From Pseudorhodobacter turbinis (GTDB taxonomy: Bacteria > Pseudomonadota > Alphaproteobacteria > Rhodobacterales > Rhodobacteraceae): 64,000 nucleotides of DNA. The notes beneath the pieces are model-generated. The model saw only the letters and a list, made by a program, of their open reading frames with translations, did no database searches and was not told the DNA's origin. Position 1 is the first letter of the stretch; each line of letters begins with the position of its first letter. The stretch is taken from contig NZ_CP039965.1 in NCBI RefSeq assembly GCF_005234135.1, positions 496,001-560,000 on the forward strand, in the 5' to 3' direction. Positions 1-64,000 of the stretch are shown here, in pieces. The position numbers and the translations under genes were made by a program.

Positions 1-609
1 TGATTGCAACGCTTGGAACATAGCCGGGCCGGACATCGCCTCGACAGCGACGCCAAGCTTGGACATCACTTCGGAGTTGAGGCCGGTTGTGCGGTACTTC
101 AGACCTTTCAGGTCATCCAGGGATTTGATTTCATCGCGGAACCAACCAGCCCACTGCGGACCGGAGTTGCCTGTCAGGAACGGCTTGAGGTTGAAGCGCG
201 CATACATTTCATCATAAAGCTCCTGCCCGCCGCCGTGCAGCATCCAGCCGTGCTGCTCAATCGCGGTCAGGCCCAAAGGCTGGCTACCGAACAGCAAGAT
301 ACCCTTGGATTTGCTGCCCCAATAGGCGGGAACGGCGTGGTAAATATCTGCCGTGCCCTCGCTTACTGCGTCAAATACGCCGGGGCCGGGAACGATCTCA
401 CCTGCGGCAAACAGCTCCACTTCGATGCGGCCACCGGACAGGGTGGTGATCCGGTCAGCAAGCGTTTGGGCGGCAACGCCGGGGCCGGGCAGGTTTTTGG
501 GCCATGCCGATACAAGGCGCCATTTGCGAACATCTTGCGCGATGGCAGGGCTGGCAAGGGCGGCTGCCCCCACGCCGGCAGCGGCGGTGATAAAATTACG
601 TCTTTTCAT
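1..609 (-). CDS. TRAP transporter substrate-binding protein, DctP family (3' part beyond window)
   Basis: Periplasmic solute receptor of a tripartite ATP-independent transporter. The reading frame starts at ATG 609 behind AAGGAGAG and runs off the left edge, so about 203 residues are visible. The N-terminus MKRRNFITAAAGVGAAALASP has two arginines, a hydrophobic stretch and an AIA cleavage site, consistent with Sec or Tat export. The visible part has DctP features: WPKNLPGPG near the start of the mature protein, PAYWGSKSKG, and GPQWAGWF with the family-typical substrate-site arginine region behind it. The membrane subunits (DctQ/DctM) are not visible and may lie to the left. It lies downstream of hutU on the same strand but 375 bp away, so it is not clearly in the hut operon. 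The substrate cannot be read from sequence. Confidence 0.85.
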   Translation of the reverse strand, partial: MKRRNFITAAAGVGAAALASPAIAQDVRKWRLVSAWPKNLPGPGVAAQTLADRITTLSGGRIEVELFAAGEIVPGPGVFDAVSEGTADIYHAVPAYWGSKSKGILLFGSQPLGLTAIEQHGWMLHGGGQELYDEMYARFNLKPFLTGNSGPQWAGWFRDEIKSLDDLKGLKYRTTGLNSEVMSKLGVAVEAMSGPAMFQALQS

Positions 610-984
610 TGCTCTCTCCTTGTTGAATTCGTATCATCACATTCTGTGTTTTTCAGCCCGGTATCGGCAGGATGGCCGAGAACAGGGATGCGCATCCCGA
701 CCCTATCCGAAATACTGACCTAACCGGAATAGCCCCTCTGCGCGAGGAGCGTTTTTTCGGAAAATAACCGTCGTGTTTGGTCGCAATTTCGGCATCCACG
801 CCTTGTGTGCGCATTCCTTGACCGATGACCAAACCGCCCGACTGCTGCGGGATAGAAATATGTTTGCAATCATATGGATCAGGGACGTAACGCATATTGG
901 GCCTTAATGTTTTTTGGAGTTGTCCGAGGGGCATATCACCCCCCGGACCTCATAGTGTTTTTATATCAAAATAATCGGCTAAGA
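610..984. other. Intergenic region between hutU and the TRAP receptor gene
   Basis: About 375 bp with no convincing gene. It should hold the promoter of the TRAP receptor gene and the end of the hut transcript. A hairpin at about 918-945 (GTCCG...CGGAC arms) could be a weak terminator, but it lacks a clean adjacent T-run. A 93-codon minus-strand frame here has no family signature and I did not call it. Confidence 0.5.
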
Positions 985-2667
985 TTACTTCAAAATGCCC
1001 GGCAACGTAAGATCGTGTTCACGCGCACAATCGAGCGCGATATCATAGCCAGCGTCGGCATGCCGCATCACGCCGGTTGCCGGATCATTCCACAACACGT
1101 TGTTCAAACGGCGCGCTGCATCCTCGGTCCCATCGGCGACGATCACCATGCCCGAATGCTGCGAAAAGCCCATGCCAACGCCGCCACCGTGGTGCAAGCT
1201 GACCCAAGTCGCCCCCGAAGCCGTATTCAAGAGCGCATTCAAAAGCGGCCAATCCGACACCGCATCCGACCCGTCTTTCATCGATTCCGTCTCACGGTTG
1301 GGCGAGGCAACCGAACCGGAATCGAGATGGTCGCGGCCGATCACGATCGGGGCTTTCAATTCCCCCGAGGCCACCATCTCGTTGAATTTGAGGCCCGCTT
1401 TGTGGCGATCACCAAGCCCAATCCAGCAAATCCGCGCCGGCAGCCCTTGGAAATCGATACGGTCACGCGCCATATCCAGCCAGTTGTGCAGATGCTCGTT
1501 CTCGGGGAACAGCTCTTTCATCGCCTGATCGGTTTTGTAGATATCCTCAGGATCACCCGAAAGCGCGACCCAACGAAACGGCCCGATCCCTTTGCAGAAC
1601 AAAGGCCGGATATAGGCAGGCACAAAACCGGGGAAGGCAAAGGCGTTCTCAAGCCCCTCTTCCTGCGCAACCTGACGGATGTTGTTGCCGTAATCCAAGG
1701 TCGGCACGCCTGCATTCCAGAAATCAACCATCGCGGCGACATGGGCCTTCATGCTGGCACGGGCGGCTTTTTCCACGGCTTTCGGATCGGATTCCTGCTT
1801 GGCGCGCCATTCGGCCACGGACCATCCCAGCGGCAAATAACCATGCACCGGATCATGCGCGGATGTCTGGTCCGTTACCATATCAGGGCGCGGACCACCG
1901 GCCTTCATGCGGGCGTAAAGTTCAGGGAATACCTCTGCCGCGTTACCGATCAGCGCCACAGATTTCGCCTCACCGGCTTTGGTCCATTTGTCGATCAAGG
2001 CCAATGCCTCATCCAGCGTATGGGCCTTTTCGTCGCAATAGCGGGTGCGGATGCGGAAATCGGCGCGGGTCTCATCACATTCGACCGCCAAACAGCATGC
2101 GCCCGCCATCACTGCGGCCAGCGGCTGTGCGCCGCCCATACCGCCAAGACCCGCCGTCAGGATCCACCTACCTTTGAGGCTACCTTCATAGTGTTGGCGG
2201 CCAGCCTCGGCAAAGGTTTCAAATGTCCCTTGCACAATGCCTTGGGTGCCGATGTAGATCCACGATCCAGCTGTCATCTGGCCGTACATCGCCAGACCCT
2301 TCTTATCGAGTTCGTTAAAGTGGTCCCAAGTCGCCCAATGCGGCACAAGGTTGGAGTTGGCGATCAACACGCGCGGCGCATCCTTATGCGTCTGGAACAC
2401 GCCGACCGGCTTGCCCGATTGCACCAAAAGCGTTTGGTCATCGTTCAAATCGCGCAAAGAGGCGCAGATCTGGTCGAAATCTTCCCATGTGCGGGCGGCG
2501 CGGCCGATGCCGCCGTAGACCACCAGCTCATGCGGGTTTTCGGCAACATCGGGGTGCAGGTTGTTCATCAACATCCGCAAGGGGGCCTCGGTCAGCCAGC
2601 TTTTTGCGGTGATCTCGGTTCCGGTTGCGGGGTAGATGTCACGGGTGTTGTGGCGTGGGTTTGTCAT
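985..2667 (-). CDS. hutU: Urocanate hydratase (urocanase)
   Basis: Second step of histidine degradation: hydrates urocanate to 4-imidazolone-5-propionate using tightly bound NAD+, in the cytoplasm. The 560-residue protein has the expected urocanase length and family blocks: [12 protein letters not shown] near residue 45, [11 protein letters not shown] around residue 180, and [17 protein letters not shown] near the C-terminus. Two ATGs lie in tandem (2670 and 2667); GGAG sits 6 nt before the second, so I start there. A longer frame upstream overlaps the acyl-CoA dehydrogenase and is not homologous. It is the last gene of hutI-hutH-CoA transferase-acyl-CoA dehydrogenase-hutU, 13 bp behind its neighbour. 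Confidence 0.97.
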
Positions 2668-2680
2668 CATATTCTCCGAT

Positions 2681-3823
2681 TCAGGCCAGCAGGTGAGCGG
2701 CGATAATATTGCGTTGAATTTCAGAAGAGCCTTCATAGATGCGCATGATCCGCACATCGCGAGCATAGCGTTCCAGCGGGAAATCACGGGTAAAGCCGTA
2801 GCCGCCATGGATCTGGATCGCGCCATCGGTCACGCGCCCCGCCATCTCCGAGGCGTGAAGCTTGGCCATGCTGGACTGCATGGAAAAACGCGTGCCATCC
2901 TGGCGCAGGCGCGCCGCCTCCAGCGCGATCAATTCGGCGGCGCGCAGGTCCAGCGCCATATCGGCAAGCTGCCAACGGATGCCTTGCTTGGCGGCCAAGG
3001 GTTCGCCGCCGATGATGCGGGTCTTGGACCATTCGGTCGCAGCCGTCAGCGCGGCCGAGGCGATACCGATACACATGGCCGCCACTTCCAGCCGGCCATT
3101 ATCAAGCACCTTCATCGCGGTCTTGAAGCCGGACCCTTCCGCACCAAGCAGCACGCTTTCGGGCAGTTGGCAGTCAAAATCCAATTCCCAGACATGGCCG
3201 CCGCGCAGGCCCATGGTTTTCTCGGCGCGACCCGGTTGCAGGCCGGGGGTGTCTTTGTCCACCACAAAGGCCGAGATCCCGCGATGGGCAGCGGCCGGAT
3301 CGGTCACGGCAAAGACCACCAGAAAATCCGCCACGCCACCATTAGAGATAAAGCATTTGCGCCCCTTCAGATGCCAACCATCCGCGGTTTTCGTGGCCTT
3401 GGTGCGCATATCCGCCGGGTCAGAGCCAGCAAAGGGTTCCGTCAGCGCGAATGCGCCAAGGCGGTCCCCGGTCGCGGCATCGGGCAAATAGCGCGCGCGC
3501 GCCACGTCATCCCCGCCCAACAAAATCGAATCCGTCGCCAGATAATGCGCCGTCAGGGCAGACACCGTGGAGCCACAAGCCCCCGCAATCACCCCGACCG
3601 CCCGCAAAAGCGCCTGCGCCGAAATATCCGCCCCGCCCCAAGCCTCTGGCAGGTTCGCACCCATCATGCCGGTCTGCGCCAAGGCCCGCAGTTGGGCGTG
3701 GACAAATTCGCCGCTCTCATCGGTGGCATGGGCGTGGGGGGACAGCTCTTCGGCGGCAAAACGTTCAAGCTGCGTGATGAAGGCACGCTCGGCCTCGTCA
3801 AGCATATGGTACAAATCGGTCAT
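2681..3823 (-). CDS. Acyl-CoA dehydrogenase embedded in the hut operon
   Basis: FAD-dependent dehydrogenase that introduces an alpha,beta double bond into an acyl-CoA. The 380 residues have the standard three-part fold. LTEPFAGSD at about 127-135 is the FAD/substrate signature, and [10 protein letters not shown] holds the probable catalytic base Glu364. It is closest in character to short or branched-chain acyl-CoA dehydrogenases. The start ATG overlaps the upstream CoA transferase stop by 4 bp, so the two are translationally coupled. Its place between hutH and hutU suggests a substrate related to urocanate; imidazolepropionyl-CoA is my suggestion (inference). A short branched-chain acyl-CoA of unrelated metabolism is the alternative. 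Confidence 0.93.
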
Positions 3824-5007
3824 TCCGTCCTCACAATTCCGGCAGCGATCAAACCGCTGATTTGGTCTTCGGTCAGGCCCAACGAGGCCATAACCGCACG
3901 TGAACCACCGCCCAAAGCGGGGGCGCCACTGCTTGCAACCGGCTTTTCACCGTTGAACCGTATCGGCTGGCCGATAACCGGGGCCGTCCCAAGCCCGTGA
4001 TGCGGAATATCGGACACAAGCCCGCGCGCGATGGCATGGGGGCTGCTGGCGGCCTCGGCCATGGTCAGGATCGGTGCGGTTGGAATATGCGCCGCGCGCA
4101 ATCCCTCAACCGCGTGCGCAGTGGTCAACTTTCCCGTCCACGCCTCAATCAGCGCCTTGAGCACGGGTTCGTTTTGGGTGCGCGCCTCATCACTGGCAAA
4201 GCGCGGATCGCTTGCCGCCTCGGGCGCGCCAATCAGGTCACATAGTGCTGCGAACTGACGATCCCCCAATACGGCAATAATCGCGTGCCCGTCCGATGTG
4301 GCATAGGCCCCGAATGGCGTTGATAGCGGGTGACGGTTGCCCACCCGTTCCACGGCTGACTTCGCATAGAAATGAATGGCATGGCTGGTCGGCAGCAAGG
4401 AAAACAGCGCATCAAACATCGCCACATCAAGACTTGCCCCTTGGCCGGTTTGCGCGCGCCCCACCAAGGCCGCCGCAATACCCCAAGCCGCATAGAGGCC
4501 CGCCATCAGATCCCCCAGCGCCTCGCCCACTTTCAAGGGTGCGCCGCCCTCTTCGCCATTGGCCTCCATCAGGCCCGACATCGCCTGCACCACGATGTCA
4601 TAAGCGGGAAGGTCACTGTACGGCCCATCCTGACCAAAGCCCGAGATGGAGCAATAGATCAGCGCCGGATTATCCTTGCGCAACGCCTCGACACCAAGGC
4701 CCAGCTTGGCGGCGACACCGGGGCGGAAGTTTTCCACCACCACATCGCAGGTTGCCGCAAGCTGACGCGCAACGGCCTTACCCTCATCCGCCTTGAGGTC
4801 CAGCACCACCGAGGATTTGCCCCGATTGGTCAGCGCAAAAAGTGCGGAATGCCCGTCCACAAAGGGGCCGATATGGCGGTAATCATCGCCCTGCGGTGGC
4901 TCTATCTTAATAACCTCGGCCCCCAGATCGGCCATAAGGGCGGTGCAAAACGGGCCGGCCAGAACGCGGGTCAGATCAAGGACACGGATGCCTTGCAGCG
5001 GTTTCAT
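3820..5007 (-). CDS. CaiB/BaiF-type (family III) CoA transferase
   Basis: Transfers CoA between carboxylic acids through an aspartyl-CoA anhydride. The 395-residue length is typical. Family features are the N-terminal [17 protein letters not shown] block, [26 protein letters not shown], and [11 protein letters not shown], in which Asp166 is the expected catalytic residue. It overlaps hutH upstream and the acyl-CoA dehydrogenase downstream by 4 bp each, so all three are co-translated. The donor and acceptor are unknown. With a dehydrogenase next to it, it probably activates or releases the same acid that the dehydrogenase oxidises. Confidence 0.93.
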
Positions 5008-6518
5008 AACGCCAGTTCCACCCCGGCCGCATTTGCCAAGACGCCTGCGCGGACCAATGCCGATGCCGCCTCAATATCCGGCGCGAGATAGCGATCTTCG
5101 GCCAAAACGGGCGAGACTTCGCGCAGGGCCGCAACCGCCGCCTGCAGCGGACCAGAGGTTACCAGCGGGGCCCGAAACCCGATGCCTTGCGCCGCGCAAA
5201 GCGCCTCAACCCCCAAAATCACCGACAGGTTCGCATTCATCCGCCCCAAACGCCGCGCACCATGGGCAGCCATGGAAACATGGTCTTCCTGATTGGCCGA
5301 GGTCGGCGTGCTATCGGTCGAGCAAGGGTTCGCGAGGTGCTTGTTCTCGCTCATCAAAGCGGCGGTTGTCACCTCTGCGATCATGAAACCGGAGTTAAGG
5401 CCGGGCGCCGGAGTCAGGAACGGCGGCAGGTCATGGGACAGGGTCGGATCAACCATCAAAGCCACACGACGCTGCCCGATAGCCCCGATTTCAGCCAGGG
5501 CAAGCGCGATAATATCTGCTGCAAAAGCAACAGGTTCTGCGTGGAAGTTACCACCGGATATGATGCCCGCCGAGACAACCAGCGGGTTGTCGGTCACGGC
5601 ATTCGCCTCGATCTCTAGTGTGGTGGCGGCAAAGCGCAACAGGTCCACAGCGGCACCGACAACCTGCGGCACACAGCGAATGCAGTAAGGGTCTTGTACG
5701 CGGGTATCGCCCTCACGGTGGCTGTCGCGGATCACCGATCCCTCCATCACCGTGCGCAACGCGTGGGCCACGTCGATCTGGCCACGATGGCCGCGCAAGC
5801 TGTGGATTTCGGGCTGCAAAGGCGCTGTGGATCCCATGATCGCATCGGTCGACATTGCCGCTGTCGCCACAGAGGCCCGCGCATTCTGCCAGCCTTCAAA
5901 CAGACCGACCAACGCCAGCGCGGTTGAAAACTGTGTGCCGTTGATCAGGCCAAGCCCCTCTTTCGGGCCAAGCACCAAGGGGGTTATCCCCGCCTGCGCC
6001 AACGCCTTATCCGAGGCCATGCGCACGCCTTGATAGACCGCCTCACCCGCGCCGATCATCGTGGCCGCCATATGCGCCAATGGTGCTAGATCACCCGACG
6101 CCCCGACAGAGCCTTGGGCCGGAATAACGGGAATCACAGCATGTGCCAGGAGGTTTTCGATCTGTTCAATCACGGCCCAGCGAACCCCCGAGGCCCCACG
6201 CCCCAGCGACAGCAATTTCAGCGCCATCATCAGCCGGGTGGTTGCCTCATCCAGCGGCTCGCCTACGCCGCAGCAATGCGACAAGATCAGATTGCGTTGC
6301 AGGGTCTCGGTATCTTCCGGCGCGATCTTGACGCTGGCGAGCTTGCCAAAGCCGGTGTTCACACCGTAAACGGCCACCGTGCCCGCTGCGGCGGCGGCAA
6401 CCTGATCACAAGCGGCCTCAACCGCCACACGCGCGCTTGGGTCCAGCGTTGCGATCCCGTCACCGCGCCAAAGGGTTTCAAGATTGTCCAGCGTGGTCGC
6501 GCCCGGTGTCAGCTTCAT
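5004..6518 (-). CDS. hutH: Histidine ammonia-lyase
   Basis: First step of histidine degradation, L-histidine to urocanate plus ammonia. The 504-residue protein carries the Ala-Ser-Gly triad at 140-142 within [11 protein letters not shown], which cyclises to the MIO cofactor. YGVNTGFG near residue 51 and the [14 protein letters not shown] block are also family hallmarks. The start ATG overlaps the hutI stop by 4 bp and the end overlaps the CoA transferase by 4 bp. Length and motifs are complete with no anomalies. Confidence 0.97.
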
Positions 6519-7711
6519 TCTTTTCCCCCAAAAATCCGCTGGTGCAGCGGGTTAAATCCAAAACGGTAGGCAAGCTCGGCCGGTGTCTCGACATTCCAGA
6601 TCGCAAGATCAGCCCGCATCCCCGGCGCGATCACACCAGTATCCGTCAGACCCAAAGCGCGGGCGGCATGTTCGGTAACACCGCGCAGCGCCTCTTCGGG
6701 CGTCATGCGAAACAGGGTGCAGCCCATGTTCATCGCCAGCAAAAGCGAGGTCATCGGCGAGGTGCCCGGGTTGCAATCCGTCGCAAGCGCCATCGGTACG
6801 CCATGGGCGCGGAAGGCCGCGACCGGCGGCATCTGTGTTTCGCGGATTGCATAAAAGGCACCGGGCAGCAAAACCGCCACCGTACCGCTTGTCGCCAACA
6901 GTTTGGCATCTGCCTCGGTGGCGTATTCCACGTGGTCGACCGACATCGCGCCATATTTGGCCGCCAAGGCACAGCCGCCGATATTCGAGAGCTGCTCGGC
7001 ATGCAGCTTTACAGGCAACCCCAGTTCACGCGCCACATCAAAAACGCGCGATATCTGACTGGTATTAAACGCGATTCCCTCGCAGAAACCATCCACCGCA
7101 TCGACCAACCCCTCGGCATGGGCCGCGCGCAAGGTGGGGATGCAAACCTCATCAATATAGGCATCATCGCGGCCCTTATATTCGGCAGGCGTGGCATGGG
7201 CGCCCAGAAAACTGGTGCGGATACGCACAGGACGCAGATCCCCCAAACGCCGTGCCGCGCGCAGCATCCGCAGCTCCACCTCCTGATCAAGACCGTAGCC
7301 GGACTTCACCTCAACACAAGAAACCCCTTCTCCGATCAAGGTATCCAGACGGGGCAACGCGGATGCGACAAGGCTGTCCTCATCCGCCTTGCGGGTGGCC
7401 GTGACGGTAGAGACGATGCCGCCACCGGCGCGCGCAACCTCTTCATAGCTGGCCCCTTCGAGCCGCATCTCGAATTCCCGCGCGCGGTGGCCACCATGAA
7501 CGATATGGGTATGACAATCGATGAAAGCAGGGGTCAGCAGCCGCCCCTCAAGGTCAAGCACTGACCATGAAGCATAGTCACTTGGCAAATCGGCTTGCGG
7601 CCCGACCCAAAGGATCCGCCCCGCCTCCACCACCACGGCCCCTTGCAGCATGAAAGGCCCCGTACCTGCCACGCCGCCCCCAAGGATAACTGTTTGCGCC
7701 CCGATTTCCAT
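6515..7711 (-). CDS. hutI: Imidazolonepropionase
   Basis: Third step of the pathway: opens imidazolone propionate to N-formimidoyl-L-glutamate. This amidohydrolase-fold metalloenzyme of 398 residues has metal ligands in [11 protein letters not shown], the substrate region VKSGYGL, and the later ligand motifs KLHAEQLSN and [10 protein letters not shown]. It is the promoter-proximal gene of the minus-strand operon, and its start faces hutF across 69 bp. GAGGGGAATCAAG precedes the ATG at 7711. Confidence 0.97.
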
Positions 7712-7739
7712 CTTGATTCCCCTCGAATTTCAATTATTA

Positions 7740-7749
7740 TGTACATACA
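7740..7749. promoter_or_regulatory. Probable HutC operator between hutI and hutF
   Basis: The 10-mer TGTACATACA matches the TGTA-N2-TACA half-site pattern known for HutC-type GntR repressors. It sits in the 69-bp gap between the divergent hutI and hutF starts, and hutC lies directly downstream of hutF. Both transcripts could therefore be controlled from this one site, with urocanate as likely inducer by analogy with other HutC proteins. Confidence 0.55.
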
Positions 7750-7780
7750 TATTAAAACTGTCAACGCGGGTGGAACCAAA

Positions 7781-9139
7781 ATGTCGATCATCTATGCAGA
7801 GCAGGCGCTTTTACCTGATGGCTGGGCGCAAGACGTCGCAATCACCCATTCCGGCGGGCGGATCACAGCGGTTGAGGCAGGTGCCTCCCCACAAGGCATG
7901 CGCGTTGGCACTTTGCTTCCGGCGCCCGTCAATCTGCATTCCCACGCGTTTCAACGTGCTATGGCAGGGCTGACGGAGCGGCGCGGCCCCGATCCGCGCG
8001 ACAGCTTCTGGACATGGCGGCAGTTGATGTACCGCTTCCTCGACCGGCTTACGCCCGAGGATGTGGAGGCGATCAGCGCCTTTGTACAAATGGAAATGGC
8101 CGAGGCAGGCTACGGCGCCGTGGCAGAGTTCCACTATCTCCACCACGCCCCCGGCGGCACCGCCTATGACAACCGCGCCGAGATGGCGGCACGGGTTGCG
8201 GCAGCCTCGGCACGGACGGGGCTGGGGCTGACCATGCTGCCGGTGCTTTATCAGTTTGGCGGCTGTGATGGCCGTGCGCTTGGCCCCGGCCAGAACCGCT
8301 TTGGCAATACGCCCGAAGAATTCGTGGACCTGCTAGAGGGGGCCGCTGCGGCCATCAAGACACTGCCCGCCGATACGGTTTTAGGTGTCGCTCCTCATTC
8401 GCTGCGCGCGGTCTCCGAGGAGGCGCTTGCCCTCGCCGCCACTCTGCGCCCCGATGCGCCGATCCATATGCATCTGGCCGAACAAACCGCCGAAGTAGAC
8501 GAGGTCTTGACCCATCGTGGCGCCCGTCCGACCGAATGGTTGCTTGCCAATGCCGATGTGGATTCGCGCTGGTGCCTGATCCACTGCACACAGATGGAGC
8601 CCCACGAAACCAAGGGCTTGGCCGCGACGGGAGCCGTTGCTGGGTTGTGCCCCATTACGGAATCCTCATTGGGTGACGGGATTTTCGACGGGGTCGCCTA
8701 TGCGCAGGCAGGCGGTCGCTGGGGTATCGGATCGGATAGCAACATACGGATTTCGCTGTCTGAGGAATTGCGCACGCTCGATTACAGCCAGCGCCTGCGC
8801 GACCGTTCGCGCGCGGCCCTTGCCACGGCAGATAAATCCACCGGTCGGGTGCTGTTTGAAACCGCGGCAAAAGGCGGCGCACAGGCAGGCGGGCGCGATG
8901 CGGGCACAATCGAGGTTGGCAAGCTGGCCGATCTGGTGGCGCTTGATGCCTCTGGTCCGGATATGGCGGGGCGTCAGGGCGACACCACGCTCGACGCCTT
9001 TATCTTTGCGGGCGATGACCGTATGGTAACGGACCTGTGGTCGGCAGGCCGCCATCTGGTCACCGGCGGGCGGCACCATGACCACGATGCCATCACCGCG
9101 GCCTACACGGCCTGCGTCACCAAACTACGGGACCTATGA
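7781..9139 (+). CDS. hutF: Formimidoylglutamate deiminase
   Basis: Converts N-formimidoyl-glutamate to N-formyl-glutamate plus ammonia, the route that needs a separate deformylase (HutG) to finish. The 452-residue amidohydrolase has NLHSHAFQRAMAG (metal ligands and the HutF-specific FQRA), HMHLAEQ, WCLIHCTQM and IGSDSNIRISLSEELR. I start at ATG 7781 (MSIIYAEQALL); earlier in-frame codons read through the operator and hutI start and are not conserved. The stop overlaps the hutC start by 4 bp. Confidence 0.95.
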   Translation: MSIIYAEQALLPDGWAQDVAITHSGGRITAVEAGASPQGMRVGTLLPAPVNLHSHAFQRAMAGLTERRGPDPRDSFWTWRQLMYRFLDRLTPEDVEAISAFVQMEMAEAGYGAVAEFHYLHHAPGGTAYDNRAEMAARVAAASARTGLGLTMLPVLYQFGGCDGRALGPGQNRFGNTPEEFVDLLEGAAAAIKTLPADTVLGVAPHSLRAVSEEALALAATLRPDAPIHMHLAEQTAEVDEVLTHRGARPTEWLLANADVDSRWCLIHCTQMEPHETKGLAATGAVAGLCPITESSLGDGIFDGVAYAQAGGRWGIGSDSNIRISLSEELRTLDYSQRLRDRSRAALATADKSTGRVLFETAAKGGAQAGGRDAGTIEVGKLADLVALDASGPDMAGRQGDTTLDAFIFAGDDRMVTDLWSAGRHLVTGGRHHDHDAITAAYTACVTKLRDL

Positions 9140-9828
9140 CAAGCACCACATGGCAATCTGTTCAAGCGGAGGCGTTGCGCCGCATCCGGTCGCGCGAATG
9201 GCCCCCCGGCGGCCAAATCCCGCATGAGGCAGATCTGGCCGAGGAGCTGGGCTGTTCGCGTGGCACCGTAAACCGGGCCCTGCGGGACTTGGCCGAGGCG
9301 GGGTTGCTGGAACGTCGCCGCAAGGCGGGCACGCGTGTGCCGTTGAACCCCGTGCGCAAGGCCACGCTGGAAATCCCCATCATCCGGCAAGACGTAGAGG
9401 GACGCGGGCAAACCTACGGCTACCGCTTGCTGGCAACACGCGAGGCCGCACCCCCGCCCGAGATTTGCGAACGGCTTTCGCTGAAACCCGATACCGCGAT
9501 GATTCACGTGCTTGCACTGCATCTGGCCGATGATCTGCCCTTTTGCCTGGAGGATCGCTGGATCAACCTGCGTGTGGTGCCCGAGATCGCCCAAACCGAC
9601 CTAACCAAGATCAGCGCCAATGAGTGGCTGGTTCAAAACGCCGCTTTTTCCGCCGGCAGCTTTGCCTTTGGCGCGATTGCCGCACCCGAGGCCACGGCAA
9701 AATGGCTTGATTGCCCCATCGGCGCGCCGCTTTTTACGCTTGACCGGACAACATGGGCCGCCGCCTTGCCGATCACCTCGGTGCGGCTGTGCTATATTCC
9801 CGGCTACCAAATGCGCGCAGAAATCTGA
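9136..9828 (+). CDS. hutC: HutC, GntR-family transcriptional repressor of histidine utilisation
   Basis: 230 residues: an N-terminal winged helix-turn-helix (about 8-65, with LAEELGCSRGTVNRALRDLAEAGL as the recognition region) and a C-terminal UTRA ligand-binding domain (about 75-225) of the HutC/FarR class. It overlaps hutF by 4 bp (ATGA), so repressor and HutF are co-translated. The likely operator is TGTACATACA at 7740, which would make the system autoregulatory. Ligand assignment to urocanate is by analogy. Confidence 0.93.
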   Translation: MTSTTWQSVQAEALRRIRSREWPPGGQIPHEADLAEELGCSRGTVNRALRDLAEAGLLERRRKAGTRVPLNPVRKATLEIPIIRQDVEGRGQTYGYRLLATREAAPPPEICERLSLKPDTAMIHVLALHLADDLPFCLEDRWINLRVVPEIAQTDLTKISANEWLVQNAAFSAGSFAFGAIAAPEATAKWLDCPIGAPLFTLDRTTWAAALPITSVRLCYIPGYQMRAEI

Positions 9829-9996
9829 CACGGGCGATCATCTTGGTCAAAATCCAGATCTCGCCCGAAATTTTATAGAACCGTTACAGATTAACTGACA
9901 TAAACACTTGATATTGCGGCCCCCACCCCCAATATTCATTGCAGGTAGGCCTAACACGAATTTCAGGCCTGCAAACAGTTATAACCGGAGGCTTTA

Positions 9997-10776
9997 ATGG
10001 CTGAATATCAAACTATTAATTCGGTCGGCGCCGGCACCCGCTCCGCGCAGATCGATGTTGGGCTTCGCGCCCATATGAACAAGGTTTACGGGCTTATGTC
10101 GGTTGGCATGTTGCTGACGGGTGCTGCGGCATGGGCCATTTCCGGCCTTGCCACAACGACAGACCCAAGCCTTGCAACCGTGCAGATGGGCAATGGCACC
10201 ATGCTGACCTCGCTGGGCCAGACCTTGTATCTTTCACCCCTGAAGTGGGTGGTGATGTTTGCACCGCTGGCGATGGTCTTTGCCTTTAGTGCCATGATCA
10301 ACCGCTTGTCCACCGGTGCGGCACAGCTGTTCTTTTATGCCTATGCGGCGCTGATGGGCTTGTCGATCTCGTCGATCTTCTTGGTCTATACCGGGGCATC
10401 CATCGCGCAGACATTCGTGATCACCTCCATCGCCTTTGCGGGCCTGTCGCTTTACGGCTACACCACAAAGAAAAACTTGTCGGGCATGGGCACATTCCTG
10501 ATGATGGGCCTGATCGGCTTGATCGTGGCTATGGTTGTAAACATCTTCCTCGCCTCCTCGGCGCTGGCTTTTGCGATCTCTACCATTGGTGTTTTGATCT
10601 TTGCAGGGCTGACCGCCTATGACACTCAGTCGATCAAGAACGAGTACATCGCGCACGCCCAGCATGGCGATAGCGAATGGTTGGGCAAGTCCGCCATCAT
10701 GGGCGCCCTGCGCCTGTACCTCGACTTCATCAATATGTTCATGTTCTTGCTGAGCATTTTTGGCAACAGAGAGTAA
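9997..10776 (+). CDS. Bax inhibitor-1/YccA family integral membrane protein
   Basis: 259 residues with about seven hydrophobic segments and the family C-terminal features TAYDTQSIKNEY and LRLYLDFINMFMFLLSIFGNRE. Bacterial members are inner-membrane proteins linked to calcium leak or to FtsH/protein quality control; the exact role here is unknown. CCGGAGG lies 5 nt before the ATG. It is a single-gene unit ending in a strong terminator and is the last core gene before the accessory island. Confidence 0.93.
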   Translation: MAEYQTINSVGAGTRSAQIDVGLRAHMNKVYGLMSVGMLLTGAAAWAISGLATTTDPSLATVQMGNGTMLTSLGQTLYLSPLKWVVMFAPLAMVFAFSAMINRLSTGAAQLFFYAYAALMGLSISSIFLVYTGASIAQTFVITSIAFAGLSLYGYTTKKNLSGMGTFLMMGLIGLIVAMVVNIFLASSALAFAISTIGVLIFAGLTAYDTQSIKNEYIAHAQHGDSEWLGKSAIMGALRLYLDFINMFMFLLSIFGNRE

Positions 10777-10807
10777 ACCTCACCACTTACTACAGAGTGC
10801 TAAATTT

Positions 10808-10840
10808 GCCCGTCAAGACTTTGTCTTGGCGGGCTTTTTT
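10808..10840 (+). terminator. Rho-independent terminator of the Bax inhibitor-1 gene
   Basis: GCCCGTCAAGA / TCTTGGCGGGC stem (one G-U pair) with a short loop, followed directly by six T. It lies 31 bp behind the gene stop and marks the left limit of the core block. Confidence 0.9.
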
Positions 10841-10987
10841 GCGTCCAATGGGTGCTCATTTCAAAGCCAAAATCAAAAGGAGATGGTTTCAATATCTTTC
10901 AGGCGGAAATGAAAATGCTTCTTCATTTGAAAAAAAGCCAATGTCGATTGTAACTTACGCCATTTTTGCGTCAAAAAAGGGTTTACA

Positions 10988-12193
10988 GTGTCAAAATCAG
11001 ATACGCTTCGCTTTCAAATAAGAACGACATCAAATGGGCACCAACACCGACATCTCCTGATTGATAGGTTTACACAATCATCAAACCTCTTAGCTGGCCT
11101 CTACGAGTCCTATCTCTCTGCATCCTCATTCTCGACTGCTACTATCAAGAAGTCTTTAAGTCATGTAGCGGCATTGCTGACTTGGGATGCTCAAGAAAAG
11201 AACTTAGCGACAGCACACCTGATGCGCGGACAACCTCTCACAGAGCCACAGATCAGACAGTTCAAGCGATGGCTTGAGGCTCGTGCAAAAGGCAACAAAC
11301 AATCAATCGCGGCCACTCAGCAACAAACCGTCAACGAGATAATCCGTGGCGCGGCCGCCTTTGAAGACTGGTGCTTACGGTACTCTCTCACGCGACATGG
11401 ACGTCACAGCCGATTGATAGATGTTCGCACGGTACAGCAGGAATTCTGGAAGGATGCTCAGGGTAATGTACCTCATCAAGAATTCGCTGAGGATTTCAAT
11501 GACGAGGAAATACTGGAAATCGAACAATATTTGCGTTCTCTCGCTTTCGACAGCAGATGGAGCAGAACCAGCAGAAGCGACTTCCGGAACTACGTTATGT
11601 GGCGAATGGCGATAGAATACGGGCTCAGGATCGGCGAAATGCTTGCCTTTCGAACCATCGACCTTCCAACTCGATCTCAAGATTATATAAAAGTAGTCCG
11701 GATTGAGGAACGCGATGATCCGCCTGATCCGCGCGACGAATATGCTCCTCGTCCAAAAACCTTGTCTCGCGATCTCGGCACTTACTTTTCAAACAGCAGT
11801 TTTCCGGACCTTTTTGCTAAGTATGTTGCGGAGTACCGCTGGGTAGAGGTCTTCAACGCCAAGCGAGGCACCAAGCGCCGCAAATCAACCTTTGCCCATT
11901 CGTACCTGTTTATTTCCGGTAGCGGTGCACCTCTTGCACGCAGCACAGCCGAATACATGGCTGGTAGAATCGCCGGCGAGCTTGGGATCGAGTTTCATTG
12001 GCACAAATGTCGACACTCATTTTTCAATCGTATCTATGCGGCTTCAGACTTGATCCAAAACCCGAGTGACCGTGAGCGAGCACGTCAACAGATGCAATAT
12101 TGGGGCGGCTGGTCTTCACCCGAGAGCCTGCAAATCTACACCAATACCGCCCGTCGCGACGCTGGTCGCCGTGGTAATCCCCCCCGAAAGTAA
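10988..12193 (+). CDS. Tyrosine recombinase / site-specific integrase
   Basis: 401-residue phage-type integrase. The catalytic pattern is visible: Arg214 in EYGLRIGEM, the H-x-x-R pair in HKCRH (His339, Arg342), GGWS near 373-376, and the likely nucleophile Tyr384 in LQIYTNT. The N-terminal about 180 residues include a SAM-like core-binding region. The start is GTG 10988 behind AAAGGG. Base composition and codon use are less GC-rich than in the core genes. It lies just inside the left edge of the island and may have inserted it. The final residues run up to an IS3 remnant, so the natural C-terminus could be slightly altered. Confidence 0.85.
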   Translation: MSKSDTLRFQIRTTSNGHQHRHLLIDRFTQSSNLLAGLYESYLSASSFSTATIKKSLSHVAALLTWDAQEKNLATAHLMRGQPLTEPQIRQFKRWLEARAKGNKQSIAATQQQTVNEIIRGAAAFEDWCLRYSLTRHGRHSRLIDVRTVQQEFWKDAQGNVPHQEFAEDFNDEEILEIEQYLRSLAFDSRWSRTSRSDFRNYVMWRMAIEYGLRIGEMLAFRTIDLPTRSQDYIKVVRIEERDDPPDPRDEYAPRPKTLSRDLGTYFSNSSFPDLFAKYVAEYRWVEVFNAKRGTKRRKSTFAHSYLFISGSGAPLARSTAEYMAGRIAGELGIEFHWHKCRHSFFNRIYAASDLIQNPSDRERARQQMQYWGGWSSPESLQIYTNTARRDAGRRGNPPRK

Positions 12194-12243
12194 GGGGCTG
12201 CGGAAGTAGAATTTTCTCGGCAAGATGAACGAGGAGATTTTGA

Positions 12244-12507
12244 ATGAAAATGACCAGATATAGCGAACCCCAGATCCTTGCGATCCTGCGCCAAGCCGAA
12301 GGTGGTGTGCCGGTGGCCGAGCTTTGCCGTGAACATGGCATGAGCAATGCGTCGTTTTACAAATGGCGTGCGAAGTATGGTGGCATGGATGCATCCATGG
12401 TCAGCCAGATGAAAGCCATGGAGGAAGAGAACCGCAGGCTGAAGCGGATGTATGCAGATCTGAGCATGCAGGCGGACTTATTGAAGGAAGCCCTCGGAAA
12501 AAAGTAA
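12244..12507 (+). CDS. IS3-family transposase OrfA
   Basis: 87 residues, full length for the family: a helix-turn-helix (QILAILRQAEGGVPVAELCREHGMSNASFYKWRAKYGG) followed by a leucine-zipper-like coiled coil ending in LKEALGKK. It binds the terminal repeats of the element. Its last codons carry the A AAA AAG frameshift signal. With orfB truncated, the product is probably a leftover without transposition activity. Confidence 0.88.
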   Translation: MKMTRYSEPQILAILRQAEGGVPVAELCREHGMSNASFYKWRAKYGGMDASMVSQMKAMEEENRRLKRMYADLSMQADLLKEALGKK

Positions 12508-12760
12508 CGGGGCCATCTCAGCGCCGCGAGATGGCCGAAACGGCGGTAGAGCGACGGGGCGTCAGCATCGCGCTGGCGTGCCGGGCCTTCGAGGTCAGCG
12601 AGACCTGCTATCGTTACAGCCCGAAGCTGAAAGACGAGAACGAGGTGATCGCCGATCTGCTGACAGGGCTGACGGATGCGCGCAAGACTTGGGGATTTGG
12701 CCTGTGTTTCCTGCATTTGCGCAACGTGAAGGGGCATCCGTGGAACCACAAGCGGGTCTA
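12500..12760 (+). pseudogene. IS3-family transposase OrfB, 5' fragment
   Basis: In the -1 frame relative to orfA, residues like QRREMAETAVERRGVS, CYRYSPKLKDENE and WGFGLCFLHLRNVKGHPWNHKRVY match the N-terminal HTH_21-type region of IS407-type OrfB proteins. The catalytic DDE integrase core that should follow is absent. The sequence changes to unrelated DNA at about 12757, so this is a deletion product. Confidence 0.8.
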
Positions 12761-13126
12761 CCCGCGCGCGCAGCCAAGTTCTGCTCGTCGGGGACAGAGT
12801 ATCGCTCAAACAGTCGATTGCAAATCCAAGCATATTTCAGAGCAGGCAAATTACATCTTTATTGCGGGGTGAGGAAGGTAAACCCATCTCATCAGGGCGT
12901 GTCGCGGTTTGATGCCGCCACTTGGGTAGCAGTTACTGCAACAAGGGAGACTGACTTTCGTATTAAAACGGACGGAAGAATTCTGCCGAAATACGATGCG
13001 GATAGTTACTATCCACTTGAAACCTCTTATAAGTTACAACGCCTTAAAAGGGGGGGGCGTTCAGTTCCCATCTGAAAATCGAACATATAAGGAAAAGAAT
13101 TCGAAACGAATGCTACCAAGCAGTGT
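12757..13126 (+). other. Unassigned stretch with a possible orphan coding tail
   Basis: Beyond the transposase breakpoint a plus-strand frame stays open to a stop at 13075, giving about 100 codons (through FRAGKLHLYCGV, WVAVTATRETDFRIKTDG and SYYPLETSYKLQRL). It has protein-like composition but no start of its own and no family I recognise. It could be the 3' end of a gene whose 5' part was removed with the transposon deletion. Nothing else is seen up to the DUF3037 gene stop at 13127. Confidence 0.35.
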
Positions 13127-13981
13127 TTACTGAACGCGTCCCTGGTGGTGACGTACTTCGTCTTCGATCTCATGAACGAATTCGTCGATTTGATCTTCCT
13201 CGAAAACGCGATTGTCGAATGGAATCTGACGCAAAATATCTAACGCATTATTATATGCTGGGACCAGCGATGAACTCTGCGGGCGGCCGACGAGGAAGTG
13301 AACTTGAACATCTTCTGTCGCACCAGCCTTTACTGCAGATAGGTGTCCGAGCCAGCGGCGTGCTTTGTCTTTGATCGTGTCTGCCTCCGCGAGATCGAAG
13401 GAAAGTGGTTCGTAGACATGCCAGCGGCCGTTTTTCCAGGCATGCCGAAAATCGACAGTATCGGTGCTTCCGTGAATACGCTTAGTCTCAAGAGAGATAT
13501 TCACGCCTTGTTCCTTCAGCTTTGCTTCCACCGGACGCCAAACATCTTCGTCAGACCTGCGCCGTTGTGATGGACGATCATAGCGGGTTATGAACCGGTG
13601 ATAGAGTTGATCGAATGTCTTCTGCGGATCTGACGTCAACCCAGCCCCTACCGGAGACCATTGCAATGAACTGTCATCAAGTGGCAGAGCTATCCGGGCG
13701 TAGTCGCCAGCAGTTTTTTCACCCTTAAATAGGCCTTCGGAGTTCAGGCTTCGCTCAACGCCTTTCATACCGCGCTCAATGGCTTCGATGGCGCCTTTAT
13801 AGGCCTCGCTATCGAGATCCGGAAAGATATTTTTTATCCTTCCGAAAGTCTTGCGAGCCTTCGTGAGGATAAGCGGTCGCCCCGGAACGACCACGATCAA
13901 ACCAACATTCACGAACTCTCCGGTAAGGATATCGTGCACATAACGCAGCACAACGTAACTGTAAGGCTCCCTTGTGGTCAT
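13127..13981 (-). CDS. DUF3037 domain protein, partner of the HipA-like kinase
   Basis: 284 residues. The N-terminal block YSYVVLRYVHDILTGEFVNVGLIV is the hallmark of DUF3037; the rest is soluble, mixed alpha/beta and charged, and ends DEFVHEIEDEVRHHQG. No catalytic motif is evident. Its ATG overlaps the kinase stop by 4 bp, so both are made together. DUF3037 genes are commonly found next to HipA-like kinase genes, but I know of no established function. It is the last gene of the restriction operon. Confidence 0.85.
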   Translation of the reverse strand: MTTREPYSYVVLRYVHDILTGEFVNVGLIVVVPGRPLILTKARKTFGRIKNIFPDLDSEAYKGAIEAIERGMKGVERSLNSEGLFKGEKTAGDYARIALPLDDSSLQWSPVGAGLTSDPQKTFDQLYHRFITRYDRPSQRRRSDEDVWRPVEAKLKEQGVNISLETKRIHGSTDTVDFRHAWKNGRWHVYEPLSFDLAEADTIKDKARRWLGHLSAVKAGATEDVQVHFLVGRPQSSSLVPAYNNALDILRQIPFDNRVFEEDQIDEFVHEIEDEVRHHQGRVQ

Positions 13982-14778
13982 GTCAGTATCCTCCCTAATT
14001 CCTTAATGCAGTCGTCGATGTTGTCCCGAGCGTCGGCGATCAACTTCAACGCAGCATGTACGTCAGCGTGAGCGGTAGCCCACTCTGACGGGATGCTTCC
14101 CTCATACTCCTTCAACCGCGCATCAGACAAGGAGTTCCACTGAGATTTGATCGACGAGAAGTCGATTGGTGTGCCTTTTAACTCTTGGACGAAAATATGC
14201 CTACCAGGTGTTTCCAAATCCTTCATTCCGCCCAATACCCATGGCGCTGTCCACAAAAGGACCATTTTATGCATAAAAGCGAGCTCGTGATCGATAATTC
14301 TTAGTTCATTACCGCTTATCAAACAATTTGGGTTGTCCGCCCTGCGGTCGGGATTCTGAATAACAGCATCGAAAAGTAATACCCCAGATGCTGTTGGTCG
14401 CATGGCATCTGACAGCCGTTGACCCGTCGCCCAAGCTGAGAACCCGGACGTTCGGGTTGACCCGAACGCGATGGGGCTGCTGCGACGCAGTTTGTCTGCG
14501 ATTTGCGCGTCTGCCACTACGGGAATGATTTCCGATGGTATCTCTACAAGCCAAGGCTTGGGTACAGGCAAACCGAGATCAGCTGCGAGGCAGGCCGCGA
14601 TTACTTCACGCGCGAGGTTGGTCTCAGCTTGGTCGCAGCCAGCCGAAAGCTTGACGAACATCTCCACATCATCGTCATCCACTGCTCCGCCGACGGCCTC
14701 ACATGCGGCGAGCACTGGAGCTGTACGGCCGTTGGCAGCGGTTCTGTCAATCCGTGTCAGTATAGCGTGTGGAATCAT
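13978..14778 (-). CDS. HipA-like protein kinase (HipA_2 type)
   Basis: 266 residues with kinase features: Lys43 in MFVKLS (nucleotide site), a catalytic loop QNPDRRADNPN at 131-141 (Asp134), and a metal-binding IIDHELAF (Asp153) in place of DFG. This is the compact HipA-related family without the N-subdomain typical of toxin HipA. I choose ATG 14778 because it forms an ATGA overlap with the hsdS stop and lies 10 nt behind GGAGG; an ATG at 14787 has no room for a ribosome site. The substrate is unknown. Membership of the restriction operon suggests a role in defence or in control of HsdR (inference). Confidence 0.82.
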   Translation of the reverse strand: MIPHAILTRIDRTAANGRTAPVLAACEAVGGAVDDDDVEMFVKLSAGCDQAETNLAREVIAACLAADLGLPVPKPWLVEIPSEIIPVVADAQIADKLRRSSPIAFGSTRTSGFSAWATGQRLSDAMRPTASGVLLFDAVIQNPDRRADNPNCLISGNELRIIDHELAFMHKMVLLWTAPWVLGGMKDLETPGRHIFVQELKGTPIDFSSIKSQWNSLSDARLKEYEGSIPSEWATAHADVHAALKLIADARDNIDDCIKELGRILT

Positions 14779-15123
14779 GCTGCACATGCCTCCGGGCCAA
14801 AAATTTCGTGTAGTAGGGATGGCAATAGTGCATCTGCGTCCGCCGCAGTTCGTTTTCGGATGTTTTTGATTTCTCGGGCCATGGCTTGAAGTCGGTCAAA
14901 CCAGAGTTGAACTGCCAGCTGCGGTGTCGGCACGGTGATTGCTTCGAGGCGCGATTGACCAAGCGTTCGATTTCGATCGGCACTACCGAGTGATGCCGTC
15001 TGCACTTTCTCTAAGCCGTCTCGGGTTTGCAGATAGAAGTTTAGAAAATGCGGACTCATAATGAAGTGGTCCTGCTTTTCTGAACAGGTTTGCGGCTCAG
15101 CTAAGGTGCATCGGGGTTAAGTT

Positions 15124-15978
15124 TCATGCTGCTTGGTTCATCTGTATTGGGTCAAAGTATGCGTCGTCTGGTGTCCGTTTATCAAGCGCGGTGTGCGGCC
15201 GCTCGGCGTTGTAGAATTCGAGCCATTCGTCGATGACGCGTTTGGCTTGGAACCCGTCCTGCAATTCGTGCAGGTAGACAGCCTCCTGTTTCAGTGAACG
15301 CCACAGCCTTTCGATGAAGATGTTGTCGAGATAACGTCCTCGGCCATCCATTGATATTTTGATCTTGGCGTCGGTCAGGGTGGTGATCCAGGCCGTCCCT
15401 GTGAACTGCGATCCTTGGTCGGTATTCATTATCTCGGGTTTGCCGTATTCGGCGATGGCCTCCTTCAAAGCCTCGACACAAAAGCTGGCATCCAACGTAT
15501 TCGAGAGCCGCCACGCCAGCACCTTACGCGTCGCCCAATCCATGATTGCCACCAGATAAAGGAATCCGCGCCGGACCGGAATATAGGTGATATCGCTGCA
15601 CCAAACTTGGTTTGGGCGCGTGATTGGCAGTTTCCTCAGCAGGTATGGATAGATCGGGTGCTGGGGATGCTTCTTGCTGGTGTTTGGGCCCTTATAGATC
15701 GCCTGCAACCCCATAACGCCCATCAAGCGGCGCACGCGGTGGCGACCAGCATGAAACCCGTTTCGCGGCAGGTAGGCTGCGATCTGGCGGCTGCCAAAGA
15801 ACGGGTATTTCATGAACACCCGATCGATTTCATTCATCAGCTTCAGGGTCTCGGCATTCACACCGACCGGCGCATAATACAACGATGACCGGCTGATCTT
15901 CAGAAGTTTACATTGCTTCGTCAGGCTCAGGTCAGTGCGATCAGCGTTGATCATAGCCTTGCGTTCAGACGGGCTCAT
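15124..15978 (-). CDS. IS3-family transposase OrfB (DDE integrase)
   Basis: 284 residues with an HTH_21 region, then an rve integrase core. The acidic triad is visible as WCSDITYI (first D), MNTDQGSQFTG (second D) and the later ERLWRSLKQEAVYLHE region with the catalytic E. It is normally made as a frameshift fusion with OrfA. It catalyses copy-out/paste-in transposition. The length is complete. Confidence 0.93.
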   Translation of the reverse strand: MSPSERKAMINADRTDLSLTKQCKLLKISRSSLYYAPVGVNAETLKLMNEIDRVFMKYPFFGSRQIAAYLPRNGFHAGRHRVRRLMGVMGLQAIYKGPNTSKKHPQHPIYPYLLRKLPITRPNQVWCSDITYIPVRRGFLYLVAIMDWATRKVLAWRLSNTLDASFCVEALKEAIAEYGKPEIMNTDQGSQFTGTAWITTLTDAKIKISMDGRGRYLDNIFIERLWRSLKQEAVYLHELQDGFQAKRVIDEWLEFYNAERPHTALDKRTPDDAYFDPIQMNQAA

Positions 15979-16253
15979 CGCTTCAGCCCTTGTGACAAAA
16001 AATCGTTCTCCACCGCCAGCTTCCCGATCTTGGCATGAAGCTCTTTGACTTGGGCCTCGTTGTCTTCGACCTTCTTTGCCTTGTCGGAAAACACGCCGGT
16101 CAGGCCGTCAATTGCCTGACGCTTCCATGTCGTCACCTGCGTTGGGTGGATCTTGTGCTTGGCTGCAATCTCTTGCGCCGTCTTGTCTCCGCGAAGTGCC
16201 TCAAGCGCTACCGTGGCCTTAAACTTGTCCGAAAAACTACGTCTCGTCGTCAT
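15975..16253 (-). CDS. IS3-family transposase OrfA
   Basis: 92 residues: an N-terminal helix-turn-helix (RRSFSDKFKATVALEAL, HKIHPTQVTTWKRQ) and a C-terminal leucine-rich coiled coil (VKELHAKIGKLAVENDFL). It overlaps orfB by 4 bp in the -1 frame. It is complete and lies next to the left end of the element. Confidence 0.92.
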   Translation of the reverse strand: MTTRRSFSDKFKATVALEALRGDKTAQEIAAKHKIHPTQVTTWKRQAIDGLTGVFSDKAKKVEDNEAQVKELHAKIGKLAVENDFLSQGLKR

Positions 16254-17192
16254 TTCTGTATCCTGTCGTCAATGCTGGATACATCTTAGCACGCTGTCTG
16301 AATTTGCCGGACCACTTCATAACTTCCGCCACTGGCACGCATGTCAGATAACGGTGCGAACCAACGCGCCCATGATCATTCGATCCAGCGACGGCAAAAG
16401 CGCCTTCCCAAGCCTTGATATTACTGAAAACCAAATCGCCTTCCTCAATACGAAAAAGCTTCTGCCATGTCAGATCTGACCCTTGAAGCGTTGGCTTATG
16501 GAACAAACCGCGACCGAATGACCTTGCCCCGAGTTCAGGGTAAGACTCGGCTGGTTCCACCTCGACCGGGCGGCGGACAAGCGGGGCGACTTCGGCCATG
16601 GGTCGAAGAGGTGCGCCGTCAATGGCGCGCAGGAAGGCCTTTAGCAGCATGGATTGGGCTTCACGTTCAGAAGTCTCGATCGCGCTCCGACGCTTGTCGA
16701 CCAAGGCTGAAACATCGTCGAGCCTCTGGACGATGCCGCGCTGCTCATTGAGTAATGGTAACGGAATCGAAAGTGACAGGAATTTGTCCGGCGAGATTGT
16801 ATCGCGCCGCGCACCCATCCCGCGAGATTTCAACCGTAGTTCTTTCCACGTAGGAGAGAAGCGAAGAAACCAACCCACGTAGCCGATCAACGCCCGATCC
16901 TCGTTACATGCAAAGGTTGGGAACTGAGTAGAAAGAAATCGCCCGGCATGTGCGCGATCCACGACCGCAATACCACCTTCCCACCCCTTCAATTGACTAA
17001 GAACTACTTGGCCTTCCGCCAGCCTGTGGAACCGCTTGTAAGTAGTCTCAGAGCCCTTCAATGGCTGACGGTGAAATAGACCTCGTCCGAACCCGTACAC
17101 GCCTGACATTTCATACGTTGCTGCGGGATCGATCTCTTGCGCATCGATATCAAGTCGCAGGATGTCAGAAAGCAAAACCTGATCTTGATCCA

Positions 17193-18758
17193 TCAAGAAC
17201 GCTCCGCCAAGATGGACTTGATTTCGTCCATGATGTCGAGGATTCGCTTTTCTTGATTGATAATCGCATCCACAATTTCGGCCGAGTCGCGGTGGTCCTC
17301 GACTTCTCCGGAATGTGGATTCTTGATGTCGAGATTGCAAGATGTGACGCGATCCTGTTCATCGCGCTGGATCAGGTCTGTGGCCGAAACCTTCCAAGCC
17401 TGTTCGTTTTCTTCGCGATTATTCCACCATTGAAGGCAGCCGCCGAATTCCTCATATGCCATCGGCGCGGTTTTTGAGTATTTCTTGCGGCCCTCTGGCA
17501 GGGGCAATTCATAGTACCAGATATCTTTCGTCGGTCCGCTGGTATCGAAGAAAATCAGGTTGGCCGGGATATCCGTGTAGGGCGCAAACACCCCCTCACG
17601 AAGGCGCACGACTGTGTGCAGATTGAACCTCTCCAGCAAGTCGGCCTTGATCCGCGCCGAGATGCCATCGCCGAACAATGTGCCATGTGGTACGACGACT
17701 GCCGCGCGTCCCCGCCCGGCGCGTTTCAACCGCCGCATGATCAGCTGGAGAAAAAGCAGCGCCGTTTCCGCTGTGCGGCGATCCTCGGGGAAGTTGTTAA
17801 GGATGCCGATCTCTTCTTCGCCGCCAAAAGGCGGGTTTGTCAGAATGACGTTGACGCGTTGATCCTCGCCGATTTCCGCGAGACGAAACCGCAGCGCGTT
17901 GCCAGGATCGATCCGCGGGGCGTGAAGGCCGTGCAGCAACAGATTGAGTTGGGACAGCAGGAACGGCAGCGATTTAGCTTCGCCACCGAAGAAGCTGTCT
18001 TCCTGCAGAATCCTGTGCTTCTTGACCGTGTCGGCCTGTCGCTCGAGGTGCTGGTACGACTCAGTCAGAAAGCCCCCCGTGCCGCAGGCCGGATCGAGGA
18101 TAGTCTCACCAAGTTTGGGGTCTGTAACCTCAACCATGAAGCGCACTACCGGCCGGGGCGTGTAGAACTCGCCGGAGTCCCCCGCGGCATCGCGCATTTC
18201 GCGCAGTAGCGTTTCGTATAGGCGTCCAAGCGTGTGAACCTCTTCGGACGAGTCGAAGTGGATGCCGTCGATCAAATTCACTACGTCACGCAGAAGGTAG
18301 CCGCTTTCCATACGGTTGGCGAAGCCCTCAAAAACAGTCGCGATCACGTCGCGCCGCTCTCGTCGGCCATTGTCACCTCGTAAACCACGCAGATAGGCAA
18401 ACAGGCCGGGGCCACGGCTTCCGCCCGGTCGTTCAGCTTCGTCGGCGACGAGAAACGACAGGAGGTCGGGGCCAGTAATGCCGTCAGCGTCCGCCGCCCA
18501 GTCCCGCCAGCGATAAGGGGCTTCGATGATTGAACGATAGTCCTTGCCCGCCAAATCCGCGCGCCCTTCCTCAATCCGCTCCATGTCATCAAGGAATTTC
18601 AGGAACATGATCCAGGTGAGCATTGGCAGACGGTCGAGGTCGCCGTTCAAGCCCTTGTCCTTGCGCATTATCTTGCGCGTGGATTTGATGATGCTGTCGA
18701 GGCGCTGCGCAGTTGTCAATTGCTTCGGCGCAGCCTTCTTGCGGGCGGTTTTGGCCAA
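17193..18758 (-). CDS. hsdM: Type I restriction-modification DNA methyltransferase subunit
   Basis: N6-adenine methylase subunit of 521 residues. The N-terminal HsdM_N helical domain (about 15-160) is followed by the methylase fold with the SAM motif DPACGTGGF at 222-230 and the catalytic NPPF at 308-311. The C-terminal part has a helical tail. The start is TTG 18758, 8 nt behind AAGGA; a nearby ATG is out of frame. It lies 18 bp after hsdR and overlaps hsdS by 1 bp. Because it needs HsdS to find its target, the IS in hsdS should disable or alter methylation. Confidence 0.95.
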   Translation of the reverse strand: MAKTARKKAAPKQLTTAQRLDSIIKSTRKIMRKDKGLNGDLDRLPMLTWIMFLKFLDDMERIEEGRADLAGKDYRSIIEAPYRWRDWAADADGITGPDLLSFLVADEAERPGGSRGPGLFAYLRGLRGDNGRRERRDVIATVFEGFANRMESGYLLRDVVNLIDGIHFDSSEEVHTLGRLYETLLREMRDAAGDSGEFYTPRPVVRFMVEVTDPKLGETILDPACGTGGFLTESYQHLERQADTVKKHRILQEDSFFGGEAKSLPFLLSQLNLLLHGLHAPRIDPGNALRFRLAEIGEDQRVNVILTNPPFGGEEEIGILNNFPEDRRTAETALLFLQLIMRRLKRAGRGRAAVVVPHGTLFGDGISARIKADLLERFNLHTVVRLREGVFAPYTDIPANLIFFDTSGPTKDIWYYELPLPEGRKKYSKTAPMAYEEFGGCLQWWNNREENEQAWKVSATDLIQRDEQDRVTSCNLDIKNPHSGEVEDHRDSAEIVDAIINQEKRILDIMDEIKSILAERS

Positions 18759-18776
18759 TGTGGCATTCCTTCAAAT

Positions 18777-21146
18777 TCAAGCGGTGTAAAGCAGACGCTG
18801 CAATTCAGTAACCGCGCTTCGCATTTCTTTCCCCCCGCCGAAGCGAGCGGCAATTTCAATTACATTACCCCATTCGTTGAATGGTGGAATTTCGAGCAAG
18901 TCGGGAAGCTTAAACTGGGCACTGCCGTGTTCGGCATACTTTTGGAGCACAGCATCCAGAACTTCGCGGGCGTCGGGCCCGAAGCGAACCAGAAAATCGT
19001 TCTGTTCAAGTAGCAGACGATCCGCACGCTCACGGCGGGTGCGCAAAGGCGCATTGTAAGCAAGATGGCAAAGAAGATCGAACGGATCAGCTTCCGGTTT
19101 TCTAACCGCTTCTGCCAGGGAGTCGAGGTCTATACCCTTCTCTTCCAAACGTTCAACAATCTCTGCTCGGCGATCGGGGTCCAGCCAATCTGCACGAAGC
19201 TCAGAGGCATTGGGATAAAGAGTGCGTACTTTGTCGCCAGTATAATCAGTCAATTGGCGGCAGGCGAGTTGGCGTCCATCCGAGTCGAGGTCGTAAACAA
19301 GATGTCGGATGATCGAAACCTCACCGCCATCGACGTAAAATTTTCGATGACCGGCCTCTGGTTCGTTGTCGAGATCAACTGTTCCATCCGGAAAATCTGG
19401 GAAATCGTCCGGATCCGGCACCGCCTCTTCAATCTCGCGATTTTCAATTACATCACCGTCTTCATTGATCAGCGCTTCGTCTTCGCGAACGGGATCGCCA
19501 TCGAAATCTGGGTCGGCAAACATCCGTGTTGCCGTGCCCGTATAGTCGACGATGTTGAACGCGAGTTTTCCATAGTCAGCTCTGAGACGTGTACCGCGCC
19601 CGATGATCTGCTTGAACTCCGGCATTGAACCCACCACGCGCGCCAGAACGACGTTCTTGCAGGTTGGAGCATCGACGCCGGTAGTCAAAAGCTGCGACGT
19701 AGTGAGGATGACCGGCGTCTGAGTTTCGACATCTTGGAACTTGGCCCGATGTGCGCTGCCGACATCCCCCTCGTCGGACGTGACGCGACAAACATAGTCG
19801 GGGTGATCTTTTACCAGATCGGCATTCAGGGCAGCGAGCGCCTGTCGCATTTCGAGAGCATGTTCTTGGTCCACACAGAAAACAATGGTTTTTCCGAAAC
19901 GATCGGTCTCCGCCATGAAACCTGCCAAGTGTTTCGCGATCGCCTGCGTTCTCGCACGAAGTGCCACAACCCGCTCAAAGTCTCGCGTGGAATATTCGGT
20001 GTCGGGGATTTCGCGTCCATAACGGTCGAGCTCGCCCCGCGTCGGGCGCCACCCAGCGGCGTCGTAGTCCGAGATGACTCGGTGAACTCGGTATGGAGCA
20101 AGGAAACCGTCGGCGATGCCCTGCGCAAGACTATATTCGTATAGCGGTTTGCCGAAGTAGTTATAGGTGTCGAGGTTTTCCTCGCGCCGCGGCGTTGCCG
20201 TCATACCTATCTGGGTCGCTGGCGCGAACCATTCGAGAATCTCGCGCCAATTGCTATCGTCCCGGGCGCTGCCCCGGTGGCACTCATCAATTATAATCAA
20301 GTCGAAGAAGTCACGTGCATATTCGCGATAAAGGCCAAGGCGATTTTCATCGCGTGCGATAGACTGGTAAATTGCAAAATAGATATCACGGCTTTTGACG
20401 GCGACACCGCCTGCTATTTTGTGTCGAGCATCCCCAAATGGGCTGAAATCCTTCGCCATAGGGTCATCGACCAGCACGTTTCGGTCGGCGAGAAAGAGGA
20501 TCTTCGGTTTGCGGCTGACACCCTTCGAGTTCCAACGCGCCGTCCAGAGCTTCCAGCAGATTTGAAAGGCGACTGCGGTTTTTCCGGCACCCGTGCACAG
20601 CGTCAACAGTGCACGCTTCCTGCCTTGAAGCGCGGCCTGAACAGCTCGATTAACTGCGATTTCCTGATAATATCGGAGAGGCTTTGCTCTGTCAGGGAAC
20701 GTAGGGGTTAGCAGCCGTTCCGCCATGTCATCATCGACGATACCCTCGGCACGGCGTAGACGCATCCAAAGATCAGCGGGCGTGGGAAAATTCCGGATCG
20801 TCCGTTCGATACCGGATATATAGTCAAATTCTACGATTTCGATCCCATTAGTGGAATAGGCAAACTGAAGCCCGAGAATCTCGGCATATTCCTTGGCTTG
20901 CTGTAGCCCCTCCGCAGCATGGCTGAAACGGGACTTGGCTTCCACGACTGCGATTGGAAAGTCTGCATTGTATCGTAGTAAATAGTCCGAGCGCTTCTGC
21001 CTTCCACGACGGGCCTTGCCACCGATGAACACCACTCGGCCATCAGTAAAAGTTCTCTGCTCGTTAATCGCGTGCGGGCGATCATCCCAACCCGCTGCTT
21101 GCAGTTTGGGGACTACGAATTTCCTACAGGTATCAGCCTCATTCAT
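18777..21146 (-). CDS. hsdR: Type I restriction enzyme R subunit (EcoEI-like)
   Basis: Translocase and nuclease subunit, 789 residues from ATG 21146 (AAGAAGG 6 nt upstream). The N-terminal nuclease core has Asp54 and VVEAKS (Glu69, Lys71). The SF2 helicase motor has Walker A TGAGKT at 175-180, DECH at 277-280, TATPR at 306-310, and motif VI QIIGRGTRLR. The C-terminal third is the EcoEI_R-type helical domain that docks on HsdM. All motor and nuclease residues look intact, so the nuclease gene is preserved although its specificity partner is broken. It is first in the operon hsdR-hsdM-hsdS-kinase-DUF3037. Confidence 0.95.
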   Translation of the reverse strand: MNEADTCRKFVVPKLQAAGWDDRPHAINEQRTFTDGRVVFIGGKARRGRQKRSDYLLRYNADFPIAVVEAKSRFSHAAEGLQQAKEYAEILGLQFAYSTNGIEIVEFDYISGIERTIRNFPTPADLWMRLRRAEGIVDDDMAERLLTPTFPDRAKPLRYYQEIAVNRAVQAALQGRKRALLTLCTGAGKTAVAFQICWKLWTARWNSKGVSRKPKILFLADRNVLVDDPMAKDFSPFGDARHKIAGGVAVKSRDIYFAIYQSIARDENRLGLYREYARDFFDLIIIDECHRGSARDDSNWREILEWFAPATQIGMTATPRREENLDTYNYFGKPLYEYSLAQGIADGFLAPYRVHRVISDYDAAGWRPTRGELDRYGREIPDTEYSTRDFERVVALRARTQAIAKHLAGFMAETDRFGKTIVFCVDQEHALEMRQALAALNADLVKDHPDYVCRVTSDEGDVGSAHRAKFQDVETQTPVILTTSQLLTTGVDAPTCKNVVLARVVGSMPEFKQIIGRGTRLRADYGKLAFNIVDYTGTATRMFADPDFDGDPVREDEALINEDGDVIENREIEEAVPDPDDFPDFPDGTVDLDNEPEAGHRKFYVDGGEVSIIRHLVYDLDSDGRQLACRQLTDYTGDKVRTLYPNASELRADWLDPDRRAEIVERLEEKGIDLDSLAEAVRKPEADPFDLLCHLAYNAPLRTRRERADRLLLEQNDFLVRFGPDAREVLDAVLQKYAEHGSAQFKLPDLLEIPPFNEWGNVIEIAARFGGGKEMRSAVTELQRLLYTA

Positions 21147-21593
21147 AAGCAACCTTCTTAGCCCGGTATCGACACTCAATTGCAAGGCTAAAACCTGTCA
21201 AAAAAATGAGCACAAAGCAACGCGCAATTCTTTGGTTTTGAAACGTTTTCATTGTCTTTTGATTTCCAGATCCTACAGCCTGCATGATCTTCCCCGCAAG
21301 CCCCAATGCGTCTTCGGCCCGATTGCCGGAGTCGCGCAGGGAGGTTAGGGACCGATGATCTTTTACTCTTTGAAAACAGATGCGTAAAAAAAGGGGCTGT
21401 CCGAAGACAGCCCAAAAATCCGACTTACCACTTACCATTCACTCGCGCGAAAACCTCGAAGGTGGGCAGGCGCTGTTTCAGTCGGTCCGTCGCCCTATTG
21501 TTCCGATATAGGTTTAACGTACAAGAATCGAGATGAAATCGCATTTCTCAGCCTTTTTGATGGGCGGTTCAGTATATCTTTGGACAGCCTAAT
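21147..21593. other. Intergenic region upstream of hsdR
   Basis: About 450 bp without a convincing gene. It holds the terminator of the upstream membrane protein gene (about 21384-21413) and, between there and 21146, presumably the promoter of the restriction operon. Short frames on both strands lack family features. Confidence 0.5.
21384..21413 (-). terminator. Rho-independent terminator behind the HEPN-like gene
   Basis: Read on the minus strand: GGGCTGTC, a TTCG loop, GACAGCCC, then CTTTTTTT. It lies about 180 bp after the stop of the gene at 21594-22235 and separates it from the hsdR operon. Confidence 0.85.
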
Positions 21594-22235
21594 CTACCTC
21601 GCAAGATCATATTGAAGCAGGTTGATTGCTTTATTAGCCAAAGCTTTGAACCGGTAGGCATCGGTCACGCTAATTTCCTGTGTGTGGGCTGCTTCGTTCC
21701 GCAAACTCTGGAGATGCTTGATCATGTCAATCGTGTGTGCGTGAATGACCCCCATTCCATATAACTTCACTCCAAGTTGTAGAGGGGCGATCTTTTTCTT
21801 CTCCTGAGGCAAGCCAGATTTCTTAAAGGAACGCTCTAATTCCAGCTCCACATCACGCCAAGAGTCGAGCACGGCAGCGCTCGGTGAAACCTTGGCTATT
21901 TCTATGAAACGATCCTGCCCTTCGGATATCTGATGCGACACAGGATCATAATCGGAAGCCTGTTCATCGTCTGCGGCTTTGCGCGTAGCGAGCTCTGATA
22001 CCTCGCTTGCAATCTCTCCGGCATCCGCATCTGACTTTGTCGGCAAACCGCTGGCTTGCGCTTCGATCTTATCCAATTCGTCACTAAAATCGACTTCGGC
22101 GTTGCCATACTTTGCTCGCCTAATCCGTTTGAGAAGCTGGCTGATTTGCCCCCGATAAACCAGCGCGACAAAGCTGATCGCGACAGGCCATGCCGTGGAG
22201 CCTATGACCGTTGATGACCATTCTAACCAGTCCAT
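21594..22235 (-). CDS. Membrane-anchored protein with a HEPN-like C-terminal motif
   Basis: 213 residues. One transmembrane segment (about 11-27) is followed by a basic patch (LLKRIRR), a charged, probably coiled linker (45-100), and a helical C-terminal domain. This contains SPSAAVLDSWRDVELEL and LRNEAAH; R179-x4-H184 fits the RX4-6H signature of HEPN ribonucleases and of DUF4145-like families. I do not recognise a named family. The place next to a restriction operon fits a defence role, but the motif alone is short and could be coincidental. It is expressed separately, judging from its own terminator. Confidence 0.7.
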   Translation of the reverse strand: MDWLEWSSTVIGSTAWPVAISFVALVYRGQISQLLKRIRRAKYGNAEVDFSDELDKIEAQASGLPTKSDADAGEIASEVSELATRKAADDEQASDYDPVSHQISEGQDRFIEIAKVSPSAAVLDSWRDVELELERSFKKSGLPQEKKKIAPLQLGVKLYGMGVIHAHTIDMIKHLQSLRNEAAHTQEISVTDAYRFKALANKAINLLQYDLAR

Positions 22236-22532
22236 GCTAAGCGTCTCTCATTCTATCTGGCCATATCGGCACTAATATTCTTCAGAAATTTTTTTGAGGT
22301 GTGGCCCGACGGCAGCTAAGTATCCCTGTTTTAACCGGTAGGTAAAGAACTTCACATACCACTACCAATTTAAGTAATGTCAACTCAGGCAGATCAAATC
22401 GGGGCCTATTTGAGTGTTCAAGACGCAAAACTCACGAGTGTTCGCTCGAGGGTCTGAGATTGGCAATTGCCGCCTTTCCCTACCAATGTTGGGGACCTTG
22501 AAGCCAATAGACCGTCCATATCTCCGACGTGA
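22236..22532. other. AT-richer intergenic region
   Basis: About 300 bp between two minus-strand genes with no gene-like frame. It should contain the promoter for the HEPN-like gene. Nothing else is seen. Confidence 0.4.
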
Positions 22533-22820
22533 TCAGCGAGGTTTTCCGTCTATAATAATATCATCATAGAAGATATTAGCCGCACCTGCCGGTGTCTTGA
22601 AGCGAAGTCCCCAGTCAGGGCAAGCAATCAGGTGCTGTGCAACGTCCTCCAGAGATCGATAGAATACAGCGTTCCCCGACACATTGTGACCATCTCCGGC
22701 CGGGTGTACCCGATAGCCCCCCCTCTTGCCGAAGCGATCTACTTTCGTCTTCACGTCATTTGGAGCATACCAGTGTGGTTCCAAGGTGACGCCCTTCCAA
22801 TCAACGGTTATTTTCGTCAT
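22533..22820 (-). CDS. Small soluble protein of unknown function
   Basis: 95 residues from ATG 22820, which has GAAGGA 9 nt upstream. The protein is soluble, with HWYAPNDVKTKVDRFGKRGGYRVHP, a tyrosine/tryptophan-rich middle and ANIFYDDIIIDGKPR at the end. It has no membrane segment and no catalytic signature. The ribosome site and plausible composition support it as a real gene, but I recognise no family. It lies within the island, upstream of the HEPN-like gene, in the same orientation. Confidence 0.55.
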   Translation of the reverse strand: MTKITVDWKGVTLEPHWYAPNDVKTKVDRFGKRGGYRVHPAGDGHNVSGNAVFYRSLEDVAQHLIACPDWGLRFKTPAGAANIFYDDIIIDGKPR

Positions 22821-23087
22821 GATTGACGTCCTTCTTTCGTCGGGCAGAGAACCAAATTAGCAACGCTGCAATTCATACCTGAAAAACCGGATACTTAACA
22901 AGCCGTTGTAGAGTTGATCGATGATCATCAAAGACGACCGGCAGGGCCAGCTCATTCCCCCCGCTGACCTTGGACGGCCTGACCGTGCCACGGATGACCG
23001 CTTCGAGGACGCTGCGCCTCCGCGATGGATATCGTGGCGAATGTCAGGAGAGGGCCGATTGTGGGAACTGCCTCCGACAAGGTGGCA

Positions 23088-23345
23088 TCAATCGTCTTTG
23101 GTCCAACCCGCTTGCCCTTCGCAGAACTCGCAGCCCGAATGGTAGCTAAATTCCAGGTCGCCACCCCCGATTTGCCGTTCATTGCACCATTCGCACAGTG
23201 GGGCCGAGTCGTCAGTTGCCAGACATTCGGTGCAGATGAACGTCTCGTGGTGCTGGACAACGGTATGGTATCTGGACCGGCACCCTGCCCCACACCGGGC
23301 CGGTCCTGACAGTGCGAGGCTCGCAAGCGCCTGGTTGAAAGCATA
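23088..23345 (-). pseudogene. Decayed 3' fragment encoding a cysteine-rich, zinc-ribbon-like tail
   Basis: A minus-strand frame open from 23345 to a stop at 23088 has no start codon. It encodes paired cysteines: CGAGC, TFICTECLATD, LCEWCNERQIGGGDLE and SGCEFCEGQAGWTKDD at the end. Four CxxC-type pairs with aromatic and acidic spacing are typical of C-terminal zinc ribbons. Stops occur in all frames just upstream, so the 5' part has been lost. The parent family is not identified. Confidence 0.4.
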
Positions 23346-23949
23346 TCAAGTGGCCTCCAGCGAGCATTAACTCCAGAAGCGTTAATGGGCAGAACTCGAT
23401 AACTTAGCCCGCTATTGAGTACAGGTGGAGCAACCGACAACCGCGCGCAGCTTTCAGATTGCGCAGCGCGGGTGTCGGTTGCGGTAAATGGAAGTACATC
23501 AAGCAACTTTGGCGCCTTGTTTCGAGGCGCAAATAAACAGGGCTCTTTCATCTCGATCGCTCGGCCTGGAAAATAGGGCAAACAGCTGTCCGTCCAAAGA
23601 GAAAATGACAGTCTGAGCGATCGGTTCTACACTACGAAACATGAACTCGAGACGGATCTTATGGGTTACTGGCAACCTTTGCCTAAGTCTAATTGCAGAG
23701 AGGCGCGAACAATGCCGAAGCTGAGCAACCACTTTCGACCCAAAAAACCGCCAACTATATGAATATAAATTGAAATATCTGGAACTCTTTACATGCCAGC
23801 TAAATCCGGGCCCTGACACCGCTGAGGCCAATCCGAAGATAACCTATTGAAAGGACTGACTGATACAGATGCTTTACACATTTTCACAACACTTACTTGC
23901 TGAGCTTCCTCGGCAACCGCGAGTGATTTGCACCATATGAAAAGATCCA
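23346..23949. other. Stretch without a supported gene
   Basis: About 600 bp inside the right part of the island. Only short frames with no family features occur on either strand. It is likely degraded sequence. It ends at a strong plus-strand terminator for which I see no upstream gene. Confidence 0.4.
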
Positions 23950-23977
23950 AGGGCCGGGGGAAACCCCGGCCCTTTTT
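23950..23977 (+). terminator. Strong rho-independent terminator with no assigned gene
   Basis: AGGGCCGGGG, loop GAAA, CCCCGGCCCT, then TTTT. The ten-pair GC stem and T-run are canonical on the plus strand. No plus-strand gene ends just before it, so it may end an unrecognised small RNA or belong to a gene now lost. Confidence 0.8.
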
Positions 23978-23989
23978 CGTTGCCACCAT

Positions 23990-24154
23990 ATGATGCCTTT
24001 GCCAAGCACAGCTGCGCCGAATGCTGGTGGCGCGCAGCAAGAGTTTATAGGCAGGGCCTTGCACGGTGCACTACGGGGCTGCATCCACCGACTGCGAACA
24101 GCCTTTGACGTCCCCTTCAGCACAGCTCTGGTGGCAGAGGGCGGCGTCCCCTAG
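23990..24154 (+). CDS. Possible small protein (54 aa)
   Basis: Frame from tandem ATGs at 23990 to TAG at 24154. The sequence includes GRALHGALRGCIHRLRTAFD and ends VPFSTALVAEGGVP; it reads like a short amphipathic helix protein. There is no clear ribosome site and I recognise no family. It lies directly behind the terminator at 23950. A chance frame is quite possible. Confidence 0.25.
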   Translation: MMPLPSTAAPNAGGAQQEFIGRALHGALRGCIHRLRTAFDVPFSTALVAEGGVP

Positions 24155-24207
24155 GCCCCCTGCCGCATGACGGCCAAGGCACGGACCTCGCATATCCACA
24201 AATGAAG

Positions 24208-24237
24208 AAAGCCGCCCCAAACAGGAGCGGCTTCTAT
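24208..24237 (-). terminator. Rho-independent terminator of rpmG
   Basis: Read on the minus strand: GAAGCCGCTCC, loop, GGGGCGGCTTTC followed by a T-rich tail (TTTCTTC). It lies about 25 bp behind the rpmG stop and marks the right limit of the accessory island. Confidence 0.8.
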
Positions 24238-24259
24238 ATCGAATCAGATAGACGAGATC

Positions 24260-24427
24260 TTACTTGATCTTGCCTTCTTTATACTCAACATGTTCACGCT
24301 TAACCGGGTCATACTTACGGATAACCATTTTTTCGGTCATTGTGCGGGCATTCTTCTTGGTCACATAGAAGTGCCCGGTGCCCGCCGTCGAGTTCAGACG
24401 GATCTTGATCGTCGCCGGTTTCGCCAT
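24260..24427 (-). CDS. rpmG: 50S ribosomal protein L33
   Basis: 55 residues: [20 protein letters not shown] at the start and [17 protein letters not shown] at the end match bacterial L33 of the cysteine-free (zinc-independent) type. It is a component of the large ribosomal subunit near the E site. The start is ATG 24427, with GGAGAAACG upstream. It stands alone with its own terminator, next to rnpB. Confidence 0.96.
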
Positions 24428-24585
24428 ATCGTTTCTCCTGCGTGCGAGGGAAACATATTTCCCCGCGAAATCCTAATATCGTGCGCTTATGCCTATCTCA
24501 TTGCCCCGAGTCAACGCGATATTCTGGCTTTTACTGCATCTTTTTTAACTCTTGCGGGGACCCGTCCAAAATCGATGAAAAGGCA

Positions 24586-24995
24586 TTGCGCGGATGGCCT
24601 ATAAGCCGGATTTTGTTCCGGGGGTTACCCCCCTTCGATGACCATTCCTCTGGCCCCACTGTTACCAGTGGGATCTAGCTGCCAACCCGGGCCTCTGGGC
24701 TGAAGCGTCCCTGCGGTCTGCCCGAAGGCAATCCCGCGTGAGGCCCCTATTCGGCATTGCTCCGGGTGGGGCTTGCCATGCCGTCCGTGTTGCCACGTCC
24801 GCGGTGGGCTCTTACCCCACCGTTTCACCATTGCCCTGACATGCAGGGCGTTCTCTTCTCTGTGGCGCTTTCCCTTGGGTTACCCCAGCCGGGCGTTACC
24901 CGGCACCCTTGCCTCATGGAGTCCGGACTTTCCTCGCATGATACGGTTTCCCGAAGGACTTCGCATCACACGCGGCCATCCAGCCATCCGCGCAA
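24586..24995 (-). ncRNA. rnpB: RNase P RNA (class A)
   Basis: About 410 nt on the minus strand. A perfect 13-bp P1 helix joins TTGCGCGGATGGC at the 5' end (24995) to GCCATCCGCGCAA at the 3' end. Conserved core segments are visible: GAGGAAAGTCCGGACTCC (CR-I), the GGTGAAACGGTGGGGTAAGAGC stretch, ACAGTGGGGCCAGAGGAA and the terminal GAACAAAATCCGGCTTATAGG. It is the catalytic RNA that removes tRNA 5' leaders. Exact ends are inferred from P1. Confidence 0.97.
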
Positions 24996-25003
24996 GAAAT
25001 GCA

Positions 25004-25672
25004 CTACGCGCCCTTGGCCGCGCGGTCAATTGCAAAGCGTCCAGCAAGGTCTTGTGCAAGCCCCGCATCGATAGGGTCAACAGGCCCAGAGGCGGCAGGG
25101 CGAAACCGCAGGCGAAACGCCGCGAGCAGATCATCAGCGGGCACATCGGGATAGCCAAAGCGCTGCGCGAAACCGACAAAACCACATGGATCAGCCTCTA
25201 GTGTGCCCTGGGGCCAAACCGACAGCCCCGCCCGCGCCAGCCTTGCCCAATCGAAACGCGCCCCCGGATCGGACTTGCGCCCCGGCGCCATATCCGAATG
25301 GCCGATCACCCCTTGGGGCGGGATCGACCAGCGCGCCATGATCCCCGACAGCAACCCCTCAAGGGCCGCCATCTGTGGTTCAGGGAAAGGTTCGAACCCG
25401 TCATTCGCCAGCTCAATCCCGATAGAGCGGGAGTTGAGATCATCCAAGCCGCACCACTGCCCCGCGCCGGCATGCCACGCACGCACGGCCTCCTCCACCA
25501 GCGTATGGGTGGCGCCGTCATAATCAAGCAGGTAATGCGCCGAAACCTCGGCCGCGGGATCACAGAGCCGCGCATGGGCCGCCGCACAGCTTTCCATCGC
25601 GGTATAGTGGATCACCACAAACTCAGGCCGCAAGCCGTCGCGCCGTTCGCCAAAATTAGGGGACACCGGCAC
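25004..25672 (-). CDS. N-acetylmuramoyl-L-alanine amidase (amidase_2 / AmpD-like)
   Basis: Zinc amidase that cleaves the amide between N-acetylmuramic acid and the stem peptide. The 222 residues have FVVIHYTAM (first zinc His), IGIELANDG (Glu) and IGHSDMAPGRKSDPG (second zinc His, Asp/Lys). No signal peptide is seen, which favours a cytoplasmic role in wall recycling. The start is uncertain: GTG 25672 lies 8 nt after AAGG; upstream in-frame codons overlap the preceding lipoprotein gene. Confidence 0.88.
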   Translation of the reverse strand: MPVSPNFGERRDGLRPEFVVIHYTAMESCAAAHARLCDPAAEVSAHYLLDYDGATHTLVEEAVRAWHAGAGQWCGLDDLNSRSIGIELANDGFEPFPEPQMAALEGLLSGIMARWSIPPQGVIGHSDMAPGRKSDPGARFDWARLARAGLSVWPQGTLEADPCGFVGFAQRFGYPDVPADDLLAAFRLRFRPAASGPVDPIDAGLAQDLAGRFAIDRAAKGA

Positions 25673-25682
25673 AGGCCGCGCC

Positions 25683-26402
25683 TTATTGCAGGGCGGTACG
25701 GAAGGGGCGCGGATCCCAGCCACAGGCAAAGCCGTCGCCATCAGGATCCAAGCCCTCACGGTCGCGCGCGGGGCCGCCATTGGCCAAGAACGCCTCTTGT
25801 GCCAGATCGGGCGAGGCGTATTTGGCACAGGTCACAAGCGCATCGCGGGTGAACAGACCCCCACGTTTATACATCTGCGTACCGGGGGCGTGGGTCGTCG
25901 ACAACGCGAACTCTACGATGTTCGGCCCGATATTGCCGCTGCGTTGTGGCAGCGCAGTCGGGGCGATCACCTCATATTGTGCGCGTTGATTGGCAAGCCT
26001 TTGGGCATCGCTTTCGACGGTCTCACGCCCCGCAACCGCGTCAAAGCTTTGCTCATCGGAAATGCCGTTTGACCGCATTTCGCCCGTTTCCTGCCGAATC
26101 CCCGCAGGCGCATTGCCGCGCGGGCGCGTGGCCCCCGTCGCCACTGGGCCTTGACCGATCACACGACCCGTCGGTAGGCCCGTGCCATTCTCGGCGTTAT
26201 CAAGCGCCGCACCGACACTCTCGGTCGAGAACGTCGTGGGGCTTTGCGGCACCGCGTCAAGCGGCACACCGTCCGCCTGCGTATCTCGCTGGCGGACATA
26301 GTCGGAATAATCGCCGAACCCGACACCCGCCCCGCTATCAGGCACAGCAGGGGCACAGGCGGCAAGCACCAAAAGGACAAAAATGGCTTTAGTCGATTGC
26401 AT
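25683..26402 (-). CDS. Lipoprotein with C-terminal excalibur-like calcium-binding motif
   Basis: 239 residues. A lipoprotein signal (MQSTKAIFVLLVLAAC, lipobox LAAC) is followed by a long low-complexity region rich in Gly, Thr and Pro. The C-terminus, TCAKYASPDLAQEAFLANGG then DPDGDGFACGWDP, resembles the excalibur DxDxDGxxC motif. ATG 26402 has GGAG at 6 nt; an in-frame TTG 6 nt earlier does not leave room. Probably surface-exposed and anchored in the membrane; function unknown. It lies 10 bp upstream of the amidase, so a wall-related role is possible. Confidence 0.8.
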   Translation of the reverse strand: MQSTKAIFVLLVLAACAPAVPDSGAGVGFGDYSDYVRQRDTQADGVPLDAVPQSPTTFSTESVGAALDNAENGTGLPTGRVIGQGPVATGATRPRGNAPAGIRQETGEMRSNGISDEQSFDAVAGRETVESDAQRLANQRAQYEVIAPTALPQRSGNIGPNIVEFALSTTHAPGTQMYKRGGLFTRDALVTCAKYASPDLAQEAFLANGGPARDREGLDPDGDGFACGWDPRPFRTALQ

Positions 26403-26438
26403 GCGCAACTCCGGCAGCGGCAGTATGAAAACCGTGAT

Positions 26439-27920
26439 CTACCACCATTTTTCCGGCTTGGCCACAAATCCCGCAGCTTGCTCCAACACATAAGCATGAT
26501 TAAGCAAGCCCGCCTCGTCCCACGGTTTACCGATCAGTTGCAGCGCAAGCGGCAAACCCTTGGTATCTTGGCCCACGGGAACGGAAATCCCCGGCAGGCC
26601 CGCAAGGTTCACGGTCACGGTAAAGACGTCGTTGAGGTACATCTCGATCGGGTCCGCGCTGGCCATTTCACCAAGCCCGAACGCCGCACTTGGGGTGGCA
26701 GGCGTCAGGATCGCATCGATACCGCTGGCAAAGGCCTGGTCGAAATCTTGCTTGATCAAGGCCCGAACCCGGCGCGCACGGTTGTAATAGGCGTCATAGA
26801 ACCCTGCAGAAAGAACATAAGTCCCGATCATTATGCGGCGCTGCACCTCATGGCCAAAGCCTTCGGCGCGGGTTTTCTCATACATCTCGGTGATGCCATC
26901 GCCCGGCCCCAGCTTGGCGCGGTGGCCATAACGCACCCCGTCATAGCGCGCGAGGTTCGAGGACGCCTCGGCGGGGGCAATCACGTAATAGGCAGGCAAT
27001 GCGTATTTGGTATGTGGCAGGGAAATATCAACAATTTCAGCGCCCGCATCCTTAAGCATGGCGGTGCCATCGGCCCAGAGCTTTGCGATCTCGGCCGACA
27101 TACCGTCCATCCGGTATTCCCGCGGGATACCGATTTTCTTGCCACGGATGTCGCCGGTCAGCGCCGCCTCAAAATCCGGCACGGGCAAATCAGCGCTGGT
27201 GCTGTCTTTCGGGTCATGGCCCGACATCGCCTCCAGCATGATCGCCGCATCGCGCACCGATTTCGTCATCGGACCGGCCTGATCCAAGGATGAGGCAAAG
27301 GCAACCACGCCCCAACGGCTGACACGGCCATAGGTCGGCTTGATGCCCACGATACCCGTAAACGCCGCAGGCTGACGGATAGAGCCGCCCGTATCGGTGC
27401 CGGTCGCAGCCAAGCACAGATCCGCCGCAACCGCCGCCGCAGACCCGCCCGACGACCCACCGGGCGTAAGCTTGCGATCATCCACCTTCCAGGGGTTGAT
27501 GGCATTGCCGTAACAGGATGTCTCATTCGACGACCCCATCGCGAATTCATCCATGTTCAGCTTGCCCAGCATCACCGCGCCAGAGCTGAAAAGCTGCGTC
27601 GTCACGGTTGATTCGTACTCGGGCTTGAAGCCTTCCAGAATCCGGCTGGCCGCCTGTGACGCCACACCCTTGGTGCAAAACAGATCCTTGATCCCTAGGG
27701 GAATCCCGCACATCGCAGGTGCATCGCCCGCCTTGATCCGCACATCAGCAGCCTGCGCCATTTCCAGCGCCATATCAGGGGTTTTATGCACATAGGCGTT
27801 CAGCCCGTCACCCGCATCCATCGCCGTCAGGCAGGCCATGGTCAGATCCGTCGCGGTCACATCGCCCTTGCGCAGGGCATCGCGGGCATCGGCGATGGTA
27901 AATTCATTCAGATGTGTCAT
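26439..27920 (-). CDS. gatA: Asp-tRNA(Asn)/Glu-tRNA(Gln) amidotransferase subunit A
   Basis: Glutaminase subunit of GatCAB, 493 residues. The amidase signature is complete: [14 protein letters not shown] (catalytic Lys), [15 protein letters not shown] (Ser cluster) and [29 protein letters not shown] (nucleophile region). It supplies ammonia to convert misacylated Glu-tRNA(Gln) or Asp-tRNA(Asn). It overlaps gatC by 4 bp. gatB is not adjacent in this window, which is common in this group. Confidence 0.97.
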
Positions 27921-28204
27921 TCCATCACCTTCGGCACTGCAAAAAATCCTTCCCGCGCATCGGGGGCGTTCTTAAGGATCTGATCCGTAATATTCCCGTC
28001 CGTCACAACATCCGCGCGCAACCGCAAATGCATCGGCGTGACCGAAGTCATCGGCTCCACCCCTTCAACATCGACTTCGTTCAACTGCTCCATAAAGCCA
28101 AGGATGCCCGAAAGCTCCGTCGCCAATGCGGGCAAATCCGCCTCTTCCACCCTGATCCGGGCGAGTTTCGCGACCTTTCGGGCGGTATCGATATCAATGG
28201 ACAT
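27917..28204 (-). CDS. gatC: Asp-tRNA(Asn)/Glu-tRNA(Gln) amidotransferase subunit C
   Basis: 95 residues, normal for GatC, the small clamp that stabilises GatA-GatB. It has the typical N-terminal [31 protein letters not shown] and the C-terminal [27 protein letters not shown] lies 5 nt before ATG 28204. The stop overlaps the gatA start. Confidence 0.96.
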
Positions 28205-28266
28205 GCGGGCCTCTTTTCTTGTGTTGCCTCGGGTTTAACCTTGGCGGCGGATGGGCGCAAGCGGGG

Positions 28267-29619
28267 TCACAGCGTTCTTCGCGGCGTGACATCCATCCAG
28301 ATCCCGTCCTTGGCCCGTACCGTCAAATGCGCAACCGGAACCGGCACCCGCCCCGCCACGGTCGCAAACCGGAATTCCCGCACCAAAAGCGCCAGCAACA
28401 GCGGCCCCTCGACCATCGCAAACCCCGCACCGGGGCACACCCGCGGGCCTGCGGAAAACGGAATGAAGGCATCACGAGCACAGGTCTTTCCGGCCTCGGT
28501 CTGCCAGCGGTCGGGGTCAAATTCATCGGGTCGGTCCCAGATCCGCTCATGCCGTTGGAGGTGCCAGGGGCTCAGGACAATCTGCGCGCCCTTTGCAACA
28601 TCACGCCCGCGAAAGGTTTCGGGACAGGTGTTTTCGCGCACCATCATCGGCACCGGCGGATAAAGCCGCAGCGTTTCACGAAACACATCGCGGGTGAATT
28701 TCAACTTGCCCATCGCCGAGAATTCCAACGGATCGTCCAGTGTCATGGCCTCGGCCGCGACACGGTCTTGAATTTCCGGATACATCGCCAGCATATAAAG
28801 CGCCCAGCCAAGCGCCGAGGCGCTGGTCTCATGCCCAGCCAGAAAAAAGATCGCGACCTGATCGATCATATCCTCGGCACCAAAGACCTCGCCGGTTTGC
28901 GGGTCGGCGGTGGTCATAATCTTTGTCGCCAGATCATCAGGCGCGGTACCTGCGGCAATTTCTGCGGCACGTGCCTCGGTCAACTGACGGATAAGCCCTC
29001 GAATATTTGCCGCCGTCTGTTTGGTCCGGCGCGAATGAAAGCGCGGAAACCAGCGTGGTACCGGCAGAAAGGCCGCGAAATTCAGCAGCGGTTGCTCACG
29101 CTGATAGGTTTGAAACTGGTCAAAGACCTCGGCCGCAATCTCATGTTCGATCGGAATGGAAAAGAGCGTGCGAAAGATGACATCGGCGGCGGCATGGCTC
29201 ATCTCAGGCTCGATCTCTTGCACGCCGGGTTGCAGTCTGGACGCCGCCGCCTGCCCCGCTGCGGCCATCGCCGGAAAGGTTTCGCGAATACGCCCGCCCT
29301 CAAACGCGGGATCGATAATCCGGCGTTGTTGCTTCCATTGGGCGCCGTTGGTCAGAAACACGGATGCGCCGAGCAAGGGCTTCAACCCCTCACGGATACG
29401 GTCGGATTTGGGAAAGTCATCGGGGCGTCCATTCAGCACCAACCGGATCAGGGCCGGATCATTGCACATATAGCTGCGAAAAAATGGGGTGCGAAATTCG
29501 GCCATCCATGCTCGGTAAAGCCGCGCAGGCTGTGCCGAAAGGATGTCATGACGAAACAGTTTCAGATAGCGCCACAGTGAAACCTTATCGGGTCGCGACG
29601 CTGGTTTGGGCGGGATCAT
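28267..29619 (-). CDS. Cytochrome P450
   Basis: Heme monooxygenase of 450 residues without a membrane anchor. Features: the I-helix motif AGHETS at 261-266, the K-helix ExxR (Glu315, Arg318), and the heme ligand loop FSAGPRVCPG with Cys395. PPVPMMVRENT and long-chain style spacing recall fatty-acid-hydroxylating P450s, but the substrate is not determined. It overlaps the upstream membrane hydrolase gene by 4 bp. No ferredoxin or reductase gene is adjacent. Confidence 0.93.
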   Translation of the reverse strand: MIPPKPASRPDKVSLWRYLKLFRHDILSAQPARLYRAWMAEFRTPFFRSYMCNDPALIRLVLNGRPDDFPKSDRIREGLKPLLGASVFLTNGAQWKQQRRIIDPAFEGGRIRETFPAMAAAGQAAASRLQPGVQEIEPEMSHAAADVIFRTLFSIPIEHEIAAEVFDQFQTYQREQPLLNFAAFLPVPRWFPRFHSRRTKQTAANIRGLIRQLTEARAAEIAAGTAPDDLATKIMTTADPQTGEVFGAEDMIDQVAIFFLAGHETSASALGWALYMLAMYPEIQDRVAAEAMTLDDPLEFSAMGKLKFTRDVFRETLRLYPPVPMMVRENTCPETFRGRDVAKGAQIVLSPWHLQRHERIWDRPDEFDPDRWQTEAGKTCARDAFIPFSAGPRVCPGAGFAMVEGPLLLALLVREFRFATVAGRVPVPVAHLTVRAKDGIWMDVTPRRTL

Positions 29620-30833
29620 GGCACCACCGAGATATGCTTATTCACCGCCCGCTCTATCCGCGAGGCCGAGGCGGGCCGTCCCGCATAGCGCGCGCCAAGG
29701 GTTTGCGCCCCTGCGGTGATCTGGAAATAATCATAGTCGCGCGGGCGGTCAAAGGCGCAAAGATATTGGAAATGCAGACGAAAGAAACGCCAGCGCAGCG
29801 CCTGCCAGCGCGCGGGCGACAAGGTTTGCGTGAAGGCCGCCGAAAACACCAACGGCCAACGCTTGCCCGCAGGGGCCACGCCCGACACCGACACCGGATC
29901 ACAAAGCGCAAAGGCACAACCATCGCCGGGGGCCGTTACATCAACCCAAGTCAGCGCATCACTGGCCGAAAGATAGGCAAGATCGGCGCGCAACCGATGC
30001 GCTTTGGGCAAAAAGGACACCATAGGCACCACCTGCCCCAGCGACAGGAAGGACAACGCAGGCCGACCTGCGGGCACCTTACCCGCACGGATCAAATCGG
30101 CCAGAACCGACACCCCCAGATGCACGCCGGAGGAATGACCGACGACCAAAACCTCCTCCACATCCGCCGTCAACGCATCGGAAATCGCCTGACCAAAGGC
30201 CTCCATCCGCGCCTCAAGTTGCGGTGGGTTCATGCCATGTAACTGGGCCGAATAGGCATAGTCATGCATCAGGTAATAGGCATAAATCTTATTATCAATC
30301 CGGCGGAACCAGCGCAGCAAAGCCACCGCACCAACCAGCCCGGCACCAAGCCCCAAAATCCAGCCCCAGCCCGGCACAACCATTGCCCCAAGGGCCGTCA
30401 TTCCGCGCAACAACAGCAGCGCCAACCCTAACTGCCCCAATAAAAACACCACTGGATACAGCGCCGCAATCACCGGTCCTTTGCGCAAGCGCATCAACCG
30501 AAACAGCGCGCCCGAGGCGATATAAATCCACGCGGTCCTGATCAATTGCACATAAGTCGCAAGGATGCCCGTCGCCATTGACCCCTTAACGATATCCGAC
30601 CAGACCAGCACATCCACCTGCGTCTGGATATGCCGCCCATCGAAATGCCCGCCCACCTGCCAGCCGTAGGTGCCGCCTGCCCCTTTAGGCTTTATCTCGA
30701 TGGTATAGCCGGAAATGCGGGCCTGCTCTGCCGCCTCTTTGCGGTAAAGCTCGCGGTAGCGGCGGGGGTGGAACGGGTCATAGCCGGGAATGTAGAAAAC
30801 ACGGCGGCGCGCAACGTCTTGGTCGCCTTTCAT
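29616..30833 (-). CDS. Integral-membrane alpha/beta-hydrolase-like protein
   Basis: 405 residues. It starts with RRRVFYIPGYDPFHPRRYRELY (an oxyanion-type GYDP loop), then three hydrophobic segments between about 90 and 172. VLVVGHSSGVHLG at 228-240 contains a nucleophile elbow with Ser234 in GHSSG. The C-terminal part has DYDYFQ and a late conserved His. The arrangement suggests a lipase/esterase-like domain split by membrane helices. It is translationally coupled to the P450, suggesting that both act on one lipid-like substrate (inference). Confidence 0.75.
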   Translation of the reverse strand: MKGDQDVARRRVFYIPGYDPFHPRRYRELYRKEAAEQARISGYTIEIKPKGAGGTYGWQVGGHFDGRHIQTQVDVLVWSDIVKGSMATGILATYVQLIRTAWIYIASGALFRLMRLRKGPVIAALYPVVFLLGQLGLALLLLRGMTALGAMVVPGWGWILGLGAGLVGAVALLRWFRRIDNKIYAYYLMHDYAYSAQLHGMNPPQLEARMEAFGQAISDALTADVEEVLVVGHSSGVHLGVSVLADLIRAGKVPAGRPALSFLSLGQVVPMVSFLPKAHRLRADLAYLSASDALTWVDVTAPGDGCAFALCDPVSVSGVAPAGKRWPLVFSAAFTQTLSPARWQALRWRFFRLHFQYLCAFDRPRDYDYFQITAGAQTLGARYAGRPASASRIERAVNKHISVVP

Positions 30834-30859
30834 ATGCCTTGTTGCCCCCTATGCTGCGA

Positions 30860-31609
30860 TCACCCCAAGGTACTTAAAACAGGGAAAGTTTCCAACAGCC
30901 AGAATGAAAACGCCGAGAATGCGCCCGTCAACAAGGCCACACCCACCACGATCAGCAACACGCCCATCGCCCGCTCAATCATCTTCATATGGCGTTTGAG
31001 CCGCGCCATCACACCAACCGCGCGTTCAATAAACATCGCTGCCAGAATGAATGGCAAGCCAAGCCCCAGCGCGTAAACGCCAAGCAAGGTTGTCCCGCGC
31101 GTCAAGCTGGCCTCGCTTGCCGCCAGCGACAGGATCGCGCCCAATTGCGGCCCGATGCACGGCGTCCAGCCAAAGGCAAAAGCAAGCCCCAGCAGGTAGG
31201 CGCCAAAGGCCGATCCCCCCTGATCACCGGCATCCAGACGCGCCTCGCGGTCCAGCATGCCAATGCGGAAAACGCCCAGGAAGTGCAGGCCGAAAATAAT
31301 GACAACCGCCCCTGAAACCTTGGACATAACATCCTGATACTGCAAGAAAAACGTCCCGAAGATCGAGGCGGTAAAACCAAGCAACAAGAACACCGTCGAC
31401 AGGCCCAAAACAAAGAAAAGTGCCGGCAGCAAAACGTGCCGCCGCGCAGAGCCGCCCTTCATCTCATTCATGCTTATCCCGCCCATATAGGCCAGATACG
31501 GCGGCACAATCGGCAACACACAAGGCGACAGGAATGACAGAATCCCAGCAATAAGCGCCACAAACATCGAGGGAAAGAGGGCTGCGTCGAATAAGTCAAT
31601 TCCGGCCAT
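30860..31609 (-). CDS. ccdA: Cytochrome c biogenesis protein CcdA
   Basis: 249 residues, six transmembrane segments of the DsbD/CcdA type. The two redox cysteines are in FLSPCVLPIVPPYLAYMGG and GWTPCIGPQLGAIL. It transfers electrons from cytoplasmic thioredoxin to periplasmic reductants used in cytochrome c maturation. AAAGGA precedes ATG 31609. It lies 26 bp upstream of the membrane hydrolase gene on the same strand. Confidence 0.95.
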   Translation of the reverse strand: MAGIDLFDAALFPSMFVALIAGILSFLSPCVLPIVPPYLAYMGGISMNEMKGGSARRHVLLPALFFVLGLSTVFLLLGFTASIFGTFFLQYQDVMSKVSGAVVIIFGLHFLGVFRIGMLDREARLDAGDQGGSAFGAYLLGLAFAFGWTPCIGPQLGAILSLAASEASLTRGTTLLGVYALGLGLPFILAAMFIERAVGVMARLKRHMKMIERAMGVLLIVVGVALLTGAFSAFSFWLLETFPVLSTLG

Positions 31610-31748
31610 GCTGTGTCCTTTGCTATTGCGCTCGTCTTACCGCGTTCCACCCGCGCTTGTCACCTGAGCAGATTGTCACGTTCGCGTGGCCTGTCATAGA
31701 AAAGGGCGCAAGGTTTCCCCCGCGCCCCTCGTCTCAATCTATCTGCGC

Positions 31749-34511
31749 TTAGCGGCTAAGATTCCACCAGCCGCGACGGCGTGGTTTTGCCTCTTCCGTC
31801 GTGGCCTCTTCGGCGGCAACAGGTTCCGCCTGGGCTGGCTCGGCGGCCACAGCAACCGGCTCTGGCTTCGGCTCGACGACCGGCGCAGGTGTGGGCGCGG
31901 CAACCGGTTCCGGCGTTTGAACAACAACTTCCGGTTCAACCTTATCGACCGACGCCTCTGCTGCGGGAGCCTCTTTTGGCTTGGCCGCCCGACGGGTACG
32001 AGGCCGCGCCGGGGCTTTCTTGGCCGGTGCCGCTTCTTTTTCAACAGCGGCGTCACCTGCAACGGCATCAGCCTCTGCGGCCTCGGGCACAACCTTCGGC
32101 TTGCGGGTGCGGCGGGCTTTTGGCTTTTCTACGGGTTTTGCCGCAGCCGCTTCGGCCTCAACCGTTTCAACAACTTCGGCAGCTTCAACCACCGCAACGG
32201 CTTCGACAACTTCGGCCACAGCCTCCACCCTTGGCTTGCGGGTCCGCGAACGGGTTCGCTTTTTGGGCGCCTCTTCGGGGGTCTCTGCCTCGGCTTGCGC
32301 CGCTACGGGTGCAGTGTCGCCTATGTCGGCTGTATCGGCATCCTCGTCCTGATCATTGCTGTCTTGATCGTTGTTCTCGGCATCATCCGATCCGCCACTC
32401 GAGCGCCGACGACGACGCCGACGGCGCTTCTTGCGACCATTCCCGTCTTTGGGCTCTTCTTCGGTGTGGGTAGGTGTGGCTTCTACCTCGTCGTTCTCTT
32501 CCTCTTCCTCTTCCTCTTCCGAAGGAATTTCCGGATCTTCGATATCATCCGCAATCGCCCCCATCATAGAGGAGTTCCCCGAAATCGCAGCAGAAGCTTC
32601 TTGGACAACGCGCGTCGCGGTCTTGAACTTCTCAATGCTGTAATCCGGGCTGATCATTGCGGGATCACCCTCAATCCGGACCGACATGCCATAGCGCGCC
32701 TCGATCGTGGCGATATGTTCGCGCTTCTGGTTCATCAGGAAGTTCACCACGGCAATCGGCGCGCGCAGCAACACTTCGCGGGACCGCTTACGCGTGCCCT
32801 CTTCTTCCAGAGAGCGCAGAATTTGCAACGCCATGCTGTCGTCCGAACGGATCAGGCCCGTGCCATGACAATGTGCGCAAGGCTGGGTCGTGCTTTCCAG
32901 CATGCCCGGACGCAAACGCTGACGGCTCATCTCCAACAAGCCAAAGCCCGAGATACGGCCAACCTGAATCCGTGCGCGGTCGGTTTTCAGCTTGTCTTTC
33001 AAGCGTTTCTCAACCGCGGCATTGTTGCGCCGGTCTTCCATGTCGATGAAGTCGATAACGATCAGCCCTGCAAGGTCGCGCAGACGCAACTGGCGCGCAA
33101 CCTCTTCGGCGGCTTCCAGATTGGTCTTGGTCGCCGTATCCTCGATAGAGCCTTCCTTGGTCGCACGGCCAGAGTTCACGTCGATCGCAACAAGCGCCTC
33201 GGTGATACCGATCACGATATAACCGCCGGATTTCAGCTGAACCGTCGGGTTGAACATCCCCGCCAGATAGCTTTCGACCTGATAGCGGGCAAAAAGCGGC
33301 GTCGCATCATTATAGGGCTGCACGGCCTTGGCATGGGTCGGCATGATCATGCGCATGAAGTCCTTGGCCACGCGGTAGCCTTCGGCCCCTTCGACCAGCA
33401 CTTCATCAATCTCGCGGCTGTAAAGATCACGGATCGAACGTTTGATCAGGTTGCCTTCCTCATAGATCGCGGCAGGCGCTGAGGATTTCAGCGTCAACTC
33501 GCGGATCTGCTCCCACAGGCGCATCAGATATTCGTAGTCGCGGCGGATCTCAGGCTTGGTACGCTTGGCCCCCGCCGTGCGGATGATCAGGCCAGCACCT
33601 TCCGGCAATTTAATCTCGGCGGCGATTTCTTTAAGCTTCTTACGGTCGTTGGCTTGGGTAATCTTGCGGCTGATGCCACCACCACGTGCCGTGTTGGGCA
33701 TCAGGACGCAGTAACGGCCTGCAAGCGACAGATAGGTCGTCAGGGCGGCGCCCTTGTTGCCGCGCTCTTCCTTGACCACCTGCACCAGCAAGATCTGGCG
33801 CACTTTGACCACTTCTTGAATCTTGTAGCGGCGCGCACGTGGGCGACGCGGGGCGCGGATCTCTTCGGTCACATCCTCATCGGCGACGGATTCAATCCCC
33901 TCGCCAGACTCCGAGGCGGTGTCCATCGCGCGGTAGGGCTCTTCCTCTTCCTCGTCATCGTCATCGTCATCGCTATCGTCGCCATCATTTGCGGCGTCAT
34001 CGCTTTGGGCGGCATCGGCCTCGACAGCGGGCACATCGGCGGCGGGCTGCTCGGCAACATCTGCCTCAGCGGCTGCGGTCTCTTCGCTTTCCTCTTCCAG
34101 ATCAACGACATCCATCGCCCCGATCTCGGCGGTTTTTACCGCGTCATCGTTCTTGGAGGATTGCGCACGCGATCCGCGGCGCCCCCGAGGCTTTTCTTTT
34201 TCGTCGCTATCCTCGGCCTGTGCCAAGGCGCGCTCTTCATCCAAAAGCGCCTGACGATCCGCAACCGGGATCTGGTAGTAATCGGGGTGAATTTCCGCGA
34301 AAGCAAGGAAACCATGGCGGTTTCCGCCATAATCCACAAAGGCCGCCTGCAAGGACGGTTCAACCCGCGTTACTTTTGCGAGGTAAATATTTCCAGCGAG
34401 CTGGCGTTTATTGATGGTTTCAAAATCGAATTCCTCAACTTTGTTTCCATCTACCACAACCACCCGAGTTTCCTCGGCATGGGTGGCATCGATAAGCATC
34501 TTCTTGGCCAT
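31749..34511 (-). CDS. rne: Ribonuclease E/G
   Basis: Main endoribonuclease of mRNA decay, 920 residues. An N-terminal S1 domain (about 35-275) carries a long acidic insertion (runs of Asp/Glu at about 100-210). The RNase H-like/DNase I-like catalytic core follows, with VAIDVNSGRAT and VIDFIDMEDRRN holding the metal aspartates. The zinc-link CAHCHGTG follows. The C-terminal about 300 residues are low-complexity: a polyacidic run, an arginine run, then Ala/Val/Glu/Pro-rich sequence that should scaffold the degradosome. I use ATG 34511 (MAKKMLIDATHAEETRV) rather than an in-frame GTG five codons earlier. Confidence 0.95.
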   Translation of the reverse strand: MAKKMLIDATHAEETRVVVVDGNKVEEFDFETINKRQLAGNIYLAKVTRVEPSLQAAFVDYGGNRHGFLAFAEIHPDYYQIPVADRQALLDEERALAQAEDSDEKEKPRGRRGSRAQSSKNDDAVKTAEIGAMDVVDLEEESEETAAAEADVAEQPAADVPAVEADAAQSDDAANDGDDSDDDDDDEEEEEPYRAMDTASESGEGIESVADEDVTEEIRAPRRPRARRYKIQEVVKVRQILLVQVVKEERGNKGAALTTYLSLAGRYCVLMPNTARGGGISRKITQANDRKKLKEIAAEIKLPEGAGLIIRTAGAKRTKPEIRRDYEYLMRLWEQIRELTLKSSAPAAIYEEGNLIKRSIRDLYSREIDEVLVEGAEGYRVAKDFMRMIMPTHAKAVQPYNDATPLFARYQVESYLAGMFNPTVQLKSGGYIVIGITEALVAIDVNSGRATKEGSIEDTATKTNLEAAEEVARQLRLRDLAGLIVIDFIDMEDRRNNAAVEKRLKDKLKTDRARIQVGRISGFGLLEMSRQRLRPGMLESTTQPCAHCHGTGLIRSDDSMALQILRSLEEEGTRKRSREVLLRAPIAVVNFLMNQKREHIATIEARYGMSVRIEGDPAMISPDYSIEKFKTATRVVQEASAAISGNSSMMGAIADDIEDPEIPSEEEEEEEENDEVEATPTHTEEEPKDGNGRKKRRRRRRRRSSGGSDDAENNDQDSNDQDEDADTADIGDTAPVAAQAEAETPEEAPKKRTRSRTRKPRVEAVAEVVEAVAVVEAAEVVETVEAEAAAAKPVEKPKARRTRKPKVVPEAAEADAVAGDAAVEKEAAPAKKAPARPRTRRAAKPKEAPAAEASVDKVEPEVVVQTPEPVAAPTPAPVVEPKPEPVAVAAEPAQAEPVAAEEATTEEAKPRRRGWWNLSR

Positions 34512-35015
34512 TATGTTCCATAGCACCCAGTCGCGCCCACCGCGCCGGAAACTTTCCGGGGGGGCGATTTGCGCGGATGTGGTGACTTGTCTGGGCGAGG
34601 CTGCGCACCAATAGCGGCAGGTTCGGCCGTAAAGGCCCCCCGTCAGCTATGGCTAAATTCTCTGCGCGGCTCATCGCGGTTTATCCTGAATGCACTACTG
34701 CACTAATTGAAAGCTCCGCATTGTCAATGACTTGGCGGGCAAAAGAGAGGCCTCTCGGCCGGTGGTTCACCACGAGTCCATATCGACGAGCAGCTCGCCC
34801 ATCCAATATTCCGCAGCGTAAATCTGTCGCGCTTACCAAGTTTGTCACATACTCGGAATTGCGTAATGCAACAATAAGGGTACAAAGCCTGTAAATACAA
34901 TGGCTAATATGCAAGCAAGCCCTTTTAGGCCGGATTTGGTCCAGCCCGGGCTTTAACATATCTTTGTGCACGACCGCGTTATATCCCTATTCTATCGCCA
35001 AAGGACGGCAGAATT
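34512..35015. other. Intergenic region between rne and the MobA-like pseudogene
   Basis: About 500 bp with no supported gene. It should hold the rne promoter and a long 5' untranslated region, as is usual for rne. The AT-rich stretch around 34830-34920 is the likeliest promoter area. Confidence 0.45.
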
Positions 35016-35405
35016 ATGACAAAAGGTACCGCCGTGCCGCCGGTCAGTATTCTGGTACTGGCAGCAGGGGCATCAGCGCGTAGGCGTGGGACTGACAAGC
35101 TGCTGGAATCCGTCGCGGGCCAGCCATTGCTGCGCCGCGTTGTGCACTTAGCACCGGTACGCCCGTTCTGGTCGCCCCGCCTAATCGAAACCCCGCATGT
35201 AAAACAGCCATAGACGGGCTGGATGCCACCATCATCATTGTTGCCCGACACGGTATGGCAAACACGCTACGCCAAGGGGTGACCCCCTACCCCACTCATG
35301 CTGCTGCTGGCCGATATGCCAAAGGTCGACGCAACCAATCTGGACACCCCGGAAGATTGGGCCGAATGGCGTGCCGTCGCCACCATAAATGGCAACGGCG
35401 TTTAG
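35016..35405 (+). pseudogene. MobA-like NTP transferase (molybdenum cofactor cytidylyltransferase type), decayed
   Basis: The frame from ATG 35016 encodes a clear N-terminal nucleotide-binding start, ILVLAAGASARRRGTDKLLE (the LAAGxSxRxGxxK motif), then QPLLRRVV, and loses homology after about residue 45. A second frame continues with TGTPVLVAPPNRNPACKTAI, and a third carries LLLADMPKVDAT and DTPEDWAEWRA up to TAG at 35405. The remnant is about 130 codons where about 190 are expected, with at least two frame changes and a central deletion. It is non-functional. Confidence 0.85.
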
Positions 35406-35413
35406 GTCAGCGC

Positions 35414-38359
35414 TTAGCGCACCAAAAGCTTGGCTTCGTGCTTTTTCAAGGTCCGGCGGGCGGCAGTGTAATCCTCCAACCCTTCCTTGGTTTTCAACTC
35501 CGGGAACAGCTCCAATATCTCATTGCGCTGCGCGTTGCCCATACCTTTCAAGGTATAGTCACCCGGCTGGAAGCTTTCCGTCCACGCCCCGTCCGACAGC
35601 ACAACCTCATGCTGTTCAAACATAAAGTGGATATAGCTGGTGCCGATGCTTTCGACCTCAAATATCCCCTTGCCACCAACCAAATGCTTGGCCGCGACCA
35701 GAACCTCATGCTCATCAAAGTAAAGCGATGTGCGGTCGTTGGACACAAGAACGCGGTGGTTCGGGCTGACCATCATGTCCCGCTCTGGCAAACCATGGCC
35801 AAGGCTGCCGCGACGGATCATAATCGGGCGCAGATGCGGGTTGGCTGTCAGCGTGCCCCAATCCATCTTCTTCACACCGGTCCAGCAGATCTGCTGAATA
35901 CCATTGTCACGGGTGATCACCCGATCTCCGGCGGTCAGGCTTTCAACAGGCACCTCACCCTTGGGGGTGGCGATCAGTGTGCCCGGCGTAAAGCAGGGGA
36001 TGACATTTTCGATATTGGAAAAGTCCAGATATCCGGCAGGGTTGCCATCTTCGTCAAAGAAATTGACCGTACCGTCTTCGGGGTTATCCGCGGAATAATC
36101 GATACGGAACGGGCCAGAGCCGCGCAGATCGAGCGTGTCATAGTCGTCACCCTCTTCGCCGCCATCGATGAATTCACGCGGACCATCGGCCGTAACACCA
36201 CCAGCAGGCGTATCAACGATAAACAGATCACGGTCGGCACCGCCAAAGAGCACATCCGCCCCGTCGCCACCAATCAACGTATCGCTATCTTCGCCACCCA
36301 CCAGCGTGTCATCGCCTTCGTCGCCTTCCAGCAAGTCATTGCCTTCATCGCCGCTTAGGAAATCATTATCGACGCCGCCGTAAAGCACGTCATCGCCGTC
36401 ACCGCCACTCAGACTGTCATCGTCATCACGGCCATAGATCGTGTCATTGCCAGCACCGCCAAAGATCACATCGGGGTTGTTTTCAGGCCGCAAGTCCACA
36501 TCATCCGGCAAATCCAGAGCTTCGCCTACCCCCTCGCCAAGGCCGCCATAGATCAAATCATCGCCGGCACCGCCAAAGATCGTATCCGCGCCTTCGCTGC
36601 CAATGATCGTGTCATCGCCCGCGCCGCCGTACACCAGATCCGCATCGATACCTGCGTCGATGGAATCATTCCCCGTATCGCCAAAGATCGTATCGGCATC
36701 ATCGCCGGTGATGATCGTATCATTACCGACACCACCGTAAACAAGATCACGGTCATCTTCGGGATCGGTATCCGCCGGATAATAGCCCGGATAATCAATA
36801 TTTGGCAAAGGTGTGGACCCGGAGGTATTGATGAAATCATCCCCCTCCTGGCCGTAAACGGTATCCTGACCGTCGCCACCATAAAGGAAGTCGCCGCCAT
36901 CCTCGCCACGCAGCTCGTCGTCGCCGGTACCGCCGTACACAAGATCACGGCCCGCGCCAGACCAGACAGTATCATCGCCCAAGCCCGAAAAGACGGTATC
37001 ATCGCCGTCACCTGCACGGATACGATCATCATCCGGACCATCCGTGGCGAAAAGCGCATCGCCAGCATCCACCCGCTCGGCATCGATCGGGTCGACATAT
37101 GTTTCATCAATCAGATCAGCACCATCGGTCCCGCGCACGATACCGTCCCGCGTAGGGTCCACGACCGAAATCGTTGCAACACCCTCATCGGTCAGCCCGT
37201 CGGGATCAATAACAGTGTAGTTAATCGTTGCCGATCCGATAAAACCGTCATTTGGCGTAAAGGTCACGCTACGGCCATCGCCATTCACCACAACAGTCCC
37301 ATCAGCTGAGGTCGGCGTACCGGTGAGCGACAAATCCGCATTCGGATTATCAACATCCGTATCATTGCCAATCAGATCAACCGCCACAGCCGTATCAAGG
37401 TCGGTCACATCCCGATCATCAACAGCAACAGGGGCGTCATTGACGGGTGTCACGGTTACCGCAACCGTGCTGCTAGCCTCAACCCCGTCGGGATTGCGCA
37501 CCGCATAGGTGATCGTATCCTCACCAACGAAATCCCGGTTCGGCGTATAGCTCAGCGTGCCATCCGCATTTACGCCAACCGTGCCATTCTCGGCTGTGGG
37601 TGTGCCTGAAATCGTCAGCGCTTGGTCGTTCGTCTCGGTGTCATTTGCCAAGACGGGGATAACGTCAATCACAGTATCCTCTGTCGTGGTCACAGCATCT
37701 GGGTTCGCAGTTGGACCGTCGGGCGCATTGTCGACCGTATCGGAAAGCGAGAACATCCCGACAGAGCCCTGAAACGGAGTGTCCAGATTGTTAAGCATAC
37801 CCGCATCGGATTGTGACTGCCCCGCACCGACAATCCAAGGCTGGTTGATCGGGCCTTGGTCCATGGTCAAGCCGGCGGGGACGTCAGCCTCGAAACTGGC
37901 ATCGGTGGTCAGGTTAGAAATCTGCAGCGTACCGCCAACAGCCGCATCCCAAGAGTAGACCACATTGATCTCATCGCAGGAGTTCACAAACCCGGCTTCG
38001 GTCTGGAAGGTCGCCGTGTCACAACCCGATTCATGCGACACCATGACAGAACCGTCGGGCATCACCTCGATACGGTAGCCGCCGTCGGTCTCGCTCAATG
38101 TATCGCGTGACAAAACCGTGTTGGGCGTGTCGCCAACATGCGCATCCTGAGAGAACTGGATTTCCAGGGTGCCGCTTGACATCTGGAACTCTTCGTTGGG
38201 AAGAATCTTTACCTTGTCATCCACCCCGTCAAGAACAGCCTTGCCGCCGATCGACGTTGCGCCATCAAGATAAGCACCGTTTTGTGCACCATTACCCAAA
38301 GCAGAATCGGCGGCAACGGTGCCAGTTTCGTCAAAGTTATACAGCGCAAATATCGGCAT
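35414..38359 (-). CDS. Secreted RTX-repeat protein with LamG-like, cadherin-like and C-terminal Hint domains
   Basis: 981 residues, strongly acidic. Order: a LamG-like beta-sandwich (about 1-195); two cadherin/VCBS-like modules (about 205-420, VLANDTETND, LIGNDTDVDN); about 15 RTX nonapeptide repeats GGxGxDx (about 430-770) that bind calcium; then a Hint domain starting VIPCFTPGTLIATPKG with SPNHRVLV. There is no N-terminal signal, as expected for type I secretion. A Hint domain may self-cleave at the conserved Cys; this CFxxGT variant is widespread in Rhodobacterales. Start: GAGGA lies 9 nt before ATG 38359; an ATG three codons earlier directly abuts it. Confidence 0.88.
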   Translation of the reverse strand: MPIFALYNFDETGTVAADSALGNGAQNGAYLDGATSIGGKAVLDGVDDKVKILPNEEFQMSSGTLEIQFSQDAHVGDTPNTVLSRDTLSETDGGYRIEVMPDGSVMVSHESGCDTATFQTEAGFVNSCDEINVVYSWDAAVGGTLQISNLTTDASFEADVPAGLTMDQGPINQPWIVGAGQSQSDAGMLNNLDTPFQGSVGMFSLSDTVDNAPDGPTANPDAVTTTEDTVIDVIPVLANDTETNDQALTISGTPTAENGTVGVNADGTLSYTPNRDFVGEDTITYAVRNPDGVEASSTVAVTVTPVNDAPVAVDDRDVTDLDTAVAVDLIGNDTDVDNPNADLSLTGTPTSADGTVVVNGDGRSVTFTPNDGFIGSATINYTVIDPDGLTDEGVATISVVDPTRDGIVRGTDGADLIDETYVDPIDAERVDAGDALFATDGPDDDRIRAGDGDDTVFSGLGDDTVWSGAGRDLVYGGTGDDELRGEDGGDFLYGGDGQDTVYGQEGDDFINTSGSTPLPNIDYPGYYPADTDPEDDRDLVYGGVGNDTIITGDDADTIFGDTGNDSIDAGIDADLVYGGAGDDTIIGSEGADTIFGGAGDDLIYGGLGEGVGEALDLPDDVDLRPENNPDVIFGGAGNDTIYGRDDDDSLSGGDGDDVLYGGVDNDFLSGDEGNDLLEGDEGDDTLVGGEDSDTLIGGDGADVLFGGADRDLFIVDTPAGGVTADGPREFIDGGEEGDDYDTLDLRGSGPFRIDYSADNPEDGTVNFFDEDGNPAGYLDFSNIENVIPCFTPGTLIATPKGEVPVESLTAGDRVITRDNGIQQICWTGVKKMDWGTLTANPHLRPIMIRRGSLGHGLPERDMMVSPNHRVLVSNDRTSLYFDEHEVLVAAKHLVGGKGIFEVESIGTSYIHFMFEQHEVVLSDGAWTESFQPGDYTLKGMGNAQRNEILELFPELKTKEGLEDYTAARRTLKKHEAKLLVR

Positions 38360-39138
38360 CTTCTTCATTCCTCACTACAGCAACTAGAGACCCAAGAACA
38401 GTCAAGGTTGTCCCATCAAGCACGGCATTGGCTGCCGCAAAATCAACGCGAACCAGACACTCAAGTCTCTACGCAACGACGAAGCCAGCTCGATCAAGTG
38501 ACGTAAAAGAGATAAGACCCAAGCGGCGGAAAGACATTCCCCAGCTTGTGATGGGGACAACCCCAACGCGGCAGCATCTCACGTAAGCCACCGCATGTTG
38601 CGGCAACCCACGTTTACACTTATCGACCGCCCCCGCGGCCACTATCCTTCCCAGATTAAGGATATGTTTACTACTACAGGGGCAGACCGCTGCCGCAAAG
38701 GGAAATTAGCATCGCACCGGTCCCGCAGATGTGTTTCTTTTGGGGCAAAACAGTGGATTAACACAACTTAACGCCGAAAACGCTCTGCCCGATTGTCGCG
38801 AAAATCAGCGGTCAACCTATCCAGATCGCCAGCTTTAAGGCTGTGTTTGCAGGGTTCTTCGTAAATTTTCGAAAAAAACATGCAAAACTGTATCCAACGA
38901 AGAAACACGAAACCGCGTCGATTCTGTGGTTAACCATTGATTAAATTAGCCGCACACGGCCAGGTTGCAATCAGGAGCCCGGATCGCCGCTGAGGCGCAA
39001 AAATGCGATATATAGTTAACAATGCAGGCTTTTTCCGAATCACTTTGATTGTTTTCCCGAACGAGAAACGCCCCCGGCCGACAGACCCACACCCGTTGGG
39101 GCATACTATCAAAATAATGTAATGCTGACGCATAAAAC
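38360..39138. other. Long non-coding stretch before the RTX gene
   Basis: About 780 bp between tRNA-Leu and the RTX gene. Frames here are short and lack family features. It probably contains the promoter and long leader of the RTX gene. I see no hairpin with a T-run and no RNA gene. Confidence 0.45.
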
Positions 39139-39222
39139 TGGTGCCCGAGGGGAGACTCGAACTCCCACGCCGTGAAGCGGGGGATTTTGAATCCCCTGCG
39201 TCTACCATTCCGCCACTCGGGC
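39139..39222 (-). tRNA. tRNA-Leu (anticodon CAA)
   Basis: The minus strand starts GCCCGAGTGGCGGAATGG, pairing its acceptor GCCCGAG with CTCGGGC before ACCA. The anticodon loop reads TTCAAAA, giving CAA for UUG leucine. A long variable arm (CCCCGCTTCACGGCGTGG region) is typical of tRNA-Leu, and the T-arm has GTTCGAGTC. CCA is encoded. Confidence 0.97.
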
Positions 39223-39287
39223 CCAGTGAGAGCGATGTAACGCGCCTTGCAGGGCGCGTCAATCGGCTCTCTGCGCGAAATTTGAAC

Positions 39288-40142
39288 TTAAAGCGATTTT
39301 ACTGAAAAAGTATCGCAAGAGGCTAGCGACGCAGATTGGTAGCCCGTCAAAAACCAGCGGGATCGTTGGTCGGATGTGCCATGTGTAAAGCTATGCGGAT
39401 TTGGCGTGCGGCCTGCGTTGCGTTGCAGCGTGTCATCCCCGATTCGACGTGCCGCATTCACCGCCTCTTGCAGATCCCCCGCATCAATGGTGCCGAATTG
39501 CTCTTCTGCCCTGCGCGCCCAGATGCCCGAGAGGCAGTCGGCCTGCAGCTCTATCCGGACCGAGATCGCGTTGCTCTCAGCTTGGGAAAGCTGCGCGCGC
39601 ACCTCATTTGCCTGCGCAAGGATGCCCAACTCATTTTGCACATGATGCGCGATTTCATGGGCAACGACATAGGCCGCGGCAAAATCACCCCCAGCCCCCA
39701 GCTGCTGCTCCAGGGTCACAAAGAAATCCGTATCCAGATAGGCCTTTTTATCCGCAGGGCAATAGAACGGACCAGAGGCCCCCGATGCGCCGCCGCAGGG
39801 CGATGAGGTGACCCCTTTGAACAGCACCAGCGTTGCGGGCGTATAGCTGCGGCCCAACTGCTCTTGAAAAACCTGCGCCCAGACCTCTTCGGTATCGGCC
39901 AGCGTGACCGAGACAAAAGTGCCGGCCGCCCTATCCTCCGCCGATACTGGCGCGCTTTGCGTGACCTGCCCGCCCCCTTGGCCTTGCAGCAAAGGTGTGA
40001 CATCAATCCCGAGGAAATAGCCAACCACCAGCACCGCAACCAGTCCGACACCGCCAATGCCCCCTGCCCTGCGCGTGCCTGAACTGCGCGCACCGCGACG
40101 GTCTTCGATGTTGCGGCTCTGCCGCCGTCCTTGCCACTTCAT
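39288..40142 (-). CDS. Neutral zinc metallopeptidase (YpfJ family)
   Basis: 284 residues from ATG 40142 (AAGGG 7 nt upstream). A short basic cytoplasmic start and one transmembrane segment (about 30-47) precede a periplasmic domain. It has the family blocks FYCPADKKAYLDTDFF, AYVVAHEIAHHVQN (HExxH zinc site), ELQADCLSGIWA (third ligand Glu) and HGTSDQRSRWFLTGY. Substrate unknown. The longer frame upstream lacks homology and runs into the divergent gene. Confidence 0.93.
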   Translation of the reverse strand: MKWQGRRQSRNIEDRRGARSSGTRRAGGIGGVGLVAVLVVGYFLGIDVTPLLQGQGGGQVTQSAPVSAEDRAAGTFVSVTLADTEEVWAQVFQEQLGRSYTPATLVLFKGVTSSPCGGASGASGPFYCPADKKAYLDTDFFVTLEQQLGAGGDFAAAYVVAHEIAHHVQNELGILAQANEVRAQLSQAESNAISVRIELQADCLSGIWARRAEEQFGTIDAGDLQEAVNAARRIGDDTLQRNAGRTPNPHSFTHGTSDQRSRWFLTGYQSASLASCDTFSVKSL

Positions 40143-40267
40143 TGCGCATCCCTTCACGTCGTTTTCGCAGTCACGATATCCCAGCCCCCAGTTTTCAGGA
40201 AGCCTGTTTGTCCTCTTGACGGGCCTTGCGCCGCGTGATGCAAGGCTCCAAAGATATAGGAGCATCC

Positions 40268-40846
40268 ATGATCCGCGCATTGTACAACTGGACGTTGGGG
40301 CTGGCCCAATCCCCCAACGCACTTTGGGCGCTGGCGCTGGTGGCCTTCATCGAAAGCTCCGTCTTTCCCATCCCGCCCGATATCCTGATGATCCCGATGA
40401 TCATCGCAGCCCCGCGCCGCGCTTTCTTGATCGCAGGTGTGGCCACCGCTGCATCGGTGCTGGGGGGGGCGTTCGGCTATTTCATCGGGGCGCAGTTCTT
40501 TGAGCAAATCGGCCTGCCGGTGCTGGAATTTTATGGCAAGACCGACAGTTTCATCAGTTTCCAAACCCGCTATAATGAATATGGTGCTTGGGCTGTATTG
40601 ATCGCCGGCGTCACGCCCTTTCCCTATAAGGTCATCACGATCCTGTCAGGGGCCACGAACCTGTCGTTTCCGGTGTTCATGCTGGCCAGTGTGGTTGCAC
40701 GTGGCTTGCGGTTTTTCCTGATCGCCGCATTGCTCTATAAATTCGGCGCACCGATACGTGATTTTATTGAACGCCGACTTGGTCTTATGTTCACCCTCGC
40801 GGTGGTTCTTCTGATCGCCGGATTTGCAGCTGTGAGGTATCTATGA
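40268..40846 (+). CDS. YqaA/DedA-type (VTT domain) membrane protein
   Basis: 192 residues from ATG 40268 with AGGAG 5 nt upstream. About four to five membrane segments carry VTT-family features: ESSVFPIPPDILMIPM near the start, GYFIGAQFFEQIG, and VTPFPYKVITILSGATNLSFPVF. Such proteins are linked to lipid flipping and membrane homeostasis. It overlaps dsbB by 4 bp and is probably cotranscribed with it. Confidence 0.9.
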   Translation: MIRALYNWTLGLAQSPNALWALALVAFIESSVFPIPPDILMIPMIIAAPRRAFLIAGVATAASVLGGAFGYFIGAQFFEQIGLPVLEFYGKTDSFISFQTRYNEYGAWAVLIAGVTPFPYKVITILSGATNLSFPVFMLASVVARGLRFFLIAALLYKFGAPIRDFIERRLGLMFTLAVVLLIAGFAAVRYL

Positions 40847-41313
40847 GCCAGCGAAACAAACTGGTATTTTTGGCGGCGGCGGGCTCTGCGGGGCTTTTGC
40901 TGGGGGCGTTTGGGTTTCAATATATCGGCGGTATGTTCCCCTGTGAGCTGTGCCTTTTGCAGCGTTGGCCCCATGCGGCGGCGATTGCCATCGGGGTGTT
41001 TGCCCTGTTTTGCGGCGCGCGGCTGTTGCCCTATCTGGGCGCGCTTGCAGCCCTTGCCTCAGCCGGTGTTGCGCTGTTCCACACCGGGGTAGAACGCGCT
41101 TGGTGGGAGGGGCTTGCCTCTTGCAGTGGCGGATCGCTGGGCGGGTTGAGCGTGGATGATCTGCTCAACCCGAGTGTCGTGATTGCCGCCCCCGTGCGCT
41201 GCGATGCGGTCGCTTGGGAAATGTTCGGCCTTTCGATGGCATCCTGGAACGGGATCCTGTCGGTGGTGCTGGCGCTGGTCTGGCTGGCGGCGGCGCGCAA
41301 AGACGCCGCCTAA
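40843..41313 (+). CDS. dsbB: Disulfide bond formation protein DsbB
   Basis: 156 residues, four membrane segments. The first redox pair is CELC (residues 34-37) just after the first helix; the second periplasmic pair is represented by ASCSGGS and VRCDA. It reoxidises DsbA using quinone. Its TAA overlaps the stop codon of the convergent antiporter gene. Confidence 0.93.
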   Translation: MSQRNKLVFLAAAGSAGLLLGAFGFQYIGGMFPCELCLLQRWPHAAAIAIGVFALFCGARLLPYLGALAALASAGVALFHTGVERAWWEGLASCSGGSLGGLSVDDLLNPSVVIAAPVRCDAVAWEMFGLSMASWNGILSVVLALVWLAAARKDAA

Positions 41314-43118
41314 GCGGCGTCTGCCTTGGGCGGTGAGATCGCGATCAGCTTGGACCCGGCTGCCGGAACTGTTTTGCTTTCGGGTGCCACCAGCCGCAAA
41401 TCACCCTTGGCCGGAATTTCACACAGCAAGACCGACTCCGGCCGGTCGTTGCGCCAATCCTCAAACCCGTATTCCTCGGTCAGCTTGGTGGTTCGCACGG
41501 TCCAGCCCTGAATCAACAGCGCCTCCAGCTCATGATAGGTGCGCCCGTCACCCAGCCTGCGCCCGCCAAGCGTGACCGGCAGGCTGTGGCGCTGGCTTTC
41601 ACTTTTGTCGCGCGGCAGTTGCCAGACCTTGTCGCGGCCAAATTCAGGGGCCAGATCGGTGGCGACCAGCGTGTTGTAGCTGTCATTATCCGTCGCCGCG
41701 AAAATCGTAGAAAAGCCGATGAACTCCACCTGACTTTCCGCCGCCTCTGACAGGATATCGCCGTAAAACACCGGCAGGCCTTCCGCGCGGGCAAGGCGCA
41801 AGCGGCCAAGGTTCATATCGGTGATCAGCACCGGAATTTCTGCCTTTTGCAAGGCCGCACCCAGGCCCGCCGTAAGCCGCGTACCGCCCACCAAAAGCAC
41901 CCCCGGCACCTCGGCCGCGCGCAGGCCCAAAAGGCTGGCCAGCGGCGTTAGCCCAAAGCCGTTTATCACCACGGTCGAGGCAACAAGCGCGAATGCCAGC
42001 GGCCCGATTGCAGCACCATCCGCAATCCCCAAACCCACCAGCCTTTCGCCAAACAGCCCCGCCACGGCCATCAAGACCACGCCGCGCGGGCCGGTAAAGG
42101 CAACCAAGACACGCTCTTTCATTGGCAGGTCGGTGCCCAGAAGCGCCACCATCACCGTAAAGGGCCGCGCCACCAGAACGACCAGCAGCACAAACAGCAC
42201 CGCCCGCAGATCAAGTGCCAGCAGCGCCTCCATCTTCAGCCCCGCCGCCAACAGGATAAACACGCCAGACACCAGCAAGATCGTCGCATGTTCCTTAAAA
42301 CGGCGCAGCTCCTCATAGCTGGGCAATTGCGCATTGGCGATCACAAGCCCCATCACCGTTACCGCCAACAACCCGCTTTCGTGCATCAAACGGTCCGTCA
42401 GGGCGAAGGCCCCCAAAAGCACCACAAACAACACCGGAATTTTCATATACTCGGGCACCAGCCCACGCCGGAAGGCATAGGCAATGCCGCGCCCCGCCAA
42501 AAGCCCCGTCAGCGTGGCAAAGAAAATCCCGCTAAAGAAATGCACCGCCGCATCCGAGGCATCCGAATTGGTCGCCAAAACCTGCACGGCTGCAAAGGCA
42601 AGCACCGCCGCAAGCGCGCCCACCGGATCGTTTACAATCGCTTCCCATTGCAGCAAGGCCGCAGGCCTGCGTGACAAACGCGCCTGACGCAGCAAAGGCG
42701 CGATAACAGTCGGGCCGGTCACAATCATGATGCCGCCGAACACCGCAGATGCCCCCCAGCCTAATCCTGCCCCGTAATGCACCGCAAGGGCCGAGGTCAA
42801 CCAGCCCAAGGGCGCGCCGATAATCACCAGCCGCCGCACCCCCTTTGCCGCATCCTGCAGCGCATGAAAATTCAGCGTCAGCCCGCCCTCGAACAAGATC
42901 ACTGCAACCGCGACCGAGATCATCGGCCCGACCAGATCCCCAATATCGCGCGACGGGATAAACACCCCCGTGACCGGCCCGACGATCAACCCCGCCAGCA
43001 GCATCAGCACAATCGCGGGCATCTGGATGCGCCACGCCAGCCACTGCGCCCCGACCCCGATCACCCCGACAAGGGCAAACGCCTCAACCGGGCTTAAGCC
43101 CGCGGATTCAACGGCCAT
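41310..43118 (-). CDS. Cation:proton antiporter (CPA1/NhaP type) with C-terminal RCK-like domain
   Basis: 602 residues. About 12 membrane segments (to about 395) include VILFEGGLTLNF, the VTGPTVIAPLLRQ block and WEAIVNDPVGALAA with the transport-site Asn-Asp pair. The cytoplasmic part begins GVLLVGGTRLTAGLGAALQ, a TrkA-N-like Rossmann fold, then a TrkA-C-like region. It exchanges Na+ or K+ for protons; which ion is not readable. The start overlaps the dgt stop by 11 bp. Confidence 0.92.
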   Translation of the reverse strand: MAVESAGLSPVEAFALVGVIGVGAQWLAWRIQMPAIVLMLLAGLIVGPVTGVFIPSRDIGDLVGPMISVAVAVILFEGGLTLNFHALQDAAKGVRRLVIIGAPLGWLTSALAVHYGAGLGWGASAVFGGIMIVTGPTVIAPLLRQARLSRRPAALLQWEAIVNDPVGALAAVLAFAAVQVLATNSDASDAAVHFFSGIFFATLTGLLAGRGIAYAFRRGLVPEYMKIPVLFVVLLGAFALTDRLMHESGLLAVTVMGLVIANAQLPSYEELRRFKEHATILLVSGVFILLAAGLKMEALLALDLRAVLFVLLVVLVARPFTVMVALLGTDLPMKERVLVAFTGPRGVVLMAVAGLFGERLVGLGIADGAAIGPLAFALVASTVVINGFGLTPLASLLGLRAAEVPGVLLVGGTRLTAGLGAALQKAEIPVLITDMNLGRLRLARAEGLPVFYGDILSEAAESQVEFIGFSTIFAATDNDSYNTLVATDLAPEFGRDKVWQLPRDKSESQRHSLPVTLGGRRLGDGRTYHELEALLIQGWTVRTTKLTEEYGFEDWRNDRPESVLLCEIPAKGDLRLVAPESKTVPAAGSKLIAISPPKADAA

Positions 43119-44298
43119 AGGGGCTTGCCTTCTGCGCGGTCAGGTCGCCGGTTTGGAACAGACGCGCATGTTCTTGCAGCGCGAAACGGTCGGTCATACC
43201 GGCAACATAGTCGGCCACAATGCGCGCTAGCAGGGTTTGCGTATCGGCACGGGCCACATCATCGCGCCACTCGTCCGGCAGGGTTTCGGGCTGTGACATG
43301 AACAGCGGGAACAGATCGCGCACGACCGTTGTAACCCGCGCGCGCTCTTCCATCACGCTGGGGGCGCGGTACATTCTGGTGAAAAGGAACGAGCGGATTG
43401 CCTTCAGCTCTTGGTAAAGCGGTTTGGAAAAGCGGATCACGGTATCATCCATCGCACGAATATCATGCTCCGATTGCGGATTGGCAGCCGTAAGGCGGAT
43501 GTTGGCCACCGCGATCACATCCTCAACCATACGGCCAAAGACACGGCGCAGCGCCTCATGCCGCCTGCGCATTTTATCGAGGCCAGGGTGCAGCGCATCC
43601 ACCGCCTCGAACGCGGGGCCGGTGACGGGCAGCTCCATCAGGTCATCTTCGTTGAAGAGGCCCGACCGCAGGCCGTCATGCAGATCATGGTGCGAATAGG
43701 CGATGTCATCGGCGATGGCCGCCACCTGCGCCTCGGCGCTGGCAAAAGTTTGCAGCTCCAGATCCCATTCGGCATTCGCCTCTGCCAGCGCATAGGGAAG
43801 CTCCTCCCCCACGCCCGCGACAACGGGACCGTTGTGCTTGGCGATGCCCTCCAGCGATTCCCATGTCAGGTTCAGCCCGTCGAAATCGGCATAGTGCCGC
43901 TCCAGCCGTGTGACGATCCGCAGGGCCTGCGCGTTGTGATCAAACCCGCCATAAGGGGCCATCAGATCGGCTAGGGCATCCTCGCCCGTATGGCCAAAGG
44001 GGGTGTGGCCCAGATCATGCGCCAAGGCAATCGCCTCGGCCAGATCGGTATTCAGGCCCAACACCCCCGAGATTGTGCGCGCTACCTGCGCCACCTCGAT
44101 CGAATGGGTCAGGCGGGTGCGGTAATAATCGCCCTCATGTTCCACAAAGACCTGCGTCTTGTGTTTCAACCGCCGGAACGCCGAGGAATGGATGATCCGG
44201 TCGCGGTCGCGCTGGAAGGCGGAACGGAAAGACGACATCCGTTCAGTGTGCAATCGACCACGGGAGGCGTCCGGCTGGCAGGCAAAGGGTGCGAGCAT
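43108..44298 (-). CDS. dgt: Deoxyguanosinetriphosphate triphosphohydrolase-like protein
   Basis: 396 residues of the HD superfamily. Motifs: RDRDRIIHSSAFRRLKHKTQVF, RTRLTHSIEVAQVAR (metal His), ALAHDLGHTPFGHTGE (HD pair), and DDIAYSHHDLHDGLR (last Asp). It hydrolyses dNTPs to deoxynucleosides and triphosphate; the type-2 alphaproteobacterial members have broad or undefined specificity. It is divergent from erpA, with 151 bp between. Confidence 0.93.
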   Translation of the reverse strand: MLAPFACQPDASRGRLHTERMSSFRSAFQRDRDRIIHSSAFRRLKHKTQVFVEHEGDYYRTRLTHSIEVAQVARTISGVLGLNTDLAEAIALAHDLGHTPFGHTGEDALADLMAPYGGFDHNAQALRIVTRLERHYADFDGLNLTWESLEGIAKHNGPVVAGVGEELPYALAEANAEWDLELQTFASAEAQVAAIADDIAYSHHDLHDGLRSGLFNEDDLMELPVTGPAFEAVDALHPGLDKMRRRHEALRRVFGRMVEDVIAVANIRLTAANPQSEHDIRAMDDTVIRFSKPLYQELKAIRSFLFTRMYRAPSVMEERARVTTVVRDLFPLFMSQPETLPDEWRDDVARADTQTLLARIVADYVAGMTDRFALQEHARLFQTGDLTAQKASPYGR

Positions 44299-44449
44299 AA
44301 TGTCAAACCTATTGGGCCGCTCATCGCGGCTATCAACTTTCCCCTATAAGCGATTCTGTTAAAGATGGCACCCACCCTGCACATCTCTTGTCGCAGTGAC
44401 GCCACGCCCCTATATTGGGGAAAAGCCCCCGTGACCGATAGGCCCTAAC

Positions 44450-44782
44450 ATGACATTGACCCTGCCCCCCCGCGTAACCGACCGTGCGTTTGCCCGACTG
44501 GCCGAGATTGCCGAGGAAGCGGGCGAAGTCAAAGCCCTGCGTGTGGCCGTCGAAGGCGGCGGCTGTTCCGGCTTTCAATATGATATCCGGCTTGATGATC
44601 CTGCCGCCGATGATACCATCTTTGAAAAAGACGGCATGAAGGTGCTGGTGGATGAGGTGTCGATGCCCTTCCTTGCCAATGCCGTGATCGATTTCTCTGA
44701 AGAGCTGATCGGCGCGCGCTTTGTGATCGAGAACCCGAACGCCAGCAGCTCTTGTGGCTGTGGCACCTCGTTTTCCATGTAA
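44450..44782 (+). CDS. erpA: Iron-sulfur cluster insertion protein (ErpA/IscA family)
   Basis: 110 residues of the A-type carrier family. The three cluster-binding cysteines are in GGGCSGFQY and NASSSCGCGTSF. It delivers [4Fe-4S] clusters to target enzymes. It lies 51 bp before xthA on the same strand. Assignment to ErpA rather than IscA/SufA rests on overall form and the absence of isc or suf neighbours. Confidence 0.92.
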   Translation: MTLTLPPRVTDRAFARLAEIAEEAGEVKALRVAVEGGGCSGFQYDIRLDDPAADDTIFEKDGMKVLVDEVSMPFLANAVIDFSEELIGARFVIENPNASSSCGCGTSFSM

Positions 44783-44833
44783 GCTTGCCCCTAGCCCCCT
44801 GCCCGCTTAGAACAAGGCAAAACAGGGGGCTAT

Positions 44834-45613
44834 ATGAAGCTAGCGACATTCAACATCAACGGTATCAAGGCCCGTATCGACGCATTGCCCCGCTGGCTAG
44901 AGGCGGCCAAACCCGATGCAGTGGCCTTGCAAGAGATCAAATCCGTCGATGAAAACTTCCCGCGCACCCTGTTCGAGGATATGGGTTACCAAGTCGAAAC
45001 CCACGGACAAAAGGGGTTTAACGGGGTTGCGATCCTGTCTCGTCTGCCGTTGGAAGATATTGTGCGCGGGTTGCCCGGCGACGATACCGACGAGCAATCC
45101 CGCTGGATCGAGGCAACCGTGATGGGCGATCGCGCGGTGCGGCTGTGCGGGCTTTATTTGCCCAATGGCAACCCTGTGCCGGGGCCGAAATATGATTACA
45201 AGCTGGCGTGGATGGCGCGGATGGAGGCGCGGGTGGCCGAACTGCTGCGCCTTGAGGAACCCTTGGTGGTTGCCGGCGACTACAATGTCATCCCCCAGCC
45301 CGAGGATGCCGCAAACCCGCTGGCGTGGACCGAGGATGCGCTGTTCCTACCCGCCACCCGCGCCGCATACCGCCGTATCGTGAACCTTGGCCTGACGGAT
45401 GCGTTTCGTGCGCAAAACCAAGCCGCTGGCCAATACAGCTTTTGGGATTATCAGGCCGGCGCCTGGCAAAAGAACAACGGCATCCGCATCGATCACCTGC
45501 TTTTGTCACCGCAAGCGGCTGATCTGTTACGCGATTGCCGGATTGACCGCGAAGTGCGGGCCGAGGAGAAGCCCTCGGATCACGTACCCGTCTGGATCGA
45601 CCTCGCCGCCTAG
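44834..45613 (+). CDS. xthA: Exodeoxyribonuclease III
   Basis: 259 residues, the AP endonuclease/3'-5' exonuclease fold. Motifs: LATFNINGIKAR, ALQEIKSVDENFP (metal Glu), GDYNVIPQPED (Asp-Asn), YSFWDYQAGAWQKNNGIRIDHLLL and PSDHVPVWIDL (catalytic His). It acts in base-excision repair. The stop TAG overlaps the stop of the convergent monooxygenase gene in a shared CTAG. Confidence 0.95.
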   Translation: MKLATFNINGIKARIDALPRWLEAAKPDAVALQEIKSVDENFPRTLFEDMGYQVETHGQKGFNGVAILSRLPLEDIVRGLPGDDTDEQSRWIEATVMGDRAVRLCGLYLPNGNPVPGPKYDYKLAWMARMEARVAELLRLEEPLVVAGDYNVIPQPEDAANPLAWTEDALFLPATRAAYRRIVNLGLTDAFRAQNQAAGQYSFWDYQAGAWQKNNGIRIDHLLLSPQAADLLRDCRIDREVRAEEKPSDHVPVWIDLAA

Positions 45614-46776
45614 CGCGAGGCGGTCACATCGTGGCTGTAAATCCAGTCATATCGCTTAAGCGCCAAACCCGGCGCCATAGCCCCGCCCAGCCGCAGGCCC
45701 AGATGCGCCAAACTGCGCATCGGCTCACGCAGATGATAGGCGCGGGCATTGCCATTGGCGGCCTGAACAATTCGCGCACAGCGATGCGCCCGCGCTGATT
45801 GATATGCCGTCAGCCCCTTTTCCGGCCCGAAACGATCAAGACAATCGGCCAGAACCCAAGCATCTTCCAACGCCATATTCGCACCTTGGGCAAGGAACGG
45901 CAGCGTTGGATGCGCCGCATCACCAAGGATTGCCGCGCGGGTGCCATGCCAGCGTTTGGCGACCGGATGGCGGAACAAGCCCCAAAGCCAGACATCGTCC
46001 ACCTGCTCCAACCATTTCTGAACACGCGGGCTGAACCCTTCGAACGCCAGTCGCATTTCCATCGGATCATCGCGCAGGTTCCAGCTTTCCTCAACCCATT
46101 GGCGACGTTCTTCGACGGCCACGATGTTGCGCAAAGTGCCGCCACGCAAAGGATAGCTAACCAGATGACGACCCGCCCCCATATGCACCTCTGCCTCGGC
46201 TGGTGCATCGGCTTCGGCAGGGATCAGCGCGCGCCATGCTACCTGATGGGTAAAGAATGGCGCCACCACCCCGTTGAGCGCCGCGCGCACCTTGGAATGA
46301 AGCCCGTCGGCACCGATCAGAAAGCTCACCTTGCGCTCTGCCCCTTGGGCGGTGATCAGACGCGGCTGGCTGCCCGAAAGGTCCACCTGCTCGATCCGTT
46401 GCAAAAGCTGCATCTCGACGCCTGCATCCGCGGCGGCTTTGCGCAAAATCTCGATCAAATCGGCGCGGTGCATCAGATGAAAGGTTTGGCCGCGGCTTGT
46501 CAGGTCCAGCCTCGTCACCGTATCGCCGCTATAGCCATCGCGCAGATGCACGGCCTGCCCGGCAACAGAACCCGCATTCAAAGCGGTTTCAAGGCCAAGC
46601 GCGCGCATCACTGCGGCCCCGTTAGGCGACACCTGCAAACCTGCGCCAACCTCGCGGATGGCATCGGCCTGTTCCAAAAGCGTCACCTTGGCCCCGCGCT
46701 GCGCAAGGGCTGTGCCAACCGCCAAACCGGCAACACCAGCGCCCAGAACCGTGATATCCATGCTCTTTAACATCAT
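45610..46776 (-). CDS. FAD-dependent monooxygenase (salicylate hydroxylase-like)
   Basis: 388 residues. The N-terminal Rossmann fold ITVLGAGVAGLAVGTALAQRG binds FAD; LIGADGLHSKVRAAL is the GD motif and ILGDAAHPTLPFLAQGANMALEDA the second FAD motif. This is the group A flavin hydroxylase family that uses NAD(P)H to hydroxylate aromatic acids. The actual substrate is unknown. The start at ATG 46776 has GGAAGG 8 nt upstream; this signal lies next to the dksA terminator hairpin. Confidence 0.9.
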   Translation of the reverse strand: MMLKSMDITVLGAGVAGLAVGTALAQRGAKVTLLEQADAIREVGAGLQVSPNGAAVMRALGLETALNAGSVAGQAVHLRDGYSGDTVTRLDLTSRGQTFHLMHRADLIEILRKAAADAGVEMQLLQRIEQVDLSGSQPRLITAQGAERKVSFLIGADGLHSKVRAALNGVVAPFFTHQVAWRALIPAEADAPAEAEVHMGAGRHLVSYPLRGGTLRNIVAVEERRQWVEESWNLRDDPMEMRLAFEGFSPRVQKWLEQVDDVWLWGLFRHPVAKRWHGTRAAILGDAAHPTLPFLAQGANMALEDAWVLADCLDRFGPEKGLTAYQSARAHRCARIVQAANGNARAYHLREPMRSLAHLGLRLGGAMAPGLALKRYDWIYSHDVTASR

Positions 46777-46790
46777 CTTTTGGGCCTTCC

Positions 46791-46827
46791 AAAAGCACCA
46801 AGGCCAGACCAACGGGTCTGGCCTTGG
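46791..46827 (-). terminator. Terminator of dksA
   Basis: A perfect 13-bp stem CCAAGGCCAGACC / GGTCTGGCCTTGG with a four-base loop, followed on the minus strand by TGCTTTTGG. It lies about 35 bp behind dksA and only a few bases upstream of the ribosome site of the next gene, so read-through past it could drive that gene. Confidence 0.8.
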
Positions 46828-46860
46828 TTCAAGACACCGTCACCCGTCGTGACGGGAAAA

Positions 46861-47334
46861 TCAATCTTCGCGGTGAACCCGTTCGCGGCGTTCGTGCTTT
46901 TCCTGCGCTTCCAGCGTCATGGTCGCAATCGGGCGCGCATCAAGCCGCTTGAGGGAAATCGGTTCCCCAGAAGCCTCGCAATATCCGAATTCGCCGTTTT
47001 CAACACGCCGAAGGGCCGCATCGATTTTGGCCACCAGCTTGCGCTGCCGGTCACGGGTGCGCAGTTCCAGCGCGCGGTCGGTTTCTTCGGATGCGCGGTC
47101 GGCAACATCCGGCACCGCACGCGCAGACCCTTGCAACACCTCAATGGTTTCGGCAGATTGCTCCAGCAACTCTTGCTTCCACGTCACCAGCTTGCGACGA
47201 AAATATTCCAGCTGGCGATCATTCATGAATGGTTCGCTTTCAGCTGGGCGGTAATCGTCGGGAAGAAAGGACTGTGCCTTCATCTCGTGAATCTCCAGTT
47301 GATCGATCGTATCCGACAAAGGGATATTTGACAT
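46861..47334 (-). CDS. dksA: RNA polymerase-binding transcription factor DksA
   Basis: 157 residues. A long N-terminal coiled coil ends before DVADRASEETDRALELRTRDRQRKL, with the coiled-coil tip Asp residues, then the globular GEFGYCEASGEPISLKRLDARP. Only one of the usual four zinc-finger cysteines remains, as known for some alphaproteobacterial DksA proteins. It binds the RNA polymerase secondary channel and works with ppGpp. AGGAG lies 8 nt before ATG 47334. Confidence 0.94.
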   Translation of the reverse strand: MSNIPLSDTIDQLEIHEMKAQSFLPDDYRPAESEPFMNDRQLEYFRRKLVTWKQELLEQSAETIEVLQGSARAVPDVADRASEETDRALELRTRDRQRKLVAKIDAALRRVENGEFGYCEASGEPISLKRLDARPIATMTLEAQEKHERRERVHRED

Positions 47335-47455
47335 TCCAAACACTCCTGTTAGCGGTGCATTAAAGGAAGCTGTCGCGATTGTCACTAGCGGTTGCGAGAT
47401 TTTGATGCCGCGGATAGGTTCGGCACGTAAAAATAAGAGGGGCTACAGCCAGAAG

Positions 47456-48292
47456 ATGAAATTTGCGTCCACAGACAGCTACATAGCCACCGAAGACCTG
47501 ACAGTTGCCGTCAACGCCGCCGTTATTTTGCAACGCCCCTTGCTGGTGAAGGGCGAGCCGGGCACCGGAAAAACCGAGCTGGCCCGGCAAGTGGCGCAAT
47601 CGCTTGGCATGCCCTTGCTGGAATGGAACGTCAAATCCACCACCAAGGCACAACAAGGCCTTTATGAGTATGACGCCGTCAGCCGTTTGCGCGATAGCCA
47701 GCTGGGCGACGAGCGCGTTCATGACGTCAAAAACTACATCCGCAAGGGCAAGCTTTGGCAGGCTTTTGATGCCGAGGAACGCGTGGTTCTTTTGATCGAC
47801 GAGATCGACAAAGCCGACATCGAATTCCCCAATGACCTTTTGCAAGAACTCGACCAGATGGAGTTTTTTGTCTATGAGACCGGCGAGATGGTCAAGGCGC
47901 GCCACCGCCCCATCGTCATCATCACCTCCAACAATGAAAAGGAACTGCCCGACGCGTTCTTGCGCCGCTGTTTCTTTCACTTCATCCGCTTTCCGGAAAT
48001 GGAGACCCTGCGCCGGATCGTCGAGGTTCACTTTCCCGGTATCAAGGACGGCTTGCTGACCGCCGCCCTCACCCAGTTCTATGAGCTGCGCGAGGTCCCC
48101 GGCCTCAAGAAAAAGCCCTCCACCAGTGAGGTTCTCGACTGGCTGAAGCTGCTTTTGGCCGAAGATCTGGGGCCGAAGGATCTGGCGCGTGACAAGGTGT
48201 CATTGCCGCGTCTGCACGGTGCCCTCCTCAAGAACGAGCAAGACGTGCATCTTTTCGAACGTCTCGCCTTTATGGCACGGGGGCAGCGCTAG
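47456..48292 (+). CDS. MoxR-family AAA+ ATPase
   Basis: 278 residues. Walker A GEPGTGKTELA at about 33-43, Walker B VVLLIDEIDKAD, sensor-1 VIITSNNEKELPDAFLRRC with the arginine finger. MoxR ATPases act with von Willebrand factor A proteins to mature or insert metal centres in partner enzymes. Here the VWA partner is the gene at 48551, with a small membrane protein between. Start ATG 47456 has only a distant GAGGGG, so the start is moderately certain. Confidence 0.93.
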   Translation: MKFASTDSYIATEDLTVAVNAAVILQRPLLVKGEPGTGKTELARQVAQSLGMPLLEWNVKSTTKAQQGLYEYDAVSRLRDSQLGDERVHDVKNYIRKGKLWQAFDAEERVVLLIDEIDKADIEFPNDLLQELDQMEFFVYETGEMVKARHRPIVIITSNNEKELPDAFLRRCFFHFIRFPEMETLRRIVEVHFPGIKDGLLTAALTQFYELREVPGLKKKPSTSEVLDWLKLLLAEDLGPKDLARDKVSLPRLHGALLKNEQDVHLFERLAFMARGQR

Positions 48293-48381
48293 GCGGTCCA
48301 TAGACAGTCGGGGCCGGGCGCGGTATGGCAGGGATGAATTTGACGGGCGGGAAGAAGCCGCCCTGTTTTGGGGGCGAATGA

Positions 48382-48546
48382 ATGATCGTTTTGGGCGCAA
48401 TTCTCGTAGGGGCCATCATCGGGGCCGGCCTCGCGCATAAGCGTGGCGGCAAGATGCTGGACAAACTGCAATACGGCGCCGGTTTCGGCATCGCCCTTGG
48501 TATTCTGGGCCTTTTTATCACCGTCTTTTTGAACCGCGCTTACTGA
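48382..48546 (+). CDS. Small two-helix membrane protein
   Basis: 54 residues from ATG 48382 to TGA 48546. Two hydrophobic segments, MIVLGAILVGAIIGAGLA and FGIALGILGLFITVFL, flank a short basic loop HKRGGKMLDKLQ, giving a hairpin topology. GGGGGCGA lies just upstream. The stop is 4 bp before the CoxE-like gene, so all three genes form one unit. I do not recognise a named family. Confidence 0.75.
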   Translation: MIVLGAILVGAIIGAGLAHKRGGKMLDKLQYGAGFGIALGILGLFITVFLNRAY

Positions 48547-48550
48547 TCCG

Positions 48551-49735
48551 ATGTTCTTGCCCTTCTTCGAGACATTGCGAAAGCACGGGGTTCCGGTCAG
48601 CCTGCGCGAATACCTCTCTTTTCTAGAAGGGGTTGTGGCCGGGCTGGTTACCTATGACGTTGACGGGTTTTACTATCTTGCCCGCCTGACGATGGTAAAG
48701 GACGAACGCCATCTCGACCGTTTCGATCAGGCCTTTGCCGCCAGTTTCAAGGGGTTGGAGACAGTCACGCCGCAGGCCGTTATCGACGCGCTGGACCTGC
48801 CCGAGGAATGGTTGCGAAAGCTTGCCGAAAAACACCTCAGCGCCGAAGAGCGCGCGGCGGTAGAGGCCATGGGCGGTTTCGACAAGCTGATGGAAACGCT
48901 GAAACAGCGGCTGGAGGAACAAAAGGGCCGGCATCAGGGCGGCAATAAGTGGGTCGGCACCGCAGGCACATCCCCCTTTGGCGCCTATGGCTACAATCCC
49001 GAGGGCGTGCGCATCGGCCAAAAAGAGGGCCGCCATGGCCGCGCCGTAAAGGTCTGGGACAAGCGCGAGTTCAAGAACCTCGACGACTCGGTCGAACTGG
49101 GCACCCGCAACATCAAGGTCGCCTTGAAGCGTCTGCGCAAATGGGCCCGTGACGGTGCCGCCGAAGAGCTGGACCTCGATCACACCATCCGTGCCACTGC
49201 CGAGCATGGCTATCTCGATGTGCAAACCCGCCCTGAACGCCGCAACGCCGTGAAGGTCTTGCTGTTTCTCGATGTTGGCGGTTCGATGGACCCATATGTC
49301 AAAGTGGTGGAGGAGCTCTTCAGCGCCGCAAGGTCTGAATTCCGGCATCTGGAGCATTTCTATTTCCACAACTGCGTCTATGAAGGGTTGTGGCGCGACA
49401 ACCGCCGCCGCTGGGATGCGCAGACCCCAACATGGGACATTTTGCGCACCTACGGCCCTGATTGGAAATGCATCTTTGTCGGTGACGCCAGCATGAGCCC
49501 CTATGAGGTCCTCCACCCCGGCGGCGCAAATGAGCATTGGAACCAAGAATCCGGTCAGGTCTGGCTGGAGCGGTTTTTCCAGCAGTGGCCCTCGCACCTC
49601 TGGATCAACCCCACGCCGGAACGCTTTTGGGACCACACCCATTCGATCCGCCTGATCCAAGAGATCACCCAAGATCGCATGGTGCCGATGACGCTGGACG
49701 GCATCACCCGTGGCATCAAAGCCCTGACCCGATGA
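48551..49735 (+). CDS. VWA-domain protein, CoxE-like
   Basis: 394 residues. The N-terminal helical part (about 1-215) includes GVPVSLREYLSFLEGV; the VWA domain follows with a MIDAS-like VLLFLDVGGSMDPYV (DxGxS) and IFVGDASMSPYEV. It probably works with the MoxR ATPase upstream as a metal-centre chaperone pair; no client enzyme is in this neighbourhood. Confidence 0.92.
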   Translation: MFLPFFETLRKHGVPVSLREYLSFLEGVVAGLVTYDVDGFYYLARLTMVKDERHLDRFDQAFAASFKGLETVTPQAVIDALDLPEEWLRKLAEKHLSAEERAAVEAMGGFDKLMETLKQRLEEQKGRHQGGNKWVGTAGTSPFGAYGYNPEGVRIGQKEGRHGRAVKVWDKREFKNLDDSVELGTRNIKVALKRLRKWARDGAAEELDLDHTIRATAEHGYLDVQTRPERRNAVKVLLFLDVGGSMDPYVKVVEELFSAARSEFRHLEHFYFHNCVYEGLWRDNRRRWDAQTPTWDILRTYGPDWKCIFVGDASMSPYEVLHPGGANEHWNQESGQVWLERFFQQWPSHLWINPTPERFWDHTHSIRLIQEITQDRMVPMTLDGITRGIKALTR

Positions 49736-49790
49736 CCGCTATCCTCGCCCCAGCCCTTTGCAACGGGTATTTTCACCCCATATTATACCC

Positions 49791-50477
49791 ATGATAAAGT
49801 TTCTTCCCATTTTGCTGCCCTTGGTGCTGGCCTATGTCATGTACCGTTTTTCGGCATGGCAAACGGGCAAGCATCTTGACCAAGCCTCTACGCCGCTGCG
49901 CGACCCACAGCTAGCCCCCTTGCTGGACCGGATGGCCGCAGCGCTTGAGGTGCCAAGGATCGCGGTGCATGTCTATGACGTAGAGCCGGTGAACGGGTTG
50001 GCCGCCCCCGACGGGCGCATCTTCCTGACCCGAGGTTTTATTGATCGCTACCGCCAAGGGATTGTCACGGCTGAAGAAATCGCCTCGGTGATCGCGCATG
50101 AATTGGGCCATGTCGCCTTGGGCCACACCAAACGGCGGATGATTGACGTGACGGGGCAAAACGCGGCCTTCATGATGATCGCGACCTTGCTTAGCCGGTT
50201 TATCCCGATTGTGGGGGTGTTTGTGGCCTCATATGTCACGCGCGTATTGGGCGCAGGCCTGTCGCGGCGCGCCGAGCATGAGGCCGACGCCTATGCCAGC
50301 GCCTTGCTGGTCAAGGCAGGCATCGGGACGGCCGCGCAAAAGTCGCTTTTCACCAAGCTGGACCGGCTGACGGGCGCGGGCGGTGCCGAGGTGCCGCAAT
50401 GGCTACGCTCCCACCCGAAAACCGAGGTGCGGATTGCCGCCATTGAGGCGCGCGAAAAGCAGTGGGGGCTGGTTTAA
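49791..50477 (+). CDS. M48-family metallopeptidase, membrane-associated
   Basis: 228 residues from ATG 49791. An N-terminal hydrophobic segment (about 3-19), the zinc site VIAHELGHVALGHTKRR (HExxH), a second hydrophobic region (MMIATLLSRFIPIVGVFVASYV), then SRRAEHEADAYA with the third ligand Glu. It resembles HtpX/Oma1-type quality-control peptidases. No clear ribosome site is visible, so the start is less certain. Its TAA overlaps the convergent pxpA stop. Confidence 0.88.
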   Translation: MIKFLPILLPLVLAYVMYRFSAWQTGKHLDQASTPLRDPQLAPLLDRMAAALEVPRIAVHVYDVEPVNGLAAPDGRIFLTRGFIDRYRQGIVTAEEIASVIAHELGHVALGHTKRRMIDVTGQNAAFMMIATLLSRFIPIVGVFVASYVTRVLGAGLSRRAEHEADAYASALLVKAGIGTAAQKSLFTKLDRLTGAGGAEVPQWLRSHPKTEVRIAAIEAREKQWGLV

Positions 50478-51241
50478 CGCCCCTGAAACTGCGCCACCCC
50501 AATGCCCGCCGCCTGAAGTGCCGCACGGACAGCCCGCGCAATGGTCACCGCATTTTCCGTATCCCCATGCAAACAGATCGTATCTATTGGCGTGGGGATA
50601 TGCTTGCCGCTTTGGGTGATGATCGCCCCTGCGCGGATCATTTCCACCATACGCGCGGCGGCAGTTTCGGCATCATGGATCACCGCCCCCGGCAGCTTGC
50701 GATCAACCAATGTTGCATCATCATTATAGGCACGGTCGGCAAAGACCTCTGCCACCCAAGGGCCACCGATTGCCTCCGCGGCCTCTTGCTGGGCGGTCGC
50801 GGCGATGGCCATCAGGATGATGTCGGGGGCCACATCCCGTGCCGCCTGAAAACAGGCCACGGCAATCCCCGCATCCTCGGCTGCCATATTGGCCAAGGCC
50901 CCGTGCAGCTTCAAATGCCGTAGCTTGCCGCCCGCCAAGGCCGCCATCGCTTGTGCCGCACCCAGTTGATATCCAACCATATTCCGCAACTCAGCATGGC
51001 TTAGTGACAGACGACGACGCCCGAACCCCTGCAGATCGGCAAAGCCCGGATGTGCGCCCAGCCCCACCCCCTGCTTGATGGCCGCAGCCATTGTCGCGGC
51101 CATCACAGAAGGGTCGCCTGCGTGAAAGCCGCAAGCGATATTGGCCGAGGTGATGACCGGCAAAAGCCCTGCATCATCGCCCATGACCCAAGGGCCAAAC
51201 CCCTCGCCCATATCGGCATTCAGATCGACGGTAAGTGTCAT
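50474..51241 (-). CDS. pxpA: 5-oxoprolinase subunit A (LamB/YcsF family)
   Basis: 255 residues. Family features are VDLNADMGEGFGPW at the start, SANIACGFHAGDP, VGLGAHPGFADLQGFGRR and the late HGDTENAV. With PxpB and PxpC it converts 5-oxo-L-proline to glutamate at the cost of ATP. GGAGG lies 4 nt before ATG 51241. It is the last gene of the pxpB-pxpC-pxpA unit and overlaps pxpC by 4 bp. Confidence 0.94.
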   Translation of the reverse strand: MTLTVDLNADMGEGFGPWVMGDDAGLLPVITSANIACGFHAGDPSVMAATMAAAIKQGVGLGAHPGFADLQGFGRRRLSLSHAELRNMVGYQLGAAQAMAALAGGKLRHLKLHGALANMAAEDAGIAVACFQAARDVAPDIILMAIAATAQQEAAEAIGGPWVAEVFADRAYNDDATLVDRKLPGAVIHDAETAAARMVEMIRAGAIITQSGKHIPTPIDTICLHGDTENAVTIARAVRAALQAAGIGVAQFQGR

Positions 51242-52248
51242 AAATCCTCCGTTCCGGTAATCATCCCCGAGATAAGCTGATAGGACAGCAGATCCGCGAT
51301 ATCCTCTGGCGCGCGCAGGCGCGGGTGGCATCGGGCGGCAAGGGATAGGCGCATGGCGCGGTCTTTGGCTTCGATATCAAGCGCCTGATCCAGCGTTACA
51401 AAGGCAAACCGCACCGCCGCCCCCGCAGGGATCTGCGCCAGCATCGGCAGATCGGCCGGAATAACCGTGCCGATACGCGGATAGCCCCCGGTGGTCTGCG
51501 CCTCGGGCAGCAAGACATAGGGCGCGCCGTCACCGGGGATCTGGATATCGCCCTTGGTGATAATCTCGGACAGGATCGACTGGCCCGACGACAGGCCGAA
51601 CCCCTCCCCCTCGGGTACCAGCCGCACGCCCTGACGGTTGGCGCGGGCATCCCGGCAAAAGCAGGTGCGGGTAAAACGGGCCAGCGTCTCGGCATCAAAC
51701 AGATCGGTCTGCAAAGAGGCCAATATCCGCGCGGTGCCGCCCTGAAACCGGTCCTGAACAGGTAAAACCTCCCCCACCGGCCCACCGAGATCGGGACCAA
51801 GAGGCAGGGATTGGCCCGCCTCCAGCACCGTACCGATGCCCGCCGCCAGATGCGCTGCACGCGCGCCCAAGACCGGAACCGTATCAATGCCCCCGCCAAG
51901 CGTCAAATAGCCGTAAACGCCCGCGCGCGCACCACCAATGGTCAAAGTTTCACCCGCTGGCAGCAGATGGCTCGCGTTCCATGCAATCGGCGCGCCATCA
52001 ATCGCCGCCGCCATGGGCGCGCCCGTCAGGGCAATACGCAACGGGGCTGTGGCGGTAAAGCTGCCCCCGAAACCGGCCATTTCCAATGCAGCAAGATCGG
52101 GAGGCTGACGCAAAAGCGCCGCCCCTTCAGCCAAGGCCAATCTATCCGCAGCCCCCCCCTGCGACAAGCCAGAGGCAATATGCCCCGAACGGCCAAGGTC
52201 CTGAACCGTGACGCCGGGGCCGACAGAAAGGATATGCAAATCGGTCAT
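51238..52248 (-). CDS. pxpC: 5-oxoprolinase subunit C (biotin-dependent carboxyltransferase family)
   Basis: 336 residues of the KipA/AHS2 family: ILSVGPGVTVQDLGRSGHIASGLSQGG at the N-terminus, GYLTLGGGIDTVPVLGARA in the middle and RIGTVIPADLPMLAQIPAGAAVRF near the end. It is coupled to pxpB and pxpA by 4-bp overlaps on both sides. Confidence 0.94.
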   Translation of the reverse strand: MTDLHILSVGPGVTVQDLGRSGHIASGLSQGGAADRLALAEGAALLRQPPDLAALEMAGFGGSFTATAPLRIALTGAPMAAAIDGAPIAWNASHLLPAGETLTIGGARAGVYGYLTLGGGIDTVPVLGARAAHLAAGIGTVLEAGQSLPLGPDLGGPVGEVLPVQDRFQGGTARILASLQTDLFDAETLARFTRTCFCRDARANRQGVRLVPEGEGFGLSSGQSILSEIITKGDIQIPGDGAPYVLLPEAQTTGGYPRIGTVIPADLPMLAQIPAGAAVRFAFVTLDQALDIEAKDRAMRLSLAARCHPRLRAPEDIADLLSYQLISGMITGTEDL

Positions 52249-53012
52249 GTGATCGCCACCGCCTCCGCGCCGCCGTTGCTGGTCGTATCGCGCTGGATAT
52301 TGGCATATTCCGCTGCAGAGACCGCATAGAACTGCACCTCATCCCCCGCACGCAGGGCGAAAGGATCGGCATCCTCGGGCAAAAAGCATCGAAACGCGGT
52401 TTGCCCGACATGCCGCCACCCCGTGGGAGAGGCATTGGCGAACAGCACAAACTGGCGCACCGCAACCACCAAGGCCCCCACTGGCACCTGCGGGGTGATC
52501 GCAGCCTGTCGCGGAATATCCCACGCAGGGGGGAGTTCACCCAGATAGGGCTGACCGGGCGCAAAGCCAAGCGTCAGCACCCGCGTGCGCGCCCCGGACA
52601 GATCGGCAATCGCCTGCTTCACGTCCACGCCCGCAAGGCCAGCCGCCTCGGCCAGTTGCGGGGCGGCATCGGTACCGTAAAGGGTTGGGATGCGCCAGAA
52701 GCGGCGGCCTTGGGGCGGCGGCGCGTCATACCAATCCCTTGCCCCAAGCAGGCTAGCCAGTCGCGCGGTCAAATCCGCATGGCGCAGATGCAGCGGATCA
52801 AACCGCAGATAAACCGACGCCAGCGCGCTTGAGGTTTCCTCCACCCCCGACCAGCCCTCACCCACCACCGCCGCGCGAAAAGCCAAGGCCGCACGGTTGG
52901 CAGGCTCGGTCAGGGCATCGGCGAAACGCACCAGCAGACCATCAAGACCAACCGGCGCAATACGCGGCCAATCGGGGCTTTGGGCTGTTTTCAAATTTTG
53001 TCCCTTATGCAT
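52245..53012 (-). CDS. pxpB: 5-oxoprolinase subunit B (KipI/AHS1 family)
   Basis: 255 residues: DGLLVRFADALTEPANRAALAF near the start, YLRFDPLHLRHADL, then LTLGFAPGQPYLGELPPAW and ITPQVPVGALVVAVRQFVLF, typical of allophanate hydrolase subunit 1-like proteins. It is first in the unit. Start ATG 53012 lacks a strong ribosome site; a TTG two codons earlier is the alternative. Confidence 0.93.
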   Translation of the reverse strand: MHKGQNLKTAQSPDWPRIAPVGLDGLLVRFADALTEPANRAALAFRAAVVGEGWSGVEETSSALASVYLRFDPLHLRHADLTARLASLLGARDWYDAPPPQGRRFWRIPTLYGTDAAPQLAEAAGLAGVDVKQAIADLSGARTRVLTLGFAPGQPYLGELPPAWDIPRQAAITPQVPVGALVVAVRQFVLFANASPTGWRHVGQTAFRCFLPEDADPFALRAGDEVQFYAVSAAEYANIQRDTTSNGGAEAVAIT

Positions 53013-53060
53013 ATTCAAGCGCCCATGCTGGCACCCGTGCCCACAAAGGGCAAGGCCACC

Positions 53061-54269
53061 TTAATGCCGACGCAGAGCCAGAACCGCATTCAACCCGCCA
53101 AAAGCAAAGGCATTCGACAGCGCCACATCCACCCGCGCCGACCGCGCCTCATTCGGGACCACATCCAGCGCGCAATCGGGGTCCGGCACCTCATAGTTGA
53201 TCGTGGGTGCGATAACCCCGTCACGCAGCGCCATGATGCAGGCAAGCAGCTCCACCGCGCCGGTGCCGCCGATTAAATGCCCGTGCATCGATTTGGTGGA
53301 TGAAATCATCAGCCCCTCGGCATGCGCCCCGAAGACATCGCGCACGGCGGCACATTCGGTCTTGTCATTGGCCGCCGTCCCCGTGCCATGCGCGTTGATA
53401 TAGCCGACCTCACCCGCATCGATCCGCGCATCACGCAGCGCCCCCGAGATTGCCCGCGCCGCCCCTTGCGCCGATGGCATCACGATATCGGATGCATCCG
53501 AGGTCATGGCAAAGCCTACCACCTCGGCCAGAATTTCGGCCCCGCGGGCGTGGGCATGGTCAAGTTCCTCAAACACAAAGACCGCAGCGCCTTCGCCCTG
53601 CACCATCCCGTTGCGGGTCAGGCTGAAGGGGCGGCAGCCATCCTGCGACATGACGCGCAAGCCCTCCCAGGCCTTGATCCCGCCAAAGCAAAGCATAGCC
53701 TCGGAACCGCCCGTCACCATCGCCCGCGACATGCCCGCGCGCACCATATGGAACGCCTGCCCCATCGCGTGGTTGGAACTGGCACAGGCCGTTGCCACGC
53801 TATAGCTCGGCCCGCGCAAACCGTAAGCCATCGAGACATGGCTGGCGGCGGCGTTATTCATCAGCTTGGGGACCACAAAGGGATGCACGCGGTTTTTCCC
53901 CTCGGCATAGACCGCGCGGTAGTTTTCATCCGAGGTGGTCAATCCGCCGCCCGCCGTGCCAAGCACCACGCCCGCCTCGTCCCCCAGCGCGCCCTCGAAC
54001 GAAAGGCCCGATTGCGCCACGGCCTGTTTGGCCGCGATCAGGGCAAACTGCGTGAACCTGTCATAAAGCCCAAGCTGCTGGCGGTTGAAATGTGCCTGCG
54101 GGTCCCAGCCCTTGACCTGCGCGCCAATGCGCACCGAAAGCCGGTCGACATCGGCAATATCCAAGGGGCCGATCCCGCAGCGTCCTTCTGCAAAACCGGC
54201 AAAGGTGCCCGCCACATCCTGCGCCAGCGCGTTCACCGTGCCGGCCCCGGTGATCACAACGCGCTTCAC
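53061..54269 (-). CDS. Beta-ketoacyl-ACP synthase (FabF-like)
   Basis: 402-residue condensing enzyme. The catalytic triad is visible: Cys in VATACASSNHAMG, His in NAHGTGTAANDK, and His in STKSMHGHLIGGTGAVE. It elongates acyl-ACP by two carbons. It is coupled to its own ACP gene (4-bp overlap) and an LpxD-family gene, separate from the usual fab cluster, so it probably makes a special acyl chain (inference). Confidence 0.93.
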   Translation of the reverse strand: MKRVVITGAGTVNALAQDVAGTFAGFAEGRCGIGPLDIADVDRLSVRIGAQVKGWDPQAHFNRQQLGLYDRFTQFALIAAKQAVAQSGLSFEGALGDEAGVVLGTAGGGLTTSDENYRAVYAEGKNRVHPFVVPKLMNNAAASHVSMAYGLRGPSYSVATACASSNHAMGQAFHMVRAGMSRAMVTGGSEAMLCFGGIKAWEGLRVMSQDGCRPFSLTRNGMVQGEGAAVFVFEELDHAHARGAEILAEVVGFAMTSDASDIVMPSAQGAARAISGALRDARIDAGEVGYINAHGTGTAANDKTECAAVRDVFGAHAEGLMISSTKSMHGHLIGGTGAVELLACIMALRDGVIAPTINYEVPDPDCALDVVPNEARSARVDVALSNAFAFGGLNAVLALRRH

Positions 54270-54526
54270 GATGTTTGCTGATCGATCAAGGCCTGCACCG
54301 CCGCCGTGATAGTACGAACAGAAGTCAGGTCGAACCCGCTCTCCTCCGGTGCATTGGCGTTGAAAGGGACGGAGACATCAAAGGCCTCCTCGATTGCAAA
54401 GATCGCTTCGACCAGCCCGAGGCTATCAACCCCGAGGCTTTCAAGCGTGCTTTCAGGCGTTACATCCGCCACGTCCAGCATCGCTTGCTCGGCGATAATG
54501 CCGCGTATCTTTTGCTCAATCGTCAT
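54266..54526 (-). CDS. Acyl carrier protein
   Basis: 86 residues from ATG 54526. The phosphopantetheine site is the Ser of LGVDSLGLVEAIFAIEE; acidic helices surround it. The C-terminal part (VPFNANAPEESGFDLTSV) is longer than in housekeeping AcpP, suggesting a dedicated carrier. AAGG lies 8 nt upstream. It overlaps both neighbours: the ketosynthase start and, by frame, the end of the LpxD-like gene is 12 bp away. Confidence 0.92.
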   Translation of the reverse strand: MTIEQKIRGIIAEQAMLDVADVTPESTLESLGVDSLGLVEAIFAIEEAFDVSVPFNANAPEESGFDLTSVRTITAAVQALIDQQTS

Positions 54527-54537
54527 GGCCTGCACCT

Positions 54538-55608
54538 TCACGTTTTATCAGGTCCTTGCGAAGCGGTTTTCATCCAGCGCGGCAAGCGACGCAAGGCCTT
54601 TTGCATCTCTAGATGGGTTTCCATTTTCACCGCCGGATAGCCAAGCAAAACCCGCCCCGCAGGCGCATTGGTAAAGATTTTGGTGGCCCCGCCCGCGATC
54701 ACATCATCGCCGACGAAGATATTGTCGTTCACACCGCATTGCCCCGCCAGAACCACGCGGTTCCCGATGCGCGACGACCCTGCAACCCCGACCTGCCCGC
54801 ACAGCAAACAATCCTGCCCGACCTGAACGTTATGCCCGATATGCACAAGATTATCGAGCTTGGTGCCATCGCCAATAGCGGTATCGCGGATCGTGCCGCG
54901 GTCGATACAGGCATTCGCGCCGATTTCCACATCATCGCCGATACTGACCGCACCAAGCGAATGGATACGTGTCCAGCTTTGCGCGGTCACACCATCACGC
55001 TTGCCAAGGGTCTCGCGGATTTCCTCGACCCCCGATTTTTCCGGCGTCACAAAGGAAAAGCCATCAGCGCCGATCACTGCACCGGGCTGGCAAATGAACC
55101 GATCGCCAATCACCACCCGCGCACCAATCCGCGCGCCTTGCAAAATCAACGCATCCGCCCCGATCCGCGCCCCCTCGGCAATAGAGACATGGCTGGCAAT
55201 ACGCGCATTGGGGCCAATGACCACGCCCGCCCCGATAACCACGAAGGGCGCAATCGCAGCCCCCTCACCGATCTGTGCCGAAGGGTCCACCAATGCCATC
55301 GCATGAATGCCATCCGCGATTACCGGCCCTGCGTCCAGCATCCGCGACAGCCCCGCCATCGCAAGCCGCCCGCGTGGCGCGAATATCGCGGCTTTCAGCC
55401 CCAAGGCTTGCCAATCAGCCCCTTGCCAAAGCAGGGCGGCAACCGCGCTGCCCTTGCCGATACCATCCGCGTATTTCGGGTCCATCGCCAGCGCCAGATG
55501 ATCTGCTGTGGCCGAGGCAGGCTCTGCCGCGCCCGTCACCACCACGGATAAATCCCCCGCCGCCTCTGCGCCGAGGGCTTTTGCGATGTCAGCTATACTA
55601 TGGCCCAT
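54538..55608 (-). CDS. lpxD: UDP-3-O-(3-hydroxyacyl)glucosamine N-acyltransferase (LpxD family)
   Basis: 356 residues from ATG 55608 (AAGGAG 6 nt upstream). An N-terminal uridine-binding domain (about 1-95) is followed by a left-handed beta helix of hexapeptide repeats (about 105-310, e.g. [30 protein letters not shown] with the catalytic-His region [12 protein letters not shown]). It transfers a hydroxyacyl chain from ACP to the glucosamine amine in lipid A synthesis. The usual fabZ-lpxA partners are missing, so this may be a second, specialised LpxD. Confidence 0.9.
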
Positions 55609-55651
55609 AGCCGTCTCCTTTTCAGGGGCAAACCGCCCTTTGACCAAGGAT

Positions 55652-57286
55652 TTAGCCTTGATGCGCCCCCAGTACCACCCCGGCATCCGTCAAGGCGCGA
55701 AAAATCGCAGCGTCACGCCCGTAAACATCGCGGCGATATTCCATCCGCCCTGAGGCCGATGGGTAGGCAGTGTAATACACCAGATGCACAGGCACAGGCA
55801 CCTCAAGGCTTACATTGGTTTCCCGACCGCTCTTGAGATAGCTTTGGAACAGCCCCACCGGATCATCCGTCTGCGCCGCAAGCAGGGCGTAGGCGAAATC
55901 GAAGGGGTCGCTTAGCCGGATGCAGCCATGGCTGAAGGCGCGCACTTCGCGGTTAAACAACGACTTTGACGGCGTATCATGCAGGTAGATATTATAGACA
56001 TTCGGGAACATGAATTTTACCAACCCCAGCGCATTGCTGCTCGAGGGGGGTTGTTTCATCGAATAGGGGAAGGTCCGCGCCGAATAGGAGGCAAAGTTGA
56101 TGGCAGAGCGCGGCACGACACGCCCGCGATTGTCCACAACATTCAGATGCCCAACCGCATTCGGGTTACGCTGCATCATCGGCAGGTATTCTTTGGTGGT
56201 GATCGAACGTGGGATATTCCACGTCGGGTTGATCACCAAATACTCCATCGTATCCGAGAATTCCGGCGACTGACGATCTGCATTCAGCGCCCCGATCACC
56301 GAGCGGGTGGTGAATGTCACGCGGCCATGGTCCACGATCCTGGCAGTAAAATCGGTAAGGTTCACCCAGATATGGCGCGGGCCCCGGTCGATATTCATCC
56401 AGCGCTCACGCTCCATCGCAACGATGACCGATTTCAACCGCTCTTGGGGACCAATGTTAAGCTGTTTGATCGTTGCTGCGTTTGCAACACCATTCGCCTC
56501 CAGCCCCATATCGGTCTGGAAGGCCTGCACAGCCTTTTGGATCGCGGCGTCATAACTTGCTGTCACGCTGCGCGGCAAATAGTTCAGCGCCACCAAGCGG
56601 TCGCGTAGCTGCAACACCGCAGGCCCCGTTGCGCCGGGCTTCAGGCTTTTGGCTGCAACCTGCGGGCCCCAGTCGCTGCGCTGTTCCAGCTCAAACTTGG
56701 TACGCATCAATTGGGCATAGGCCTGCGTGCGCGGCGGCAATGATTTCAGAAAGGCCACAGGGTCGGAGGCCGCGAACGCCTCTAGGTTGGCGCGGCGGTC
56801 ACGGACAGGCACTTCCAGCTTGATCTCATTCACGACCTTGCCGGGGACCAGCGCACCGGTTTGCACATCACGGGCGTAATCCAGCAGCGCGCGGGTCATC
56901 CGGACATCCAGCCGCCCGCGGTCACCCTCGGTCCGCGCTGCCTTTGCGGCCGCGATCAATTCGGCCACATCATAGCGCGCGACCGGCAATCCATGCACGC
57001 CCGCGTCCGACAACGCTGCCAGCAAAGCAGAGCGGCGGGCCTCTTGCCCCTGCCCCATCCAGATCGGGGCGTAATCAGAATCATGGTAAAATTCAGCAAT
57101 CGCTTTGTCATTCGCCGCCGCCGCAGCAACCGACTGACGGAAGGCGCTGGTCTCTTTTTCGATGGAAAAGGCGACCTTGATCTGTGCCACGCCCGGATTT
57201 ACCGCCGCACCACACATCAGCGCAGAAAGCAGAAAAACCTTCGCCCCTCGGATCAACGGGAGCGGGGACACAGTTTGATAACGCAT
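55652..57286 (-). CDS. L,D-transpeptidase (YcbB type) with peptidoglycan-binding domain
   Basis: 544 residues from ATG 57286 (AGAGG 5 nt upstream). A signal peptide (about 1-34, ending GVAQ) leads into an N-terminal domain, a peptidoglycan-binding module ([20 protein letters not shown], about 215-275), and the YkuD catalytic domain ending in [15 protein letters not shown] with the catalytic Cys. It makes 3-3 crosslinks or attaches proteins to peptidoglycan in the periplasm. Confidence 0.93.
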
Positions 57287-57593
57287 AATAACCTCTAGCA
57301 GCAGTGCACTTAGGCCTAAAGGCACCAAGATGCTGTGTTTTGTCCACCTTCAACCCTGCCGAAAGGCTACATACTGTCGCATTTCAGGCACATGGCATGT
57401 TTTTGCCACAGTATTCGCCCCCACAGCCTATGTTAAGCAATTTTTTGCCTATCGGAGGGCATCCTCTGCAAGGCGAGCAATCCGCTATTGGGTTGCGATT
57501 CGAGTTGTGCAATAAGTAAGGCGCACTTGGGCAGAGTAGCAGCAAAGGCCGCTCTAAAGCGGCAGAATACAAGCGACGGGACAGGCGCTCAGA
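57287..57593. other. Divergent promoter region
   Basis: About 300 bp between the L,D-transpeptidase and the DUF882 gene, with start codons pointing outward. No gene-like frame; it should contain both promoters. Confidence 0.5.
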
Positions 57594-58163
57594 ATGATGA
57601 ATGAAACATCGACAATGATCTCGCGGCGCGGGCTGCTTGGCGCATTTGCGGCAACCGCAGTAATAGCGACGCCAACATATAGCCACGCTTTCAGCTTTCT
57701 GCGCGGGGCAGGCGATATTCGTCGCTTGAAGATGTATTCGGGCCGCACGGGTGAAAACCTTGACACGATCTATTGGGTCGACGGTGATTACATCAAAGAA
57801 GCGTTGGCCGAGATCAATCACTTCATGCGCGACTGGCGTACAGGCACCTCCATCGACATCGACCCGCGCACCGTTGATATTATGGCGGCCTCGCACCGTT
57901 TGATGGATGCTTCCGAACCCTACATGATGCTTTCGGGGTACCGAAGCCCGAAGACCAACGCGATGCTACGGTCGAAATCACGCGGCGTTGCCAAGCACTC
58001 GTTGCATATGGTTGGGCAAGCGGCTGATCTTCGGTTGAAGTCCCGCTCTATCGGGCAAATGGCCAAGGCAGCCAAAGCCTGCGCATCGGGTGGTGTCGGT
58101 TCTTACAGCCGGTCGAACTTTGTCCATATGGATTGCGGCCCTGTACGCAGCTGGGGCGGCTGA
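57594..58163 (+). CDS. DUF882 / YcbK-like M15-type peptidase
   Basis: 189 residues. A twin-arginine-like signal (SRRGLLGAFAATAVIA, cleavage near SHA) leads into a D-Ala-D-Ala carboxypeptidase-like fold: LSGYRSPKTNAML, SLHMVGQAADLRL (His and Asp zinc ligands) and FVHMDCGPVRSWGG (last His). It probably trims peptidoglycan peptides in the periplasm. In YcbK/YcbB-type arrangements it lies by an L,D-transpeptidase, as here. Ends in a clear terminator. Confidence 0.92.
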   Translation: MMNETSTMISRRGLLGAFAATAVIATPTYSHAFSFLRGAGDIRRLKMYSGRTGENLDTIYWVDGDYIKEALAEINHFMRDWRTGTSIDIDPRTVDIMAASHRLMDASEPYMMLSGYRSPKTNAMLRSKSRGVAKHSLHMVGQAADLRLKSRSIGQMAKAAKACASGGVGSYSRSNFVHMDCGPVRSWGG

Positions 58164-58185
58164 TCACGCCATCACGGACGCCAAA

Positions 58186-58208
58186 GGCACCCTTCGGGGT
58201 GCTTTTTT
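58186..58208 (+). terminator. Rho-independent terminator of the DUF882 gene
   Basis: GGCACCC TTC GGGGTGC hairpin followed by six T. It lies 22 bp behind the stop codon. Confidence 0.88.
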
Positions 58209-58247
58209 ATTGGCCACAGCAGGGGCACGCCACGAATGGCGCCCTGC

Positions 58248-58952
58248 TCACTTACGGCGAAACGTCAGATAGTGCTGCGGGCGCCCCTCACGGATGGCTT
58301 TTTGCTCATAGCGGGTAGAGATCCAATCCTCCCACGGGGTCGCGGATTGGCTGATCAGATCAAACCCGGCCACAGGTACCTCTTCCAATGTCTGGCGCAC
58401 ATAGTCGCAAATATCTGTTGCCACGCGGAACTCTGCCCCCGGTTTCATCACCCGCGCCAAGGGCAGCAGATGGTTCGGGGTCACGAAACGCCGCCGATGA
58501 TGGCGCGCTTTTGGCCAGGGGTCAGGATAGTTCAGGAAGGTCTTGTCGATACAAGCATCCGGCAAGATATCAAACAACGCCCGCACATCCTCGGGGTGGA
58601 CGCAGAGGTTTTCGACACCAGCCGCCCGAATTTTCCCCAAAAGCATCGCCACGCCATTCACATAAGGCTCACAGCCGACGATCCCCACATCAGGATAGCG
58701 CGCGGCCATATGCACAAGATGCTCCCCGCCGCCAAAGCCGATCTCAAGCCACAAAGGCCGCCCGTCGGCAAAGAAGGTCGCGGGGTCCACCACATGCCGG
58801 TCAGGGTTATCCGCCTGACTGGTGCCCACGGGGCGCAGCGCCTCCAGATCTTCCTCCAGATAGGTTTTCTGACTGGTGCGCAGTGTTTTGCCACGGTGCC
58901 GCCCGTAAAAATTGCGACGTTCCGGCGTGGTTTCTGTGTGATCTTCGGACAT
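58248..58952 (-). CDS. trmB: tRNA (guanine-N7-)-methyltransferase
   Basis: 234 residues from ATG 58952 (GGGGGGCGAG just upstream). The SAM fold has [45 protein letters not shown] and the TrmB signature [21 protein letters not shown]. It makes m7G46 in tRNA. In-frame codons further upstream lie in the gap to aroQ and are not conserved. Confidence 0.95.
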
Positions 58953-59089
58953 CTCGCCCCCCATGGCTGCGCGCGGGGCGTAGCCCGTGGCGCGCGCAAG
59001 GTCAAGTCCAACCCCCAATATGCCATGAGGGCGTTGCAATTTCGGGCCTGCGGGGCGAAGCTGTCGCGAACCATGCCAAGGACCCCATG

Positions 59090-59524
59090 ATGAAGACGAT
59101 CTATCTGCTGAACGGCCCCAACCTGAACCTACTGGGCAAACGCCAGCCCGAGATTTACGGGCATGAAACGCTTGCCGATGTAGAGCGCGACTGCGCGGCT
59201 TTGGCCCGTGACTTGAGGCTGGGGCTGGAAACGTTCCAGTCCAACCATGAGGGCGCGATCATCGACAAGATCCATGAGGCCCGCGACAAAGCGGCGGGGA
59301 TCGTGATCAACCCTGCCGCCTTCACCCATACCTCGGTCGCGATTCTGGATGCGCTCAACGCCTTTGACGGGCCGGTGATCGAGGTCCATATCTCCAACGT
59401 TCACAAGCGCGAGGCCTTCCGCCATCACTCTTATGTCTCTCGGCGCGCCGAGGGGGTGATCGCGGGGTTGGGCACCGAAGGCTATAGCGCCGCGCTGCGC
59501 CATCTGGCAAAGCTGCTGGACTAA
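59090..59524 (+). CDS. aroQ: 3-dehydroquinate dehydratase, type II
   Basis: 144 residues, a dodecameric flavodoxin-like enzyme of the shikimate pathway. Motifs: [18 protein letters not shown] (active-site Arg and Tyr), [33 protein letters not shown] and [17 protein letters not shown]. Two ATGs stand in tandem (59087, 59090); AAGGA is 7 nt before the second. The TAA lies inside the shared hairpin region with glyS. Confidence 0.95.
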
Positions 59525-59551
59525 AAGACAGGCGGCCCGTGGGCCACCTGT
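59523..59551 (-). terminator. Terminator of the glyS transcript
   Basis: ACAGGTGGCCC / GGGCCGCCTGT stem with one mismatch; on the minus strand it is followed by CTTTT. It lies about 15 bp behind glyS and overlaps the aroQ stop, so it may also end the aroQ transcript. Confidence 0.65.
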
Positions 59552-59565
59552 TCCAAGCTGGGGGG

Positions 59566-61878
59566 TTAACCCTCGATCTTGGTCAGATCCGCCACCGGCG
59601 CACAGGCCGCGCGGATACGGTGGAGCAGGTTGAGGCGATTGCGGCGGATGATCTCGCTTTCGGCATTGACCTGCACCGCCTCGAAAAACGCATCGATCGG
59701 CGCGCGAAGTTTGGCCAGTTCGGCCATGGCGGTGGCGAAATCTTCGGCCTCCATCGCGGGTTTGATCGTGGTCTCGGCGGTATCAAGGGCGGCAAACAAG
59801 GCGCGCTCGGCCTCGGTTTCGGCGAATTTCACATCAGCCCCGTAAGAGTATTCGACGCCGTCCTTTGTTTCCGCTTGGGTCAGGATGTTATTGGCGCGTT
59901 TGAACCCTTGCAGCAGGTTCGTGCCATCCTCCGAGGTGATGAACCCGTTAAGCGCACGGGCGCGATTGACCAGCAGCGTCAGGTCATCATTGCCGGGCAT
60001 CGCGATGCAGGCGTCAATGATGTCGTGGCGAATACCCTCGTCGCGCAGGAAGACTTTTAGGCGGTCGTGGAAGAAGGCAATCAGATCGTCTCGTGCTGGA
60101 ACAAATTGGCTTCGCCATTCAATCCCAGATCTTTGGCCGACAAAATACTCAGCAACCTTTGCAGCGTGGCCACGAATGTGCCTCGCCTTTATTCCAGCCG
60201 TCAGTCCAGAATTAATTTGCTCGATTTCACTGTCCGCCACACCAGAAAGGAAAGCTACAATCTCTTTTGCAACTTCCGCCCCCTGCTCGAAATCGCCAAC
60301 GATCTGATTGACAATGCTCTCTTCAAGCGCTTTTAATTGCGGACGCCTAATTATTTCCATCCCGAAATCAATCGTATCCCAAAGGCTCGTTCGCACCCCA
60401 TTCCCCAAAATCAACCGGATAACCCCAAGGGCTGCACGACGCAGGGCAAAGGGGTCTTTGCTGCCGGTGGGCTTTTCATCAATCGCCCAGAAGCCTGTCA
60501 ACGTGTCGATCTTATCGGCCAATGCAACGGCAACAGAAACCGGGTCACTTGGCACAGCATCGGTGGGGCCAAGGGGCGAGTAATGGGCCTTGCAGGCATC
60601 GGCCACCGCATCGGGCAGACCCGCGGCACGGGCGTAATATCCGCCCATGGTGCCTTGCAGCTCGGGGAATTCGCCGACCATGGCCGATTGTAGATCGGCC
60701 TTGGCGACGCGGGCGGCTTGCTCGGCCAGATCGGGGTCAGCACCGACCATCGGCGCGATTTCACGCGCGAGGGCGGCAATGCGCAGCACCCGGTCGGCCT
60801 GACTGCCCAGCTTGTTGTGGAAGGTGACCGAGGCAAGCCCCGCGCCCATGCCGTCCAGCCCTTTGGCCGCAACGGTGCGCAGATCGTTTTCCCAAAAGAA
60901 TTTCGCATCCGACAGCCGCGCCGAGAGCACCTTGTTGTTGCCCGCCAGAATGGTCGCGCCATGATCGGCGGTTTCGCGGTTGGCAACGGTCACAAAGCCT
61001 TCAATCCGGCCCGTCTTGGGGTTGCGGACCGAAAAGAATTTCTGATGCTCTTTCATCGAGGTTTGCAGCACCTCGGCGGGCAGGCCCAAGAAATCCTCAC
61101 CGATGCGGCCCAGCAAGACCACCGGCCATTCGACCAGCCCCGCAACCTCGGACAAAAGCCCCACATCGGGGACCAGTTCCAAGCCGGATGCAAAGGCCTG
61201 ATTTTGCGCGTCTTGCCAGATTGCGGCCTCACGCTCAGCCGGGTCCAGCATCACGAAGGCGCGGCGCAGCTTGGTGCAGTAATCGTCAAAACCTGTCACC
61301 GCAAAGCGGCCCGGCGCCATGAAACGGTGGCCCTCGGTGGTGTTGCCCGACGTCAGATGATCGACCGTGACCGGCACGACCTGCGCGCCATCCTCGGCCG
61401 AGAGGATGCACAGGATCGAATGCAGCGGGCGCACCCAACGCAAGCTCCCCGCACCCCAACGCATGGATTTGGGCCAAGGGAAGTTGCGGATCGCATGTTC
61501 CAGAACCTCGGCGATGATGTCGGACGCGGCACGGCCCGGCTTTTCCATCACCGCGAAATAGACCTGACCCTTTTTGTCGTCGCGGATCTGCAACTGGTCC
61601 TGGGTCAATCCGGTAGAGCGTAAAAACCCCTGCAAGGCGGCCTCGGGCGCGCCGACTTTGGGGCCTTTGCGTTCCTCGCGCACGGGTTTGCTTTCGGCCA
61701 AGAGCCCCTCAACCGTCAGGACCAAACGGCGCGGCGTGGAAAACGCACCGGCACTTTCATAGGTTAGCCCCGCCTCGACCAGCCCGTCAGTGACCAGCTT
61801 TTTAAGGTCGGCGGCCGCGCGGGCCTGCATACGGGCGGGGATTTCCTCGGAAAAGAGTTCAAGCAGCATATCGGGCAT
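59566..61878 (-). CDS. glyS: Glycyl-tRNA synthetase beta subunit
   Basis: 770 residues, slightly longer than the usual about 690. The N-terminal MLLELFSEEIPARMQ, FQPSTRR-like TPRRLVLTVEGL region, SMRWG, TEGHRFM and a C-terminal anticodon-binding region (INRLNLLHRIRAACAPVADLTKIEG end) match GlyS of the tetrameric alpha2beta2 type. The middle has an Asn/Glu/Ile-rich stretch (about 505-610) of somewhat different composition. It follows the DUF6446-like gene by 3 bp. Confidence 0.95.
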   Translation of the reverse strand: MPDMLLELFSEEIPARMQARAAADLKKLVTDGLVEAGLTYESAGAFSTPRRLVLTVEGLLAESKPVREERKGPKVGAPEAALQGFLRSTGLTQDQLQIRDDKKGQVYFAVMEKPGRAASDIIAEVLEHAIRNFPWPKSMRWGAGSLRWVRPLHSILCILSAEDGAQVVPVTVDHLTSGNTTEGHRFMAPGRFAVTGFDDYCTKLRRAFVMLDPAEREAAIWQDAQNQAFASGLELVPDVGLLSEVAGLVEWPVVLLGRIGEDFLGLPAEVLQTSMKEHQKFFSVRNPKTGRIEGFVTVANRETADHGATILAGNNKVLSARLSDAKFFWENDLRTVAAKGLDGMGAGLASVTFHNKLGSQADRVLRIAALAREIAPMVGADPDLAEQAARVAKADLQSAMVGEFPELQGTMGGYYARAAGLPDAVADACKAHYSPLGPTDAVPSDPVSVAVALADKIDTLTGFWAIDEKPTGSKDPFALRRAALGVIRLILGNGVRTSLWDTIDFGMEIIRRPQLKALEESIVNQIVGDFEQGAEVAKEIVAFLSGVADSEIEQINSGLTAGIKARHIRGHAAKVAEYFVGQRSGIEWRSQFVPARDDLIAFFHDRLKVFLRDEGIRHDIIDACIAMPGNDDLTLLVNRARALNGFITSEDGTNLLQGFKRANNILTQAETKDGVEYSYGADVKFAETEAERALFAALDTAETTIKPAMEAEDFATAMAELAKLRAPIDAFFEAVQVNAESEIIRRNRLNLLHRIRAACAPVADLTKIEG

Positions 61879-61881
61879 GGG

Positions 61882-62397
61882 TTATTTCTCCGGGCAGTCG
61901 GCGGGTGCGGGCGCGCCGTTGAAAACGACCTCTCCGCAGTGATTGATCTGGTTCCACGCATAGGCGCGGCCGTCGTCCATGATGGCTATGACACGGTCGA
62001 TACCGTATTGGATGTTTTCCTCGCCCAAATAGGCAATGGCGTGACCTTCTTCCAGCGCCTGACCGATGGCCTGCGCGTCAAAGCAGTCGAACCAGCCGGG
62101 GGCGACAAGCGGCGTGGCGCCGTCATAAAGACGGTAGGTCTCGGTCAGCATCGCCATGCTTTGCGGTGTGCGAAAACAGGCACGAAAGCGGATGGGAGAG
62201 CTGTCTGCGTCTATGCCTTCAAAGCCCTCGATCAGCAAAGGTTCGGCCACGCCGTCCAGCGTGGTCATGCGAATTTCAGCCGCGGGGCTGCTGGCCTCTA
62301 CCACTTGGTAGTAACCGTAGACCTGCAAATAATAGATGGCAGCGCCTGCCAGAAGTGCGGATATCACAATCGCCCCTACAAATATTCTGCCGATCAC
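61882..62397 (-). CDS. Conserved small membrane-anchored protein (DUF6446-like)
   Basis: 171 residues from GTG 62397, which overlaps the glyQ stop as GTGA. One N-terminal membrane segment ([25 protein letters not shown]) is followed by a periplasmic domain with paired cysteines: [24 protein letters not shown], and a C-terminal ADCPEK. I associate it with DUF6446, a Rhodobacterales family found between glyQ and glyS, from memory; function unknown. Co-translation with the synthetase genes is clear from spacing. Confidence 0.8.
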
Positions 62398-63329
62398 AGC
62401 GTTTCCAGTTCTGCCCCTGCGGCTTCGGTTTTCACGAAGGCATCGGCGCAGGCCTTGGCCAAGGTGCGCACCCGACCGATATAGGCCTGGCGTTCGGTGA
62501 CCGAGATCACGCCGCGCGCATCGAGCAGGTTGAACAGATGGCTGGCCTTGATGCATTGGTCATAGGCGGGATGCGCCATGATGATACGCCGACCCGCACT
62601 GTCCACCGCATCGGCGGCAAGGGTGGCGATACATTCGGCCTCGGCATCCTTGAAGTGCTGCAACAGCGTGTCGGTGTTGGCCTGATCAAAGTTCCAGCGG
62701 CTGTATTCCTGTTCGGTCTGGCGAAAGACATCGCCGTATTTCAACGCAATCGGCGCGTCGGGATCATTATAGGGCATATCCATGACGTGATCGACGCCCA
62801 GAATATACATCGCAAGCCGTTCCAAGCCATAGGTCAACTCACCCGAAACAGGGTGGCAATCATGGCCGCCGACCTGCTGGAAATAGGTGAACTGGCTGAC
62901 TTCCATGCCGTCGCACCAGACCTCCCAGCCAAGGCCCCATGCGCCAAGCGTCGGGCTTTCCCAGTCATCCTCGACAAAGCGGATGTCATGGAGATCCATA
63001 TCGATACCGATCGCCGCCAGCGATCCAAGATAGAGCGCTTGCAGATCCGGCGGGCTGGGTTTGATCAGCACCTGATACTGGTAGTAATGCTGCAACCGGT
63101 TCGGGTTTTCGCCGTAACGCCCGTCGGTCGGGCGGCGCGAGGGCTGGACATAGGCCGCGGCCCATGGCTTGTTGCCCAGTGATCGCAGGGTCGTGGCAGG
63201 GTGAAACGTGCCCGCGCCAACCTCCATGTCATAGGGTTGCAACACAGCACAGCCCTTACCGGACCAATAGGTCATCAGGCGCAAGATGATCTCTTGAAAA
63301 CTGCGCGGGGGGGTCGGCTTTTGGGTCAT
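62394..63329 (-). CDS. glyQ: Glycyl-tRNA synthetase alpha subunit
   Basis: 311 residues, normal for GlyQ. Features: [63 protein letters not shown] and [13 protein letters not shown]. It forms the catalytic core with GlyS. ATG 63329 has AAAGGG 6 nt upstream; an ATG two codons earlier is too close to it. First gene of glyQ-DUF6446-glyS. Confidence 0.96.
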
Positions 63330-63531
63330 GCGCATCCCTTTGCGGCTGAAACAGGTTTTGCGCATTGAATAGGCAAAGGGCCCGACAGGGTCAATGCCCC
63401 GCTTGTTCGCTTGATTGTGACGCGCAAAAAACGCCTCAACGGGCAGCCCACTCTGGCAATCTACGCGATTTTGTGGTTTCGCACCCTTATCAAGTATTAC
63501 ACGCACCGAAACGAGGGCCCCATGCCGAAGT

Positions 63532-64000
63532 ATCTATCACTCTTTACCCTCCTCTTTTGGTCGCTCTTCGCCAGCTTGGCCTCTGCCCAAGACCGCGCAT
63601 GGGTACAGATTGAGGCACGCCCGACCCTGGCCCAAGCCGAGGAGCGCGCCCGCGCCTATGCCGGTGCCTTCAGTGATGTGGCGGGCTTTCGGATGGCCTC
63701 GGGGTGGTACGCAATCGCGCTTGGCCCCTATGACCCCGATACCGCCCTGTCCCGGCTGGCACAATTGCGCCGTGACAATCTGATCCCCGCAGACAGCTTT
63801 GTCGCCAATGGGGAGCAATACCGTGGGGGATTCTGGCCTTTGGGCCAAGACCCGATGAGCGCGCCTTTGAACGGTGCCGCCCTGCCCCCGCCAGTTGTCA
63901 CGGCCCCGCTTGCCACCGCCCCACAACCTTTTGTGGAGCCTGTAGAAACCTTGCAGCAGGCGCGCCGCTCTGAACAGGCCCTCTCGCCAGAAGCGCGCAG
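63532..64000 (+). CDS. Secreted protein with SPOR-like N-terminal domain (3' part beyond window)
   Basis: About 156 residues are visible. A signal peptide ([21 protein letters not shown]) is followed by [21 protein letters not shown] and [21 protein letters not shown], a SPOR-like sugar-binding pattern, then a Pro/Ala-rich linker. In related genomes such starts often precede a peptidoglycan-binding and trypsin-like peptidase domain, but that part is outside the window. It is divergent from glyQ across about 200 bp. Confidence 0.8.

Follow-up and report, generated by a model that had tools for sequence, protein, structure and literature searches.

A CoA transferase and acyl-CoA dehydrogenase pair in histidine utilization operons: a proposed CoA cycle for imidazole propionate

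The histidine utilization (hut) operon of Pseudorhodobacter turbinis (contig NZ_CP039965.1) carries a family III CoA transferase and an acyl-CoA dehydrogenase between hutH and hutU. With a probability of roughly 0.7, this pair works as a self-priming CoA cycle through which imidazole propionate (dihydrourocanate) enters the Hut pathway. The pair probably turns this saturated by-product back to urocanate for use as food. The sequences show gene content, gene order, intact catalytic residues, and a link of the pair to hut genes, to repressors of HutC type, to urocanase, and to importers; from these we infer the substrate, direction, CoA donor, and electron acceptor. A preliminary description had proposed that the pair activates imidazole propionate, oxidizes it to urocanyl-CoA, and then releases urocanate for HutU. 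Genomic linkage in several bacterial orders and at least five gene layouts speaks for that proposal, and a separate release step is not needed. Of the readings considered, it appears to be the best, refined in one point: the transferase and the dehydrogenase would close the CoA cycle by themselves.

The hut operon and the two CoA enzymes

The window, i.e., the whole 64,000-nucleotide stretch of DNA that was analysed, contains five hut genes (hutI, hutH, hutU, hutF, and hutC) that all score over their NCBIfam cut-offs (Table 1). A 4-bp overlap is present at each of three junctions: hutI/hutH, hutH/transferase, and transferase/dehydrogenase. The hutU gene follows 13 bp behind the dehydrogenase with the start at 2667, or 10 bp behind it with the start at 2670. 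This confirms the chained arrangement first described, where the 13-bp spacing was given. The hutU frame that reaches 2826 is a mechanical open reading frame only. The operon combines hutH, hutU, and hutI with a hutC gene and a putative operator-like site, a palindrome scored against what we take to be the HutC operator consensus.

Table 1. Features of the hut region of the window, with strand and supporting match
Feature	Position	Strand	Match or remark
hutI, imidazolonepropionase	6515..7711	-	TIGR01224, 451.6 bits (cut-off 298)
hutH, histidine ammonia-lyase	5004..6518	-	TIGR01225, 649.5 bits (cut-off 539)
Family III CoA transferase, 395 aa; proposed urocanyl-CoA:imidazole propionate CoA transferase	3820..5007	-	PF02515, 436.6 bits
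Acyl-CoA dehydrogenase, 380 aa; proposed imidazolepropionyl-CoA dehydrogenase	2681..3823	-	PF02770/PF02771/PF00441
hutU, urocanate hydratase	985..2667 (start 2667 or 2670)	-	TIGR01228, 942.9 bits (cut-off 375)
hutF, formimidoylglutamate deiminase, divergent; alternative ATG 7739	7781..9139	+	TIGR02022, 552.8 bits (cut-off 413)
hutC, repressor of histidine utilisation	9136..9828	+	TIGR02018, 262.4 bits (cut-off 220)
HutC-operator-like palindrome TGTACATACA between hutI and hutF	7740..7749	.	1 mismatch to consensus TGTATATACA
DctP (TRAP solute receptor), start only, cut by window edge	1..609	-	PF03480

HutG (formylglutamate deformylase) is absent from the window cluster, and the hutH/transferase overlap leaves no space for it. 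The last step of the Hut pathway must therefore fall to a gene elsewhere. The genome has two matches to the HutG family (PF05013), both on contig C1; the window is on C2. Beyond hutC, a phage-integrase-family protein (PF00589) is encoded 1.2 kb away (window 10988-12193), and a transposase-type integrase-core protein (PF00665) 5.3 kb away (window 15124-15978).

The TRAP genes begin 375 bp behind hutU. The neighbouring TRAP receptor of the preliminary description is real; the window edge cuts it (609 to 1), and DctP, DctQ, and DctM (PF03480, PF04290, and PF06808) run on outside. Its closest structural matches are 2hzk and receptors related to it, one of which is a keto-acid-binding protein. This likeness fits a monocarboxylic acid as ligand and proves nothing.

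The transferase has a full-length CoA_transf_3 domain (PF02515 over residues 4-366). Residue D166, which we take to be the catalytic Asp of family III CoA transferases, is the same in all 12 aligned sequences, that of the window among them. The N, middle, and C domains of the dehydrogenase are all over the Pfam cut-off. Its Glu364 lies in IYEGSSEIQ (the YEG motif), is presumably the catalytic Glu of acyl-CoA dehydrogenases, and is kept in all 90 dehydrogenases of the module, that of the window among them.

Among the NCBIfam models listed for the two enzymes (24 for the dehydrogenase and 7 for the transferase), there is none whose cut-off either enzyme reaches, and the two protein groups are without any curated NCBIfam model that names them. 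Homology scores single out no one known acyl-CoA family. The closest solved structures are generic: acyl-CoA dehydrogenases 5lnx and 5ol2 for the dehydrogenase, and YfdE (4hl6) for the transferase. The glutarate reading was rejected for its scores of 323 bits against a cut-off of 750 for the transferase (NF052585) and 207 against 470 for the dehydrogenase (glutaryl-CoA dehydrogenase, NF045552). The carnitine reading fell in the same manner, with 141 against 413 bits (NF002914) and 163 against 540 (NF002885), as did the acrylate reading, with 359 against 640 bits for acryloyl-CoA reductase AcrC. The isomerisation of cis-urocanate and the dehydration of imidazole-lactate were set aside since a dehydrogenase fits neither.

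In a tree, the 90 module dehydrogenases split from 12 other acyl-CoA dehydrogenases with support 0.84, a separation that holds against these 12 outgroup sequences and not against all acyl-CoA dehydrogenases. The 12 LysR-type dehydrogenases are one subclade (support 0.906). The seven dehydrogenases of free-standing HutC-type loci are scattered in a group of 25, of which the other 18 are embedded in hut operons. Residues typical of the 90 module sequences relative to the outgroup include D98, D241, and E246, which are candidates for mutagenesis only.

Distribution and genomic context of the pair

A scan with one genome per species gave 414 relatives, of which the best 80 were kept as named loci; the counts therefore cover the closest relatives. 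Carriers include Pseudorhodobacter aquimaris (98% identity), Gemmobacter, Rhodovulum, Paracoccus denitrificans, many other Paracoccus, and Roseovarius, as well as Neorhizobium, Phyllobacterium, Sinorhizobium, Mesorhizobium, Shinella, and Acidocella. The gene immediately 5' of the dehydrogenase is that of the transferase in 78 of these 80 loci. In the remaining two, the locus begins 183 bp before the dehydrogenase (L051) or the maximal frames overlap and were missed by the distance measure (L101).

HutU is immediately 3' of the pair in 67 of these best 80 loci, with the remnant in L095 counted. The 13 others are two contig ends (L057 and L103), seven free-standing HutC-linked loci, and four of LysR type (L091, L101, L117, and L120). 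Upstream, hutH is found in 66 of the 80. The survey called for in the preliminary description bears out its gene order: hutH upstream and hutU directly downstream flank the pair in 64 of the best 80 of 414 relatives. Judged by the hutH-to-transferase distance, 21 of the 66 loci with hutH have the direct junction seen in the window, and 45 have a gap of 150 bp to 1.5 kb. The gap content was tested with family PF05013 in sampled genomes, and six of them hold a HutG-family protein there. The hut-embedded arrangement is general and not a local accident.

In a sample of the order, 19 of 196 genomes have a dehydrogenase match at E 1e-80 or better. Twelve of these matches (own genome included) are at 58-100% identity and seven at 40-44%. 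No CoA transferase or hut neighbour was found at the eight places with 40-44% matches. Among the 12 pairs, eight are inside a hut operon, two (L030 and L031) lie near hut genes and have DctPQM directly behind them, and two (L032 and L033) are LysR-linked, with no hut genes in the surrounding 9 kb or so. Both of the other genus members in the sample have hutU and no such dehydrogenase match, so the pair is accessory.

The pair also tracks urocanase. A sample of the phylum had nine carriers among 398 genomes at E 1e-125, and hutU is present in 9/9 of them compared to 147/398 genomes overall (Fisher p 1.1e-4). In the order sample, hutU is present in 11/12 carriers and 92/184 non-carriers (p 0.0056). 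These p values are guides only, as the samples contain related genomes and some of the association follows trivially from embedded pairs; in the order sample, 8/12 pairs sit within a hut operon. Genomes with unusual pair loci offer a less trivial test: all 13 that were searched have hutU, which in L065 and L101 is at the locus itself. In the other 11, the pair locus lacks an intact hutU, and the gene is found elsewhere in the genome in 11/11 cases, with that of L091 in two pieces on two contigs. The exception to this linkage is G162, whose single hutU-like place holds hut fragments only. Four genomes (G197, G200, G203, and G204) have a second, lower-scoring hutU-like gene (668-689 bits), which may be of the thiourocanate-hydratase type.

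Seven Rhizobiales loci (L080, L087, L096, L102, L105, L110, and L116) have a divergent HutC-type gene, the pair, and an ABC importer, with no hutH, hutU, or hutI nearby; frames were listed for six of the seven. Four of their regulators were scored, and each is over the HutC cut-off of 220 bits, at 235-245. With up to two mismatches allowed, a HutC-like site is present in 6/7 intergenic gaps of these loci and in 1.35% of 2000 random 200-bp stretches from the 80 named loci; since the gaps are 157-484 bp long, part of this excess is due to length. The same scan found a site in only 20/59 hutF-hutI gaps. In locus L095 (Paracoccus alkanivorans), the pair stands between a short piece of hutI and a remnant of hutU that is cut mid-gene; the ABC importer follows, and an intact hutU is present elsewhere. 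It looks like a transition between the embedded and free-standing layouts.

More distant loci vary further. In L145 (G270, another class), hutC, hutU, transferase, dehydrogenase, and an NCS1-type permease follow in order, with no hutH at the locus and a second hutU elsewhere in the genome. A urocanase without histidase is as predicted for a substrate that enters at urocanate. Behind the permease is an old-yellow-enzyme-type oxidoreductase (PF00724, L145:6206-7312). In L146 (G397), hutU-hutH-hutC and ABC importer genes are near a LysR-transferase-dehydrogenase set, and in L142 (G240) the pair is within a hut cluster. In L143 and L144, the pair is accompanied by a LysR gene, and no hut gene is nearby. 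Upstream of the LysR gene in L144 are genes for an enoyl-CoA hydratase, for another family III CoA transferase (38%), and for one subunit of a further CoA transferase; thus, beta-oxidation genes are not absent at that locus. At the hutU-like place of G162 (L147), fragments of hutU, hutF, and hutC lie in a span of about 1.5 kb and look like a decayed hut cluster; the LysR-type pair is kept.

Several other genes were observed at these loci. A VanA-type Rieske oxygenase recurs adjoining the pair or HutC/HutH (L030:13789-14913, L091:7919-8956, and L142:2229-3281). This family includes demethylases, and the oxygenase could possibly be a demethylase for methylated imidazole compounds. L142 has two luciferase-like monooxygenases (PF00296, L142:10484-13296) between the pair and hutU. 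L030 has a D-serine-dehydratase-like PLP enzyme (PF01168/PF14031, L030:15932-17071) between HutC and hutU, and L101, from a Rhodospirillales MAG, has a phytanoyl-CoA-dioxygenase-like gene (L101:6004-6843) between the dehydrogenase and hutU.

Importers accompany the pair in 43/80 named loci (best 80 of 414 relatives). Downstream are TRAP genes in 8 of the 80 and ABC importer genes in 35, never both; the other 37 have neither. Some of the 37 are on short contigs, and 22 have more than 6 kb of flank. The earlier idea of TRAP import gains support where DctPQM directly follows the pair (L030 and L031). In 6 of 17 importer-less loci inspected (L046, L053, L060, L074, L075, and L078), the next frame behind hutU has MHYAPG or MHFAPG at its start or close to it; that of L053, the sole one tested, is a flavin-reductase-like protein (PF01613).

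The receptors (SBPs) of the linked ABC importers were compared at the amino-binding Asp, which we take to be the usual residue at this position. The Asp is missing in 39/39 pair-linked SBPs, where MAFFT places a gap and HMMER aligns Ser. One unrelated SBP (27% identical) had been dropped from 40, and four come from outside the named set, with at least three repeating named ones. The control took 24 loci of two carrier genomes. Two of them turned out to be the pair-linked SBPs, one of which could not be read, and eight more gave no readable sequence in the frame used. The Asp is missing in 8/14 readable other SBPs as well, and its absence was dropped as support for the substrate of the linked importers.

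The proposed cycle and its alternatives

Imidazole propionate would be taken up via the TRAP or ABC importer. The transferase would then convert urocanyl-CoA and imidazole propionate to urocanate and imidazolepropionyl-CoA. The FAD dehydrogenase would oxidize imidazolepropionyl-CoA to urocanyl-CoA, with electrons passing to ETF and then to the respiratory chain. After priming from a common acyl-CoA, the net reaction would be imidazole propionate to urocanate, with CoA catalytic and no ATP used. Urocanate would then be processed by HutU, HutI, and HutF. For an acyl-CoA dehydrogenase that makes urocanyl-CoA, the simplest starting point would be the CoA ester of imidazole propionate, and in a respiring cell the pair is likely to run oxidatively.

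Because CoA would be catalytic, a ligase, thioesterase, hydratase, and thiolase would not be needed; the same transferase would release urocanate by exchange, so that no thioesterase is required. None of these four enzymes recurs beside the pair, L144 excepted, among neighbours viewed by eye and in family searches on 20 neighbours of non-embedded loci. ETF matches in the P. turbinis genome form two pairs, neither of which is beside the operon. Points against the cycle are the hydratase near the pair in L144 and the LysR-type pair of G162, which has hut remnants only. The 22 loci with long flanks and no importer, the low site count in hutF-hutI gaps (20/59), and the homology scores that single out no acyl-CoA family also count against it. 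These last points apply to importers, control, and substrate in turn.

L144 and G162 also belong to the case for a different substrate. The same cycle could act on a modified imidazole acid, e.g., N-methylated imidazole propionate, or on another arylpropionate, at least in the LysR-controlled subclade. The 12 LysR-type loci group as one subclade, the VanA-type Rieske oxygenase is near the pair or HutC in three hut-linked or LysR-type loci (L030, L091, and L142), G162 lacks an intact hutU, and the neighbours in L144 are of beta-oxidation type. The window, however, belongs to the hut-embedded group, its next gene is urocanase, and no oxygenase is present in its operon. A modified substrate is unlikely.

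Histidine ends in glutamate, and the operon could for this reason alone host a pair that handles an unrelated acyl-CoA, such as glutarate via a succinate-glutarate CoA transferase and glutaryl-CoA dehydrogenase. Succinate-glutarate CoA transferase is indeed the best NCBIfam match of the transferase, but the 323 bits are far under the cut-off, and the dehydrogenase also scores well below its own. Moreover, the pair keeps urocanase or HutC-type genes even apart from other hut genes, which makes an unrelated acyl-CoA quite improbable.

The pair could also run backwards and serve as an electron sink: it would activate urocanate and reduce it to imidazole propionate, as urocanate reductase does, but by way of CoA. 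In principle, the transferase can work in both directions, and the best NCBIfam score of the dehydrogenase is to AcrC, a reductase, though below the cut-off. In respiring cells, the favourable course is oxidation of the acyl-CoA, with electrons passing through ETF to quinone. All four ETF matches are elsewhere and none adjoins the pair, and importers accompany it in more than half of the named loci (43/80). This direction is very unlikely. Hitch-hiking in the operon with no functional link hardly comes into consideration: operons can carry unrelated genes, but at least five layouts keep a hut, HutC, or HutU link in separate bacterial groups.

Related systems and significance

The proposed oxidation of imidazole propionate has counterparts in known systems. 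CaiB/CaiA of enteric carnitine/crotonobetaine metabolism also join a family III transferase to an enzyme of acyl-CoA-dehydrogenase fold and recycle CoA between substrate and product. The window pair are not members of these families, judging by the scores given above; the substrate differs, and the pair is proposed to be oxidative. FldA/AcdA of the clostridial Stickland arylpropionate system perform the same chemistry on CoA-bound aryl propionate and acrylate, a likeness in chemistry. This system runs reductively in anaerobes and includes a dehydratase, whereas the window pair would run oxidatively.

The Hut pathway with the HutF/HutG branch (Pseudomonas type) has hutI, hutH, hutU, hutF, and hutC in common with the window. 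The standard pathway has no CoA ester; the window operon has a built-in CoA side branch and no hutG. Degradation of imidazolylpropionate by Pseudomonas testosteroni, which begins with the same acid as the proposed pair, was reportedly described by Coote and Hassall in 1973. Imidazolepropionate is also said, by Schlesinger and Magasanik in 1965, to be a nonmetabolizable inducer. The preliminary description knew of no pathway of this kind; as physiology, degradation of the acid has been in print since 1973. In the open-licence literature, no genes for imidazole propionate breakdown were found in titles and abstract starts among the matches listed, and urocanyl-CoA and imidazolepropionyl-CoA do not occur in the literature searched.

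Urocanate reductase UrdA interconverts the same two acids as the proposed pair. According to excerpts of one source, UrdA forms imidazole propionate (PMC13320830); the proposed pair would remove it via CoA esters. The same excerpts name enzymes that make imidazole propionate and name no genes for its breakdown (PMC13320830). Gut bacteria make the acid from histidine, and it is associated with cardiometabolic disease, as stated in parts of two sources (PMC13320830, PMC7676231). Excerpts of a HutC regulon study list transporters and hut genes, with no CoA transferase or dehydrogenase named (PMC5343134).

It is reasonably likely that the pair represents a widespread CoA-dependent imidazole propionate oxidation module of Proteobacteria, made up of importer, transferase, dehydrogenase, and HutC- or LysR-type control, that makes imidazole propionate a growth substrate. 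If so, a function would be given to two protein groups that lack a curated NCBIfam name, and a reversible link between two histidine by-products would be closed. The old imidazolylpropionate physiology may gain its genes. The two-gene CoA cycle would be a microbial sink for imidazole propionate, a metabolite linked to human diabetes.
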